From IMG/VR virus record IMGVR_UViG_3300042879_003023, positions 1 to 52,837 of that record: a DNA stretch of 52,837 nucleotides. One strand, 5' to 3'. Shown here one piece after another: positions 1-52,837 of this stretch. This stretch comes from a virus. A model generated the notes under the pieces. It searched no databases. It was not told where the DNA came from and saw only the letters and a list, made by a program, of their open reading frames with translations. The first letter of the stretch is position 1. Each line of letters starts with the position of its first letter. The position numbers and the translations under genes were made by a program.

Positions 1-1
1 G

Positions 2-604
2 GATGCACAAGAAAAGGGAGATATCCCTTTCAATCTTGTTTTTTTATGGGATAGTATTGGATCAGTACCTTGTCAGATGACATTTGATGGAAAAGGTGGG
101 GGTATGCACAATGCTAAGGTATTAGCTGATAAAATAGGTATGGGGATCCACTCAAGAATTTCTAAATCAAAAAAAGAAGATTACCCCTATTACAATACTT
201 TAGTTATTTTAAATCAACCTTGGGTTTTATTGCCGGATAATCCATTTGGTCAACCTGAAATACAGGCGAAGGGCGGGACAGCTATTTGGTTGGCTAGTAG
301 TTTAATATTTTTGTTTGGTAATCAAAAAAAATCAGGTATAAGTCATATTGACGCCACAAAAAATGGAAGGAAAATATCTTTTGCAATTAGAACAAAAATC
401 TCAATTTTAAAAAATCATGTTAACGGGCTTGGATATAAAGATTCTAAAATAATTGCAGTACACAATGGGTATATACCGGACACTAAAGAATCGTTAGATA
501 AATATAAAAAGGAGTATTCTGAATATTGGTCTGAAAAAATGGACGGTAACGATTTTTCTTTAACAGAATCCCAAAGTGTCGAATTAGATGATGAACTAAA
601 TTAA
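2..604 (+). CDS. uvsX: UvsX/RecA-like recombinase, 3' part
   Basis: The frame is open from the window edge, so the N-terminus, including the Walker A loop, lies outside. What remains is about 200 residues of a RecA-fold strand-exchange ATPase. A hydrophobic strand ending in WDS (Walker B position) is followed by SIGSVP, then a strand ending in the LNQPW motif (RecA motif around NQ) and an AKGGTAIW segment that matches the RecA/UvsX GG loop. The tail is acidic and Ser/Asp-rich, as in UvsX, where it modulates loader binding. By family it would drive recombination-dependent replication and repair. The methionine at 77 is internal and should not be taken as the start. The position upstream of an exonuclease and helicase fits a T4-type replication cluster. 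The RecA/UvsX assignment is strong; UvsX rather than bacterial RecA is inferred from the context. Confidence 0.85.
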   Translation, partial: DAQEKGDIPFNLVFLWDSIGSVPCQMTFDGKGGGMHNAKVLADKIGMGIHSRISKSKKEDYPYYNTLVILNQPWVLLPDNPFGQPEIQAKGGTAIWLASSLIFLFGNQKKSGISHIDATKNGRKISFAIRTKISILKNHVNGLGYKDSKIIAVHNGYIPDTKESLDKYKKEYSEYWSEKMDGNDFSLTESQSVELDDELN

Positions 605-605
605 A

Positions 606-633
606 AAAAAATTGTTTAGAATAACAATTTTTT
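606..633 (+). terminator. A/T stem-loop after recombinase gene
   Basis: An 11-bp perfect stem (606-616 with 623-633) closes a 6-base loop. It starts directly after the recombinase stop codon, and the right arm ends in a run of six T. The stem is mostly A/T with one G-C pair, so it is a weak intrinsic terminator or a 3' mRNA stabiliser. Confidence 0.45.
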
Positions 634-645
634 AATATATACTGA

Positions 646-652
646 TATTTAT
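646..652 (+). promoter_or_regulatory. TATTTAT element before the RHH gene
   Basis: TATTTAT lies 6 bases before the ATG at 659, immediately after a stem-loop, so a new transcript could start here. It belongs to the recurring set described in the findings. Confidence 0.3.
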
Positions 653-658
653 TAATAA

Positions 659-820
659 ATGGGAAGAACTAAAGTTGAATCCGACAAAAAAAAGAAAAGT
701 GTTTCAGTTGCAATGGAACCGGAAATACTTGATTTTATAAGAGATAGGCACATAAATTTATCTTCCTTAGTTAATAAACTTTTGAAAGAATATATTAAAA
801 ATGGAAACAAAAATTTGTAA
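659..820 (+). CDS. small ribbon-helix-helix DNA-binding protein
   Basis: This is a 53-residue ORF starting with ATG at 659. A lysine-rich N-terminus is followed by an alternating strand (SVSVAM, residues 14-19), helix A (PEILDFIRDR), a turn (HINLSS) and helix B (LVNKLLKEYI). This is the beta-alpha-alpha layout of Arc/CopG/MetJ-type repressors, which bind operators as dimers through the paired strands. It follows a stem-loop and a TATTTAT element. Its last 20 bases overlap the start of the HNH gene, so the two are probably translationally coupled, and it may regulate that gene or its own transcript. Function is inferred from fold pattern and size only. Confidence 0.7.
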   Translation: MGRTKVESDKKKKSVSVAMEPEILDFIRDRHINLSSLVNKLLKEYIKNGNKNL

Positions 821-1520
821 TAAGTGTGAAGAAGAAAAAAGTGTTTGTGAATTTGGTATATTAAAATCCTCAAAAGACGGTTTTAGATATTTTTGTAAAG
901 TGTGTAGAAAAAAAATTGAAAAAAACTATGAAGGTGATAATGTGAAGAAAAGAAAAAAAAAGTGGAGGGATAACAATAAAGAAAAAATAAAAAAACATTA
1001 TTTAGAAACAAAAGAATCGGTTTTAAATTATCAAAAAAAATATAGAGAAGAAAATGAAGAAAAAATTTTAGAGAGTAAAAAAAAATATTATAATGAAAAT
1101 AAAGATGTTATTTTATTAAAAACTAAGATTTATAGAAAAAAAAACAAACAAAAAAGAAATTCTTTAGAGAAAAATAAGAAAAAAAACGATAAAATTTATC
1201 AGTTATTAACCGGAATGAGAAGTAGGTTATCAACTTACTTGAAAAAACAAAATATTACAAAAAGAAACAGAACTTTTGAAATCATTGGATGTTCTCCTGA
1301 ATTTTTAAAAGAACATTTAGAAAAACAATTCATTAGTGGGATGACTTGGGAAAATAGAAATGAATGGCATATTGATCACATTATTCCTCTATCTTCGGCA
1401 AAAACTGAAGAAGAATTATACAAATTGTGTCATTACACAAATCTTCAACCATTATGTGCTGAAGACAATATTAAAAAAAGTAACAAAATTGTAGAACAAT
1501 TTAATAACAAAAAAAAGTGA
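801..1520 (+). CDS. HNH endonuclease with N-terminal zinc finger
   Basis: The protein has 239 residues. The N-terminus has a C6-x2-C9 ... C32-x2-C35 zinc knuckle. The middle (about 40-150) is extremely Lys/Glu/Asn-rich and probably helical. The C-terminus carries the HNH core: HIDHIIPL from residue 190, then TNLQPL and a DN..K.N ending, matching the catalytic His, the central Asn and the metal-binding terminal residues. Such free-standing HNH enzymes in phages usually act as homing endonucleases that nick or cut related genomes at the intron-less or gene-less site. It sits between a tiny RHH gene and the 5'-3' exonuclease and overlaps both (20 and 4 bases). Its base composition is even more A-rich than its neighbours, which fits recent insertion. 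Confidence 0.85.
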   Translation: METKICNKCEEEKSVCEFGILKSSKDGFRYFCKVCRKKIEKNYEGDNVKKRKKKWRDNNKEKIKKHYLETKESVLNYQKKYREENEEKILESKKKYYNENKDVILLKTKIYRKKNKQKRNSLEKNKKKNDKIYQLLTGMRSRLSTYLKKQNITKRNRTFEIIGCSPEFLKEHLEKQFISGMTWENRNEWHIDHIIPLSSAKTEEELYKLCHYTNLQPLCAEDNIKKSNKIVEQFNNKKK

Positions 1521-2524
1521 CTAAAACTTTATTAGTCGATGGGAACAATTTATTAAAAATTGGATTTCACGGAGTTAAAGATTATTTTAATGGAACGGAG
1601 CATGTGGGTGGTATTTGGCACTTTTTAAATACCATCCGCAAGTTTTTAGAAGAATCCAATTACAATAAGGTAGTGGTGTTTTGGGATGGAGAATTATCAA
1701 CCGCACAAAGAAGAGTCCTGTACCCAAAATACAAACTTAACAGAAAAGGGGTAACTGAAGATTTTAAAGAAGAATCATTTGGTAAACAAAAACAACGGGT
1801 TAAACAATATTTGGAAGAAATGTTTGTTAGACAAGTTGAGTTTGAAAATTCAGAAGCTGACGACCTAATCGCATATTATTGCAAAATTTCAAAAAACGAA
1901 CACAAAACAATTTTTAGTGGTGATAGAGACCTTACACAACTTATTTCTGAAGATGTGACCATCTATTCGCCAAATACAAAGAAGTATTATAAGAAGGGAG
2001 ATATGATTAAACTACACGATATTGAAATCCCACATTATAATGTAAAAACATTTAAGATATTATCAGGTGATAAATCAGATAATATTGATGGGATCTATTA
2101 TCTTGGCGAAAAAACTTTCGTTAAATTATTTCCTGAGATACTTGAAAAAGAAGTTACTTTTTCCGATATTTTAAAAAAGGGTGAAGAACTTTTAAAAGAA
2201 CAAAAAGATAATACAGTATTAAAAAATTTATTAACTGGTAAAACAAAAGAAGGGATTTTTGGAGATGAGTTTTTTGAAATCAACCAAAAAATAGTAGATT
2301 TGTCAAACCCTTTAATCAACGAGGAAGGTAAAGAAGTAGTTGAATTATATTACTCTGAGTCATTGGATCCTGACGGAAGAGGATATAAAAACCTGATACG
2401 AATGATGATGGAAGATGGATTATTTAAATATCTTCCGAAAGGAGATGAGCAGTGGGTGTATTTTCTAAAACCATTTTTAAAATTAACAAGAAAAGAAAAG
2501 TCAAATTACAAAACAAAAAAGTAA
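1517..2524 (+). CDS. rnh: 5'-3' exonuclease / flap nuclease (T4 RNase H-like)
   Basis: This 335-residue PIN/FEN-fold nuclease would remove RNA primers and flaps during lagging-strand synthesis. Metal-binding carboxylates sit in the expected order: D8 (LLVDGNN), D57 (VVFWDGE), E113-A-D115-D116, D136/D138 (SGDRD) and D185/D188/D191 (GDKSDNIDG), the last in the helix-hairpin-helix region. The start is a GTG in the GTGA overlap with the HNH gene stop. Length is close to T4 RNase H (305). It shares the T4-type cluster with the recombinase and helicase. Confidence 0.88.
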   Translation: MTKTLLVDGNNLLKIGFHGVKDYFNGTEHVGGIWHFLNTIRKFLEESNYNKVVVFWDGELSTAQRRVLYPKYKLNRKGVTEDFKEESFGKQKQRVKQYLEEMFVRQVEFENSEADDLIAYYCKISKNEHKTIFSGDRDLTQLISEDVTIYSPNTKKYYKKGDMIKLHDIEIPHYNVKTFKILSGDKSDNIDGIYYLGEKTFVKLFPEILEKEVTFSDILKKGEELLKEQKDNTVLKNLLTGKTKEGIFGDEFFEINQKIVDLSNPLINEEGKEVVELYYSESLDPDGRGYKNLIRMMMEDGLFKYLPKGDEQWVYFLKPFLKLTRKEKSNYKTKK

Positions 2525-2528
2525 AATT

Positions 2529-2981
2529 ATGAAAGAACAAAACGATGTAACAAAGGTTGAATTCTTGATCACATTGAATGACAATTTTGTCGTACAAAGA
2601 TTCTTCAACGTGAAAGGATACAACCCTAAATCTAAAAGTAGTTCAGAACTTTATGGGTACATTAAAAGTTTAGCGTCCGTACTTCAGACAAAACTTAGAA
2701 ATAAGTGTATGGTGTATATGTTAGACAACCGTTTCCAAATCGAGGAGGATCCAACCATCTTGGAAACATCAAATACAGATGGACCCGAAGTTTTTAACAT
2801 TATTTTGAAAGTCGGAAATGAGACAATTTGTCATAGAATCATTGACGCGAAAGTATATCCTCCGAAGGTAAGATATACGCTGGACATACGACCAGACATA
2901 AAAAACATCTTAAGAGACCTTACTGACATTTTATCAGATCAAAATTTATCTTACGAGTACTTTAATTATTCACTTGCTTAA
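2529..2981 (+). CDS. conserved-looking phage protein of unknown function
   Basis: The protein has 150 residues and starts 4 bases after the exonuclease stop. It looks like a compact alpha/beta protein: two strand-rich halves (residues about 8-30 and 90-125) around a helical segment with a SSELYGYIKSLASVLQ stretch. There are no Cys pairs, signal peptide or membrane segment. Its place between exonuclease and replicative helicase suggests a replication accessory role, but I do not recognise a family. T4 places small loader and single-strand-binding proteins in similar positions; there is no sequence evidence that this is one. Confidence 0.7.
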   Translation: MKEQNDVTKVEFLITLNDNFVVQRFFNVKGYNPKSKSSSELYGYIKSLASVLQTKLRNKCMVYMLDNRFQIEEDPTILETSNTDGPEVFNIILKVGNETICHRIIDAKVYPPKVRYTLDIRPDIKNILRDLTDILSDQNLSYEYFNYSLA

Positions 2982-2984
2982 AGA

Positions 2985-2991
2985 TATTTAT
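2985..2991 (+). promoter_or_regulatory. TATTTAT element before helicase gene
   Basis: TATTTAT occurs in the 40-base gap before the helicase gene, 30 bases upstream of its ATG at 3022, a spacing that allows a short leader. Confidence 0.3.
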
Positions 2992-3021
2992 CATTAAATC
3001 ACACAATAAATTCTAATCAAT

Positions 3022-4395
3022 ATGTCAGACAAAAAAAACTTCGGATACTTAGGGAACAACTTTCAAATTCAATTATTAAACAACATCGTTACTTACAAAG
3101 ATTTCTCTAATTCCATCATTGAAGTTATTGACCCTCATTATTTTGATAACCAATATTTCAGAATCATTTGTCAAATGATCAAAGAGTATTATTCAAAGTA
3201 TGAGCATACCCCGACATTTGACACACTAGAACAATTAACAAAGTCCGAAATCACATCGTCTATGGCACAAAAAAGTGTTTTAGATACAATCCAACAAGTG
3301 AAAGACGTATCTGATGAAGGGTCAGTTTTTGTTCAAGAAAAATCCTTAAAATTCTGCAAACAACAAGAGCTCCAAAAAGTAATGACAAAGGCTCAATCAA
3401 TCATCGATAAAGGTGATTTCGAGAGTTATGATAAGTTGGAAGAAATGGTTAGGGGAGCACTTCAAGTTGGTGAAGTAGATAAAGGAACAAGTGATGTATT
3501 TTTTAACCTTGATGAGGTGTTGGATGATGATTACAGACATCCCATTCCTATTGGAGTCCCAGGTATTGATAACTTATTAAAGGGGGGATTGGCCAAAGGA
3601 GAAATCGGTGTAATACTTGCACCGACGGGAGTTGGAAAATCTACGTTCACAACCAAAATCGCAAATCACGCATTTAACTTAGGGTATAATGTCCTTCAGA
3701 TATTTTTTGAAGACAACCCAAAAATTATTCAAAGAAAACACTTTACACTTTGGACTGGAATTCATCCTGACGAATTATCTGAAAACAAAGAAGAAGTTAT
3801 GACTAAAGTTAAACACATTCAATCAACAAGAAAAAATAAGTTGATAATGAAAAAGTTGGCTTCAGATACCGTAACAATGAATCAGATTAAAAATCAAGTC
3901 AGAAAGATGATTGCGGAAGGAACAAAAATTGATATGATAATTTTAGATTACATTGATTGTGTTGTTCCTGATAAGATGTTAGGTGATGAATGGAAAAGCG
4001 AAGGATCGGTAATGCGAGGATTTGAAGCAATGTGTCACGAATTAGACATTGCTGGTTGGACGGCAACACAAGGAAACAGAAATTCAATATCATCAGAGGT
4101 TGTAACAACAGATCAAATGGGAGGATCAATTAAAAAGGCTCAAGTCGGTCACGTTATTATTACAGTTGCAAAATCACTACAACAAAAAGAAATGAATTTA
4201 GCAACAATAGCAATAACAAAATCAAGGATAGGTAAAGACGGAATCATTTTTGAAAACTGTAAGTTCGATAATGGGATGCTTGAAATTGATACAGAACAAA
4301 GTGTGACATTCCTTGGACACGAGGAACAAAAAGAAGAAAAAAATCGTAACAGAATAAAAGAACTGTTAGAAAAGAAAAAGCAAAAAGAACAATAA
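3022..4395 (+). CDS. replicative DNA helicase, DnaB / T4 gp41-like
   Basis: This 457-residue RecA-fold hexameric helicase would unwind the fork 5'-3' and work with the primase encoded at 36006. The N-terminal 150 residues are helical, like the DnaB primase-interaction domain. The motor begins around GIDNLLKGGL (181-190). Walker A is APTGVGKST at 200-208. A catalytic glutamate follows in the FFEDNP segment (about 230). Walker B is the hydrophobic strand ending ILDYID (about 305). The Q-G-N-R segment (about 351-355) and an Arg-containing ITKSRIGKDG strand match DnaB motifs. The C-terminal 30 residues are a Lys/Glu-rich tail. Length is normal for gp41/DnaB. Confidence 0.93.
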   Translation: MSDKKNFGYLGNNFQIQLLNNIVTYKDFSNSIIEVIDPHYFDNQYFRIICQMIKEYYSKYEHTPTFDTLEQLTKSEITSSMAQKSVLDTIQQVKDVSDEGSVFVQEKSLKFCKQQELQKVMTKAQSIIDKGDFESYDKLEEMVRGALQVGEVDKGTSDVFFNLDEVLDDDYRHPIPIGVPGIDNLLKGGLAKGEIGVILAPTGVGKSTFTTKIANHAFNLGYNVLQIFFEDNPKIIQRKHFTLWTGIHPDELSENKEEVMTKVKHIQSTRKNKLIMKKLASDTVTMNQIKNQVRKMIAEGTKIDMIILDYIDCVVPDKMLGDEWKSEGSVMRGFEAMCHELDIAGWTATQGNRNSISSEVVTTDQMGGSIKKAQVGHVIITVAKSLQQKEMNLATIAITKSRIGKDGIIFENCKFDNGMLEIDTEQSVTFLGHEEQKEEKNRNRIKELLEKKKQKEQ

Positions 4396-4426
4396 TCTTA
4401 AAATAAATTACTAAATTTGAATTAAA

Positions 4427-6286
4427 ATGGATATTTCGCAAAAAATATTAAGTGACATCACTGTCCATATGAAATACGCAAAGTTTATTCCCGAACTACA
4501 AAGACGGGAGACTTGGGAAGAGTTGGTGACAAGAAACAAAGAAATGCACCAACAAAAATACCCACACATTAAAGACCAAATTGAAGATGTCTACAAAATG
4601 GTTTATGACAAAAAAGTATTACCATCGATGAGGTCTTTACAGTTTGGTGGAAAACCAATTGAAATTTCACCAAACAGAATCTACAACTGTGCTTATATGC
4701 CAATCGATCATGTAGATGCTTTTTCTGAAACTATGTTTTTACTTTTAGGTGGAACTGGTGTTGGATATTCAGTTCAAAAACATCACGTAGATAAACTACC
4801 TGAAATTAAAAAACCAAATTCTGAAAGAACAAGAAGATACCTTATTGGTGATTCTATTGAAGGATGGGCGGACGCAATCAAAGTGCTTATGGAATCTTAT
4901 CTTGGATATAAGTCATCAACACCTGTATTTGATTTTTCAGACATCAGACAAAAAGGTGCTAATCTTGTAACATCAGGTGGTAAAGCACCTGGACCACAAC
5001 CATTGAAAGATTGTATCCACAACATTACAAAGGTATTGGACGCTAAAAAAGATGGTGAAAAACTATCACCAATCGAAGCACACGACATTACTTGTCATAT
5101 TGCAGATGCCGTACTTGCAGGTGGTATTAGAAGAGCTGCACTTATTAGTTTGTTCAGTGCTGACGATGAAGAAATGATTTCTTGTAAATCAGGATCTTGG
5201 TGGGAACAAAACCCACAAAGAGGTAGAGCAAATAACTCAGCAGTTCTTCTTCGTCACAAAATCACAAAAGAATTCTTTATGGATCTTTGGAAACGTATTG
5301 AATTATCGGGTGCTGGTGAACCGGGAATTTATCTATCAAACGATAAAGATTGGGGAACTAACCCTTGTTGTGAAATTGCACTTAGACCTTACCAATTCTG
5401 TAATCTTTGTGAAGTAAATGCGTCTGATATTGAATCACAAGAAGATTTTGAAAAAAGAGTTAAGGCGGCCGCGTTCATTGGAACATTACAAGCAGGATAC
5501 ACTGATTTCCATTATCTTCGTGATGTTTGGAAAAGAACAACTGAAAAAGATGCACTTATTGGTGTTGGTATGACAGGTATTGGATCAGGTGTTGTACTTG
5601 GTTATGATATGAAATCGGCAGCCGAAGCTGTTAAAGAAGAAAATGAAAGAGTTGCTAATCTTATTGGAATTAACAAGGCCGCAAGAACAACAACAGTTAA
5701 ACCATCAGGAACATCGTCTTTAGTTCTTGGGACATCATCAGGAATTCACGCTTGGCATAATGACTTTTATTTAAGAAGAATCCGTGTTGGAAAAAATGAA
5801 GCAATTTATTCTTATCTTGCAATCAATCATCCTGAACTTATTGAAGATGAATTTTTCCGTCCTCACGACACTGCGGTTATCACCATCCCACAAAAATCAC
5901 CTGAAGGTTCAATTATTAGACACGAATCTGTATTTCAAATGTTAGAACGTGTTAAAAAAGTATCTGATGAGTGGGTAAGATCTGGTCATAGAACTGGTCA
6001 AAATACACACAACGTATCTGCTACGGTTTCTATTAAAGAAGATGAATGGGACTTGGTAGGTGAATGGATGTGGAATAACCGTAAATTCTACAATGGACTA
6101 TCAGTTTTACCATACAACGGAGGAACTTATACTCAAGCACCTTTTGAGGATACAACTCAAGAAGAATTTGAAAGATTGATTAAAACATTATCAGATGTTG
6201 ATCTTACAAGAGTTGTTGAATTACAGGATAACACAGACCTACGTGGTGAAGCGGCTTGTGCTGGCGGGGCTTGTGAAATTGTCTAA
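4427..6286 (+). CDS. nrdJ: adenosylcobalamin-dependent ribonucleotide reductase (class II)
   Basis: This 619-residue monomeric-type class II RNR reduces ribonucleotides to deoxyribonucleotides using coenzyme B12. Residues that align by spacing with the Lactobacillus leichmannii enzyme are visible: C88 (YNCAYM; redox partner C119), C314 in NPCCEI (thiyl radical C408), E316 (E410), C325 eleven residues later (C419), and C611-x4-C616 at the very C-terminus (C731/C736 reducing pair). The phosphate-binding TVKPSGTSSLV segment is present. It is shorter than the about 740-residue L. leichmannii protein, so an insertion such as the allosteric domain is probably reduced. No small subunit is nearby, as expected. 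It supplies dNTPs independent of oxygen but dependent on host B12 supply. Confidence 0.92.
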   Translation: MDISQKILSDITVHMKYAKFIPELQRRETWEELVTRNKEMHQQKYPHIKDQIEDVYKMVYDKKVLPSMRSLQFGGKPIEISPNRIYNCAYMPIDHVDAFSETMFLLLGGTGVGYSVQKHHVDKLPEIKKPNSERTRRYLIGDSIEGWADAIKVLMESYLGYKSSTPVFDFSDIRQKGANLVTSGGKAPGPQPLKDCIHNITKVLDAKKDGEKLSPIEAHDITCHIADAVLAGGIRRAALISLFSADDEEMISCKSGSWWEQNPQRGRANNSAVLLRHKITKEFFMDLWKRIELSGAGEPGIYLSNDKDWGTNPCCEIALRPYQFCNLCEVNASDIESQEDFEKRVKAAAFIGTLQAGYTDFHYLRDVWKRTTEKDALIGVGMTGIGSGVVLGYDMKSAAEAVKEENERVANLIGINKAARTTTVKPSGTSSLVLGTSSGIHAWHNDFYLRRIRVGKNEAIYSYLAINHPELIEDEFFRPHDTAVITIPQKSPEGSIIRHESVFQMLERVKKVSDEWVRSGHRTGQNTHNVSATVSIKEDEWDLVGEWMWNNRKFYNGLSVLPYNGGTYTQAPFEDTTQEEFERLIKTLSDVDLTRVVELQDNTDLRGEAACAGGACEIV

Positions 6287-6297
6287 TACCTATAGAA

Positions 6298-6378
6298 ATG
6301 AAAGTGACTTGGGGAAATAATGTAACGTTAACGTATCAAGTTTTGTTAGCGTTTTATAATCTAAGAAAAAACAATTAA
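6298..6378 (+). CDS. possible 26-residue peptide
   Basis: A short ATG-to-TAA frame fills most of the gap between the reductase gene and the DUF5522-like gene; its stop is one base before the next ATG (TAATATG). The peptide is neutral to basic with a hydrophobic middle (LTYQVLLAFYNL). The tight spacing suggests translation, but the ORF is too short for a secure call; it may only be a leader. Confidence 0.3.
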   Translation: MKVTWGNNVTLTYQVLLAFYNLRKNN

Positions 6379-6379
6379 T

Positions 6380-6607
6380 ATGACAGTAAGCGCTACTAAC
6401 GATTGGGTACAACAGTTATATATGAAGGAGTTTATTAAACCTAAACTCCTTCCTTCTGACTTTTATTATGATGGAAACGGTAGAATGGTTATGACCGAAT
6501 CATATCATAAAAGAAGGGGTAGTTGTTGTGGGTCAGGATGTTTACATTGTCCATATGAACCACGTTTTCAAAAAGGTAATACAAACCTACAAGAATCACG
6601 ACAATAG
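6380..6607 (+). CDS. small Cys-rich protein, DUF5522-like
   Basis: This 75-residue protein has a compact metal-binding pattern: YHKRRGSCCGSGCLHCPYEP (CC-x3-C-x2-CPY) around residues 42-61, preceded by a short strand-rich part ending in GRMVMTESYH. This matches, as I recall it, the DUF5522 family of small bacterial proteins, for which no activity is established. It probably binds zinc or an iron-sulfur cluster. Its stop codon lies in the loop of a strong terminator hairpin. The ending after residue 61 is polar and unconserved in appearance. It may be a host-derived gene acquired with the reductase. Confidence 0.75.
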   Translation: MTVSATNDWVQQLYMKEFIKPKLLPSDFYYDGNGRMVMTESYHKRRGSCCGSGCLHCPYEPRFQKGNTNLQESRQ

Positions 6608-6619
6608 TCGTGATTTTTT
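6594..6619 (+). terminator. intrinsic terminator at end of replication block
   Basis: A 9-bp perfect stem (6594-6602 with 6607-6615) with an AATA loop is followed by a T run to 6619. The left arm and loop overlap the last codons and the TAG stop of the DUF5522-like gene, so termination and the end of translation are tightly placed. It separates the replication block from the tail block. Confidence 0.8.
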
Positions 6620-6630
6620 ATTTTATATCG

Positions 6631-6638
6631 TATTTATA
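6631..6638 (+). promoter_or_regulatory. TATTTATA element at head of the tail module
   Basis: TATTTATA lies directly after the terminator and 30 bases before the gp25-like ATG. It is a good place for a structural-gene promoter. Confidence 0.4.
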
Positions 6639-6668
6639 AAAAATTTCACAACATTATATTTATTTTAT

Positions 6669-7223
6669 ATGGCAAATGGTATTACATATGGTATTGGCTT
6701 CCCATTTAGTGAAAGTGCTGTTGGTAATTATTTTAATTTAACAACAACTACAAGTCAAGAAATAAGAACCGATCTTTTACACTTACTTTTTACAAGAAAA
6801 GGATCAAGATATTATTTACCTGATTTTGGAACAAGGCTTTATGAATTTATTTTTGACCCCCTGGATGGTGAAACTTTTGAAGGTATAAAATCTGAAATAC
6901 AAACACAAGTTGAAAAGTATATCCCAAATTTGATAATAAACAGTATAACCGTGGCTCCGTATACTGAAAATGAAAAATCACAGTCATTATCAGACGCCGT
7001 TTACAAATCTAAAATACCTGAATACTCTAAAGGGGAAGTCACAACCATAACAGCAACGGATTCACAAACCACAGGTGGAAGGGTAACTCAAGAATATAAT
7101 TATTATGATATTTTTAGGCTTCCAGGGCAAGGAGTGCAAGATTATACTGCTAAAATAAAAATTGAATACACAGATAATAATAGTTCTTTTGGGTCAAGAG
7201 AATTTATAATTATTAACATATAA
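6669..7223 (+). CDS. baseplate wedge protein, gp25 / GPW family
   Basis: The protein has 184 residues from ATG 6669; the frame is open further upstream, but that would run through the terminator. The gp25 signature is clear: TRKGSRYYLPDFGTRLYEFI (about 42-61), then FDP, then a helix (GIKSEIQTQVEKY) and IPN, matching the family pattern 'T..G.R...P.FG..L...lF.P...I...I..~~P'. gp25 sits at the inner ring of the contractile baseplate and sets sheath assembly. The C-terminal half is variable beta-structure. It heads the tail module and is followed 3 bases later by the gp6-like gene, the usual pairing. Confidence 0.9.
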   Translation: MANGITYGIGFPFSESAVGNYFNLTTTTSQEIRTDLLHLLFTRKGSRYYLPDFGTRLYEFIFDPLDGETFEGIKSEIQTQVEKYIPNLIINSITVAPYTENEKSQSLSDAVYKSKIPEYSKGEVTTITATDSQTTGGRVTQEYNYYDIFRLPGQGVQDYTAKIKIEYTDNNSSFGSREFIIINI

Positions 7224-7226
7224 GAT

Positions 7227-9065
7227 ATGGCTACAAATAAAATTAATTACACTAGTAGGGATTTTGAATCTTTAAGACAAGATTTAATAAATTATACACA
7301 ACAGTATTATCCCGACATTATTCAAAATTTTAATGATGCGTCTGTTTTTTCCGTTTTAATGGATTTAAATGCCGCTATTGGTGATAATTTACATTACCAT
7401 ATTGATAGAAGCGTACAAGAAACTGTTTTACAATATGCTCAACAAAGATCTTCAATATATAATATTGCAAGAACATATGGTTTAAAAATACCTGGTTATC
7501 GACCTTCAGTTGCTATGGTAGATATAACAATAGAAGTTCCTGCTTTTGGTGATAGTGAAGATACAAGATACTTAGGTATTTTAAGGGCCGGTGCACAGTT
7601 TAATGGTGGTGGGACCACATTTGAAACCGTTTATGATGTCGATTTTTCAACACAATATAATAACGAGGGATTTGTTAATAGAACAAAAATACCAATCTTT
7701 GATAGTAATAATAAAATATCAGCATATAAAATGACTAAAAGAGAAGTTGTTATTAATGGTGTTACTAAAGTTTTTAAAAGAGTAATAAACCCAAACGACG
7801 TTGTGCCATTTTTTAATTTTTTCTTACCTGAAAAAAACGTTTTAAGTGTATCTGCTATAATTCAAAAAGATGGAACCCAATACCAGTCAACACCGGTATA
7901 TTCAGATTTTTTATTACCACAAAATAAATGGTATGAAGTTGATGCATTAGCAGAAGATACTGTTTTCATTGAAGATCCAACAAAACCTATTGACAATGCT
8001 GGTATAAAAGTAGGGACATACTTAAAAACTGATAATAGATTCATTACTGAATATACACCTGAAGGGTATATGAAAATCCAATTTGGTGGAGGAACAACAA
8101 CACCAAATCAACAACTACAAAACTTTTCAAGACTTGGTGTACCTTTAGATATACAAAACTATCAAAACAATATTGGTTTAGGTCTTACGGTTACACCTAA
8201 TACGACACTTTTTGTGCAATATAGAGTTGGTGGTGGTACCGCAACAAATATAGGTGTCGGAGCTATAAACCAAATAGGAACAATTAATTTTGCGGTAAAC
8301 GGACCATCAGATACGATTAATTCAAATGTTATTAGATCAATTAAAGTAACAAACGTAACAGGTGCGGTCGGAGGCGCAAATCCACCATCGACTGAAGAAG
8401 TTAGAAATATGGTATCATTTAATTTTGCTGCACAAAAAAGAGCAGTGACGGTAAATGACTACAAATCTTTAATTGATACTATGCCTGGTAAATTTGGGGC
8501 ACCATCTAAAGTTGCTATTACTGAAAATGATAATAAAATCACAATTAAGATACTTTCATATGATTCTGATGGTAATTTAACACAAGATGTTCCAAACAGT
8601 TTAAAAACTAATTTAGCGACATACTTGTCTAAATACAGAATGGTTAATGATTATATATCAATTGATGTTGCAAAAGTTATCGATTTAGAATTTGAAGTTT
8701 CAGTTGTTATTGAAAATAACACATCGCAAAGTCAAATAATAACAGAAATTATCGATCAAATATCGACGTATATGCAACCAACAAAAAGAGATTTGGGTCA
8801 AAATGTTAATGTTTCTGATGTTAGAAGGTTGATACAAAATGTTGGTGGTGTGATAACTTTATCTGATTTAAAGGTTTATAATAAAGTTGGTGGGTTATAT
8901 TCATCATCACAGACATCACAAAGATATGTGGATAAAGAAACAAAAGAAATTGAATTAATTGATGATACTATTTTTGCTGAACCTGACCAAATTTATCAAA
9001 TACGATTCGATTCGAGAGACATTAATGTCCGAGTTAAACAGTTAAGAACTGTGGACTTTTCTTAA
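7227..9065 (+). CDS. baseplate wedge protein, gp6 / baseplate J-like
   Basis: This 612-residue protein begins with INYTSRDFESLRQDLINY and a following SVLMDLNAAIGDNLHYHIDR, both typical of T4 gp6/J-type wedge proteins. The central part is beta-rich. The C-terminal half has the segment TEEVRNMVSFNFAAQKRAV followed by NDYKSLIDTMPGKFGAPSKV, the conserved J-like core where two gp6 copies dimerise. In T4 these dimers link wedges into the baseplate ring. Length is close to T4 gp6 (660). It lies directly after the gp25-like gene. Confidence 0.88.
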   Translation: MATNKINYTSRDFESLRQDLINYTQQYYPDIIQNFNDASVFSVLMDLNAAIGDNLHYHIDRSVQETVLQYAQQRSSIYNIARTYGLKIPGYRPSVAMVDITIEVPAFGDSEDTRYLGILRAGAQFNGGGTTFETVYDVDFSTQYNNEGFVNRTKIPIFDSNNKISAYKMTKREVVINGVTKVFKRVINPNDVVPFFNFFLPEKNVLSVSAIIQKDGTQYQSTPVYSDFLLPQNKWYEVDALAEDTVFIEDPTKPIDNAGIKVGTYLKTDNRFITEYTPEGYMKIQFGGGTTTPNQQLQNFSRLGVPLDIQNYQNNIGLGLTVTPNTTLFVQYRVGGGTATNIGVGAINQIGTINFAVNGPSDTINSNVIRSIKVTNVTGAVGGANPPSTEEVRNMVSFNFAAQKRAVTVNDYKSLIDTMPGKFGAPSKVAITENDNKITIKILSYDSDGNLTQDVPNSLKTNLATYLSKYRMVNDYISIDVAKVIDLEFEVSVVIENNTSQSQIITEIIDQISTYMQPTKRDLGQNVNVSDVRRLIQNVGGVITLSDLKVYNKVGGLYSSSQTSQRYVDKETKEIELIDDTIFAEPDQIYQIRFDSRDINVRVKQLRTVDFS

Positions 9066-9119
9066 TACCCTTTATTTTACTTTAATGAAGATTTAGTTTT
9101 GTAAAAAGGCTAAATTAAC

Positions 9120-9126
9120 TATTTAT
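9120..9126 (+). promoter_or_regulatory. TATTTAT element before the giant tail gene
   Basis: TATTTAT is at 9120-9126, 14 bases before the ATG at 9141. The 75-base gap also holds an imperfect ATTTAG/CTAAAT inverted repeat (about 9090-9115) that could be a weak terminator. Confidence 0.3.
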
Positions 9127-9140
9127 TTTTAAAAGAAATA

Positions 9141-12100
9141 ATGACCAAAACTTATAGAATAAGAACAACACCTGGTGATGATAAAAATATAAGAATAAAC
9201 ATAAATCAAGATTTTGATTTTTTAGAAATTTTATCTTTAAAATTAAGACAAGATGATGTCTATACAAGATTTTGTGCTGATTATGGTGTTGTTACAGGTA
9301 GAGTCATTACAAACGGAGGGTATGGAATACCTAACGTAAATGTATCGGTATTTGTACCGTTATCAGCAGAAGATGAAAATGATCCTGTAATTTCTACATT
9401 ATATCCTTATAAAACTGTAGACCAAAAAAATGAAGATGGATATAGGTATAATCTACTACCATATAAAAAAGAATATAACGGACACACACCAACAGGAACG
9501 TTTCCCGATAGAGAAGATGTATTAACTAGAAGTGAAGTTTTAGAAGTGTATGAAAAATATTATAAGTACACTGTTAAAACAAATGAAAGTGGTGATTTTA
9601 TGATCATTGGTGTACCACTTGGACAACAAGTGGTTGTGATGGATTTAGACCTATCAAACATTGGATGTTTTTCACTTGCACCTTCAGATTTAATAAGGCT
9701 TGGTGTTGGGGCCCCTGGACAGTTTAACGGACCAAACTTTAAATCTTCTACCGATCTTAATTCGCTACCACAAATTGTGAATTTAAAAAAAGAAGTTAAT
9801 GTTGCATCATTTTGGGGTGAAGAAGAAATATGTGATATTGGAATTACTCGTTGTGATTTTGATTTAAGAGATTTAGGTATTGAAATTAAACCCCAAGCGA
9901 TTTTTATGGGATCTTTAATTTCAACAACTGAAGAAGATTTTTTAAAATCAAATTGTAAACCTAAAAAAAATGCAGGTAACCTTTGCGATCTAACAACAGG
10001 TGGGGGTAAAATTTTAGCAATTAGACAAACGATAGATTATGATCAGAATGGACAACCAGTACTTGAACAATTTAGTTTACCTGAAGGTGGTAATGTAATT
10101 GATGATGACGGCACATGGTTAGTTGAAGTCCCAATGAATCTTGATTATGTAATTACAGACGAATTCGGTAATCAAGTTTTATCTAATGACCCAGCAAAAG
10201 GTATACCAACAAAAGGTAAATATAGATTTAGAATACAATATCAAAATGAAGACGGATTAAATAATGATATATTAAGGGCGGACTACTTAGTTCCAAATGT
10301 TAGAGAATACGGATGGTCAAGTAATGGATTATTTAGTTCTGTAAACCAAGCAGAACAAATGAAATCTTATGCATTTAGTTTAGATTGGAATGACTATGCC
10401 GATCAACAAGCGGCGATAGATTGTGAAGATTATTTTTATGAATTTAGATTTAATAAAGTGTATACTGTTGCAAATTTTATTGATAGGTGGAAATGGGGGT
10501 ATAATAGAAGTAGACATTTAGGAATTAAAGAAATTACGGATAGGGCTTGCACCACAACAAATAATAGGTTTCCTGTTAATGATGGGGTTAGAAATTTTGA
10601 TTTTTTGTTTTTCCTATTTAATTTAATGATTACCATCTTTAGTCCTATTATGGTTGCACTTATACCTGTAATCCATATATTGGCATTTTTATTTCCAATA
10701 CTTAAATGGATATTGGTATTTTTTCTTGGTGGATTATTAGCTTATTTTACAGGATATTTTGCATTGGCCGCCATTAGTGCTTGGCCGGCGGTTGCATTAG
10801 CATTGGTAAATGGTATTGCAACATTTATATTTGCTGCTGCACTTGCAACATATACAACATTAATAATAAAAAAATGGGATGAAATCAAACAAATTAAATT
10901 CAAAGGGATTAATTTACCAATGATGTCTTATCCTGATTGTGAAGCATGTCCATGTGATTCGCCTGATATGGATTTTGATGAAATATCAGGAAATGCTTTT
11001 GGTGGTGGTAGTGGAAGTGAAACTGAAGTTGGAAATTATACAGTTTATAGTAGAGGTGCTAGTGGGTTTTTGGCACCAACAAATACGGTATCTACTTGGG
11101 CTGGATTTAACCCAAATGGTATAGAAGAAGATGATTATGTAGGAAATAAACAAGAAAAATATATTGCAGACCAATATGGTGTAAGATATGCGATCGCTGG
11201 ATATCAACAGACTGGTGTTAATAGTCAACTTCTTGGGGTTCCTATTGTTTGGAAATATTCACCTACAGAAAGATTTTTTAGACAAAATACAATAACATTA
11301 TCACATTCATTAAATTTAATGAATTTAAGAACTAGATATTTCGATACAACCGCACCTAATATAATACAGACAACAGTTGTTAATCCTGATACACCGGCAT
11401 CAACACCATTTACCGATAACGTATTAATTTTATTATGTAATAGTAATATTATTGACCAATACCAATCAGGGTCAGTTTTAACTTTTAATGATATTAATAC
11501 TATTAATGATCCTAACTTAACAGGTGCAACTTTACAAAATGAATTCGGATCTAATTCAATAACGGGTGCGTCTAGTACGGGTGTATTTGCAAAAACTGTA
11601 AAATATATTAATAATTTAGATTCTGAAACATCCGCCACTGTTTATTTAACGGGAGATAGCTTATCATCAGAATATAAGTTTAAAACCGGTGTTGAGTATT
11701 TTCAAGTTATTACAGGTATGACGGCAACACAGGCAAACACTTATGCCGCTGTAGGTGGATTTAATAGTATAATAAAAAAATATTTTACAAATGCAACACA
11801 AAGTATTTGTTACTGGCCTGACGGTAGTAGTAGCCCACAATATCAGACCGTTGGACCATTAACACTAATAGATGATTGGCAAAATTTAAGCGTATTATTT
11901 TTAGTGAAGGGTGTTGACGTATGGACTAAAAAACAACAAATTAAATACGATTTATCAAAAATATTTGGTTACTCAACGTGGGATCAAAAAACGATTAGCG
12001 GTAACTTCTTTATGAATATACCAATTCAAAAACCAACAGGTCCAACGTCAAGTATTGTAAATACGAAATCACCTGAATCACATTTACCATCAAGTGCGCC

Positions 12101-14102
12101 GTATAGTACGTCATCATTATATCATCCACCATATGATTTTGTAGTTAGTGACCAATATAGTGCGGTTACAACAAATAAAATAAAATATTATTCATCTTTA
12201 GATAAAGAACACCCCAACAGCTATTTAGGTTTGGATACGGACGATACAACATCATCACCAACTCGTTATTTTGTTAGATTGGCCGCACCATCGACAAATC
12301 AAAAACAAGGTAATGTTGAGGGTGGGTCTTATTTAGGAACAAACACACAAGAATGTACAGATCAAGGAAGCCTTAGTGCAATTAATGCTAGATTATATTC
12401 ACCAGCATATGTAACAACAAACGGATCAATTTCAGTTTCAATAACTAAAGGAACTTATAATCATTGGCAACAAAGTATTAATAACGCAAAACTTGTTTTA
12501 AGGACTGATAGATTACCAACATCAGATGCGATTCAAAATAACGGTTTTGATTCTTATGTTCTTCATCAAAATGATAAATTTACGGCATATATAGTTAATG
12601 GTGCCGATTCGGTACCGACTGTAAATACATCGACAACCGCAACTGACACCACAAATAATGCACAAGATCAGACTGGAGACACTCCAAGCACAACGGATAG
12701 TATTTTAAATACATTTAGTTGTGAAGGCATGACTAGACTTACTTGTTATCAAAACCAAACATCACCTAGTGGTAATGCTATAATAACGGAACTTAATCCG
12801 TGTTATGATAATCAAGATCCTGAAGTAGTACAAGGGGGTTGTTACAAATTAATACAAAAACCTTATGTTATACGTATTGGTGATGATATTAAAGCATTTT
12901 TAGAATGGAAGACAAGATTTAGATTTATGTTTGGTGCGTGTAGAGGAGTCATTTCACACGTATTTCAAAATAACTGGGTTAATGGTACTATGTATATGTT
13001 TGCATTTAAAAAACAAACAATATTTGATGTTACAGGTCAACCAAAAAAATATAAGTTTTGTGGAACAATAGATTCTTTATATAGGGAAGGTCAAGGACCT
13101 ATATATTATACGGAAGGAACTACAAATTCATTTTTTTATAGATCAACACCTTACGATGGTAATAATTTTGTTGGTCAAATACCACAAAAAGCAACTTATT
13201 CAGATCCGACATATGAATCCGTTGTGTCTGATTTTGGGGGAATGAATGAAAGAAATTTATTTTTCCCAACAACAATAATGGATTTAGGACCAAGAGATCA
13301 ATTTATAAAAGAAATATGTAATAGTGCTGATTTTGAAGGTTATATTGTTGATACGTTAAAGTCAACATCGTTTAATGATACTGCAGATATATTACAACTA
13401 GCAATTATTTCTAGAATTATGAATACTTCATTTTTAGAAAATCTATTAAATGCCGGTGACGCATCAATTAATAAAATATTTTCAAGAACCGAAGATAGAT
13501 TAGATGGTGATATCACGCAAATGTTTAGTATTAATTCTGAATATGGTGTTGAACCATTTAGTGATGATAATTATGATGACAATGATTTATATATAAGGCC
13601 TGGTAATGGTGGTGCAGGTGCACTAATGGGTATATTCTTTTCATCAAACACGATTAATAGACAGGTATTAAGTCCTGGCGTTAAAACATTTTCATTAGCA
13701 CCACCATTAATTGAATATTATGGGTATCCAAAATCACAAGAAGTCCCAATGTATAGATGGTACTCAAATGAAACTAATGTCATTTTTGGATCAGAATTAA
13801 ATGATTGGTATACTACTGCCGGTGCAACAGGATATTATAAACAAAAGTATCAAGATTTAAATTTCAAATCCTATACAACGCCACCAATTGCAACAACACC
13901 ATATTTTAATACAACGTCAACAGGACAACTTGGGTATATCTATAATTCAGATTCTTCAGGTGAAAATTTAGCATCTTGGCCGGCGGGACAGTCAGATCGT
14001 TTTATTATTGGTGCTCCTTACCATTTTTACTTTGGTTTAAGAAAGGGTAAAAGTTCTTTAAATAGATACATAACTAAATATTTTTTGAATCAAGGTGAGT
14101 AA
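9141..14102 (+). CDS. giant baseplate/tail protein with internal membrane-type segment
   Basis: This 1653-residue protein is the largest in the window. Residues about 45-160 look like a carboxypeptidase-regulatory-type beta sandwich (VVTGRVITNGGYGIPNVNV ... VKTNESGDFMIIGVPLGQQ). Residues 486-578 form an almost uninterrupted hydrophobic stretch with turns at Pro/Gly, long enough for about four membrane helices, followed by IIKKWDEIKQIK. A short Cys cluster (CEACPC, near 598-605) and a Gly/Ser linker come next. The remainder is Ser/Thr/Asn-rich beta-structure. Position after gp25 and gp6 suggests a wedge or peripheral baseplate component (T4 gp7, over 1000 residues, sits similarly), but no family is recognised. 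The membrane-like segment is unexpected in a baseplate protein. Its end overlaps the next gene by 8 bases. Confidence 0.75.
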   Translation: MTKTYRIRTTPGDDKNIRININQDFDFLEILSLKLRQDDVYTRFCADYGVVTGRVITNGGYGIPNVNVSVFVPLSAEDENDPVISTLYPYKTVDQKNEDGYRYNLLPYKKEYNGHTPTGTFPDREDVLTRSEVLEVYEKYYKYTVKTNESGDFMIIGVPLGQQVVVMDLDLSNIGCFSLAPSDLIRLGVGAPGQFNGPNFKSSTDLNSLPQIVNLKKEVNVASFWGEEEICDIGITRCDFDLRDLGIEIKPQAIFMGSLISTTEEDFLKSNCKPKKNAGNLCDLTTGGGKILAIRQTIDYDQNGQPVLEQFSLPEGGNVIDDDGTWLVEVPMNLDYVITDEFGNQVLSNDPAKGIPTKGKYRFRIQYQNEDGLNNDILRADYLVPNVREYGWSSNGLFSSVNQAEQMKSYAFSLDWNDYADQQAAIDCEDYFYEFRFNKVYTVANFIDRWKWGYNRSRHLGIKEITDRACTTTNNRFPVNDGVRNFDFLFFLFNLMITIFSPIMVALIPVIHILAFLFPILKWILVFFLGGLLAYFTGYFALAAISAWPAVALALVNGIATFIFAAALATYTTLIIKKWDEIKQIKFKGINLPMMSYPDCEACPCDSPDMDFDEISGNAFGGGSGSETEVGNYTVYSRGASGFLAPTNTVSTWAGFNPNGIEEDDYVGNKQEKYIADQYGVRYAIAGYQQTGVNSQLLGVPIVWKYSPTERFFRQNTITLSHSLNLMNLRTRYFDTTAPNIIQTTVVNPDTPASTPFTDNVLILLCNSNIIDQYQSGSVLTFNDINTINDPNLTGATLQNEFGSNSITGASSTGVFAKTVKYINNLDSETSATVYLTGDSLSSEYKFKTGVEYFQVITGMTATQANTYAAVGGFNSIIKKYFTNATQSICYWPDGSSSPQYQTVGPLTLIDDWQNLSVLFLVKGVDVWTKKQQIKYDLSKIFGYSTWDQKTISGNFFMNIPIQKPTGPTSSIVNTKSPESHLPSSAPYSTSSLYHPPYDFVVSDQYSAVTTNKIKYYSSLDKEHPNSYLGLDTDDTTSSPTRYFVRLAAPSTNQKQGNVEGGSYLGTNTQECTDQGSLSAINARLYSPAYVTTNGSISVSITKGTYNHWQQSINNAKLVLRTDRLPTSDAIQNNGFDSYVLHQNDKFTAYIVNGADSVPTVNTSTTATDTTNNAQDQTGDTPSTTDSILNTFSCEGMTRLTCYQNQTSPSGNAIITELNPCYDNQDPEVVQGGCYKLIQKPYVIRIGDDIKAFLEWKTRFRFMFGACRGVISHVFQNNWVNGTMYMFAFKKQTIFDVTGQPKKYKFCGTIDSLYREGQGPIYYTEGTTNSFFYRSTPYDGNNFVGQIPQKATYSDPTYESVVSDFGGMNERNLFFPTTIMDLGPRDQFIKEICNSADFEGYIVDTLKSTSFNDTADILQLAIISRIMNTSFLENLLNAGDASINKIFSRTEDRLDGDITQMFSINSEYGVEPFSDDNYDDNDLYIRPGNGGAGALMGIFFSSNTINRQVLSPGVKTFSLAPPLIEYYGYPKSQEVPMYRWYSNETNVIFGSELNDWYTTAGATGYYKQKYQDLNFKSYTTPPIATTPYFNTTSTGQLGYIYNSDSSGENLASWPAGQSDRFIIGAPYHFYFGLRKGKSSLNRYITKYFLNQGE

Positions 14103-15819
14103 TCCAAGTGAAATAAGAATAGTATTAGGGTCATTAAGATATAAATCAAATACTGATAAAAGTGTTTGGATACAACCACCTTTAATGTCTGATATTAGAC
14201 AATACGTTGAAGGTGATAGGACAATTCTTGTCGATCAACAAGTCATATTTGACAAAGAAAGACAAACAAGTGATACGTTTAGAATTGCCGGTAAAATAAC
14301 AAATATTGTCGATAATGTTGTTTCAGGAAAAACAACTTATACACCATTTAGGGATTTTTTATTTTATACAAATTCAGTGCAAAACGCAATAAATTCATTA
14401 ACAAACCCATCAACCCCTTGGGAAGGGTATCCACAATTTGACGAATTTGTTATAAGTAGATCACAGGGTATCCCAAATCACATACCATTTATTAATAAAA
14501 GTGCATCTTCATATAATTGGGCCTTTTATCTAACCTATCCTTACTCAAGTACAACGACACAAAGGATGTCATACACTAATGAAACATATAATGTTACAAA
14601 TAATAACTTTTTATGTGGTGATGGTATACCTTATGTTATAGATTCAGGTAGTTTTAATGGTAAACAATTAGTTTATTTTTATTGCGGGGCAAATCACAAC
14701 TTAAGTGAAAATGAATATGTCGAATTATCGACACCAATAAATGGTAGATATGTGTTTCCTGTTTACTCATTAGGTGATGGAACATATGGGTCAGAAGAAA
14801 AGGTATTTTCAATTTATAATTTAAAATTTAACGATTCTGAAATTCAAACAGGAACAAACGGAACGTTAAAAAGAATATCTAATATTTCAAATTCTGCAGA
14901 AACAAAGTCAAAATATTATATTAGGTTACATAAAATATTAAAGACATCTGAAAATTGTAATATTGCAAAAGCGGGATATGAAAATAACCCATTTTTTATT
15001 AAAAGACAGACAGAATACGATCAATTAACCCCAAACCAAACCGAAAGAATTTCAACAAAAAATGGTAGTCAAACATTTTCAATAACTTTTGATACTGACT
15101 TACATATTTCAGGGTTAATGGATAACAACGGTAAACCAATAACTGAATTGTATTTGACATTAGTTGAAAGAGGTTATATGGGTTGGTTTAATAAACCAAA
15201 CCTTAACGATAATAATATTTCAACAGGTTTAGAAGTTGGATGGGAATTTAATTTATTAAATAATACAATTGATAATTGGTGGAATAAAACATCACCTGAC
15301 AATAAAGATAATATCCCTAGTGGTTCTTATAACGCAAATGGTCAAACATTCTACTACAACGAATTTTTAAATATTGGTGATACATTAAAAGGTGATTTTT
15401 GTGAATATAATGAATATGAACAAAAAGAATACGTGTTGTCAAAAATGTTACATAAATACAGTTTTAATGATCTAATTTTTTATAATAATAACACAAGTAC
15501 ATTACCAAGCGGATACCTTTATTCACCACATAATCCTATAAAAATTAGAGTATTTAGTGATTATTTAGAATCGGGTAGTAAAGATAACGTAGATAATATT
15601 CCTGGTTATGCTTGGTATAGTCAATACGATGATATATGGTATTGGAGGGATTTATATACTTATGGTTATATAGATAATGATAATAATGGTGTTGATTATC
15701 CTTTTTTAAATGGTGCTCATTACCCATTTAAAAATTTAACATTTTTACAATATCCTGAAAAGAAAAACTATACACAAATAACGATTATAAATGATTTAAC
15801 AAACGACGATTGTGAATAA
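14095..15819 (+). CDS. tail/baseplate structural protein, unknown
   Basis: The protein has 574 residues and starts with GTG at 14095, overlapping the giant gene by 8 bases, which points to coupled translation. It is rich in Asn, Ser, Thr and Tyr, has no charge blocks, coiled coil or membrane segment, and looks beta-rich throughout. A KNGSQTFSITFDTDLHISG stretch (about 320-340) has the appearance of a jelly-roll or Ig-like strand pair. It belongs to a run of overlapping structural genes (9141-21622) that probably encode the peripheral baseplate and fibre-attachment parts. I do not recognise the family. Confidence 0.65.
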   Translation: MSNPSEIRIVLGSLRYKSNTDKSVWIQPPLMSDIRQYVEGDRTILVDQQVIFDKERQTSDTFRIAGKITNIVDNVVSGKTTYTPFRDFLFYTNSVQNAINSLTNPSTPWEGYPQFDEFVISRSQGIPNHIPFINKSASSYNWAFYLTYPYSSTTTQRMSYTNETYNVTNNNFLCGDGIPYVIDSGSFNGKQLVYFYCGANHNLSENEYVELSTPINGRYVFPVYSLGDGTYGSEEKVFSIYNLKFNDSEIQTGTNGTLKRISNISNSAETKSKYYIRLHKILKTSENCNIAKAGYENNPFFIKRQTEYDQLTPNQTERISTKNGSQTFSITFDTDLHISGLMDNNGKPITELYLTLVERGYMGWFNKPNLNDNNISTGLEVGWEFNLLNNTIDNWWNKTSPDNKDNIPSGSYNANGQTFYYNEFLNIGDTLKGDFCEYNEYEQKEYVLSKMLHKYSFNDLIFYNNNTSTLPSGYLYSPHNPIKIRVFSDYLESGSKDNVDNIPGYAWYSQYDDIWYWRDLYTYGYIDNDNNGVDYPFLNGAHYPFKNLTFLQYPEKKNYTQITIINDLTNDDCE

Positions 15820-16642
15820 TAACTACTTTAGATATAGTATTAGTCCAAATGACAGGTCAATTAACATACCCGTTCAAATAACCTTTGATAATGAGGGTAG
15901 AGAAGATGGTATAGTTGATTTTGAAAATGAGATTTTAATGCAAATAATAAATGGAATAGATGATTTTGAAACCACAAAATTTGCAAATGCTCCATATACG
16001 AATCAACCTGATGTTACTGAAATAAATTATGAAATTTCATTTTTTGATCCTACACAAAGTGTAACTGCAGCAACATCATCGGCTTGGAGCACAACTTATG
16101 AAAATCAAGGATTCTTTGATAATGAAATATATTACTTTGCAAATTCATTTAAAAAGAGCTTTTTCAAATTAGATTTCTATGATATTAATACGAATGAAAA
16201 TCAAAGAGCATATTTCACTATTATATTACCGACACAACAAGGTCAAACAATGAATGGTCAGATTGGACCAACACCAGTACAAATAAAAAAACCTGTTTTT
16301 ACTTTAGATTATTTAGGTGCTGATAAAGAAGGGTTTTTTATTTATTGGTTAAAAGAAAGGGACTATATTGATATTAATGAATTTTATATGACTGCAAAAT
16401 TCTTTAATGCTAAAACAGGTCAATTCATAAGATTAATGAATGAACCACAATCAACACTTAGTGGACCAAATAAGTTTAATTTCGATAAAAGTCAATATTT
16501 TTATTACAAAGTTATTTTAGATTATAATAACTATGAATATGAAATGTATAAAATGATTCCACAAGTTGGATTACCACCATCATTACAAAGAGTTGGTGAT
16601 AGTGCAAATCCAATAAGGTGGTATGAATATGTAAACCCATAA
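15812..16642 (+). CDS. tail structural protein, unknown
   Basis: The protein has 276 residues, starts with GTG at 15812 and overlaps the preceding gene by 8 bases in the same arrangement as that gene overlaps its own predecessor. It is aromatic-rich (many Tyr/Phe) with alternating beta-strand pattern and a Gln/Gly/Pro-rich loop (QQGQTMNGQIGPTPVQ, about 144-160). No family is recognised. The serial GTG-overlap architecture implies fixed stoichiometry with its neighbours in one baseplate subassembly. Confidence 0.6.
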   Translation: MNNNYFRYSISPNDRSINIPVQITFDNEGREDGIVDFENEILMQIINGIDDFETTKFANAPYTNQPDVTEINYEISFFDPTQSVTAATSSAWSTTYENQGFFDNEIYYFANSFKKSFFKLDFYDINTNENQRAYFTIILPTQQGQTMNGQIGPTPVQIKKPVFTLDYLGADKEGFFIYWLKERDYIDINEFYMTAKFFNAKTGQFIRLMNEPQSTLSGPNKFNFDKSQYFYYKVILDYNNYEYEMYKMIPQVGLPPSLQRVGDSANPIRWYEYVNP

Positions 16643-17730
16643 TGGACGAAATAAGATATAATATAATAGTATCACCTGAAGTATTAAATACTGATATTTT
16701 CACTGAAACATATAGTGGGGATAGTGGACTTAATACTTTTGGGGTATATAGTGCAATGACAGATATTTTAAGTGGAGGAACTAATGGTGATTCATTACTG
16801 ACTGGTCTTACTATACCTATTATGTTTACTCAAACATTAAATGATATTGGTTTTTATAGTGAATTTGATGGTAACGTATTACAAAAAGATGTAATAAATA
16901 ATTTTTTATATACAGCAGATACCTTATATCCTTATGACGTTTATGTGTATAATACTAGTGGGGATTTGAATATTTCTTATTTAACATTTTCTAACTTTTT
17001 TGTTGATTGGGGTGATGGGTCACCCGTACAACAAATTAACAGTCAATCGTTAATGCATCCATATATTGCATCACCATCAGCATATACTATATCGTTTTCT
17101 GGTGTAAATACTTGGGGAACAACCGTTATACAAAAACAAATTTTTGTCCCTGTAACAGGAGTTACTATAAATAATTTGGAAGGTTCGGTTACATTAACAC
17201 CACAGTCAGGAAATTGGTCCGGTATACCAACAACCTATGATTTTATTTCCACAGGTGATTCACAAAATAATTACCAATCACAAATATCAAGTTCATATAC
17301 AACAATACCATTTCCGGTTTCAGGATATACAAAATCTAAATTGTTTAGTTTAAGAAGATATGGACCAACACAATATACTATCGGATATCAATTTATTAGA
17401 AATAATGAAGTATATGGTCAAATTGATGATATAACACCTGATTACATTGAGTATACAATTAATGGAATAAAGTATTATGATTTTACTAATGGTAAAACAT
17501 TATTTGTTGCTGAAAGTTCTGGGTTAACAAAAAATAGTATTGTTTTATCTGCGATCACAAAAGACGAAAGATTATTAGATTTTGTAATGGATCCCGAAGT
17601 TCAAAGTAATGTTTTTATTGAAAGAGGTAAATACACCGCCTTTGAATCATTACAAAGACTGGGGGAAATAGATAATATTGGTGATCTTGTTCGTTACGGT
17701 TATAACTATTATAAAATAAATACCGATTAA
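16642..17730 (+). CDS. tail protein with PKD-like domain
   Basis: The protein has 362 residues, and its ATG shares a base with the previous stop (TAATG). Residues about 110-180 resemble a PKD-type Ig domain: FFVDWGDGSPVQ matches the diagnostic WGDG turn, followed by a hydrophobic strand ladder (AYTISFSGVNTWGTT ... KQIFVPV). PKD domains mediate protein or carbohydrate contacts in bacterial surface proteins and appear in phage fibres. The N-terminal third and C-terminal quarter are different beta-rich parts; the C-terminus (FESLQRLGEIDNIGDLVRYGYNYYKI) resembles an attachment tail. It probably connects baseplate and fibre; this role is inferred. Confidence 0.65.
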   Translation: MDEIRYNIIVSPEVLNTDIFTETYSGDSGLNTFGVYSAMTDILSGGTNGDSLLTGLTIPIMFTQTLNDIGFYSEFDGNVLQKDVINNFLYTADTLYPYDVYVYNTSGDLNISYLTFSNFFVDWGDGSPVQQINSQSLMHPYIASPSAYTISFSGVNTWGTTVIQKQIFVPVTGVTINNLEGSVTLTPQSGNWSGIPTTYDFISTGDSQNNYQSQISSSYTTIPFPVSGYTKSKLFSLRRYGPTQYTIGYQFIRNNEVYGQIDDITPDYIEYTINGIKYYDFTNGKTLFVAESSGLTKNSIVLSAITKDERLLDFVMDPEVQSNVFIERGKYTAFESLQRLGEIDNIGDLVRYGYNYYKINTD

Positions 17731-17745
17731 AAAAACGACATAAAC

Positions 17746-17753
17746 TATTTATA
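17746..17753 (+). promoter_or_regulatory. TATTTATA element within the tail operon
   Basis: TATTTATA lies 9 bases before the ATG at 17763, in the first gap of more than 20 bases since 9141. Confidence 0.3.
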
Positions 17754-17762
17754 AAATAAAAA

Positions 17763-18671
17763 ATGGCACTTGGAACCTATGGTATAGTAAGACCCGCAGA
17801 TGTTTCACCTGAAGATGTGGAAATAATACTTCATTACACAGAATCAAGAGACGTTACAAATAATTTTGTATTAAAAAAATTAAACGCAGCAAGTATATTA
17901 ACACCTTATTTTCATAATGATAATACAGGTGGAAATGCCGATGTTGAAATATTGGGTGGTCTTTATAATTTAAAATTACCTGCTAGTGAATTTAACAAAT
18001 TAGGGATCTACACATTAATGATTAGACCTGCCGAAATTAGAACAACAATACTTGATTGTGGTGTTTTATCAGCATTACCAAACGTAAAGGGGATTGTTAT
18101 TGATATTAATCAAGTTCCATCACAATATAGAAATAAATTTGTAAATCAAGGACTTGTTGGATTTAGAATTGAATACTTAAATTCTGACGGAACAAAAATA
18201 CCAAACTTCTATAGAATTGTAACATCATCGTTTTATTGTGAACCTGTAACTTCAAATGAAGTTAATACGTCACAAAAGGCGATTAGATATAGATACATTG
18301 ATAACCCGACCGATTTATTGTTTTTAACATTATCGCCAAGTGCATCTCCGAGTAATAAGCCAACGGCAACACCATACATTGGGCAACCAAACCAAAATAT
18401 TATAGTCACAAATACTTTTTTTAATCCAATTACTATTGATATACAAATGGCTGAGCACGATTTAGATACAATTGCAATTGCTCTTTATGGTGATCAAACA
18501 AAAAGTATTGAAGATGGTATATATACTCTTTATGATAGTGGTGGTAATATTTACAAACAATATAACTTATTTGAAATTAGAGATAACTTTAATGAACTTC
18601 TTTATGAAGTTAGACAAGATAGAGGAACTAATACTGATTTCAGTAAAAACTTTACAAATATTATTACTTAA
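17763..18671 (+). CDS. tail structural protein, unknown
   Basis: The protein has 302 residues and starts after a 32-base gap with a TATTTATA element. An N-terminal beta domain (about 1-170, including a GLYNLKLPASEFNKLGIYTL segment) is followed by a Ser/Pro-rich linker (LSPSASPSNKPTATPYIGQP, about 196-215) and a mixed C-terminal domain ending in a helix. The linker suggests two independently folded parts. No signal peptide or membrane segment is present. Its stop overlaps the next ATG by one base, so it is co-translated with the 983-residue protein. Confidence 0.6.
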   Translation: MALGTYGIVRPADVSPEDVEIILHYTESRDVTNNFVLKKLNAASILTPYFHNDNTGGNADVEILGGLYNLKLPASEFNKLGIYTLMIRPAEIRTTILDCGVLSALPNVKGIVIDINQVPSQYRNKFVNQGLVGFRIEYLNSDGTKIPNFYRIVTSSFYCEPVTSNEVNTSQKAIRYRYIDNPTDLLFLTLSPSASPSNKPTATPYIGQPNQNIIVTNTFFNPITIDIQMAEHDLDTIAIALYGDQTKSIEDGIYTLYDSGGNIYKQYNLFEIRDNFNELLYEVRQDRGTNTDFSKNFTNIIT

Positions 18672-21622
18672 TGGCTAAGAAAAAATATTTTTACCCACCG
18701 GCACCTCCCGTAGGATCTGAAACACCATTTGGTAACATTGTTGGTTTACAAATAACCACGGGTGGAGGACTTACGCAAGGAAATTTTGAATTTACAACTT
18801 CAATATATGAAAAGGTAAATAGAAAGTTTGACCAAGGTATTTTTTCAAAAAAATATAATTTAGAAAATCTTGATATAAAAGATATTGAGCAAACAAAAAA
18901 AATTATACAAGAAAATTTTAAAGTATATCCAAACTTTGATATTTCACAAGTCACTAGTTTTACGGTTTATGGATCACTACAAAAAAGAATGTCGTCGTCT
19001 ATAACAAAAATAATAAATTATTTTCCAGCGGCTCTTGAAGTATATTCTAAAACATTATCACTAACCACAGGTTTAACTGCGACAAATATTATTTACGATT
19101 CTATTGAAGATTTAACAACTTTAGATGTTAATGCTGCGTTTGCAAGAAATCCATTTGAAATTGACTACACCGTAAATGCTTCAAGAAATTTACAAGTAAG
19201 ACCAATAAAAGTTTCAGGTTATAGAAATCTAACAGAACTTTATGAGGATTATTCATTATATATACAAAATTTAGATATTGAGTATCCGATACTTGATTTA
19301 GTTCCGACGGAAACGATGTCAGATGGTTTTATTAATATGACCGTTAAAGGTAATCCATTTTCAGGTGCATCCGCATCGACAAAAACATTAGTCATAAAAC
19401 CAAACAATTTAAAAACACAAGAAATATTTAATGGTAGTTTTGATGAAGTTGAAAAATTTTTATTGAACCTACAAACATCACCTAAATATACTGCAACTTT
19501 TAGTTATCCTGAATATGACTCAAATGGTGATTATATAACAATACAAAAGAATTTAACTTGGGCTTTAGATGGTTTGTGGAATTTAGATATTAGAACGACT
19601 GTTTTTGAAACATATCTTGACGACTTAAACAATGTTAGTGAAAATTTAGATGAATTTAAAACTAATCTAATATCAAGATTTTTGGTTACAGGTGCATTCA
19701 AAGAGTTCGACACACCTGACCAAAGAATGGAAAAGGTATTACAAATTTATGGAAGAAGTTTTGATGAAACAAAAAAGTTTATCGACGCTTTAGCTTATAT
19801 GAATTCAGTAAATTATATACCACAAAACGATATTCCATCACAACTACTTGTAAATTTAGCACAAACATTAGGGGTAAATACAAATATATCACCAATTAAT
19901 AATGAGGATCTTTTAAATTCTTTATTTCAAACATCGAACCAAAGAATTTATGAGGGACAAAGTCAAGAATCAACACCTGCTGAATTAAATTATCAATATT
20001 TTAGAAATGTGATATTAAATTCGGCATATATGTTCAAAACAAAAGGGACTAGACAATCCTTAGAATATATTATGCGTTTTATTGGTGCTCCTGAAGCATT
20101 AACAGAATTTAATGAAGTTATATACTTAGCGGATACTAAAGTGAATGTTGATGACTTTAATGAAAGGTTAGCTCAAATTTCTGGGGGTACCGTATATGTT
20201 GAAAAACCAACTTTAGACCCACAAAATACTTTTTCAATTTTAGGGGTTCAGTATACTGGATATACAACTGATGGTTCAGTTGAAACAAATTTATTTACTA
20301 AAAGTGATTATGGTATTTCTGATGATGGGTATCCAAAGACCCCTAAATCAAATGAAGATTTCTTTTTCCAAAAAGGATCTGGGTGGTTTGAAACATCACC
20401 GAAACAAAGATCACCACAAGAAGTCGATTTTGAAAACTCACAATTGGACCAAAATAACCCGTCTGTTGTCACAAAATTAAAACCATATAATTTTGGTCAA
20501 GATTATTTAGATAGATATAGAAAATTCCCATTTATGGAAGAAGGTTACACTATTACTAGGGTTGCCGACAACCAAAAATCTTGGCCTGTAACATCAACAG
20601 GAGTTAGAAAAACCAATTCAAATTTTAATGGAGTAAATTATACTGTTAGTGATGATAGGTTAGTAATAAATTCAAAAAATATTGAATTAAATGTCAATGT
20701 AGGTCAGGGATTAATATATGATGTTTGGGATATGTCTGTCAAATACAATTACCCAATACCAAATTCAGGACTTACATCACCATATCCATATCCTGGAAAT
20801 ATAGATTGGACATTTGTTAATCCAAAACCAAAAGAAAAAACATTTTTTGAATTTGCTCAATCCTTCTATAACAATCTAATCAATGTTAGAAATAGACAAA
20901 CAATAACAGATGGTAAAACAGGTGGTTATCCGGCATTACAATCAATTTATTGGAAATATTTAGAATCGGAAGAAACTGTTGGTATACCATCCAACAAGTT
21001 TACATATCAAAAAATGATCGACTATACGTTAGGGTTGGGTGATCATTGGCAAAGATTATTAGAACAAGTTGTACCAGCAACTACGTTATGGTTGACAGGT
21101 TCAAAAATGGATAACTCAATATTTCATAGACAAAAATTTGTTTGGAGAAGACAAAGAGGTTGTGTATTTATTCCTGTCGATTGTACACCTTGTGTGTTTA
21201 ACGGTCAAGTGTTTACGTATGATTGTATCGACCAAACATTAAGTTGTACTTTTGGTAAAGAGGTGTCATACTCAAAAACGTTAGTTAGTGCATTAAAACA
21301 ACTTTTATCTAATAATGGGTATACACAATACGAATGTGATTTAAATAGTATTGTTAGTACTTGGTATGTGGACTGTAGATTGGATAGTCAGATACTTGTC
21401 CAAGAACCATTCTACACAGGATATAGTTACAATGATTTCCCATCAAGTACACAAGTTAATACTGCAATAAACGAAAAGTTGGAAAAATTATATCAACACG
21501 GTTTAAATTATTATTTTGCCGGAAATAAATTAATCATTAGTAATTCGACTTGTTATGACGACTTTACAAATAAAACATTATATCTAAATATAGGTATAGA
21601 CATACAAATTAACTGTGGATAA
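18671..21622 (+). CDS. large baseplate-associated tail protein
   Basis: The protein has 983 residues. The N-terminus is Pro/Gly-rich (YFYPPAPPVGSETPFG). Around residue 450 there is a segment AYMFKTKGTRQSLEYIMRFIGAPEALTEF, which resembles the conserved core of P2 gpI-type tail-tip proteins ('KGT..sl..ll...G.p...~~E'), suggesting baseplate attachment. The C-terminal 130 residues are Cys-rich (CVFIPVDCTPCVFNG, YDCIDQTLSC and others), unusual for this otherwise Cys-poor protein. The junction with the next gene is TAATG. It is probably the last baseplate-bound protein before the adhesins begin; the exact role is inferred. Confidence 0.65.
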   Translation: MAKKKYFYPPAPPVGSETPFGNIVGLQITTGGGLTQGNFEFTTSIYEKVNRKFDQGIFSKKYNLENLDIKDIEQTKKIIQENFKVYPNFDISQVTSFTVYGSLQKRMSSSITKIINYFPAALEVYSKTLSLTTGLTATNIIYDSIEDLTTLDVNAAFARNPFEIDYTVNASRNLQVRPIKVSGYRNLTELYEDYSLYIQNLDIEYPILDLVPTETMSDGFINMTVKGNPFSGASASTKTLVIKPNNLKTQEIFNGSFDEVEKFLLNLQTSPKYTATFSYPEYDSNGDYITIQKNLTWALDGLWNLDIRTTVFETYLDDLNNVSENLDEFKTNLISRFLVTGAFKEFDTPDQRMEKVLQIYGRSFDETKKFIDALAYMNSVNYIPQNDIPSQLLVNLAQTLGVNTNISPINNEDLLNSLFQTSNQRIYEGQSQESTPAELNYQYFRNVILNSAYMFKTKGTRQSLEYIMRFIGAPEALTEFNEVIYLADTKVNVDDFNERLAQISGGTVYVEKPTLDPQNTFSILGVQYTGYTTDGSVETNLFTKSDYGISDDGYPKTPKSNEDFFFQKGSGWFETSPKQRSPQEVDFENSQLDQNNPSVVTKLKPYNFGQDYLDRYRKFPFMEEGYTITRVADNQKSWPVTSTGVRKTNSNFNGVNYTVSDDRLVINSKNIELNVNVGQGLIYDVWDMSVKYNYPIPNSGLTSPYPYPGNIDWTFVNPKPKEKTFFEFAQSFYNNLINVRNRQTITDGKTGGYPALQSIYWKYLESEETVGIPSNKFTYQKMIDYTLGLGDHWQRLLEQVVPATTLWLTGSKMDNSIFHRQKFVWRRQRGCVFIPVDCTPCVFNGQVFTYDCIDQTLSCTFGKEVSYSKTLVSALKQLLSNNGYTQYECDLNSIVSTWYVDCRLDSQILVQEPFYTGYSYNDFPSSTQVNTAINEKLEKLYQHGLNYYFAGNKLIISNSTCYDDFTNKTLYLNIGIDIQINCG

Positions 21623-23940
21623 TGGCGTGTATTAGTGGATTTACATTAGGTGGGTATTACAATTATATTGATTGTTGCGGATTAGTTCAAACAGGGTTAT
21701 CATCTGGTTTAGAAGATGTATGTGTTGATCAGGCTTATTCAGGAACTGCAATTGGTGTTTTATTAGATTCGGGTTCTACTTGTACCATAAGCTGTGATCA
21801 AGGACCATTAAGTTATAATTTTGAAGTTACAGGTATTTGCTCAGCTGCAACAGGATCCGTTATTATAAATGGATTTGGTGGTACTTTACCATACACATTA
21901 GACCCTGTAACACCACTTGGTAGTGGACTATCGACACAAACAGGTAACGGACCATTTACTTATACAGGACTAACAGGTGGTACTTATGTTTTTAGATTAA
22001 ACGATAGTTTAGGGTTACAAAATAATGAAATTTATTTTAATGTTAACATATCGAGTTGTTTTACCGCAACTGCTTATGATGTAACAGGAACAACCTGTGG
22101 AGATGAAAACGGTAGTGTTACAATAACTGCAACATCAACATCAAGTCCATATAATATTATATTATATCAAGACGGAGTATTTAACCAACTTCAAACTACA
22201 AATACATTACCTTATACTTTTACTAATTTACCAAGTGGAATATACTACGCCGAAATATATGACTACGGATACTCAACAGCAAAAACAGAAAATGTTGTAA
22301 TAAGTGCAAGTACAGGACCTGATTTTGGATTTTGGAAGGTTAGCACATCAAGTTGTGTGATTCCTGGTGGAAAATTAGCAGTCACCGGAGTAACAGGTAA
22401 CGCCCCTTTTACTTATCTATGGAGTAATGGTGCAACAACTCAGTTAATCACAGGACTTACAGAAGGAACATATTCTTGTACAGTAACAGATAGTTTAGGG
22501 TGTTCAACAACAAAAAGTGAAACTGTTAATGCTGCGGACCCATTAGGTGTTATTATGGAATCATCTGTAACACCATCTTGTTTTGCTTCTGATGGTTCTT
22601 TTACTTATACGATATCGGGAGGGACTAGACCACTTTATTTTTCTGCGTCAACAGGACAAGTTGGTTATACATTTGGTGATTCATTCACATTAACTGATTT
22701 AAGTAGTGGTTCATATAATGTTTATGTTAGGGACGCTAATTTTTGTCCATTAGAATTAAGTGCGTTTTTATCACCACAAAATGGTTTTAATGTTGTTGGA
22801 ACTGTAGTAACCAATTCTGAATGTAGTACTAACGATGGTAGTGTTTATGTTGAAATACAAGGGTTAGGTGGGTTTTATACTTATGCTTTATCTGGTCAAA
22901 ATACAAATACGGTTTATAGTAACATTAGTGAAAATCAATTTTATACTTTTAACAATTTAAGTAATGATACTTACTTACTTATAATTTCTGGATCAGGAAC
23001 TAATTGTTATTATTTTGAAAATGTTACAGTAAACTCACAACAAAAGTTTTCAGTAAGTGCATCAACAACGGGATCTACTTGTGGTGTTGATGATGGTAGT
23101 GTTACAATTAATGTTGGTAGTGGATACACAGGTGTTTTAGATTATGTCTTAAGTGATGGTCAATCAATTATTGATTATTCTTTTAGTTCATACACATTTA
23201 ATAACCTTTTACCTGGCGATTATACAATTTCTGTAACTGATCAAGAGGGTTGTACGGTATCTGAAGATTTTGTTATTACAACAACACCACAACTGGTTTG
23301 TTCTGTTAATACGACAGAATGCACTAATGGAAGTAATGGTGAAGCCGAAGTTATAATATTTCAAGGTGAACCAACATTCACATATGAATGGTCAAGTAAT
23401 GTACCTGGTGTACAAACAGGATCGACCGTTAGTGGATTAACTGCTGGAACATATAGTGTTTTAGTTGAAGATATTAATGGGTGTCAGAGTGTTCATAGAT
23501 TTGATATTAAATGTAATGGCGTTCTACTTACTAGCTATGAAATTGTTAGTTTATGTAGAAATAAATTTGAAACCACTACGGGAAATAAAAGAGGATTTTC
23601 TGAGATGTTAAATGAAGGTTTTGTTGATTTAACTTCGGGATATACTGATTGCTATTTTAGCTCGGCAACATTTAGTTGTGATATCACAATTAATGGATCG
23701 GCATTTACTCAAACATTCTATACCGCAACAACGTTAAATGACGTGCCACAAGACACATTATGGCAATCCACAATAGAAAATATATTATCATCAATTAGTG
23801 AAGTTGGAAGTTATTCTGTTGATGTGATAACAAACACAATACAAATAAATTCAAATTGTAATGGTGATTACGATCCGTTAGGTGGGTTACCGGTTTCAAT
23901 TGGTTTAAGTATTGTGTATGATATATATTGTTTAACTTAA
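21622..23940 (+). CDS. tail adhesin with tandem SprB-like repeats
   Basis: This 772-residue protein is built from about seven imperfect repeats of 75-90 residues (about 70-640). Each has a Cys near the start, a D/NGSV strand, an aromatic turn such as PFTYLWSNG, a LTxGTY strand and a closing VTDxxGC. This is the pattern of SprB repeats, known from the large Flavobacterium gliding adhesin SprB and related Bacteroidota surface proteins. In a phage it most likely forms a fibre shaft or receptor-binding part. The C-terminal 130 residues are a distinct domain (TSYEIVSLCRNKFETTTGNKR...). It follows the 983-residue protein with a one-base overlap. Confidence 0.75.
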   Translation: MACISGFTLGGYYNYIDCCGLVQTGLSSGLEDVCVDQAYSGTAIGVLLDSGSTCTISCDQGPLSYNFEVTGICSAATGSVIINGFGGTLPYTLDPVTPLGSGLSTQTGNGPFTYTGLTGGTYVFRLNDSLGLQNNEIYFNVNISSCFTATAYDVTGTTCGDENGSVTITATSTSSPYNIILYQDGVFNQLQTTNTLPYTFTNLPSGIYYAEIYDYGYSTAKTENVVISASTGPDFGFWKVSTSSCVIPGGKLAVTGVTGNAPFTYLWSNGATTQLITGLTEGTYSCTVTDSLGCSTTKSETVNAADPLGVIMESSVTPSCFASDGSFTYTISGGTRPLYFSASTGQVGYTFGDSFTLTDLSSGSYNVYVRDANFCPLELSAFLSPQNGFNVVGTVVTNSECSTNDGSVYVEIQGLGGFYTYALSGQNTNTVYSNISENQFYTFNNLSNDTYLLIISGSGTNCYYFENVTVNSQQKFSVSASTTGSTCGVDDGSVTINVGSGYTGVLDYVLSDGQSIIDYSFSSYTFNNLLPGDYTISVTDQEGCTVSEDFVITTTPQLVCSVNTTECTNGSNGEAEVIIFQGEPTFTYEWSSNVPGVQTGSTVSGLTAGTYSVLVEDINGCQSVHRFDIKCNGVLLTSYEIVSLCRNKFETTTGNKRGFSEMLNEGFVDLTSGYTDCYFSSATFSCDITINGSAFTQTFYTATTLNDVPQDTLWQSTIENILSSISEVGSYSVDVITNTIQINSNCNGDYDPLGGLPVSIGLSIVYDIYCLT

Positions 23941-23944
23941 TTTT

Positions 23945-24241
23945 ATGTCAACACAAGTAATAACAATATCGGGGGTTACTGGTGGTTCACCACCTTTATC
24001 TTTTTTTATTTGTGATGAAAATGGAAACAATTGTTCTTACATTGGGACAACAGGTGGGACATATACCGCATCTACATTTTATAGCACAGCAAATACATTA
24101 ATGGTTAAGGTTGTCGACTCAAACGGATGTGAGTATTTCACAATTATTTCTTGTCCATTTGATACTTGTATAATATTAACAGAAGATGGATTTGGATTAG
24201 AAACAGAAGATGGATTCACTCTTGTATTTTGTGATACTTAA
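23945..24241 (+). CDS. small fibre-associated protein, single repeat-type domain
   Basis: The protein has 98 residues. It begins with ITISGVTGGSPPLSFFICD, then NCSYIG, TLMVKVVDSNGCEYF, and resembles one isolated repeat-like domain with paired Cys. The same layout recurs in the genes at 24254 and 26963, so the three are paralogues. The C-terminus has a short internal duplication (TEDGFGLETEDGFTLVF). It may be a fibre tip or a capping module that can be exchanged between fibres. No catalytic motif is visible. Confidence 0.65.
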   Translation: MSTQVITISGVTGGSPPLSFFICDENGNNCSYIGTTGGTYTASTFYSTANTLMVKVVDSNGCEYFTIISCPFDTCIILTEDGFGLETEDGFTLVFCDT

Positions 24242-24242
24242 C

Positions 24243-24249
24243 TATTTAT
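24243..24249 (+). promoter_or_regulatory. TATTTAT element immediately before ATG
   Basis: TATTTAT starts one base after the preceding stop and ends only 4 bases before the ATG at 24254. If it is a -10 element, the mRNA would be nearly leaderless; otherwise it may act in translation. Confidence 0.25.
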
Positions 24250-24253
24250 TACT

Positions 24254-24691
24254 ATGATAATAGAAATTACAGGTGTCACTAGCGGACAATCACCTTATGA
24301 TATATTTTTATGTAATAGTGGAGGAACTTCCTGTTTTTTTATTTCAGGTAATACACAAATACCACCAAATATATACATAGATTCTGAAGATTATTTTCCT
24401 GGTGAAGAAAAATTACTACTTAGATTAATAGACACTAATGGGTGTATTCACGATGAAATACAAGATTGCTTACCAACACCTTGCTCCTGTTCTGAATATA
24501 TGGTTGTTTGGAATTCACCATCAATTGTTACATTTTCATACGATCCCTGTTGTCCGGGAGGACCAACGGTGACCGATACTGTGTTTTGGCCAAGCGGTTA
24601 TGTTTTTTCTGCATCCTCAGTACCAAATATTATTGTTGGATCACCAAAAGTTGTTGAAATTATAAAGAAAAATGATTTATGTCCTTGTTAA
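24254..24691 (+). CDS. small fibre-associated protein, paralogue
   Basis: The protein has 145 residues. The first 75 match the 23945 and 26963 gene products in layout (IEITGVTSGQSPYDIFLCN ... LLRLIDTNGCIHDEIQDC). They are followed by an extra Cys/Pro-rich 65-residue C-terminal part with PCSCSEYMVVW and DPCCPGGPTV. The extra part suggests domain shuffling. Its 3' end overlaps the oppositely oriented glycosyltransferase gene by 4 bases. Confidence 0.65.
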   Translation: MIIEITGVTSGQSPYDIFLCNSGGTSCFFISGNTQIPPNIYIDSEDYFPGEEKLLLRLIDTNGCIHDEIQDCLPTPCSCSEYMVVWNSPSIVTFSYDPCCPGGPTVTDTVFWPSGYVFSASSVPNIIVGSPKVVEIIKKNDLCPC

Positions 24692-25278
24692 ATTAATCTT
24701 TTAATTTTACCGTTAAGTATTAAATTTTCTATATAATTACTTTCCCATTCATCATCGTGTTCCTTTGGCTTTTTAAACGATCTATCAACCCAGTAATGAT
24801 GTTTACCACTTTTATCCTTTGAAAAATTATCAAAACCTATAATTGTTAGTTCATCATAAACATTATCCAATAACCATTTTATCATTAAAACACCACTCGA
24901 TGGTAATAAAACAGAAGGGTGTTCTTTTTTTGTTTCTTTTTGTATAATACTCCTTAATTCGTTATAATAAGATAAAGGTATTCTCCATAATTTTTCAGGT
25001 GCATAAGCAGGTTGACCCATTTCACCGTGAGTGTATATGACTTTATTTGGTCTTAAATCTTCATCTATGGGTAACATACCTCTACCAAAAGTTGACCATA
25101 TTGTTGTTTTGTAACCTGTATATTCTTCAAAACCTTTAATTGCACATTGGTTGAACCTCAATACCTCATCAAAAGAATCTATAATGTAACCAAGTTTTTC
25201 ATACATAACTGACGGACCATTACCAACCAAAATACAAGATTTGGTAATATCCAATTCTAATGGGTTTGATTTAACCAT
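24688..25278 (-). CDS. GT29 (sialyltransferase-like) glycosyltransferase
   Basis: This 196-residue protein is encoded against the tail genes. An N-terminal nucleotide-sugar motif ILVGNGPS (16-23), followed by IDSFDEVLRFN (33-43), corresponds to the L-sialylmotif. The segment LLPSSGVLMIKWLL ... ELTIIGFDNF (124-152) matches the S-motif, and HHYW (160-163) with a later HDDEWESNYI resembles the C-terminal catalytic His region. It is much shorter than animal enzymes but typical of bacterial GT29-type proteins. It probably adds a sugar, not necessarily sialic acid, to a phage or host glycan. Opposite orientation in the middle of the fibre genes suggests a separately acquired cargo gene. Confidence 0.78.
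   Translation of the reverse strand: MVKSNPLELDITKSCILVGNGPSVMYEKLGYIIDSFDEVLRFNQCAIKGFEEYTGYKTTIWSTFGRGMLPIDEDLRPNKVIYTHGEMGQPAYAPEKLWRIPLSYYNELRSIIQKETKKEHPSVLLPSSGVLMIKWLLDNVYDELTIIGFDNFSKDKSGKHHYWVDRSFKKPKEHDDEWESNYIENLILNGKIKRLI
24690..24708. terminator. A/T hairpin between convergent genes
   Basis: A 7-bp stem (24690-24696 with 24701-24707) and a TCTT loop sit at the junction of two convergent genes, with T or A runs on both sides. It is all A/T and therefore weak, but the position suits a bidirectional terminator. Confidence 0.3.
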
Positions 25279-25332
25279 AATTCAATTTTGTAAAAATAAT
25301 AATTAAAATATTTAATAAAATGAACTTTTAAT

Positions 25333-25340
25333 TATTTATA
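25333..25340. promoter_or_regulatory. TATTTATA element in divergent intergenic region
   Basis: The 81-base gap separates the glycosyltransferase gene (minus) from the fibre gene at 25360 (plus). TATTTATA is 19 bases from the plus-strand ATG, and on the minus strand the same bases read TATAAATA, the T4 late-promoter sequence, so it could serve either direction. Confidence 0.35.
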
Positions 25341-25359
25341 TAGTAAAGCAAATTCTTGA

Positions 25360-26961
25360 ATGGCAGATATTATTTTAAGTAGTTGTTGTTATACGCAACT
25401 TGTATATAGTGCAACTAGTTGGTCATACACGACAACACCATTATCGGCGTTTAACATTACTGGGGATACAAATATTCCTGACGGGTGTTATACTATTGTA
25501 ACTGGCGTTACGGCATTTGGACCATTTTCGTTTGATGGTACGGCAACTGTTATTACAGATTGTAGTGATCCTTCTTGTAGTGGATATTGTGGTCCTGAAG
25601 AATTTTGTATTTCGGTAAGTTTAAGTGCGTATACAGGTTATAATGGGACTTATTTAGTTAGTGGATCAACAAATGGGTATCCATATTGGCAAGGAGGAAC
25701 GACACCGGGTTATTTATATTTTAACAACACTAATTGGTGTTTAAGTACATCTATTAGTGGTAACTGTGATTTTTTTGGACCAAACCCAACAACATCACTT
25801 TTACCTGATTTAGACCCTACAGTATTAACAAGTGGTGTGTGCGTCACACCAACACCTGTTGTTGATCCTTGTTCGACATTGGATTTTGATGTTTTACTTG
25901 AGTGTTTGATACCTACACCTACGCCAACCCCTACGCCAACCCCTACGCCAACCCCTACACCTACTCCGACACCGACACCTGATCCTTGTTCAGGTTTTAC
26001 TGCGGATATTGTGGCTTTTGATATACCTACACCTACGCCAACCCCTACACCTACGCCAACCCCTACACCGACACCTACGGTGGTAATACCATCTGCAGAT
26101 ACGGTTACGTTTGTATTTGATAGTGGTTTGTTTGTTTGTACGACAGTTAAAGAACTTCTTGATTGTCAAGATGGAACATTATATTATGTTTCCGATGAAT
26201 TATCATTTAGTGGAACGCCAATTAGTGCTGGCACTACATTCCTTGTTATTTTCTATGGAAGTGCATCAAATCAGATACAATGTGTTACATACACACAAAA
26301 TGTTGGATCAACATCACCAAATAGAAGTGTGGTTGAAATATTAGATGTTTATACAGGTTGTACAGAATGTCCATTACCGACACCTACACCTACTCCGACG
26401 CCAACTCCGACGCCTACACCTACTCCGACGCCAACTCCGATTGTTTATCCGTCAGGAACTAGTTTTGTCTTTACATCTTGCACTGACAATTCAATGATCG
26501 TACAAACGACCTACCCACCAACAAATATTGTTGAAAATGATATATTAAAATCAATATCTGGTGGATGTTATACTTATGTTGGAAACTATGTTAATTATAT
26601 TCCACCTTCAGGATTTATAATTGCAAATGCGGATCTATTTACTGCAACAACCGCAACAACATATAGTAGTTGTATAAATTGTTTAAAAACTGAAGTTGTG
26701 AAATTACCATATGTTAAATGGGATGCTAAAGGTGAATACTCAGTTAGTTGTCCTGTTTGCGAATTAACTGATTTTGGTGGAAATATAACATTCTATACAT
26801 CATCTGCCGATACTTCAATACAAAGTGGAGTTTATATTTATGAGAATACAGGACTTACAACTCCAGTGTCTGTAACATATGTGAAATATAATAATAAAAT
26901 TTATGATGTTTCAGATGATGGTGAAATAAATGAATTTTGTACAGTAAACGATAATTGTTAA
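25360..26961 (+). CDS. tail fibre protein with three Pro-Thr repeat linkers
   Basis: The protein has 533 residues. Cys-containing beta domains (SSCCYTQLVYSATSWSY ..., SCSGYCGPEEFCISVSLS...) are separated by three (Pro-Thr)n stretches at residues about 185-207, 223-240 and 340-360. The stretches should form stiff, extended linkers, as in bacterial cell-surface proteins, and the repeated DNA makes them prone to length change. Between tracts 2 and 3 is a domain of about 100 residues (TVTFVFDSGLFVCTTVKELLD...), and the final 170 residues hold a further Cys-rich domain. It probably is a segmented fibre or adhesin. The start is the first ATG after a TATTTATA element. Confidence 0.7.
   Translation: MADIILSSCCYTQLVYSATSWSYTTTPLSAFNITGDTNIPDGCYTIVTGVTAFGPFSFDGTATVITDCSDPSCSGYCGPEEFCISVSLSAYTGYNGTYLVSGSTNGYPYWQGGTTPGYLYFNNTNWCLSTSISGNCDFFGPNPTTSLLPDLDPTVLTSGVCVTPTPVVDPCSTLDFDVLLECLIPTPTPTPTPTPTPTPTPTPTPTPDPCSGFTADIVAFDIPTPTPTPTPTPTPTPTPTVVIPSADTVTFVFDSGLFVCTTVKELLDCQDGTLYYVSDELSFSGTPISAGTTFLVIFYGSASNQIQCVTYTQNVGSTSPNRSVVEILDVYTGCTECPLPTPTPTPTPTPTPTPTPTPTPIVYPSGTSFVFTSCTDNSMIVQTTYPPTNIVENDILKSISGGCYTYVGNYVNYIPPSGFIIANADLFTATTATTYSSCINCLKTEVVKLPYVKWDAKGEYSVSCPVCELTDFGGNITFYTSSADTSIQSGVYIYENTGLTTPVSVTYVKYNNKIYDVSDDGEINEFCTVNDNC
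25912..26439 (+). repeat. three Pro-Thr coding minisatellite tracts
   Basis: Tracts at 25912-25980, 26026-26079 and 26377-26439 are built from 6- and 12-base units such as CCTACGCCAACC or CCTACTCCGACG. Synonymous codon alternation (CCT/CCA/CCG, ACG/ACC/ACA) differs between tracts: tracts 1 and 2 share one unit type and tract 3 uses another, which suggests separate expansions. Confidence 0.85.
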
Positions 26962-26962
26962 T

Positions 26963-27244
26963 ATGCCAACTTTAATTACCATAAATTCTGTAACATCAGG
27001 AACATCACCATACGATATTTGGGTGTGTGATACCTGTTTTGGTACTTGTCAATACGTTGCAACTACAACTACATTACCATATAGTTTTACATTGCCAACT
27101 GCATTTGAAACTTATATATCATACATTGTAAAAATTGTTGATGATAATGGTTGTGTAAACTGTCAAGATATGTCAACATATAAACAATTCCAGATAGGAA
27201 CATTGTTTGATTTTATGGACGGAGAACAATACAAATTCCAATAA
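26963..27244 (+). CDS. small fibre-associated protein, third paralogue
   Basis: The protein has 93 residues and starts one base after the previous stop. It shows the same layout as the gene products at 23945 and 24254: ITINSVTSGTSPYDIWVCDT, then CQYVATTTTLPYSF, then YIVKIVDDNGCVNCQDM. The C-terminus (YKQFQIGTLFDFMDGEQYKFQ) differs and may be an attachment segment. Three copies beside different fibre genes suggest a reusable tip, cap or chaperone-like module. No known family was recognised. Confidence 0.65.
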   Translation: MPTLITINSVTSGTSPYDIWVCDTCFGTCQYVATTTTLPYSFTLPTAFETYISYIVKIVDDNGCVNCQDMSTYKQFQIGTLFDFMDGEQYKFQ

Positions 27245-27250
27245 ACCTGA

Positions 27251-27262
27251 TATATATAAATA
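27251..27262 (+). promoter_or_regulatory. TATATATAAATA element before fibre gene
   Basis: An AT-rich element containing TATAAATA ends 7 bases before the ATG at 27270. It is followed by AAAAGGAA, one of the few Shine-Dalgarno-like purine runs in the window, 1-5 bases from the start, which is too close to be ideal. Confidence 0.35.
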
Positions 27263-27269
27263 AAAGGAA

Positions 27270-28745
27270 ATGGCATTATTAACTAGTAGAGATATGGCTC
27301 AGTCGTCAGCAATTACACCGACGACACTTATCCATATTGTGACAACCGCAGATACGACCCAAAGCGTTTATGGTTCATCATATAAAGCTGAACTTCAACA
27401 GTTAAAAGATATTTTTGGATCAAATCCTGACGTTACAGTGACAGGTGGAACTTATAACCCATCAACGGGTGAAGTTACGTTTTATAACAACACAGGAGGA
27501 ACATTTAATGTTTCGGGGTTTGTCACTGGGTTTACTGATAGTTACGTATCAGGAGGTACCTATTCGTCGGGTACTGCGACATTTACTAACACAACGGGAG
27601 GAACTTTTACCGTAACAGGATTTAATGAAAGTAACATTTATAATTCAGATGGTGCGTTAACAGGTATTAGATTTGTAGATATGAATACATTCCCACTAGG
27701 GTTTAGTGGTGGGTCATCTGATTTATTATTTGGGTTTATTGGTACTGCGGATAAGCACATACAGTGGTCCGAAACAGGATCATTAAATTGGGATATGATT
27801 GTAAATACCGGAACTAATGATTTTGTCTTAGAAAGATACTCAACAGGTGGTGCCTATCAAGATACACCATTATTTATTGAATTTTTAACCGGTAATATTG
27901 GAATTAAACAACAATCACCATCAGAGGCATTAGACGTTAGTGGTAAAACAAAAACTATTAATTTCCAAATGACATCAGGCGCAACTACAGGTTATGTTTT
28001 AAAATCTTTAGATGGTAATGGAAATGTATATTGGGCAAATGCTTGTGATTGTCCTTATACTGGTGGTACCGTAACAGGTGCAACAACTTTTAGTGGTGGT
28101 TTAAGTGCGACATCAGTCACTGGAACAACTATTTGGGCTGAAAAAATTAGAGGTAAATTCGGTCCAATACAAATCAATGATACCGATGGTGGAAATATAT
28201 ATTTTGGATCAACAAGTGGTATTACCCTTGATGTTATAAATAGAAGAATCGGTATTGGAACAACAACACCAACAACTGATTTAGATGTTACTGGAAAAAC
28301 AAGAACCGCGACTTTACAAGTTACGTCAGGTGCTACAAATGGCTATGTATTAACATCTGATGGTTCAGGTAACGCAACTTGGCAAGCGTCAAGTGGTGGT
28401 GTAACAATAGATCCTTATAATAATGTTGGAAATACGGGCACTTCATTTAATTGGGATGTATCTGGTTTAAGTACAAATTATGAAGTAACACTTACAGCAA
28501 ATACAACACTTAATTTAACAAATGTTAGAAATGGTGAATATGGGACTATAGTAATTACCCAAGATGGTACCGGTGGTAGAACATTAACTTTTGGTACCGT
28601 TAATGGTGGTGCTACAACACATAGAGTTGCAAATGGCGGCGGGGGAACACCAACTCTAACATCAAATGCAAGTGCTATAGATATATTAACATTCACATAT
28701 AATGGTTCGGTAATGTATTGGACTGTAGGAAATGACTATACATAA
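27270..28745 (+). CDS. tail fibre protein
   Basis: The protein has 491 residues. After an N-terminal helical part (AELQQLKDIFGSNPDVTV) come short Gly/Thr repeats of the form GGTYxxxTGxVTFxNxTGGTFxVxGF (about 55-115). Two related modules follow (LDVSGKTKTINFQMTSGATTGYVL and LDVTGKTRTATLQVTSGATNGYVL, about 220 and 340). This LDVxGKT...GYVL pattern occurs in trimeric fibre and chaperone-type tail proteins of Bacteroidota phages and prophages. The final domain (NTTLNLTNVRNGEYGTIVI) looks like a beta-helix cap. It is probably a long or side tail fibre; no cleavage site or enzyme motif was seen. Confidence 0.7.
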   Translation: MALLTSRDMAQSSAITPTTLIHIVTTADTTQSVYGSSYKAELQQLKDIFGSNPDVTVTGGTYNPSTGEVTFYNNTGGTFNVSGFVTGFTDSYVSGGTYSSGTATFTNTTGGTFTVTGFNESNIYNSDGALTGIRFVDMNTFPLGFSGGSSDLLFGFIGTADKHIQWSETGSLNWDMIVNTGTNDFVLERYSTGGAYQDTPLFIEFLTGNIGIKQQSPSEALDVSGKTKTINFQMTSGATTGYVLKSLDGNGNVYWANACDCPYTGGTVTGATTFSGGLSATSVTGTTIWAEKIRGKFGPIQINDTDGGNIYFGSTSGITLDVINRRIGIGTTTPTTDLDVTGKTRTATLQVTSGATNGYVLTSDGSGNATWQASSGGVTIDPYNNVGNTGTSFNWDVSGLSTNYEVTLTANTTLNLTNVRNGEYGTIVITQDGTGGRTLTFGTVNGGATTHRVANGGGGTPTLTSNASAIDILTFTYNGSVMYWTVGNDYT

Positions 28746-28751
28746 TAATTT

Positions 28752-30734
28752 ATGAGTAGATCCTTTTATAATATACAAAACAAAGTTGGTCAGTCATTTT
28801 CATTTCAAAAAAGTGGATCAACACCATCGTTTGACCCATCAATAACAATTACAGGTGGAACAAAACGTGTTAGTTATAATTTTGGTAATGGAACACAAAC
28901 TGCTGGAAATAGTATAACATACACCGGTTATACCTCCGATACAGGATTAAGAACAATAACTGTAAAAACAAATAGATTAAAAGACATAACGGCACTTAAC
29001 TTATTTGATGACCAACTTTATGGAAATTTAAATATAAGTGGATTAACATCATTAGGTGGTGGGTTTGGGGTTAATTTAAATCCAGGACTCACAGGAATTA
29101 CAAATCCAATTTCATATAACAACTTTACTTTTTATTCTACTTGGGGTTGTAATTTAACAGGAAATATTGATTTATCAACACTTTATGGTTTAGGAGGAGA
29201 TCTTGAATTTCAAGATAACACTAACTTAACTGGAATTACATTTCCATATACAACAAATAATGTTAATAAAGTAATTGCTTACCAATGCGGACTTAAAAAT
29301 AATTTAGTTGTTACGGGTTTAACTAATTTAGGTGGAGAATTCCAAGTATTTAGTAATCCACAATTAACAGGGATAACACATACTTCATCAGCAAGAAGTT
29401 TTACACAATATAAAGCATATAGTTGTAATTTAACAGGAAATTTAGATCTAACACCTTTATCAGGGTTAGGAGGGTCTTTCCAACTATATTCAAACACAAA
29501 TCTTACAGGTGTCACACATTCACCATCACCAAATAATTTTACAAATTATTATGTAAATAATTGTAACTTAACGGGTAATTTAGATTTACCTTTTTCCGGA
29601 TTGGGTGGTGATTTTAGGGTTCAGTCAAACCCATTACTTACAGGTGTTACGCATTCACCATCACCAAATAACTTTACTTACTATTTAGTAAATAATTGTA
29701 ACTTAATAGGTAATTTAGATTTAACACCTTTATCAGGATTAGGTGGTAATTTCCAAGCAAACACTAATCCACTATTAACAGGAATAACACATTCACCATC
29801 ATTAAATAATTTTACATCATATTATGTACATTCTTGTGACTTAACCGGCAATTTAGATTTAACTCCTTTATCAGGATTAGGAGGAGTCCTTGAATTATAT
29901 TTAAACCCAAATCTTACTGGTGTTACACATTCACCATCACCAAATAATTTTACATTTTATAATTTATATAATTGTAATTTAACAGGAAATTTAGATCTAA
30001 CACCTTTATCAGGGTTAGGAGGTCAGTTTGCGGTACAATCTAATTCTGGGTTAACAAGTATTAGCCACTCACCATCACCAAATAATTTTACATTTTATTA
30101 TGCGAATTCCTGTAATTTAACAGGTAATTTGGATTTAACCCCTTTATCTGGTTTGGGTGGGACTTTTAAAGTCGATGGAAACACACTTTTGACCGGTATA
30201 ACACACTCTACGTCAACAAACAATTTTACACAGTATGATTCATATAGTTGTAATTTAACAGGAACATTAGATTTATCACCTTTAACGAAACTTGGTGCGT
30301 CTAGTAGTGGTGCATCATTTGCATTTATTAGATTATATAGTAACCCTAATTTAACTAATATAATATTACCAAATTCTACACAATTTTTTAAAAATAACTT
30401 TAATATTGAATCTTTGGGTCTTTTTTCTTTATACTCTTGTAATTTAGATTATGTTGATTTTACACCACTATCAGGTGCAACGCTTTTATCAGGTGCAACA
30501 CAAGGAAATCCAAGAATATCTTTAAGGGATAATGGTATGTCAGTTGGTGATGTTAATCATATCCTTGTTGATTTTAGTGGTAATGCAACATACAATCCTA
30601 CCGGATGGTCAAACGTTAATTTAAATATTGGAGGATCAAATGCAAATCCAGACTCGTCGAGTGGTGGGTATGATGGGCTAGCAGCCATATCGTTTTTAAC
30701 GGGATCACCTTATAATTGGACAATAACTTATTAA
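28752..30734 (+). CDS. leucine-rich-repeat tail fibre / receptor-binding protein
   Basis: The protein has 660 residues. Residues about 85-530 are a tandem array of about ten units of 46 residues. The consensus unit has LDLTPLSGLGG, a variable strand, NPxLTGxTHSPSPNNFT, a second variable strand and CNLTGN, giving two leucine-rich turns per unit and a Cys/Asn ladder. The variable strand positions lie on what would be the exposed face of the solenoid. The N-terminus is a separate beta domain; the C-terminus (residues about 540-660) ends in a GGYDGLAAISFLTGSPYNW segment. By analogy with LRR adhesins the solenoid would bind a host surface ligand. One unit is shortened (PFSGLGG instead of TPLSGLGG). 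Confidence 0.78.
   Translation: MSRSFYNIQNKVGQSFSFQKSGSTPSFDPSITITGGTKRVSYNFGNGTQTAGNSITYTGYTSDTGLRTITVKTNRLKDITALNLFDDQLYGNLNISGLTSLGGGFGVNLNPGLTGITNPISYNNFTFYSTWGCNLTGNIDLSTLYGLGGDLEFQDNTNLTGITFPYTTNNVNKVIAYQCGLKNNLVVTGLTNLGGEFQVFSNPQLTGITHTSSARSFTQYKAYSCNLTGNLDLTPLSGLGGSFQLYSNTNLTGVTHSPSPNNFTNYYVNNCNLTGNLDLPFSGLGGDFRVQSNPLLTGVTHSPSPNNFTYYLVNNCNLIGNLDLTPLSGLGGNFQANTNPLLTGITHSPSLNNFTSYYVHSCDLTGNLDLTPLSGLGGVLELYLNPNLTGVTHSPSPNNFTFYNLYNCNLTGNLDLTPLSGLGGQFAVQSNSGLTSISHSPSPNNFTFYYANSCNLTGNLDLTPLSGLGGTFKVDGNTLLTGITHSTSTNNFTQYDSYSCNLTGTLDLSPLTKLGASSSGASFAFIRLYSNPNLTNIILPNSTQFFKNNFNIESLGLFSLYSCNLDYVDFTPLSGATLLSGATQGNPRISLRDNGMSVGDVNHILVDFSGNATYNPTGWSNVNLNIGGSNANPDSSSGGYDGLAAISFLTGSPYNWTITY
29008..30340 (+). 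repeat. 138-base tandem repeats encoding LRR units
   Basis: Near-identical blocks recur at about 138-base spacing, for example the segments around 29728, 29866, 30004 and 30142 that encode LTPLSGLGG. Conserved blocks flank short divergent stretches, the layout expected if units recombine and exchange variable segments. Confidence 0.75.
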
Positions 30735-30736
30735 AT

Positions 30737-30958
30737 ATGGTTTGGAGATTAATATATGATAATAGTTACGTTATAGATTTGTTTGAAACAAATGATATTA
30801 CTATTACACCTTATAACATTTATGAAGGACCAACACAAGATGACTGTTTTAATAAAATAGATGAACTAACTTTAATTTATTACTACCCTTTAAATGAAAA
30901 TGAAATATTATTATTTAGTGGTGGTACAAGAACAATAATAGAAATAAATAACAATTAA
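30737..30958 (+). CDS. small protein between fibre genes, unknown
   Basis: The protein has 73 residues from ATG 30737, two bases after the LRR gene stop. The frame is open upstream to a TTG at 30716, but the ATG just after the stop is the better start. It is acidic and aromatic-rich, with the segment YNIYEGPTQDDCFNKIDELTLIYYYP, and predicted mixed alpha/beta. Its stop overlaps the next ATG by one base. Genes of this size after fibre genes are often fibre-assembly chaperones; there is no direct evidence for that here. Confidence 0.55.
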   Translation: MVWRLIYDNSYVIDLFETNDITITPYNIYEGPTQDDCFNKIDELTLIYYYPLNENEILLFSGGTRTIIEINNN

Positions 30959-32571
30959 TGAGTCAATTAAGTGGAAATAGTTGTAATATAATAACACTTC
31001 TACCTTTAGGGTTAGATTGTGATAGTATTAATGCAACAACACCTGATGATACAAATGGTATTTTAGCGTTATATATAACAGGTGGTACTCCACCATATAA
31101 TGTCACTTGGGATAATGGTTCACACGGAACATTATTAACAAATTTATCACCTGGTGAATATACTGCAACTGTGGTTGATTATTATGGTGACTTTAGTGCA
31201 ACAACAACTTGTACTGTTGGATATGATACATTTTTAATTGAAGAATTTGAAAATTGTAAGGATCATTCTAAAATATATTATTTAGCGGATTTACCATCAA
31301 TATTCACAAGTGGTAAAACATATGGACTAACCACTCAGGTTGGATGTTGGATAAGTAGTGGATCAACATTTTATACAGGACAAACATATTTTAATAGCTT
31401 TGCTGAAATATCTTCAGGACCTTTCGATGATTGTACAGAGTGTTTACCAACACCTGAACCTGAACCTGTTTATCCTGAAAATTTATGTGTGCAATTATTT
31501 GTAAAACCAAGTAAAGAAGGACCTAATGTGTTATATCAACAGGATACTTTCTCAAGTGGATCAACAATAAACGGTTATCCGTCTTGGACAAGTGATACAC
31601 CAACACAAGTGATATATTATAACACTGGTAATACAAGATGGGAATTAACAAATTTTGCAGCATCAAATCCTTATTTTGTAACACCAATACCACCACCACT
31701 TGGTACTTGGACAATTCCTGGTTATTCATCTTCTTATATTTTAATTGTTAAATCAGGAGTATGTACAACACCACCTTTAACCATGTCTGTTAGAACATCG
31801 GATCCTACTTGTTCTAAAACACATAACGGGTCAATTACTGTAAGTGCGGCAAATGGCACACCACCATACCAATATTCAATAAATGGTGTTAATTATCAAT
31901 CATCAAATGTGTTCACAGGATTATTGGCGGGAACGTATACTGTTTATACTAAAGATTATGACGGAACTATAGTAACCCAAAGTGTGACACTATCAAATCA
32001 ACAAGTTGTTCAAACATATACAGTAACATTAACACCGACAACAACTACAGTTTTAAATGGTAACGCTCAAATAACAAAAACATATAAATATAGAATAGAA
32101 GTTACACCACCTTTACCAAGTAATAATTCGATCAGTTTTAATATACCAATTAGTGTATTATTAACAGGTACAACGCTTAACACAACACCATCAGTTCCGA
32201 CAACTCAGATTAATAGTATTAGTTTTCAAACTTTTGGGACATCAAATGTTACAGGTCCAACATCATTACCCGCAACTACGACATCAAACGCATTACCACA
32301 ACCTTGTGATAGAATCACACAATATACATCGGCATCGACTCAAACATATTTAGGATCAATTACTGGTAATAGTTATATTGAAGGAACTATTGTACAATCA
32401 ATTACAACACCTAGTATAGTATATAAAACTTGTAGATTATACGGTAATTTGAAAGACACGATAAATTTAACAAATGCTAGATTATCAAACGTTGATTGTT
32501 CTAATTTAAATTCACAAATAACTCCTATAAGTTTTGAAACAAGTTTAGTTGGTTTAGTTGTAGAAGGATAA
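30958..32571 (+). CDS. tail adhesin with SprB-like repeats
   Basis: The protein has 537 residues. Two clear SprB-like repeats are present: one near residues 15-80 (GGTPPYNVTWDNGSHGTLL ... LSPGEYTATVVDYYGD) and one near 275-345 (TCSKTHNGSITVSAANGTPP ... LLAGTYTVYTKDYDG). Between them lies a Cys-containing region with a PTPEPEPVYPENLC linker similar to the Pro-Thr linkers of the 25360 product. The C-terminal 180 residues are a Thr-rich beta domain. It shares building blocks with two other fibre genes, so the cluster looks like a modular set of adhesins. Confidence 0.7.
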   Translation: MSQLSGNSCNIITLLPLGLDCDSINATTPDDTNGILALYITGGTPPYNVTWDNGSHGTLLTNLSPGEYTATVVDYYGDFSATTTCTVGYDTFLIEEFENCKDHSKIYYLADLPSIFTSGKTYGLTTQVGCWISSGSTFYTGQTYFNSFAEISSGPFDDCTECLPTPEPEPVYPENLCVQLFVKPSKEGPNVLYQQDTFSSGSTINGYPSWTSDTPTQVIYYNTGNTRWELTNFAASNPYFVTPIPPPLGTWTIPGYSSSYILIVKSGVCTTPPLTMSVRTSDPTCSKTHNGSITVSAANGTPPYQYSINGVNYQSSNVFTGLLAGTYTVYTKDYDGTIVTQSVTLSNQQVVQTYTVTLTPTTTTVLNGNAQITKTYKYRIEVTPPLPSNNSISFNIPISVLLTGTTLNTTPSVPTTQINSISFQTFGTSNVTGPTSLPATTTSNALPQPCDRITQYTSASTQTYLGSITGNSYIEGTIVQSITTPSIVYKTCRLYGNLKDTINLTNARLSNVDCSNLNSQITPISFETSLVGLVVEG

Positions 32572-32593
32572 AAAATAAAAAACAGTGTTAGAA

Positions 32594-32601
32594 TATTTAT
32601 A
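32594..32601 (+). promoter_or_regulatory. TATTTATA element before the last tail gene
   Basis: TATTTATA ends 4 bases before the ATG at 32606, within a 34-base gap. The spacing is as short as at 24243. Confidence 0.3.
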
Positions 32602-32605
32602 AAAT

Positions 32606-34813
32606 ATGTCATACATAATTAAAAATACCGCAGCGTTAATCAATACAAAGTTTACTGACGCGGCAAGGAAAAAAATATCGCAAGGTAAATTTGACATTTC
32701 ATATTTCCAAGTAGGGGATAGTGAAGTTTGCTATAATTGTGTTAACGGAATGAATCAATCAGATTCATATGTTTTAATGCCACAAGATAATGCACAAAAC
32801 CCATCACCTGTTCCTGAAAAAAATAGAATGCACGTTAAATATCCATTATTTTTGGATTCGACTAGTGGATCTACTTATGGTGTACCATTTGATGCGTCTT
32901 ATATTGATTATGTTTTTAATAGTGCAGCCCCAAGAGGATTTTTTAGTGGAGATTCAACAAGTGGGTTTACTATACTTACAACATCGGCATATACTATAAA
33001 TCCTAACTTTGTTGTTGATAATACTAGTGTTACATCAGGGACAATTATTACATTATCGGCAACATCAGTTAACCCATCCGTATCAGGAACAGTAGCACCT
33101 GGTATGATTTTAACTTTATTTACTCAGTCGTCTATATCACCATTAAGTGGTAGTGGACCGATGTTTACATACGCTGTTGTTGGAGTTACAGGAGACACAT
33201 CAACAGGAACAACTGTAACGATAGAACTTGACAGGCAACTACCAAATTTCGGATCATTAGGGTTAAGTGGAAATAGTTCGGTAGTGTTTTATCCTTCAGG
33301 TATGACTGATTTATATGATTCATATACACCACAACCATATTGGGATACGGATGCATTTAATTTTGAATCCGCTTGTGATATTTCACAAGCAGACGTTAAA
33401 GTTTGGAATATGAATTCCCCTTGGACCGAATCACCAGCAGGACTTTTTAATGTGACGTATCAAGATTTTAACTATTATAGATCAACAGGATATACAGGAT
33501 CTAAAGAATATTTTGGATATAATTCACTTGACGGTCAAAAAGACACAGATTCAACATACTACTATAATAGTTTTTCTGAAAAAATAACAGTAACACCACC
33601 TAATCAAAAAGCAATTGCAATTGTACACTACACTAACCAATCAATAGACAACTATTATGGTGAAAAATTTGCAATGCAAGATTACGATCCAACAAATCCA
33701 GGTAATACAGGTCAAGCAAGAAACTTCAAGTTAAGTATTCCTTGGCTTATGTGGCACAAAAGTAAAAATGGAACAATGGGTGTTGATTTTTACACAGACC
33801 CATCAGGATTTACTTCTGTGAATTTGTTTGAAGTTCATTATATAAAAAGTAAAAGAGACATTCAGTTTAATAATCCTGGTCTTAGATACTATCATTTGTG
33901 GGATACATTTGCAAATACAAACGGTTACCCAAATAGGGTTGGTAAAGTGTTTCCTGATTTAAAAATGATTGTTTTTGATGATGATGAAATTGTTGCGGCA
34001 CTTAATTCAAAATCAAATAGAAACTGGACACTTCCAGCTCCTAAATTAGGTCTTGTAACACCAAACACATTTAACGGTGTATTAGGTGGAACTGCAGGTC
34101 TTTTAACAGGAAATAGTGAAACATTATTTTTAACATATAGATTAAATAGTTCGGCATTTACAAATTCTTTACATTGTAATTACTATACTACAATTTCAGG
34201 AAATGATCAAAGTTTATTACCGGGGGCTTCTGATATTATTATAAGATTTGGTAATGAGTTCCCATTTTTAAATTCAACAATTGGTGGGGTTCCTTCAGGA
34301 TATAGTGCAAATGATATTACGTTAATTGCTCAAAAAGTACCAAGTGGGACAACAAGACCTGATCCTACACTTTGGAAAGAAATAACAATTACTGATCAGT
34401 ATTCTGCGTCAACATCAGGAGGATACCTAACAATTTCAGGAATGACAGGAACAACTTTCCAAATTACAAAAAATATGTATGATACTGCACCAACATATAA
34501 TTTATCAAATTATTTGAATTTACCAATATCTAATCAATCTGGTGTTACATTTAATTTTGGAGGAGATTACTTTTTCTTTGGAAACATTCAAACTGATATT
34601 CAAGCAACAATATATGTAATGAATTTCTTAGTTAATTTAGGTCAGACACAATTTTTTGATTCCTCAAACCCAACTTGGGATAGTACGAAAACACCTTATG
34701 TCACTGAAGTTGGACTTTACAATGCAGATAAAGAACTTATGGTTATATCTAAGATACAATCCCCACAAAAAAGACAAGGGATTCAACAGTATCCGATTAA
34801 AATAGACATTTGA
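32606..34813 (+). CDS. tail structural protein, unknown
   Basis: The protein has 735 residues. The N-terminus (SYIIKNTAALINTKFTDAARKKISQGKFDISYFQVGDSEVCYNC) is compact and charged, with a GD and Cys pair; the KFTDAARKKIS-type opening followed by 'F..GD' is reminiscent of N-terminal domains of tail-collar or baseplate-attached fibres. The rest is beta-rich, including a KKDTDSTYYYNSFSEKITVTP region and a region with WLMWHKSK. Near the end, PYVTEVGLYNADKELMVISKI (about 695-715) closely resembles the 'tEigLyd.~g~l~aiakl' core of phage tail-collar/gpH-type fibre attachment proteins. I infer a fibre or collar component; it is the last structural gene before the DNA-processing block. Confidence 0.65.
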   Translation: MSYIIKNTAALINTKFTDAARKKISQGKFDISYFQVGDSEVCYNCVNGMNQSDSYVLMPQDNAQNPSPVPEKNRMHVKYPLFLDSTSGSTYGVPFDASYIDYVFNSAAPRGFFSGDSTSGFTILTTSAYTINPNFVVDNTSVTSGTIITLSATSVNPSVSGTVAPGMILTLFTQSSISPLSGSGPMFTYAVVGVTGDTSTGTTVTIELDRQLPNFGSLGLSGNSSVVFYPSGMTDLYDSYTPQPYWDTDAFNFESACDISQADVKVWNMNSPWTESPAGLFNVTYQDFNYYRSTGYTGSKEYFGYNSLDGQKDTDSTYYYNSFSEKITVTPPNQKAIAIVHYTNQSIDNYYGEKFAMQDYDPTNPGNTGQARNFKLSIPWLMWHKSKNGTMGVDFYTDPSGFTSVNLFEVHYIKSKRDIQFNNPGLRYYHLWDTFANTNGYPNRVGKVFPDLKMIVFDDDEIVAALNSKSNRNWTLPAPKLGLVTPNTFNGVLGGTAGLLTGNSETLFLTYRLNSSAFTNSLHCNYYTTISGNDQSLLPGASDIIIRFGNEFPFLNSTIGGVPSGYSANDITLIAQKVPSGTTRPDPTLWKEITITDQYSASTSGGYLTISGMTGTTFQITKNMYDTAPTYNLSNYLNLPISNQSGVTFNFGGDYFFFGNIQTDIQATIYVMNFLVNLGQTQFFDSSNPTWDSTKTPYVTEVGLYNADKELMVISKIQSPQKRQGIQQYPIKIDI

Positions 34814-34819
34814 TTTTTT

Positions 34820-35422
34820 ATGGCAAAAACAGATTTGAAAAACGCACCAAAAGTGTTAGGTCTTGATATATCGACAAAAACAATTGGTTGGAGTTTATTT
34901 GATATTAAAACACAAGAATTATTGGAACTAACACACTTTTCACCGGTTATTAAACCAAAAGTGGACAATAAAATTCAAGAACTTTTATTAAAAGTTAAAG
35001 CTTTTGAAGAAAAACTTGAAAACTATAAAAATCTTGGAATTACAAAAGTTGTTATTGAAGAACCACTTTTAAATTCAAATAACATTTGGACCGTTGGAAC
35101 CCTTTTAAGATATAATTCAATGATCACAAAATCTATTTATGATATTTTAGGTATAGTTCCATCATATATTTCAACATACAATTCAAGAAAATATGCTTGG
35201 CCAGATCTTGTACAACAAAACGATAAAGGTAAACACGTATTATTTGGAGGACTTCCAAAAGACATAGATAAAAAAGAAATTATTTGGAAAAAGGTATCAG
35301 ATAAAGAACCACAAATTACTTGGCTTTATACAAAAAACAACACACTTAAAAAGGAGTGTTATGATATGGCCGACTCCTACACCTGTGTGTTAGGTTTTAT
35401 GAAAGAACAAAAGATTTGGTAA
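34820..35422 (+). CDS. RuvC-like Holliday junction resolvase
   Basis: This 200-residue RNase H-fold nuclease has the RuvC acidic set in order: D16 in KVLGLDISTKTIGWSLFD, E80/E81 in KVVIEEPLL, and D182/D185 in the C-terminal helix CYDMADSYT. This is the arrangement of RuvC and poxvirus A22-type resolvases, which cut four-way junctions symmetrically. In T4 the equivalent step (before packaging) is done by the unrelated endonuclease VII, so this would be a non-orthologous replacement. It starts 6 bases after the tail gene stop and is followed by a terminator. Confidence 0.82.
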   Translation: MAKTDLKNAPKVLGLDISTKTIGWSLFDIKTQELLELTHFSPVIKPKVDNKIQELLLKVKAFEEKLENYKNLGITKVVIEEPLLNSNNIWTVGTLLRYNSMITKSIYDILGIVPSYISTYNSRKYAWPDLVQQNDKGKHVLFGGLPKDIDKKEIIWKKVSDKEPQITWLYTKNNTLKKECYDMADSYTCVLGFMKEQKIW

Positions 35423-35448
35423 GATCAGGATTTAACTGGTTTTTTTTT
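35421..35448 (+). terminator. hairpin plus T-tract after resolvase gene
   Basis: An 8-bp stem with two G-T wobbles (35421-35428 with 35436-35443) and a 7-base loop runs straight into a stretch of T ending at 35448. The left arm overlaps the stop codon. Confidence 0.6.
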
Positions 35449-35459
35449 GTTTTATGTAA

Positions 35460-35467
35460 TATTTATA
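35460..35467 (+). promoter_or_regulatory. TATTTATA element after terminator
   Basis: TATTTATAAATA begins 11 bases after the terminator T-tract and lies 15 bases before the ATG at 35483, flanked by terminators on both sides of the gene it would serve. This makes it one of the best-supported copies. Confidence 0.45.
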
Positions 35468-35482
35468 AATAAAAATTGAATT

Positions 35483-35932
35483 ATGAAAAGAACAATAAGA
35501 TTAACCGAATCTGAACTTATATCTGTTATAAAAAAAGTTATTAGTGAACAAAATATAATTAAAGAAGACACTTCTATTGAACAATCAATCGCTTCAGTTG
35601 ACCCAAGAGATCCTAAGATTGAAAAACTAATCGCTGATTGGGTAATGACTTTTGGTAGTGTGGAAGAATTGGAATATTATATTAAACAAAATGCACGTGA
35701 AGGTCAAACTCCACTTTTTTTACAAAAAATAATGTCATTTCTTGAAAAAACACCAGAAGAAAAACGTCGTAAACAAATTAATCAGGCAACACGATCTTAT
35801 AACCTACAACAGGCATCTGATAGTCCTGTAGGAAAAGTTGCAAAAACAATAGGAGCGTTAACCTTTGATGCTTTATGGCTAATGTTAGCGAATAAAATCA
35901 GAAAAGGATTACAAAATAAAAAAGAACAATAA
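35483..35932 (+). CDS. probable virion-internal protein with LxE-type leader
   Basis: The protein has 149 residues and forms its own transcription unit between two terminators. It opens with KRTIRLTESELISVIKKVIS, an amphipathic basic helix containing LTE and ISE. This resembles the T4 capsid-targeting leader, which is cleaved by the prohead protease after (L/I)xE. Similar openings occur at 47730 (minus strand), 51186 and 51700. The rest is charged and helical, with PEEKRRKQINQATRSYN and a hydrophobic C-terminal helix (GALTFDALWLMLANKIRKGL). It may be packaged in the head; the family is not recognised. Confidence 0.65.
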   Translation: MKRTIRLTESELISVIKKVISEQNIIKEDTSIEQSIASVDPRDPKIEKLIADWVMTFGSVEELEYYIKQNAREGQTPLFLQKIMSFLEKTPEEKRRKQINQATRSYNLQQASDSPVGKVAKTIGALTFDALWLMLANKIRKGLQNKKEQ

Positions 35933-35938
35933 TATATT

Positions 35939-35965
35939 AACCCACCACATAAAGGTGGGTTTTTT
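35939..35965 (+). terminator. strong intrinsic terminator
   Basis: An 8-bp stem with six consecutive G-C/C-G-rich pairs (35939-35946 with 35954-35961) closes a 7-base loop and is followed by a T run. It is the best terminator in the window and precedes the primase operon. Confidence 0.9.
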
Positions 35966-36005
35966 GTTAATTGACATTTCTTAAAAAATCACCTATTTTT
36001 AAAGG

Positions 36006-36926
36006 GTGAGTGAAGATAATCTTATAATTGATTTAGTTGAAAACATTTTTGGTGAACCAAAAAGTGTTAATGAATATAGTGGACAAATTTCTGTCGACTG
36101 TCCTGTTTGTTCCTATGAAATAAAAGGATTATCAAAAACAGACGGTAAAGGAAACCTTGAAATAAATTATGTAAGTCACGTTTATAAATGCTGGGCTTGT
36201 GCAGAAACACACGGAACACACGGACATTTAGGTAAATTAATAGAACAGTTCGGATCCAAAAAAGATAAAAAAACTTATAACCTCATCAGACCAGACAAAG
36301 TAGAAAAAAAACAAAAAGAATACAAAAAACTACAACTACCAAAAGAGTATAAAAAGTTTGAAGAAATACACCCCTTACATATACCAAGAAAGGAAGCTTT
36401 TAACTATCTGAAAAAAAGAGGAATTACCCAAGAAATTATAGATAAACACCAAATTGGTCTTTGTGTTGATGGTGAATATGCTGGACGTATCATAGTTCCA
36501 TCTTTTAATAAAAAAGGTGAATTAAATTATTTTGTTGGAAGAAGTTGGAATACAAGATCAAAATTAAAATATAAAAACCCCGAAGCTGCAAAAGATTTTT
36601 TGATCTTTAATGAAAGTTTGATTGATTGGAAAAAAGACATCTATCTTGTTGAAGGTGTTTTTGATAGTTTCTTTTTAGATAATTCAATAGCACTACTTGG
36701 TAAGTATGTTAATGATAACTTATGGGAAATGTTATATACAAAAGCAAAAAAGAATATCATTGTTTGTTTAGATGGTGATGCTTTTGATGATGCAAAAAAC
36801 ATATATGATAAACTAAATGGTGGGACACTCTATAATAGGGTTAAATTGTTAAAACTACCAAAAGATAAAGACGTGTGTGATTTAAGAGGGGAAATAAATG
36901 ATTATTATATAAAAGAAAAAGAATGA
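36006..36926 (+). CDS. DNA primase (zinc-finger + Toprim)
   Basis: This 306-residue primase makes RNA primers at the fork with the helicase encoded at 3022. The N-terminal zinc finger is C32-P-V-C35 ... C62-W-A-C65 followed by His residues. The Toprim core has E216 (LVEGVFDS) and D256-G-D258 (VCLDGDAFDD), which bind Mg2+. Between them the IIVPSFNKKGELNYFVGRSW segment matches the RNA-polymerase domain strand of DnaG. It lacks a C-terminal helicase-binding domain and is shorter than DnaG, like phage primases. The start is GTG at 36006. Its stop overlaps the next ATG (ATGA). Confidence 0.9.
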   Translation: MSEDNLIIDLVENIFGEPKSVNEYSGQISVDCPVCSYEIKGLSKTDGKGNLEINYVSHVYKCWACAETHGTHGHLGKLIEQFGSKKDKKTYNLIRPDKVEKKQKEYKKLQLPKEYKKFEEIHPLHIPRKEAFNYLKKRGITQEIIDKHQIGLCVDGEYAGRIIVPSFNKKGELNYFVGRSWNTRSKLKYKNPEAAKDFLIFNESLIDWKKDIYLVEGVFDSFFLDNSIALLGKYVNDNLWEMLYTKAKKNIIVCLDGDAFDDAKNIYDKLNGGTLYNRVKLLKLPKDKDVCDLRGEINDYYIKEKE

Positions 36927-37780
36927 ATTTAAAAGAAATAGCTGAAAAAATTAGAAGTGTTTTATCTAAAAGAAGGGATGAATTAAATTTATCTTTTGAA
37001 GAAGAAGGGCACGAATATACAATGATGGATGTTGATGGGACCTTAAGAACTGATTTTCCTTCTGTATCAAAAGTAATGAAATTATTCTATGATGAGTTTC
37101 CAACTGAGCAAGCAGCATACAATAAGGCAAAAGGTGACCCATATATTATGCAAACTTTACTTGCAGAATGGGAAGAAGCGGGAAAGACATCAACAAATAT
37201 GGGTAGTAGAGTCCATTATGAACTTGAAATCGAAACTTTAGATAGACATCAGTTGGATAAAGAAGTCAGGGTTCCAATATATGAGTGTGATTTTGAAATG
37301 ATAATGAAAAGTGATCGAATGATAAAGGCGGGAAAAAACTTTTTATCACTTATGGAACAAAGAGGTGCCATTTTAATTGATACTGAGATTGTTTTGGGTG
37401 ATCCTGAATTAGGTTATGTTGGGCAAGGAGATACCTGTTGGATTATTGAAAATAAATCAAAAAACGGATTTGGATTTATAATTACGGATTATAAAACAAA
37501 CAAGAAAAAAAATATGGAAACAAATGATTATACAAAACCTATGCGTAACCCATTTGAATTTCTACCAAATATTGCTCTTGGTCACTATAACACCCAATTG
37601 CCACTCTACGGTAAATTGTTATTAAAAATGTTAAAAGGGTCAGAGTATGAAAATATACCACTATTAGGTTGTATAATAGTCCATTTGACGGATGAACAAG
37701 ATTTTGTTGAACATAGAGTTCCAAAAAATGTTATTGATATCATAATGAAAATGGATATAAAAGCCAAGTTGACAAAATAA
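36923..37780 (+). CDS. PD-(D/E)XK nuclease, RecB/Cas4-like
   Basis: The protein has 285 residues. The nuclease core is visible in order: GSRVHYELE with H98, E155 in the strand LIDTEIVLGD, D170 in GYVGQGDTCW, the D189-x-K191 pair in FIITDYKT, and a following QLPLY motif (Gln/Tyr) in the final helix. This is the RecB-type exonuclease signature. It is translationally coupled to the primase through ATGA, so it probably processes ends or junctions during replication or recombination. It could alternatively take part in host DNA degradation. The exact substrate is not visible. Confidence 0.8.
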   Translation: MNLKEIAEKIRSVLSKRRDELNLSFEEEGHEYTMMDVDGTLRTDFPSVSKVMKLFYDEFPTEQAAYNKAKGDPYIMQTLLAEWEEAGKTSTNMGSRVHYELEIETLDRHQLDKEVRVPIYECDFEMIMKSDRMIKAGKNFLSLMEQRGAILIDTEIVLGDPELGYVGQGDTCWIIENKSKNGFGFIITDYKTNKKKNMETNDYTKPMRNPFEFLPNIALGHYNTQLPLYGKLLLKMLKGSEYENIPLLGCIIVHLTDEQDFVEHRVPKNVIDIIMKMDIKAKLTK

Positions 37781-37802
37781 ATAAAATAAATTATATTATA
37801 CT

Positions 37803-37895
37803 ATGGAACCGAAAATTACTATTGCGTGGTATTACACCACAAGTTGGGACAATAATGGAATTGGAAAAATAAACGTCAATTATATAATAAAATGA
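37803..37895 (+). CDS. 30-residue peptide
   Basis: A short ATG frame (MEPKITIAWYYTTSWDNNGI...) whose TGA overlaps the next gene's ATG (ATGA at 37892), the same coupling used by its neighbours. It is aromatic-rich. The overlap argues that it is translated, perhaps as a leader; function is unknown. Confidence 0.45.
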   Translation: MEPKITIAWYYTTSWDNNGIGKINVNYIIK

Positions 37896-38140
37896 AAATT
37901 AGAATGACAAGATCGTATAGTGTTTGGGAATCTTACGAATCTATTGAAATTAACCCAGAAGATTATCCTGAACTTGAAGGAATGACAGATGAAGAAGTTG
38001 TTGAATACATTAATCAAAATGCTTATGATTTTGAGTTAAAAGACGGAAGTGAAGGAAGTATTGTTGATGAAATTATGTTCGGTAAAGACATTGTTAAAGA
38101 TAAACAAACTGATGACGAAGTTGATTTTTATTTAGATTAA
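37892..38140 (+). CDS. small acidic protein, unknown
   Basis: The protein has 82 residues and is strongly acidic. A beta strand opening (KIRMTRSYSVWESYESIEI) is followed by a DYPELEGMTDEEVVEYIN helix. The size, charge and placement inside an early-type cluster are those of phage accessory proteins that bind host proteins or mimic DNA. No family was recognised. Confidence 0.6.
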   Translation: MKIRMTRSYSVWESYESIEINPEDYPELEGMTDEEVVEYINQNAYDFELKDGSEGSIVDEIMFGKDIVKDKQTDDEVDFYLD

Positions 38141-38144
38141 TATT

Positions 38145-38360
38145 ATGGATGAAATTATTAGACCAAAGATCAATTTAAAAGATCAAGAAACTGTTAAGTG
38201 TGAAAAGTGTAGTTCAGAATTCTTTAAAGAAGTAACCTTACTTAAAAAAATACCAAAACTTTTAACAGGTAGTCCCGAAGATACAATTGTGCCGTTCCCA
38301 ACATATATGTGTAATGATTGTGGTTTTGTGAACGAAGATTTCCAGCTATTTAAAAATTAA
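38145..38360 (+). CDS. zinc-ribbon protein
   Basis: The protein has 71 residues with two Cys pairs, C19-E-K-C22 and C56-N-D-C59, separated by a 33-residue loop with KKIPKLLTGSPEDTIVPFP. This is a classic zinc ribbon, typically a nucleic-acid or protein contact module. It is near the recombination nuclease genes, but its partner is not evident. Confidence 0.7.
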   Translation: MDEIIRPKINLKDQETVKCEKCSSEFFKEVTLLKKIPKLLTGSPEDTIVPFPTYMCNDCGFVNEDFQLFKN

Positions 38361-38363
38361 AAA

Positions 38364-38510
38364 ATGGAAATAGGTAGAATGACAATAAGTGAAGCTTATC
38401 CACATTTGAAGTCAATTGCAAATGTTTATGGGTTAAATTTGAATAGAGTTAAAGAATTTAAATTTGCAAGATTGATGCTTGCAAACTTATATAATAGAGA
38501 ATTATGTTAA
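38364..38510 (+). CDS. 48-residue helical protein
   Basis: The ATG at 38364 opens a 48-codon frame that ends by overlapping the next ATG (38504) by 7 bases. The product (TISEAYPHLKSIANVYGLNLNRVKEFKFARLMLANLYN) looks like two or three helices and could be a small DNA- or protein-binding domain. Its position fills an otherwise empty 140-base gap in a tightly packed cluster, which supports it being a real gene. Confidence 0.6.
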   Translation: MEIGRMTISEAYPHLKSIANVYGLNLNRVKEFKFARLMLANLYNRELC

Positions 38511-38773
38511 CACACAAGGAATTTTATTTTTGGTTGGAAGGGTATCTATATGGAAAGTTGGAAAACAAACATATAGATATTGCACCAATTATTGAAAAGA
38601 TGAATGAAGTTAAAGATGAACCAAAAATTGGAATTGCCGAACCTTATACCATACCAATACCGGTTAACCCTCTTCCAAGAAGAGACGACCCATATAAACC
38701 ACCATATGAAATATATTGTGGAAAAAATAAACAAGACGATAATTCAGATCGTCCACCAAAAAATATAATATGA
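38504..38773 (+). CDS. small protein with FYFWLEGY motif, unknown
   Basis: The protein has 89 residues. The N-terminus (THKEFYFWLEGYLYGKLE) resembles the 'F.yWLqGyfE' opening that I recall from many small phage proteins of unknown function. It is followed by a Pro-rich part (AEPYTIPIPVNPLPRRDDPYKPP) and a charged tail. It overlaps the following gene by 4 bases (ATGA). Confidence 0.6.
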   Translation: MLTHKEFYFWLEGYLYGKLENKHIDIAPIIEKMNEVKDEPKIGIAEPYTIPIPVNPLPRRDDPYKPPYEIYCGKNKQDDNSDRPPKNII

Positions 38774-39534
38774 AATTAAAAGAATTTTTAGAAGTCGCCT
38801 TATTAGGTAAAGAGGATAACCCAAATCTAACTAATGGAACATTTGTTGATGAAACTTGTCTTTATGGTAATGAATTGGATAAATATAAAAAAATCATTAA
38901 AGAATGTGATGAATTTACTAAATGTGATTCGTTAGAGATTTTATCTATGCCGTTAGTTAAAGGTAAAAAAGATAAAATTTATACTGCTGAAACTATTAAA
39001 TTATCCGATTTAATGGAATTTAAGGGTAAATGTTATTTATTATCATTGGCCTTAACACCTGAAATGTATGACCCGAATCAATTACTTAAACCTGTTAAAA
39101 ATGGAGCTGCCATGGGGCCAACAATTTATGACCCATCAACATTTGAACCAAGAAAACACATTTTATTAACTTGGTCACCTGAAATGGCTCAAGATTTGTC
39201 AGGAACTAATGATGAAGTAACATTGAAAAATAACATTCACAAGTTATTAGATGACGTATTGGACAATCCTGATGAATACAAAACTAAAGGTACGAGATAT
39301 GTTTTGGTTAGAGGTTTGTTTGAAGTTATTGAAAGAGGTGATGTCACCGAAGTAAAAGAGTATGATATTGATTTAAAAAAGAATGAATCAGATGCTAATG
39401 AAACAAAAGAAAGGTTTGATAATATTTTGAAAAAAAATAAGGAACTTGAAGATAAAATGGCCGCTGAAGAAAACTACCAAAATAAAATAAAAAAACTTAT
39501 TAAACTTAAAAAAGAAAGTAATAATGGTAAATAA
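38770..39534 (+). CDS. unknown protein upstream of gp47 gene
   Basis: The protein has 254 residues. A mixed alpha/beta domain (about 1-185) includes KDKIYTAETIKLSDLMEFKGKC and EPRKHILLTWSPEMAQDL. It ends in a highly charged coiled coil (about 205-254, ETKERFDNILKKNKELEDKMA...). It overlaps the gp47 gene by 11 bases. The coiled coil and context suggest it may bind the gp46/gp47 complex, but no family was recognised. Confidence 0.6.
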   Translation: MKLKEFLEVALLGKEDNPNLTNGTFVDETCLYGNELDKYKKIIKECDEFTKCDSLEILSMPLVKGKKDKIYTAETIKLSDLMEFKGKCYLLSLALTPEMYDPNQLLKPVKNGAAMGPTIYDPSTFEPRKHILLTWSPEMAQDLSGTNDEVTLKNNIHKLLDDVLDNPDEYKTKGTRYVLVRGLFEVIERGDVTEVKEYDIDLKKNESDANETKERFDNILKKNKELEDKMAAEENYQNKIKKLIKLKKESNNGK

Positions 39535-40303
39535 GTTAGTACACTTCTCTGATTTACACATACGTCTTTTTAAGGATCACGATCTTTATAGATCAATACT
39601 TGAGGATGCTTTAAACCAGTGGAGAGAATTGGGTCCTGATAGAATTGTATTTACAGGAGACCTTGTACATTCAAAAAATCAGATGACACCGGAACTTATT
39701 GAAATGGTTAGTTGGTTATTATTAGAATGTTCAAAAATTGCAAAAACTATCATTATTCCTGGAAATCACGATTTTTTAACCAATAATACAGAAAGATTAG
39801 ATGCCTTAACACCTGTTATAAATTCATTAGATAATGAAAATATTGTCTATTATAAAGATAGAGGAGTATATGAAGATCAAAATATTAGTTGGTGTGTTTA
39901 CTCACAGTATCAAGGGAACATTCCGCCAGATCTAAATGATGCTACCGGAATTAAAATTGGATTATTTCATGGACCAATATCGGGATTAAAAACTGATCTT
40001 GGATTTGAATTTGGTGAAGAAGCTTACGAAATTGAAAAGTTTGATGGACTTGATATTGTATTATGTGGGGATATTCATAAAAGATCCGAATTTCAAATAA
40101 AAGGAGGTAAAGGATATATGATCGGATCAACAATTCAAAATAACATTGGTGAAAATATAAGAAATCACGGATTTGGTATCTATGACGTTGAAACCAAAAA
40201 ATACGATTATGTCGATCTATTTAACCCAAAACCTTTTTTAAAGTTCAAACTAAACTCCTTTGAAGATATTGAAAATGGAACTGAACTACTCCAAAATTTT
40301 TAA
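39524..40303 (+). CDS. 47: recombination nuclease subunit gp47 / SbcD-like
   Basis: This 259-residue calcineurin-type phosphoesterase would resect DNA ends together with the ATPase encoded at 41718. All metal motifs are present: D10-L-H12 (HFSDLHIRL), G45-D46 (TGDLVHS), G80-N-H-D83 (PGNHDFL), H149 (LFHGPISG) and G182-D-I-H185. It is shorter than T4 gp47 (339), lacking most of the C-terminal capping and helix-loop-helix region, so binding to gp46 may need another protein, possibly the coiled-coil product of the next gene. Confidence 0.88.
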   Translation: MVNKLVHFSDLHIRLFKDHDLYRSILEDALNQWRELGPDRIVFTGDLVHSKNQMTPELIEMVSWLLLECSKIAKTIIIPGNHDFLTNNTERLDALTPVINSLDNENIVYYKDRGVYEDQNISWCVYSQYQGNIPPDLNDATGIKIGLFHGPISGLKTDLGFEFGEEAYEIEKFDGLDIVLCGDIHKRSEFQIKGGKGYMIGSTIQNNIGENIRNHGFGIYDVETKKYDYVDLFNPKPFLKFKLNSFEDIENGTELLQNF

Positions 40304-41087
40304 TAGGGAAACCCTTTTATCAATTGAAACATATTGTAAGGTCAACGATATTAAAGATATTGATGATTTTATCTACCGATGTGTTAAACAAGGGTTTGAT
40401 ATCAAAAAGTATGGGTTATTAGGAAATTCACTTAATGATGGTGAAAAACACTTAAAAATAGACGGTATCGAAGAAAAATGGGTGGAAAAGGAGGTAATTG
40501 TTGAAAAACGAGTGGAAATACCAGTTGAAGTAATCAAGGAAATTGAAAAAATTGTTGAAGTACCTGTTGAAGTGATTAAAGAAGTTATTGTCGAAAAGGA
40601 AATAATTAAAGAAGTACCGGTAGAAAAAATAGTAACAAATGAAATTATTAAAGAAGTTCCGGTAGAAAAAGTTGTCACAAAAATTGAATATATTAGTGAC
40701 AAGACAAGTGAAAATGAATTAATATCTAAATTAGACGAAATAACAAAAGATTACGAGCAAAAAATTTTCAATTTAAACGAAGATTTAGAGGAAGAAAGAC
40801 AATTAATTTCCACTAAAACAACAGAAATGGAAAATTTTTTCCAGGATGAAATGTCTAAAAAAGATACTGAATTAGACGAACTTAGACATAATTTAGACAT
40901 TAAGTTAGACGATACGCAAACAAAAATGCTTCAAGACACAATTCAAAATTTAAATGGTGAAATAAGGGAATTAAAAAATAAAATTAAAGATTTAGAAAAA
41001 CAATTGTTAGATCAACCAAAACAACTTGGCAATATTCCCGCCAAGTTCCACGGTAGTTCTAACCTAAACGATGGATTATATAGATAA
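40275..41087 (+). CDS. coiled-coil protein between gp47 and gp46 genes
   Basis: The protein has 270 residues from ATG 40275, overlapping the gp47 gene by 29 bases. Residues about 75-145 are a string of near-repeats of the type EVPVEVIKEV and EKIVxxEIIKEVPVEK, a Val/Glu/Lys heptad-like pattern. A long coiled coil follows (about 150-255). The N-terminal 60 residues (NYSKIFNRETLLSIETYC ... DDFIYRCVKQGFDIKKYGLL) look like a small folded domain. Lying between the two nuclease-subunit genes, it could be a structural partner or scaffold. I do not know a family. Confidence 0.65.
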   Translation: MELNYSKIFNRETLLSIETYCKVNDIKDIDDFIYRCVKQGFDIKKYGLLGNSLNDGEKHLKIDGIEEKWVEKEVIVEKRVEIPVEVIKEIEKIVEVPVEVIKEVIVEKEIIKEVPVEKIVTNEIIKEVPVEKVVTKIEYISDKTSENELISKLDEITKDYEQKIFNLNEDLEEERQLISTKTTEMENFFQDEMSKKDTELDELRHNLDIKLDDTQTKMLQDTIQNLNGEIRELKNKIKDLEKQLLDQPKQLGNIPAKFHGSSNLNDGLYR

Positions 41088-41089
41088 CT

Positions 41090-41434
41090 ATGAATTTACT
41101 AATTTGGGCTATTGTTGCCTACGGAATGACAAACATATTGGTTTATGGATCAATATTTAACAACTTAAGAAATAAAATACACAGATGGGGGGAAAACAAA
41201 GGATTACTTAGTGGACTTGGATTGTTTCTGTCAGGACTAATATCTTGTGTATTATGTACATCAACTTGGGTTGGGTTTTTCTTATCACTTGCATATTTTT
41301 CACCAAATAACGAAATTGTTGGACTTAATAAATTTTTAAGCGTATTTTTTGATGGTATGTTGTCTGCAGGATTTGTGTGGGGAATAAATGCAATCATTGA
41401 ATGGTTTGAAGAAAATAGACCAAGTAATAAATAA
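41090..41434 (+). CDS. three-span membrane protein, possibly DUF1360-like
   Basis: The protein has 114 residues. Hydrophobic segments lie at about 1-22, 43-68 and 85-104, with a basic loop (NNLRNKIHRWGENKG) after the first. The motif LISCVLCTSTWVGFFLSL (C-x2-C-x3-WxG) resembles what I remember of the DUF1360 family of small phage and sporulation membrane proteins. Its placement among recombination genes is odd. A holin role is conceivable, but the lysis-like genes are 7 kb away. Confidence 0.6.
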   Translation: MNLLIWAIVAYGMTNILVYGSIFNNLRNKIHRWGENKGLLSGLGLFLSGLISCVLCTSTWVGFFLSLAYFSPNNEIVGLNKFLSVFFDGMLSAGFVWGINAIIEWFEENRPSNK

Positions 41435-41446
41435 AACAAAAATAAG

Positions 41447-41698
41447 ATGGGAAAAGCAAAAAAAGAACACAGAAAAAAGGTAGCAAAAAGAAATGCTAAT
41501 TTGAAACAACAAGAAAAAAGAGTTCAGAAACTATGGCAAGAATCATTTGAAGAACAAATGAATGTTATGCGTGAAAAATTTGCAGCAATGTCAGGTGATA
41601 CGATGTCAGGACTAACAGGATTATTAGAAGATGAAGAAATTACCCAAGAAGAAACATTACAGGAAGGATCCGAATCAACTGAACCTGTTCAAGATTAA
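41447..41698 (+). CDS. small basic/acidic two-part protein, unknown
   Basis: The protein has 83 residues. The N-terminal half is strongly basic and helical (GKAKKEHRKKVAKRNANLKQQ), the C-terminal half acidic (LEDEEITQEETLQEGSES). Such charge-split proteins often bind nucleic acid or fold onto a partner. It lies directly before the gp46 gene. No family was recognised. Confidence 0.5.
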   Translation: MGKAKKEHRKKVAKRNANLKQQEKRVQKLWQESFEEQMNVMREKFAAMSGDTMSGLTGLLEDEEITQEETLQEGSESTEPVQD

Positions 41699-41717
41699 TA
41701 AACCATTTAATTATACT

Positions 41718-44054
41718 ATGAAGCCAAAAAACGTAGATTTTTCTAAGTTTGAAAACCCAACAATTCAAGTAATGTGGGAAGATTATGCTGAAAATTTCAC
41801 AACCGATAAGATAAAAAGTGTTAAACACTATTTTCAAAAAAAGTATAATACAACAAATGTAAATGTACTTACAAAGGTTAGAAATGTTCAAGAAGAAACA
41901 GAACAAACCGTTGATGTTTCAATGAACATTATGGACACAAACTATCAGGTTGATCTTTTAAAACAATACTTGAAATCTAAAAACTACGAAGATTATACTG
42001 ATAAGATCATTTCACATAATAATGTGATTGAAAATAAAATGAAAGAAACAGAAACAGAAGTTTCAGTTTTTAAAAAATGGTATATCAAAAATATTGAGTT
42101 CTCAAACTTTTTATCCTACGGAGAAAATCAAAGGTTGGATTTTGACAAATGTAGTGGGATTACCGTTATTGAGTCAAATCCACCTAATTTTGGTGGAAAA
42201 ACAGTATTGTCCGTTGACTTACTTTTGTTTTTATTTTTCAACGAAACAACAAAGACCACAAAGGCGGAAGAAATCTTTAATAGGTTTACAGATAAAGATA
42301 ATGTATCGGTAAAAGGTGAAATTGTAATTGATGGGGAAGAATACATCATTGTTAGAAACATTGAACGCAAACTGTCAAAGAAAAATGAATGGAATGTAAA
42401 AACAGAACTTGATTTTTTTAAAAAACTTGCTGATGGATCACTTCAAAACTTTACTGGCGAACAAAGAAGGGAAACTGAAAATTTCATTAAACAATCTATT
42501 GGAACAAAAGATGATTTTTTAATGACAATTCTTACAACCGCAACAAACCTTGAAGAATTAATTGAATCTAAACCAACGGCAAGAGGTCAGGTCCTATCAA
42601 GATTTATGGGATTAGAGTTTTTAAAAAGAAAAGAAGAAATTGCAAAATCAGTTTATTCTGAATTTTCAAAATCTATGATTTCAAACATATATAATACTGA
42701 ACAACTTAAAACCGACAACGAAGATTCTGAATCAAAAATTGATACACATAAAACGAGTATTACAACACTTCAAACAAAACTATCTGAAGTTGAAGATAAT
42801 ATTGTTAAAGGTAAAACGTATCGTGATGATATGTTAAAAAAGAAACATAGTGATATTAATGTTGAACTTAGTAGATTAAACCCAAGTAATGTTAAGTTAG
42901 AAATTGAAGGGTATCAAATTCAAGTTGAAGACAACACAAAAAAGATGAATGAATTAAATGTTGTTGAACCGTCTGAGTTTTATAAAGAAGATGAACACGA
43001 TAAGGTTAAAGACCAATACAACAATTTAAATAAAGAATTGATTCAACTTGAAACAAAGATTGAAGACATTGAAAAATTAAAGAGTTCAGTTGAAGGTGGA
43101 ATTAAATGCGAACATTGTGGGATTGAGTTAATGAATGCGGCAATTACAAACGCCAAAATTGCAAAACTTGATGGTTATATCATGCAAAAAGACCAAATTT
43201 ATGTCACAATGCAGGTTTTAACAGGCATAGAACAAACATTTGTAAGGTTAAAAAAAGAATTTGATGAGTATGAAAAAAATAAACTTATCAGAGAAAAATA
43301 TGATGTTAGTATTGAAAGTTTGAATCTTAAAATATCAAATCTTGAAAATAAATTAACTGAATATGATAAGTTGCAAGATAAGATAAAAGAAAATGAACAT
43401 ATTGATACAATGTTGATTAAGGCTGATTTAAGAATAGAAGAACTTGAAAGACAAAAAACACAAGTTAATAGTGATATTACATCTGCAAATTATCAAATAA
43501 CAACATTACAGGATAAAATAAAAGAAAATCTTAAAACAATTGTAAAAATACAAGAAGAACAAGAAAAAGAAAAAATCCATAAAATATACTTGGAAGCTTA
43601 CGGAAAAAATGGTATTTCTAAAATCATTATGAAAACAATGATGCCATTAATAAACTCCGAACTTCAAAGATTGATGGAAGATTCTTGTTATTTTAAATTA
43701 GAAATAAGAATCAACGATAAAAATGAAGTTGAATTTATTATGGTTGATAATGGGACGGGTATTGAAAAACTAATGACATCAGGATCTGGTTATGAAAGAA
43801 CAATTGCGTCTTTAGCTTTAAGATCTGTACTCAGTAAGATTTGTTCATTACCAAAACCAAATGTGATTGTATTTGATGAGGTGTTTGGTAAAATAAGTAA
43901 TGATAACTTGGAAATGGTATCTGAATTCTTTGTTAAAATTAAAGAATACTTTGAAAAGATCTTTTTGATAACACACAACCCAATGGTTAATCAGTGGGCC
44001 GACACCATAGTTAAGATCAAAAAAGATGATAATATTTCAAAAGTTTATCAGTAA
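41718..44054 (+). CDS. 46: recombination nuclease ATPase gp46 / SbcC-Rad50-like
   Basis: The protein has 778 residues from ATG 41718; upstream in-frame codons would overlap the preceding gene. It is an SMC-type ATPase pairing with gp47. The ATPase N-lobe begins near 115 (WYIKNIEFSNFLSYGENQRLDF). The P-loop region is NPPNFGGKT at 154-162. Long coiled coils flank a zinc hook C464-E-H-C467. The C-lobe has the signature region TSGSGYERTIASLALRS and Walker B ending in D720-E721. About 110 residues precede the ATPase fold, which T4 gp46 (560) lacks. The P-loop has Asn or Ser where the first Gly of GxxxxGK(S/T) is usual. Confidence 0.9.
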   Translation: MKPKNVDFSKFENPTIQVMWEDYAENFTTDKIKSVKHYFQKKYNTTNVNVLTKVRNVQEETEQTVDVSMNIMDTNYQVDLLKQYLKSKNYEDYTDKIISHNNVIENKMKETETEVSVFKKWYIKNIEFSNFLSYGENQRLDFDKCSGITVIESNPPNFGGKTVLSVDLLLFLFFNETTKTTKAEEIFNRFTDKDNVSVKGEIVIDGEEYIIVRNIERKLSKKNEWNVKTELDFFKKLADGSLQNFTGEQRRETENFIKQSIGTKDDFLMTILTTATNLEELIESKPTARGQVLSRFMGLEFLKRKEEIAKSVYSEFSKSMISNIYNTEQLKTDNEDSESKIDTHKTSITTLQTKLSEVEDNIVKGKTYRDDMLKKKHSDINVELSRLNPSNVKLEIEGYQIQVEDNTKKMNELNVVEPSEFYKEDEHDKVKDQYNNLNKELIQLETKIEDIEKLKSSVEGGIKCEHCGIELMNAAITNAKIAKLDGYIMQKDQIYVTMQVLTGIEQTFVRLKKEFDEYEKNKLIREKYDVSIESLNLKISNLENKLTEYDKLQDKIKENEHIDTMLIKADLRIEELERQKTQVNSDITSANYQITTLQDKIKENLKTIVKIQEEQEKEKIHKIYLEAYGKNGISKIIMKTMMPLINSELQRLMEDSCYFKLEIRINDKNEVEFIMVDNGTGIEKLMTSGSGYERTIASLALRSVLSKICSLPKPNVIVFDEVFGKISNDNLEMVSEFFVKIKEYFEKIFLITHNPMVNQWADTIVKIKKDDNISKVYQ

Positions 44055-44088
44055 TTGATTTTTTAATGATTTTTATTATATTTTAAAT

Positions 44089-44766
44089 ATGTTTTACTAT
44101 TACGGAAGAAAAGAAAAAATATTTAGTTACTACCCAAAACCTAAATATGACACAATTATAGAACCATTTGCTGGGTCTGCAGCATATTCGATGAACTACT
44201 ATGAAAGAAATGTTATATTAATTGAAAAAGATAAAAAAATAGCAGACCTTTGGCAATATCTAATAAATGTTTCTCCCGATGAAATTTTATCATTACCGAT
44301 ATTAAATAAAGGTGAATCGTTAAATGAAGAAAAATATAACTATTTAAATAATAATCAAAAAACCTTAATTGGTTTTTTCTTAAATCCTGGTTCTGCACAA
44401 CCAAAAAAATCACCAGCTAAATTTTGTGCTTGGAATGAAAAAAATAGATTAAAACTTTCTAATGATGTTTTAAAGGTAAAACATTGGCAAATTATTAATG
44501 GTGATTATACTGAAGCTGATAATATTGACGCAACTTGGTTTATTGATCCACCTTACCAAGGAAATGGTGGTAAATACTATAAACACGGAAATAAAGATTT
44601 TGATTACGAATCTTTAAAAGATTGGGCATTACTTAGAAATGGTCAAGTTATTGTTTGTGAAAATTCAGAAGCCAATTGGATGGATTTTAAACCATTAGTT
44701 CAAATCCAAGGACAAAAACACAAAACAACTGAAGTAATTTTTTATCAAGATACCGTAACGGTTTAA
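44089..44766 (+). CDS. Dam-like adenine-N6 DNA methyltransferase (D12 class)
   Basis: The protein has 225 residues. The SAM-binding motif I is IIEPFAGSAAYS (24-34) and catalytic motif IV is DPPY at 153-156 (FIDPPYQGNG). N-terminal YYGRKEKIFSYYPKP resembles the 'GgK..l...i...~P' start of Dam proteins. Motif order (FAG before DPPY) is that of the alpha/D12 class, which methylates adenine-N6. The target-recognition region between the motifs is short. It could protect phage DNA from host restriction or be the methylase half of a system with the next gene. Confidence 0.85.
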   Translation: MFYYYGRKEKIFSYYPKPKYDTIIEPFAGSAAYSMNYYERNVILIEKDKKIADLWQYLINVSPDEILSLPILNKGESLNEEKYNYLNNNQKTLIGFFLNPGSAQPKKSPAKFCAWNEKNRLKLSNDVLKVKHWQIINGDYTEADNIDATWFIDPPYQGNGGKYYKHGNKDFDYESLKDWALLRNGQVIVCENSEANWMDFKPLVQIQGQKHKTTEVIFYQDTVTV

Positions 44767-44776
44767 AAAAATTGTT

Positions 44777-44784
44777 TATATTTG
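44777..44784 (+). promoter_or_regulatory. TATATTTG, host -7-like element
   Basis: TATATTTG matches the Bacteroidota -7 consensus TAnnTTTG and lies 15 bases before the ATG at 44800. No TTG-type -33 element is found 19 bases upstream, so it would be weak or need another factor. Confidence 0.3.
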
Positions 44785-44799
44785 TAAAAAAATAACATT

Positions 44800-45651
44800 A
44801 TGCAATTACCATCTGCCTTACAAACTTTAAAAGATACCATACCTTTATTTATTTATGGTACAATTAAAAACAAAAACTTTTTACCAACCAAGGGTGTGAT
44901 TTATAAGATGTTAAAAACTAAACATCAAAATGAAGAACACCTTTTTAATAATAATGATTGGCGTAGTGCTTTTGGTACCGCAAGAAGTCTACTATCACAA
45001 GTTTGTAAAAATAAAGAAAATAGATCATTACCTAATATTTTTTCTTTTAATTATGAAGGTGTTGATTATTTCTACACAAATATAGAAGAATTACATAGAT
45101 TGGCGGTTAAAAATACTTCAGATGAAGTAATAGAAAATGTAGACAAAAAAGAAACGAGAAAACACGTTAATATACAGTATCAATTGTGTAGTATTTTTAC
45201 AAAAATAGGGTGCAAAGTATGGGTACCAAAAAACGATTCTAACGGTGAAAAAAATCGAACAAAATATAATGATAAAACAATAAGTGAATCATTTAATGAA
45301 AATATGGTTAGTTTAAATACTAACGACCCTTTTTATTGGGTAGATTTTATTGTTTATAATAACGATTCGGCAATAATACAATTAGAAGTGGAAGAATCTA
45401 CTGAAGTCTTGAAAGGTTTAGAAAGGATGTACACAGCCAAAAAGGCGTATGGTAAAATAAATTCTATTGTGACATCAACAAAACCTAACTATCTAAAGAA
45501 ATTTGAAGAATACGCTAGTGGCACATATGAAAATTTAGGTGCTACTTTTATGGATCCACAAAAGATTGAAAAGTTATATGAAAAGTCACTTAAAGTTTCT
45601 GAAAATGATGAAAAATTTAAAAAATTAGTTTTTAAAGAATTTGGATTATAA
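44800..45651 (+). CDS. possible PD-(D/E)XK endonuclease, partner of methylase
   Basis: The protein has 283 residues. The N-terminal 110 residues look like a winged-helix-type DNA-binding part (LPTKGVIYKMLK, WRSAFGTARSLLSQV). The C-terminal half contains an alpha helix (NIQYQLCSIFTKIGCKVWVP), then D182 in WVDFIVY and, 13 residues later, E196-V-E198 in IIQLEVEESTEV followed by GLERM. This order, helix-D-E.E-ST-GL.RM, is shared by several restriction-type PD-(D/E)XK enzymes I know, where a second acidic residue replaces the usual Lys. It directly follows a DNA adenine methylase. The nuclease call is an inference. Confidence 0.55.
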   Translation: MQLPSALQTLKDTIPLFIYGTIKNKNFLPTKGVIYKMLKTKHQNEEHLFNNNDWRSAFGTARSLLSQVCKNKENRSLPNIFSFNYEGVDYFYTNIEELHRLAVKNTSDEVIENVDKKETRKHVNIQYQLCSIFTKIGCKVWVPKNDSNGEKNRTKYNDKTISESFNENMVSLNTNDPFYWVDFIVYNNDSAIIQLEVEESTEVLKGLERMYTAKKAYGKINSIVTSTKPNYLKKFEEYASGTYENLGATFMDPQKIEKLYEKSLKVSENDEKFKKLVFKEFGL

Positions 45652-45654
45652 AAA

Positions 45655-45662
45655 TATTTATA
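45655..45662 (+). promoter_or_regulatory. TATTTATA element before sigma operon
   Basis: TATTTATA begins 3 bases after the nuclease-like gene stop and ends 15 bases before the ATG at 45678, the first gene of the two-gene sigma operon. Confidence 0.35.
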
Positions 45663-45677
45663 TAATATACTGTCAAT

Positions 45678-46319
45678 ATGTTTGGAATTAGCGAAAAAAT
45701 TTATAATTTTGTTTTAACTATAAAAAACAAACTAATGAGAAAACCCACAAAGAAAAAACAAGACCCAGCATATATGTTATTTGTGTTTGGTGATTTCACA
45801 GATCTTGAAATTTTCACACAAGAACTTTCTATGCAATTTCTACCATTAGTTAGTTCACACTACTTGAAATTTACTTATGGTGAATATGGTGCGGTTTTTC
45901 ATTTCAGAAGTAATGAAACATTTTCAGATTTGAAACAATATGTTGAAATGATTTTGGAGGGTATTACAAGTCAGTATTTTTTGATGGAAAAAACAAAGAA
46001 TACTGAAATTGTTATGGATAAAAAATTAAAGAAAGATTTTTTAGGTATAGACGGTAAAAACAAAACAGACGAAAACAAAACAGGCACGATTAATGTAGAT
46101 GATTTTAAAGACGAAAGAATAAAGAATATAAAGAACGTGACACTTGAATTTATGATGCCAATTATGGATCCTGAGTCGTTATTCAATATCGACACAACTT
46201 ATCAAGTGGTAGAACCAACAGTGGATGAAATTTTAGAAAAGATAACAGAGAAAGGAATTGAGTCATTAACAGAAAGAGAAAAACAAATTTTAGACAATTA
46301 TGGAAAGAGAGAGAAGTGA
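45678..46319 (+). CDS. unknown protein with C-terminal DUF6576-like module
   Basis: The protein has 213 residues. An N-terminal basic helix is followed by a mixed domain with AYMLFVFGDFTDLEIFTQEL and YGAVFHFRSNETF. A linker leads to a C-terminal segment VDEILEKITEKGIESLTERE followed by KQILDNYGK. That segment closely matches the short 'DEILdKI..kGi.SLT..E...L..~S' module found at the C-terminus of Bacteroidota rhomboid proteins. Its 3' end overlaps the sigma gene by 20 bases. It might act with the sigma factor; this is inferred from coupling only. Confidence 0.6.
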   Translation: MFGISEKIYNFVLTIKNKLMRKPTKKKQDPAYMLFVFGDFTDLEIFTQELSMQFLPLVSSHYLKFTYGEYGAVFHFRSNETFSDLKQYVEMILEGITSQYFLMEKTKNTEIVMDKKLKKDFLGIDGKNKTDENKTGTINVDDFKDERIKNIKNVTLEFMMPIMDPESLFNIDTTYQVVEPTVDEILEKITEKGIESLTEREKQILDNYGKREK

Positions 46320-47115
46320 AGATGTTAAATCATCAAACCCGTTAAATCAAGATGAAATACAAATCTATTTAAAGGATATTAGAAAATTGAAAGTTATGAC
46401 ACCTGAAAGAGAAAAGGTGTTGGGACAAAGATACGTTTCTGAGGATTGTACACAAAGAGAAAAAGAGGCAATTCAAAAAGAAATGTTAGAAGGAAATCTA
46501 CGTTTTGTAATTACAGTTGCAAAACAATACCAAAACCAAGGAATCGATCTTGCAGATTTAATTGCCGAAGGTAATTTTGGTCTTATGAAGGCAATTAAGA
46601 ACTTTGATTGGACTAAAAATAATCGTTTTATATCATATGCTGTTTGGTGGATTAAACAATCTATTTTGCAATCTTTGAACGATCATTCAAGAACCATTAG
46701 ATTGCCGGTGAATGTTGTTCAGGATATGCAAAAAGAAAAGAAGGAAAACGAAAAAACAAACAAAGACCTATCTGAAAAATTTGCAACACTCCCAAGAATG
46801 ATTGATCTTGATATGCACATTAATGAAGACGGTGATACACTAATTGATGTGATTAAAAATGAAAACGTTCAAATGCCTGATGAAATGTTTTCAACACAAG
46901 ATATCATTAAAAATAAAATGATTGAAATTATGGGTGTTTTGGATGAAAGAGAAAGGGTTATTGTTGAAGATTACTACGGTATAACAGGAACACCAAGAAC
47001 TTTGGAACATATTGGATCAGATTTTGATCTAACAAAAGAACGTGTTAGACAAATTAAAGAAAAAGCTCTTCGCAAGTTAAGAAACGAATGTTCAGACCTT
47101 TTTGAATACCTATAA
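46300..47115 (+). CDS. RNA polymerase sigma-70 factor
   Basis: The protein has 271 residues. Region 1.2-like DEIQIYLKDIRKLKVMTPER is at 18-37. Region 2 (about 66-135) is nearly canonical: DLIAEGNFGLMKAIKNFDW, then FISYAVWWIKQSI, the 2.3/2.4 residues that melt and read the -10/-7 element. Region 3 is shortened (136-200). Region 4 ends in a helix-turn-helix LTKERVRQIKEKALRKLR (244-261) that would read the -33 element. It resembles a host primary or group 2 sigma more than the small gp55 of T4, yet lies just after gp46/gp47, where T4-like phages put their late sigma. It may direct late transcription or capture host polymerase. Confidence 0.9.
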   Translation: MERERSEDVKSSNPLNQDEIQIYLKDIRKLKVMTPEREKVLGQRYVSEDCTQREKEAIQKEMLEGNLRFVITVAKQYQNQGIDLADLIAEGNFGLMKAIKNFDWTKNNRFISYAVWWIKQSILQSLNDHSRTIRLPVNVVQDMQKEKKENEKTNKDLSEKFATLPRMIDLDMHINEDGDTLIDVIKNENVQMPDEMFSTQDIIKNKMIEIMGVLDERERVIVEDYYGITGTPRTLEHIGSDFDLTKERVRQIKEKALRKLRNECSDLFEYL

Positions 47116-47134
47116 AAAAAAGTTTGTTTTTTAT
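47112..47134 (+). terminator. A/T hairpin at sigma gene end
   Basis: An 8-bp all-A/T stem (47112-47119 with 47127-47134) overlaps the sigma stop codon and ends in a T run. It is weak by composition but placed between the sigma gene and the promoter of the RNA. Confidence 0.35.
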
Positions 47135-47164
47135 TTGGTAATTAAAAAATAATACATATCTTTG
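47134..47164 (+). promoter_or_regulatory. Bacteroidota host-type promoter TTTG-N19-TATCTTTG
   Basis: TTTG at 47134-47137, exactly 19 bases of spacer, and TATCTTTG at 47157-47164 match the Bacteroidota primary-sigma promoter (TTTG / N19 / TAnnTTTG) in every fixed position. Transcription would begin near 47171, directly into the candidate structured RNA, with no ORF of size on this strand. Confidence 0.7.
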
Positions 47165-47170
47165 TATTGT

Positions 47171-47290
47171 TGATGTGATAGATATACGGGTTTAAGTAGA
47201 AGTGACTTGGAACGAAACAATCCCAAGTCGGTGAAAAAATGGAAGACGATTAAGATACAAAAGTTTCACCCTACTTATTCCACCGTTATA
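47171..47290 (+). ncRNA. candidate structured RNA with three-way junction
   Basis: Four helices nest without conflict. P0 pairs 47183-47189 with 47283-47290 with one bulge, and P1 pairs 47193-47199 with 47271-47277. P2 pairs 47204-47210 with 47223-47229 (12-base loop), and P3 pairs 47230-47236 with 47264-47270 (27-base loop). P1, P2 and P3 are each seven perfect pairs; P2 abuts P3 and P3 abuts P1 with no unpaired base, and 4 bases join P1 to P2. The loops share a 4-base complement (AATC at 47219-47222, GATT at 47248-47251) that could kiss. No known family was recognised. The 3' end is not defined by a U-tract and would overlap the opposing gene's last codons by about 16 bases. Confidence 0.65.
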
Positions 47291-47730
47291 ACAAACTGAT
47301 CTTTACCAACCCTAAAAGGATTATCACTACTTTCCCTAAATAAAGTTCCAATATTCATTCTCCAATAAGTTCCGGCTTCCCTTTTTGGGAATATCGGAAA
47401 GGCTAATTCCCACTTTAAAGATTTCACAACAAAAGGTACACCATCTACAATATTCCCATTTATTATATTTTCAGCAATTAATGTTTTAAGGTTATTTTCA
47501 ATAAAAAACTTTAATTCTGAATTACTTATTTCTCTTTGATTATATTCATAACTATATTTCCCACTTAGTTCTTTACCTTTATCTGCTAATTCTGGTCTAG
47601 TTTCTTTTTCAGTTGCGTGGGATCCTTTATGGAATTCAAAATTGAAAAATACTTCCATTTTTTCCGCCATTTGAGCGATCCTTTTTTCAAGTAATAAATG
47701 TTTCCTTATGGACTCTCTAAGTAGTGACAT
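47275..47730 (-). CDS. unknown protein with LxE-type leader
   Basis: This 151-residue protein is encoded on the minus strand, one of only two such genes here. The N-terminus SLLRESIRKHLLLEKRIA is an amphipathic basic helix containing LLE, like the leaders at 35483, 51186 and 51700. The remainder is a mixed alpha/beta domain with ISNSELKFFIENNLKTLI and a C-terminal strand pair (VVKSLKWELAFPIFPKREAG). No catalytic motif is seen. The short gap to the plus-strand gene at 47779 holds TATTTATT copies. It might be a virion-internal protein; no family was recognised. Confidence 0.6.
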   Translation of the reverse strand: MSLLRESIRKHLLLEKRIAQMAEKMEVFFNFEFHKGSHATEKETRPELADKGKELSGKYSYEYNQREISNSELKFFIENNLKTLIAENIINGNIVDGVPFVVKSLKWELAFPIFPKREAGTYWRMNIGTLFRESSDNPFRVGKDQFVITVE

Positions 47731-47739
47731 TATTATAAT

Positions 47740-47759
47740 TATTTATTATAAGTATTTAT
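47740..47759. promoter_or_regulatory. two TATTTATT elements in divergent gap
   Basis: TATTTATT occurs at 47740-47747 and again at 47753-47760, in the 48-base gap between the minus-strand gene and the ATG at 47779. Two copies fit two start sites, possibly one per direction. Confidence 0.35.
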
Positions 47760-47778
47760 TAATTATAGTTTATAATGT

Positions 47779-49074
47779 ATGAAAGATAAATTTTTGCCTT
47801 GGTTTTTGTTAATATGTGCTTTAGGTCTGTCAGGAACTGCGGCTTATTATAGTGTTGTTGGGTTATCTGTTGTTTTTGTTGGGGTTGCCATTCCTGTTAT
47901 AATAATGGGATCATTTTTAGAAATATCTAAAATTGCAATTGCAACATATCTTCACGACAAATGGAAGGAAACTTATGGAGCTCTTAAAATATATATGACA
48001 ATTGCTCTTATAACACTTTCGGTAATTACTTCACTTGGTATATATGGACTTTTAAGTACTGGGTTTCAAGGAAATATTGCAAAACTTGAAATAAATGAAA
48101 AAAAGATTAAAAATGTCGAAGTAAAAAAAGAAAGATTCAATGAAATTAAAGAAGAACTATCAAAAGAAAAAACAACACTAGATAAAGACATCACACAATT
48201 AAGACAAGGACTATCAACTAACACAACAACACAAAGTGTTGATAGAAGAACAGGACAATTGATTACAAGAGCAAATAACGCTAATAGAACATCCTTTTTA
48301 AGTCAGTTAAAAGATGCTCAAACAAGAAGAGATACATTATCATCTAAAATTGACGCGCTTAACGATAGTATAACAAAAATTGATATTCAGATCCTTGATA
48401 TGGAATCAGAAGAAATATCAGGAAGTGAATTAGGAGCCATTAAATACCTAAGTGAAGTTCTTCAATGGGACATTAAACGAACCGCTAATCTTTTTATATT
48501 AATATTAATATTTGTATTTGATCCACTTGCAATCACACTTGTTATTGCAACAAACCAAGCGTTTAAATCAAAAAGAAAAGATGATGAGACCCCTCAAGTA
48601 CCCCCCAACAACCCCCCAAGTACCGACCAAGTAACGACTAAGTACCGACTAAGTAACGACGAAGTAATTGATGAAAAAAATGTAGAAAAATTAACTGATT
48701 TACAAAAAGAGGTGAATAAAGTTTGGGAAAAAGTTAATCAATTAAAAGAAGAAGGTAAATTACCCCCACCTCCCACTGAAGAAGAACTTGCGGAAGAACC
48801 AACCGCACTTGCCTTTACATATGGAATTGAAGAAGAACCCGAAGAAGTTATTGATGAAGATATAGAGGAAATAAAAATTCCTACACAGACGAAAAAATAC
48901 GAAGAATCAATAGATGATTATTTTGAAAGAGAAGATTTTAATGAATTAAACATTACAGAACCAAAAGAAGAAACAAAACAACCCGAAGTAATCCAATATG
49001 AAGTCCCTACAGAACCTAAACGATTATCATACACAAATAGAAATGGTGGATCTTTCAGAATTAATAGAATTTAA
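47779..49074 (+). CDS. four-span membrane protein with long coiled coil
   Basis: The protein has 431 residues. Hydrophobic spans lie at about 7-24, 27-47 and 70-92, then a coiled coil (about 98-225) rich in Lys/Glu/Asp/Thr, then a fourth span near 238-262. The coiled coil would lie on one membrane face and the acidic C-terminal 170 residues on the opposite face. The layout resembles DUF4407-type proteins, from memory. The C-terminal tail contains the C-rich and 11-bp-repeat DNA segment. It overlaps the amidase-like gene and heads the lysis-like cluster; a structural or superinfection-related role is possible. Confidence 0.65.
   Translation: MKDKFLPWFLLICALGLSGTAAYYSVVGLSVVFVGVAIPVIIMGSFLEISKIAIATYLHDKWKETYGALKIYMTIALITLSVITSLGIYGLLSTGFQGNIAKLEINEKKIKNVEVKKERFNEIKEELSKEKTTLDKDITQLRQGLSTNTTTQSVDRRTGQLITRANNANRTSFLSQLKDAQTRRDTLSSKIDALNDSITKIDIQILDMESEEISGSELGAIKYLSEVLQWDIKRTANLFILILIFVFDPLAITLVIATNQAFKSKRKDDETPQVPPNNPPSTDQVTTKYRLSNDEVIDEKNVEKLTDLQKEVNKVWEKVNQLKEEGKLPPPPTEEELAEEPTALAFTYGIEEEPEEVIDEDIEEIKIPTQTKKYEESIDDYFEREDFNELNITEPKEETKQPEVIQYEVPTEPKRLSYTNRNGGSFRINRI
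48618..48666 (+). repeat. 11-bp direct repeats (AAGTAMCGAC) in coding DNA
   Basis: Four adjacent 11-base units (48618-48628, 48629-48639, 48640-48650, 48651-48661) read AAGTAMCGACN, plus a partial fifth AAGTA. Just upstream, two C6 runs separated by AACAA (48601-48617) follow another AAGTA at 48596. The unit length is not a multiple of three and so was not selected as a protein repeat. Confidence 0.75.
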
Positions 49075-49636
49075 CCCGGTTGGTGTATCTAAAAATAAAA
49101 GACAAATTATTTTATGTGAAACAAAAAGGGACTATACAAACTATATTAGTTCTCTTAAATATAGATACAACGGAAAAAATAAATTTTTACCCAATTATGT
49201 TATAAGTAGGGACGGTGAAGTGTTTCAAATATTGAAACCAAACACATACTCTAATTTTATGGATGATATTAAAGTCAATAAGAACTCAATAATAATAGTT
49301 TTAGAGAATTTAGGTTGGTTTGAAAAAAACCCGATAGAAAATACTTATTTAAACTGGATAGGTGATATTTATAAAAAAGAAGTATTTGAAAGAAAGTGGA
49401 GAGATAAATTCTATTGGCAATCTTATGACAGTATAGAACAAATTGAAAGTTTGGCTAACTTGATCATAAAACTGTGTGAAGAATTTGATATTCCAAAAGT
49501 ATGCACAGAAACAAATGTGTATCAAAATGGGGTTGAAAATTTTAAAGGAATTGTATCTAAAAGCTCTTTTAATTTAATTTATAAAGATTTAAATCCTTCT
49601 TTTGATTTTAAACTTTTACAAAATTTATTACAATGA
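49043..49636 (+). CDS. amidase-fold protein with zinc ligands apparently lost
   Basis: The protein has 197 residues from ATG 49043; an in-frame ATG at 48998 exists but gives a longer overlap. The layout is that of phage N-acetylmuramoyl-L-alanine amidases: RQIILCETKR (20-29), PNYVISRDGEVFQIL (50-64), IIIVLENLGWF (83-93), WIGDIY, KWRDKFYWQSY (118-128) and an alpha helix, ending in FKGIVSKSSF and DLNPSFDF. The usual zinc-binding His residues (in H-T, H-Y and the later H) are replaced by Glu26, Asn51 and Thr or Lys. It may therefore bind cell-wall material without cutting. It lies before spanin-like genes. Confidence 0.6.
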   Translation: MVDLSELIEFNPVGVSKNKRQIILCETKRDYTNYISSLKYRYNGKNKFLPNYVISRDGEVFQILKPNTYSNFMDDIKVNKNSIIIVLENLGWFEKNPIENTYLNWIGDIYKKEVFERKWRDKFYWQSYDSIEQIESLANLIIKLCEEFDIPKVCTETNVYQNGVENFKGIVSKSSFNLIYKDLNPSFDFKLLQNLLQ

Positions 49637-50175
49637 TAAATGAATATGACGAAATAAAAAACTTGATCAGAAGATCAAAAATGCTTTTTGAACAATCAGC
49701 ACAAATAAACTTGGCAAAGTCAATCGAGGATGAAATTGAAGATGACCAAGATATGAATGACGATGAGGTTGATAAAATCAAAAAAGACAAATCTAAAACC
49801 TATAGAATTTCAGGAGGTCTATTAACTATTCACGGTAAAGATAAAAAAGATCTTGAATTAACAACAGAAGAAAAAAGTAATTTCCAAGAAACGATGGATG
49901 AGTATGTTTCTGATGTTTCCGATCTTACTGAATTTGGTGTGCTTAATTTATATGAAAACGAAGTTCAGTGGAGTGGAAAAATCATTGATTTTGATATTGA
50001 GTTCTTCTTTTCGATTGGTGAAAACAACGGTGTTTATATAAATGGTAATATGGTTAAATTGGATGATAAATTAACTGAAATTATCACAAAATTAACCACA
50101 TTCTATGAAAAATTTAAATCAAAATGGGCGAAAGTAATGGCAACCAGAAAAAAGACAAAAATGACAAAGGACTAA
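49633..50175 (+). CDS. unknown acidic protein in lysis-like cluster
   Basis: The protein has 180 residues and starts in an ATGA overlap with the previous stop. The N-terminus is helical (YDEIKNLIRRSKMLFEQS), then a very acidic stretch (EDEIEDDQDMNDDEVDK), then a mixed domain with YRISGGLLTIHGKDKKDLEL and EVQWSGKIIDFDIEFFFSIG. The C-terminus is basic. It may be a virion core or scaffold-type protein by charge; no family was recognised. Confidence 0.6.
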   Translation: MINEYDEIKNLIRRSKMLFEQSAQINLAKSIEDEIEDDQDMNDDEVDKIKKDKSKTYRISGGLLTIHGKDKKDLELTTEEKSNFQETMDEYVSDVSDLTEFGVLNLYENEVQWSGKIIDFDIEFFFSIGENNGVYINGNMVKLDDKLTEIITKLTTFYEKFKSKWAKVMATRKKTKMTKD

Positions 50176-50528
50176 TGAAAGAATTGTTTATAAAATATTT
50201 TAGAGAAATTTTGATACTTGTTTTTGGTGTTACAATAATATTACTATTAGTTGGGATTTTTAAACCAAGTAATGATAACAGTGAACTAATTAAATTTAAA
50301 TTGGATACACTAAATAAAGAAATTGAAGGATTGTATAAACAACAAAGAGGGATTGATTCTTGTATTAGAAATACCAATGAAAACATTAAAAAAATAGACA
50401 ATCAAATAGATAGTATTAAAGTTGAAAAAAAGACAATTAATAATATCTATAATACCAATTCAACTAAAATAAAAAATTTTGACGCTAAACAAACTGATAG
50501 TTTATTAAGAATAAGATATAGATACTAA
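50175..50528 (+). CDS. inner-membrane spanin-like protein
   Basis: The protein has 117 residues from the ATG that overlaps the previous stop by one base (TAATG); an in-frame ATG at 50124 lies deep inside the previous gene. An N-terminal uncleaved membrane segment (EILILVFGVTIILLLVGIF) is followed by a periplasmic coiled coil with KLDTLNKEIEGLYKQQRGID. This N-in single-span plus coiled-coil form is that of an i-spanin (Rz). It pairs with the next gene. Confidence 0.6.
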   Translation: MKELFIKYFREILILVFGVTIILLLVGIFKPSNDNSELIKFKLDTLNKEIEGLYKQQRGIDSCIRNTNENIKKIDNQIDSIKVEKKTINNIYNTNSTKIKNFDAKQTDSLLRIRYRY

Positions 50529-50530
50529 TT

Positions 50531-50941
50531 ATGAAAAATTTAATTTTAATATTTTTTGTTTTAATTTCTTTTGTTTCATTTTCACAAACAAAAAAAGTTG
50601 ACAGTACGGAAATATGTTTCCCATACCAAGTCGGTAAACAAATTCTTTTAGATTTAAATGAATGTGATAGAAATATGGAACTTTTAAAATCAACAGAAAA
50701 AGAAGTTATTTTATTAAATCAAAAAGTTTTAAGTAAAGACACTATAATTAATTTTCAAAAAAAACAACTTGAAATTGATAGTGTTATAATTGGAAAAACA
50801 AATGAAAAATTTGAAATAGTTGATGAAGAAAATAAAAAACTAAGGGACGATATTAATGAATTAAAACTTAGAAATAAAATATTTAATATCATTTCAGGTG
50901 CCGTTATTGGTGGATTAACTTATATAATTGTTTTTAAATAA
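50531..50941 (+). CDS. exported coiled-coil protein, second spanin-like component
   Basis: The protein has 136 residues. A clear signal peptide (KNLILIFFVLISFVSFSQ) with no lipobox Cys is followed by a conserved-looking TEICFPYQVGKQILLDLNEC segment. A coiled coil (about 48-115) and a C-terminal hydrophobic segment (IISGAVIGGLTYIIVF) follow. Two membrane-type ends around a coiled coil would suit bridging two layers of the envelope. The TEICFPYQVGKQI segment is one I recall from lysis regions of Bacteroidota phages. A one-base overlap couples it to the next gene. Confidence 0.6.
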   Translation: MKNLILIFFVLISFVSFSQTKKVDSTEICFPYQVGKQILLDLNECDRNMELLKSTEKEVILLNQKVLSKDTIINFQKKQLEIDSVIIGKTNEKFEIVDEENKKLRDDINELKLRNKIFNIISGAVIGGLTYIIVFK

Positions 50942-51189
50942 TGGCTTTAAGTAGTACAGAAAAAAAAGAAATTGAAACTTTAATAAGAAAAGAAATTAAA
51001 GATTTCTTCGGTTCAAATACGGTTAAACAGTATGAAGATAAGTTTATTGAAAAAATTCAAAAAGAAATTAAATCAGGAAATGTTAGAAGAGATATAAATG
51101 ATATTATCGCAAAGGCATTTACTGAATTTTATTATACGTTGTGGTCAAGAAAATCACAATGGGAAAGTGATATAAAAAATTTAAGATGA
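50941..51189 (+). CDS. small helical protein, unknown
   Basis: The protein has 82 residues, charged and almost wholly helical (EKKEIETLIRKEIKDFF, YEDKFIEKIQKEIK, DINDIIAKAFTEFYYTLW). The ending RKSQWESDIKNLR is basic. It overlaps both neighbours by 1-4 bases. The pattern suits a small virion component or assembly factor; no family was recognised. Confidence 0.6.
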   Translation: MALSSTEKKEIETLIRKEIKDFFGSNTVKQYEDKFIEKIQKEIKSGNVRRDINDIIAKAFTEFYYTLWSRKSQWESDIKNLR

Positions 51190-51677
51190 TAACAAGAAAA
51201 CAATTATTAGATTACATTACCGAATCTTTTGAAGAGACAAAAGAAGCCACAGGTGCTTCATCTGCCGGTGGTTTCACGGGTCCTGCATTTTCTATGTGGT
51301 CGGACGATGAAGAGGCAAAATCAGAATATAAGAAAAAGGTTGAAGCAACTGAAGCAACATCGTCAAGTTCTGTCGGTGCTTATGATGCTCCCGGTTTTGA
51401 AGATGTAAAAATGAAAGGTAACAATCCTGTTGGTCGTGGTAGATCTTTTAAAAAACCACAAATACCTGGTGGTGGGTTTGTTAAGTTTCAAGATAAATGT
51501 GTAAAATATAATAATAAAAAATGGTGTAGTCAGGGTGACAGTAAAGATAAACCTGTAAAGGTTAAAAAAAGTATGTCATCATTAAATGAAGCAATTTATA
51601 ACGTTTCAGTTAAAACAGGACTTTCCGAAGATCAAATTAAAAAAATCATATTATCAAAAATAGACGATAATTTATAA
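51186..51677 (+). CDS. low-complexity virion-type protein with LxE-type leader
   Basis: The protein has 163 residues. It opens with ITRKQLLDYITESFEE, an amphipathic helix with ITE. Two copies of a Gly/Ser/aromatic motif follow: EATGASSAGGFTGPAF at about 19-34 and EATSSSSVGAYDAPGF at about 55-72. A Gly/Pro-rich region and a short Cys pair (DKCVKYNNKKWC, about 102-113) precede a C-terminal helix (SEDQIKKIILSKI). It looks like an internal or decorating head protein. No family was recognised. Confidence 0.6.
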   Translation: MITRKQLLDYITESFEETKEATGASSAGGFTGPAFSMWSDDEEAKSEYKKKVEATEATSSSSVGAYDAPGFEDVKMKGNNPVGRGRSFKKPQIPGGGFVKFQDKCVKYNNKKWCSQGDSKDKPVKVKKSMSSLNEAIYNVSVKTGLSEDQIKKIILSKIDDNL

Positions 51678-51687
51678 AGTTTAATGA

Positions 51688-51694
51688 TATTTAT
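51688..51694 (+). promoter_or_regulatory. TATTTAT element before the zinc-ribbon/EF-hand gene
   Basis: TATTTAT ends 5 bases before the ATG at 51700, in a 22-base gap. Confidence 0.3.
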
Positions 51695-51699
51695 TAAGT

Positions 51700-52837
51700 A
51701 TGAACAGAGATATACAAAAAATAGTAAATAAAGTGCTTTTAGAAGAACTTAATGGTAAAATAAAAAACGCCAAAAGAAGAATTTTTGAATCCGACAACAA
51801 AATGTGCTCAGATTGCGGATCACCAATGGTTGAAAATGAATGTATGGAGTGCGGATATATGAAAGAATCTGAAATTCAAGAATTAGGTGGTATGGGTGGT
51901 GAAAACTCAGAACACCCAAAGTTCGGTAAAAAAAGATTACCTAAAAGAATGTCACCAGAAGAAATTGAAAAATTACTTAAAGGTGATGATGAACCTACAA
52001 AATCTAACGAAAGACGAGGAAGTAGATTTAAAAAATCAGAAGGTGAAATGGAAGAAGGGTTTGACGATTTTAATATTAAAAGTTTCAGAAAAGACAAAGA
52101 TTTTGGAACAAGAGAATTTAAGGGAGTACCAAAAGGAATGAAACCTGATTTAAGAAATTTAAGAGACGATTCAATTACACCATCAAAATATATGCACAAT
52201 AAATTTCAAGATTTTAAAGATTTATTTAGTGCTGAAGATGATTTTGATGAATATACCGAAATAGACGAATCAAAAGATACTATGTGTTCAGAATGTGGAA
52301 GTAAAATGTATGAAGGTGAATGTGTAGAGTGTGGATCTATGAAAGAATATGAAATGAGAGAATCACTTTCAAAAAAGCAAAGAAAATCCATAGATAAAAA
52401 TAAAAATGGAAAAATAGATCGTCAGGATTTTGCAATGTTAAGAAAAGGTAAAAAAACTGAAACCAAAGAAGGTAAAAAATTCCCTGATCTAAGTGGTGAT
52501 GGTAAAGTCACACGTAAAGATGTTTTACTTGGACGAGGTGTTAAATTAAAAGGATCTAAAGTAGAAGAATCAAAATACAGTATTGTTATTGATGGTAAAA
52601 ATTATATTTTTGAAGAAAATGATATGGTAGATATTATTGAAAATATTGTTTTAGAAGAAAAAAAGAAAAAGAAAAAAACAACTAAAATACCAAACGTAAC
52701 AAAAGATTCGCAAGGTAAATCTAAAAAAGAAAATGATGATTACCTTGATAGTGTAGTTAAAAAGATGAAAGATTACTTGAAAGATGGATCAAAAGGTAAT
52801 TTTGAAATGAATCCTAAGCATTTCCCTAAAGGTAATG
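51700..52837 (+). CDS. zinc-ribbon and EF-hand protein, partial at window end
   Basis: The frame is open from ATG 51700 to the window edge (379 residues, C-terminus missing). It opens with an amphipathic leader containing LLE (RDIQKIVNKVLLEEL). Two zinc ribbons follow: C36-x2-C39-x8-C48-x2-C51 and C196-x2-C199-x8-C208-x2-C211. The pairs share the context MCSxCGSxM and ECxECG. Two 12-residue EF-hand-type loops, DKNKNGKIDRQD (232-243) and DLSGDGKVTRKD (263-274), have all calcium-ligand positions. The rest is Lys/Glu-rich. I do not know a family with this domain order. It probably is a metal-stabilised virion or assembly protein. Confidence 0.75.
   Translation, partial: MNRDIQKIVNKVLLEELNGKIKNAKRRIFESDNKMCSDCGSPMVENECMECGYMKESEIQELGGMGGENSEHPKFGKKRLPKRMSPEEIEKLLKGDDEPTKSNERRGSRFKKSEGEMEEGFDDFNIKSFRKDKDFGTREFKGVPKGMKPDLRNLRDDSITPSKYMHNKFQDFKDLFSAEDDFDEYTEIDESKDTMCSECGSKMYEGECVECGSMKEYEMRESLSKKQRKSIDKNKNGKIDRQDFAMLRKGKKTETKEGKKFPDLSGDGKVTRKDVLLGRGVKLKGSKVEESKYSIVIDGKNYIFEENDMVDIIENIVLEEKKKKKKTTKIPNVTKDSQGKSKKENDDYLDSVVKKMKDYLKDGSKGNFEMNPKHFPKGN

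Follow-up and report, generated by a model that had tools for sequence, protein, structure and literature searches.

The RNA locus downstream of the phage sigma-factor gene

We analyzed a window of 52,837 nucleotides from a lake phage, comprising positions 1 to 52,837 of the IMG/VR record IMGVR_UViG_3300042879_003023. A phage sigma factor gene is followed by an intergenic region with a promoter of Bacteroidota type and a probable small RNA gene, beyond which lies a convergent gene for a 151-residue protein. A transcript from this promoter would fold into three helices of seven perfect base pairs, the first starting 29 nt behind the promoter, arranged as a three-way junction with only four unpaired junction bases (Table 1). 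No plus-strand ORF over 30 aa covers the RNA. The stop codon of the convergent gene (47275-47277) overlaps the 3' strand of P1. The convergent protein has no Pfam or PHROG match, and its N-terminus, MSLLRESIRKHLLLE, resembles a cleavable capsid-targeting leader (LxE). Many neighboring ORFs in the related loci start in a similar way.

Table 1 Features of the RNA locus and its neighbors in the window.
Position	Strand	Feature	Sequence or pairing	Support
46300-47115	+	Phage sigma factor, upstream neighbor		PHROG 351; Pfam Sigma70_r2, r4; relatives in 39 IMG/VR loci
47134-47164	+	Host-type (Bacteroidota sigma-A) promoter	TTTG 47134-47137, 19 nt, TATCTTTG 47157-47164	Direct reading; element conserved upstream of related hairpins; consensus TAnnTTTG from F. 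psychrophilum TSS mapping (PMC9723704)
47168-47290	+	Probable small RNA gene; 5' end about 47168-47171 inferred from the promoter, 3' end not determined (no terminator behind P1)		Promoter position; model R1 hit at 47203-47268
47186-47286	+	P0, weak outer (fourth) helix	ACGG 47186-47189 with CCGT 47283-47286	Direct reading; other members can pair GGTT/AACC or GGAT/ATCC at about this place, alignment uncertain
47193-47277	+	P1, closes the three-way junction (window subtype only)	TAAGTAG 47193-47199 with CTACTTA 47271-47277	100% paired in 7 distinct sequences; absent in the short types
47200-47203	+	Only unpaired junction bases	AAGT	Direct reading
47204-47229	+	P2 (H1 hairpin)	GACTTGG 47204-47210 with CCAAGTC 47223-47229; 12-nt loop AACGAAACAATC (consensus RAnnRAACRAnY)	4 of 7 pairs with two-sided changes, 98.5% paired over 19 sequences
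47219-47251	+	Possible loop-loop contact	AATC 47219-47222 with GATT 47248-47251	Compatible, not proven
47230-47270	+	P3 (H2 hairpin), carries the invariant-loop module	GGTGAAA 47230-47236 with TTTCACC 47264-47270	4 of 7 pairs with two-sided changes in the window subtype; 9 of 9 in the stems of 22 hairpins
47241-47260	+	Near-invariant 20-nt loop	GGAAGACGATTAAGATACAA (family GGRMRACRAUUnAGAUACAA; n is A, C or U in the RNAs seen)	Alignments A3, A6 and A7; recurs in single hairpins at GOLLD and tRNA loci
47275-47730	-	Convergent 151-aa protein of unknown family		Stop codon inside P1; family recurs beside the RNA in many loci but not all

Minimum-energy folding of the window sequence returned the same three helices. 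However, the z-score was only -1.73, with 9 of 200 shuffles folding as well, and thus the single sequence is not beyond chance. A sequence-only reading of this region had described the promoter, the four mutually compatible helices and the partly complementary hairpin loops, and all of these features are present as it described them. We found no + strand terminator call at 47100-47800, such that the element does not qualify as merely an intrinsic terminator, although T-runs do follow H2 in some relatives. Comparison with Rfam 15 returned no match for this RNA at gathering score, in the window or in its relatives, and at E-values up to 10 only two chance-level matches were found within 47140-47320. 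BLASTN of the region against annotated phages returned only short, weak matches.

Next, we searched for relatives. The sigma protein led to 39 IMG/VR loci (numbered with the prefix L here, as are the loci from later searches), of which two, L001 and L009, carry the same RNA behind the same promoter. A pattern from the shared loop, TGGAAGACGATTNAGATAC, returned 35 viral loci, all but one (L058, coding) with the same two-hairpin arrangement. A relaxed two-hairpin pattern added one more (L191) and otherwise gave matches without the RNA, apparently coding. A pattern from the H1 loop alone returned the known RNAs, one truncated copy (L212) and four matches without H2, while all intergenic matches to the strict H1 loop pattern also carry H2. 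DNA cytosine methyltransferase-like genes lie directly upstream of the RNA in L054, L067, L069, L071 and L072, in L071 between the sigma gene and the RNA, so the RNA stays put while its upstream neighbors change.

Other phages carry different conserved RNA-like cassettes at the same place behind the sigma gene. Type B (GTCGGGAAGCTTACTCCTGGGGTCGTAAGTCGTCG...GGGTTTAAAATCCTC or GTCGTAAGTCGTCG...GGGTTTAAAATCCTC) has its own promoter and terminator and no Rfam match, and is found behind the sigma gene in L008, L014-L017, L021-L026, L030 and L037, and at about 7485 (-) in L250. Type C (GGGTTGAACCGAGATTACCC...ACTCGG...GGTGAAAATCCTC) combines an apparent H-type pseudoknot (GGGT..CCGAG..ACCC..CTCGG), a GGTGAAAATCCTC hairpin and a terminator, and is found in L006, L019, L020, L031 and L258-L269, with some copies behind the sigma gene. 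The place is thus a hot spot for small RNA genes, which we did not pursue further. In L250 and L257 the order is sigma, promoter, divergent window-type RNA, promoter, type B, terminator.

Covariation of the stems

A MAFFT alignment of the relatives (A1) placed the H2 stem of the window subtype in a wrong register, and a separate alignment (A7) was used for that subtype. In 13 distinct short-type sequences (A3), 94.7% of cells are paired, 7 of 15 pairs have two-sided changes and the covariation score is 0.42, against at most 0.22 in slid registers. In the window subtype (A7, seven distinct sequences including the divergent L250), 98.6% of cells are paired and 8 pairs have two-sided changes, one in P1 (A-U to G-C in L250), three in P2 and four in P3. 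Over 22 distinct hairpins that carry the loop (A6), 90.7% of cells are paired, all nine stem pairs have two-sided changes and the score is 0.88, against at most 0.25. G-U pairs outnumber A-C mismatches 44 to 3, so the RNA is read on the + strand. A covariance model built only from the short types (R1), without the window, finds the window RNA at 60.4 bits, with an E-value of 1.4e-10 over the loci and 1.2e-11 in its own record.

The sequence-only reading had staked its interpretation in advance on compensatory base changes in P1-P3 of related phages, and such changes are present in each of the three helices. Its interpretation of a phage-encoded, structured RNA behind a host-type promoter is therefore supported, with three corrections. 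First, the three-way junction is an elaboration specific to the lineage of the window, whereas the family core is the invariant-loop hairpin, which that reading did not single out. Second, the proposed kissing of the two loops is compatible with 93% of cells, but there is no two-sided change, the H2 side never varies and one of the pairs is mismatched in 5 of 19 sequences. This leaves the contact possible but undecided. GATT is also invariant in single hairpins with no partner loop, hence a kissing loop is not supported as the reason for the loop conservation. Third, no comparison with purine riboswitches is warranted.

The invariant-loop hairpin and its genomic settings

The shared unit of the family is a hairpin with the near-invariant 20-nt loop, which recurs on different stems and occurs once, twice or three times per RNA. 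The window meets this definition, with the loop on a covarying stem, the H1 hairpin with its own conserved loop immediately 5' of H2, as in the two- and three-hairpin subtypes, and its own TAnnTTTG promoter. One set of RNAs has the loop twice, in H0 and H2 (L043, L045, L056, L061, L065, L068, L073, L074), L060 has an additional, downstream hairpin that ends in a T-run, and L270, L272, L277, L278 and L330 form another three-hairpin branch. The loop was part of the search patterns, which inflates its apparent invariance, although relaxed scans and L250, found independently through another RNA, show only small deviations (GGGAAACGAUUAAGAUACUAA). Some genomes have several such genes. In the genomes G042 and G044 a two-hairpin RNA and a single hairpin coexist.

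Single hairpins begin at about +1 of a TAnnTTTG promoter, with the loop starting about 19-23 nt behind the start of the -7 element. They lie just in front of a second promoter and GOLLD RNA (L225/L226, L289, L325, L310) or in front of tRNA genes (L281, L298). The 634,780-bp phage record LR745206.1 has three such promoter-hairpin genes, one before an array of at least 19 tRNAs and two near a tRNA-Met. Of 55 loop hairpins, 47 have a TAnnTTTG element, the sigma-A -7 box of flavobacteria (PMC9723704), within 160 nt upstream, whereas 7.5 are expected from shuffles. The related loci come from the same collection and are not independent samples, so this ratio overstates the number of independent events. 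The host is inferred only from this promoter type.

We looked for cellular homologs. A pattern search of about 85,000 GTDB genomes gave 99 hits, which are at chance level and none of which has the H1 partner. A model search of 395 Bacteroidota genomes was empty, but is a weak test because only a few candidates per genome were scored, and the cellular-genome searches are incomplete. Thus, the family appears confined to viruses in the collections searched.

The GOLLD RNA (Rfam RF02032) is likewise a structured non-coding RNA encoded by lake phages, and is present in many records of this phage group. The window RNA is about 100-120 nt, not about 800 nt, and is unrelated to GOLLD in sequence and structure. 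The window record has no match to the 416-position GOLLD model, whereas the neighbors of single-hairpin relatives do match. A second short hairpin type, with AGGWGATGAAAGATACTCG, lies behind sigma-A promoters upstream of GOLLD in L225 (about 1745-1800, -), L234, L238 and L289, and was not analyzed. Many of the phages in L231-L241 have a small conserved ORF (about 50 aa, ending ..KYGT..VYVEK) behind a promoter plus an ATTAGGAAACGTCCTAAT-type hairpin, just 5' of GOLLD. In L325 (100-510, +) and L310 (5121-5528, +), an Rfam tmRNA match lies in the same contig as a GOLLD RNA, close to it and on the opposite strand.

Possible modes of action

Taken together, the comparisons establish a conserved structure read from one strand, an association with a host-type promoter, the reuse of one loop independently of stem sequence and genomic place, and restriction to viruses in the collections searched. 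We infer, but did not observe, that the RNA is transcribed, that a protein recognizes the loop, and the direction of any effect, since no expression data were examined and binding was not assayed. We are highly confident that this is a real structured RNA family, previously undescribed and without an Rfam entry. Few phage small RNAs are known to have conserved structures, and this family is linked by position to GOLLD and to phage tRNA arrays, whose roles in very large phages are open questions.

Our preferred model, which we hold only tentatively, is that the locus encodes a free-standing, phage-specific small RNA that acts in trans. In this view the H2 hairpin loop is the functional unit, folding into a specific shape that a host or phage protein recognizes, while the stem can be almost any sequence. 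The RNA would act as a decoy or sponge for that protein, with copy number raised by tandem hairpins and by several promoter-hairpin genes per genome. The placement next to tRNA arrays and GOLLD suggests that the target lies in RNA metabolism or translation. No protein partner or phenotype is known, and a strictly conserved loop could also bind RNA or a small ligand. H1 has its own conserved loop, which the decoy model does not explain, and in several loci H2 is followed by a T-run and may serve simply as terminator. A fixed loop on replaceable stems is an ideal bait, and a short synthetic hairpin of about 45 nt (a stem with GGAAGACGAUUAAGAUACAA) could identify the bound protein directly.

The repetition of the same loop on successive hairpins of one small RNA, with stems free to vary and GGR near the 5' side of the loop, resembles the logic of the CsrB/RsmZ protein-sponge RNAs. 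However, the conserved motif is about 20 nt rather than a GGA core, and CsrA was not found over cut-off in 60 Flavobacteriales genomes, while the controls in E. coli, B. subtilis and T. maritima were detected. On these grounds the RNA is not counted as a member of that family, although the exact host is not known and whether it binds and titrates a protein was not tested. A more far-reaching and unlikely version of the decoy reading, which our data do not rule out, is that the loop is a stand-alone effector, mounted on interchangeable hairpins and expressed from several host-type promoters per genome beside tRNA arrays and GOLLD, that neutralizes a host factor in RNA metabolism or translation, for example a tRNA- or ribosome-directed defense. 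It would then form an RNA decoy arm of the translation-takeover kit of very large Bacteroidota phages.

A cis-acting 5' element is less likely. Such a promoter-proximal hairpin would control the transcription of what follows, as an attenuator or put-like antitermination signal, or protect the 5' end. This would fit the single hairpins that begin at about +1, the T-runs carried by some H2 or single hairpins (L281, L298, L270, L043), and the GOLLD or tRNA genes that follow in the same direction. However, in the window the next + strand gene starts about 500 nt downstream, behind a convergent gene, and in L046, L048, L050 and L051 everything downstream is on the opposite strand. Where GOLLD follows, a second promoter lies between. 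The put RNAs of phage HK022 also have two hairpins with conserved loops directly behind a promoter, a parallel that we did not test, but many of our loci have no sense operon downstream, H2 is in several cases followed by a T-run, and the partner would have to be RNA polymerase in cis.

An antisense-type regulatory RNA, in which the exposed loops pair with phage or host mRNAs, is similarly unlikely. The loops are exposed and conserved, and a small stand-alone RNA with its own promoter is typical of trans-encoded sRNAs. However, the loop complement, TGTATCTNAATCGT, occurs in only 13 of 148 Flavobacteriales genomes, about the level of the reversed-pattern control, and in LR745206.1 the motif and its complement, allowing one mismatch, are not enriched over control. 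No loop complementarity of 11 or more pairs to two 16S loci was found. Base pairing to a universal host RNA is not supported, and a 20-nt loop kept nearly letter for letter is more than a seed needs. Antisense control of the convergent gene was rejected, as this gene is missing next to the RNA in L044, L046, L049 and L050.

Two further readings are very unlikely. A small-molecule-sensing or kissing-loop riboswitch would fit the compact three-way junction with side-by-side hairpins, conserved loops and 4-bp loop-loop complementarity, which recall the purine riboswitch fold. However, none of the sequence signature of that family is present, no riboswitch model matches even at E = 10, there is no expression platform or sense gene directly downstream, most members do not share the junction, and single hairpins conserve the loop without a partner. 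Alternatively, the loop might imitate the 16S rRNA 790 loop (GAUUAGAUAC), from which GAUUnAGAUAC differs by one inserted base, and compete for a translation factor or ribosomal protein. GOLLD binds ribosomes in pull-downs and OLE may sequester RpsU (PMC12286853). The similarity to 16S is not significant, however, since 8-35% of shuffled H2/H0 loops align as well, and the 16S loop has a different closing context.

We also rejected a small peptide (ATG GAA GAC GAT TAA in the window), because the variable loop base makes or removes the stop codon and the start is not kept (TTG in L051, ACG in L191). Finally, a chance foldback in an AT-rich intergenic spacer, for which only the weak folding z-score speaks, is refuted by the two-sided compensatory changes in all helices of the relatives, far from the slid-register controls.
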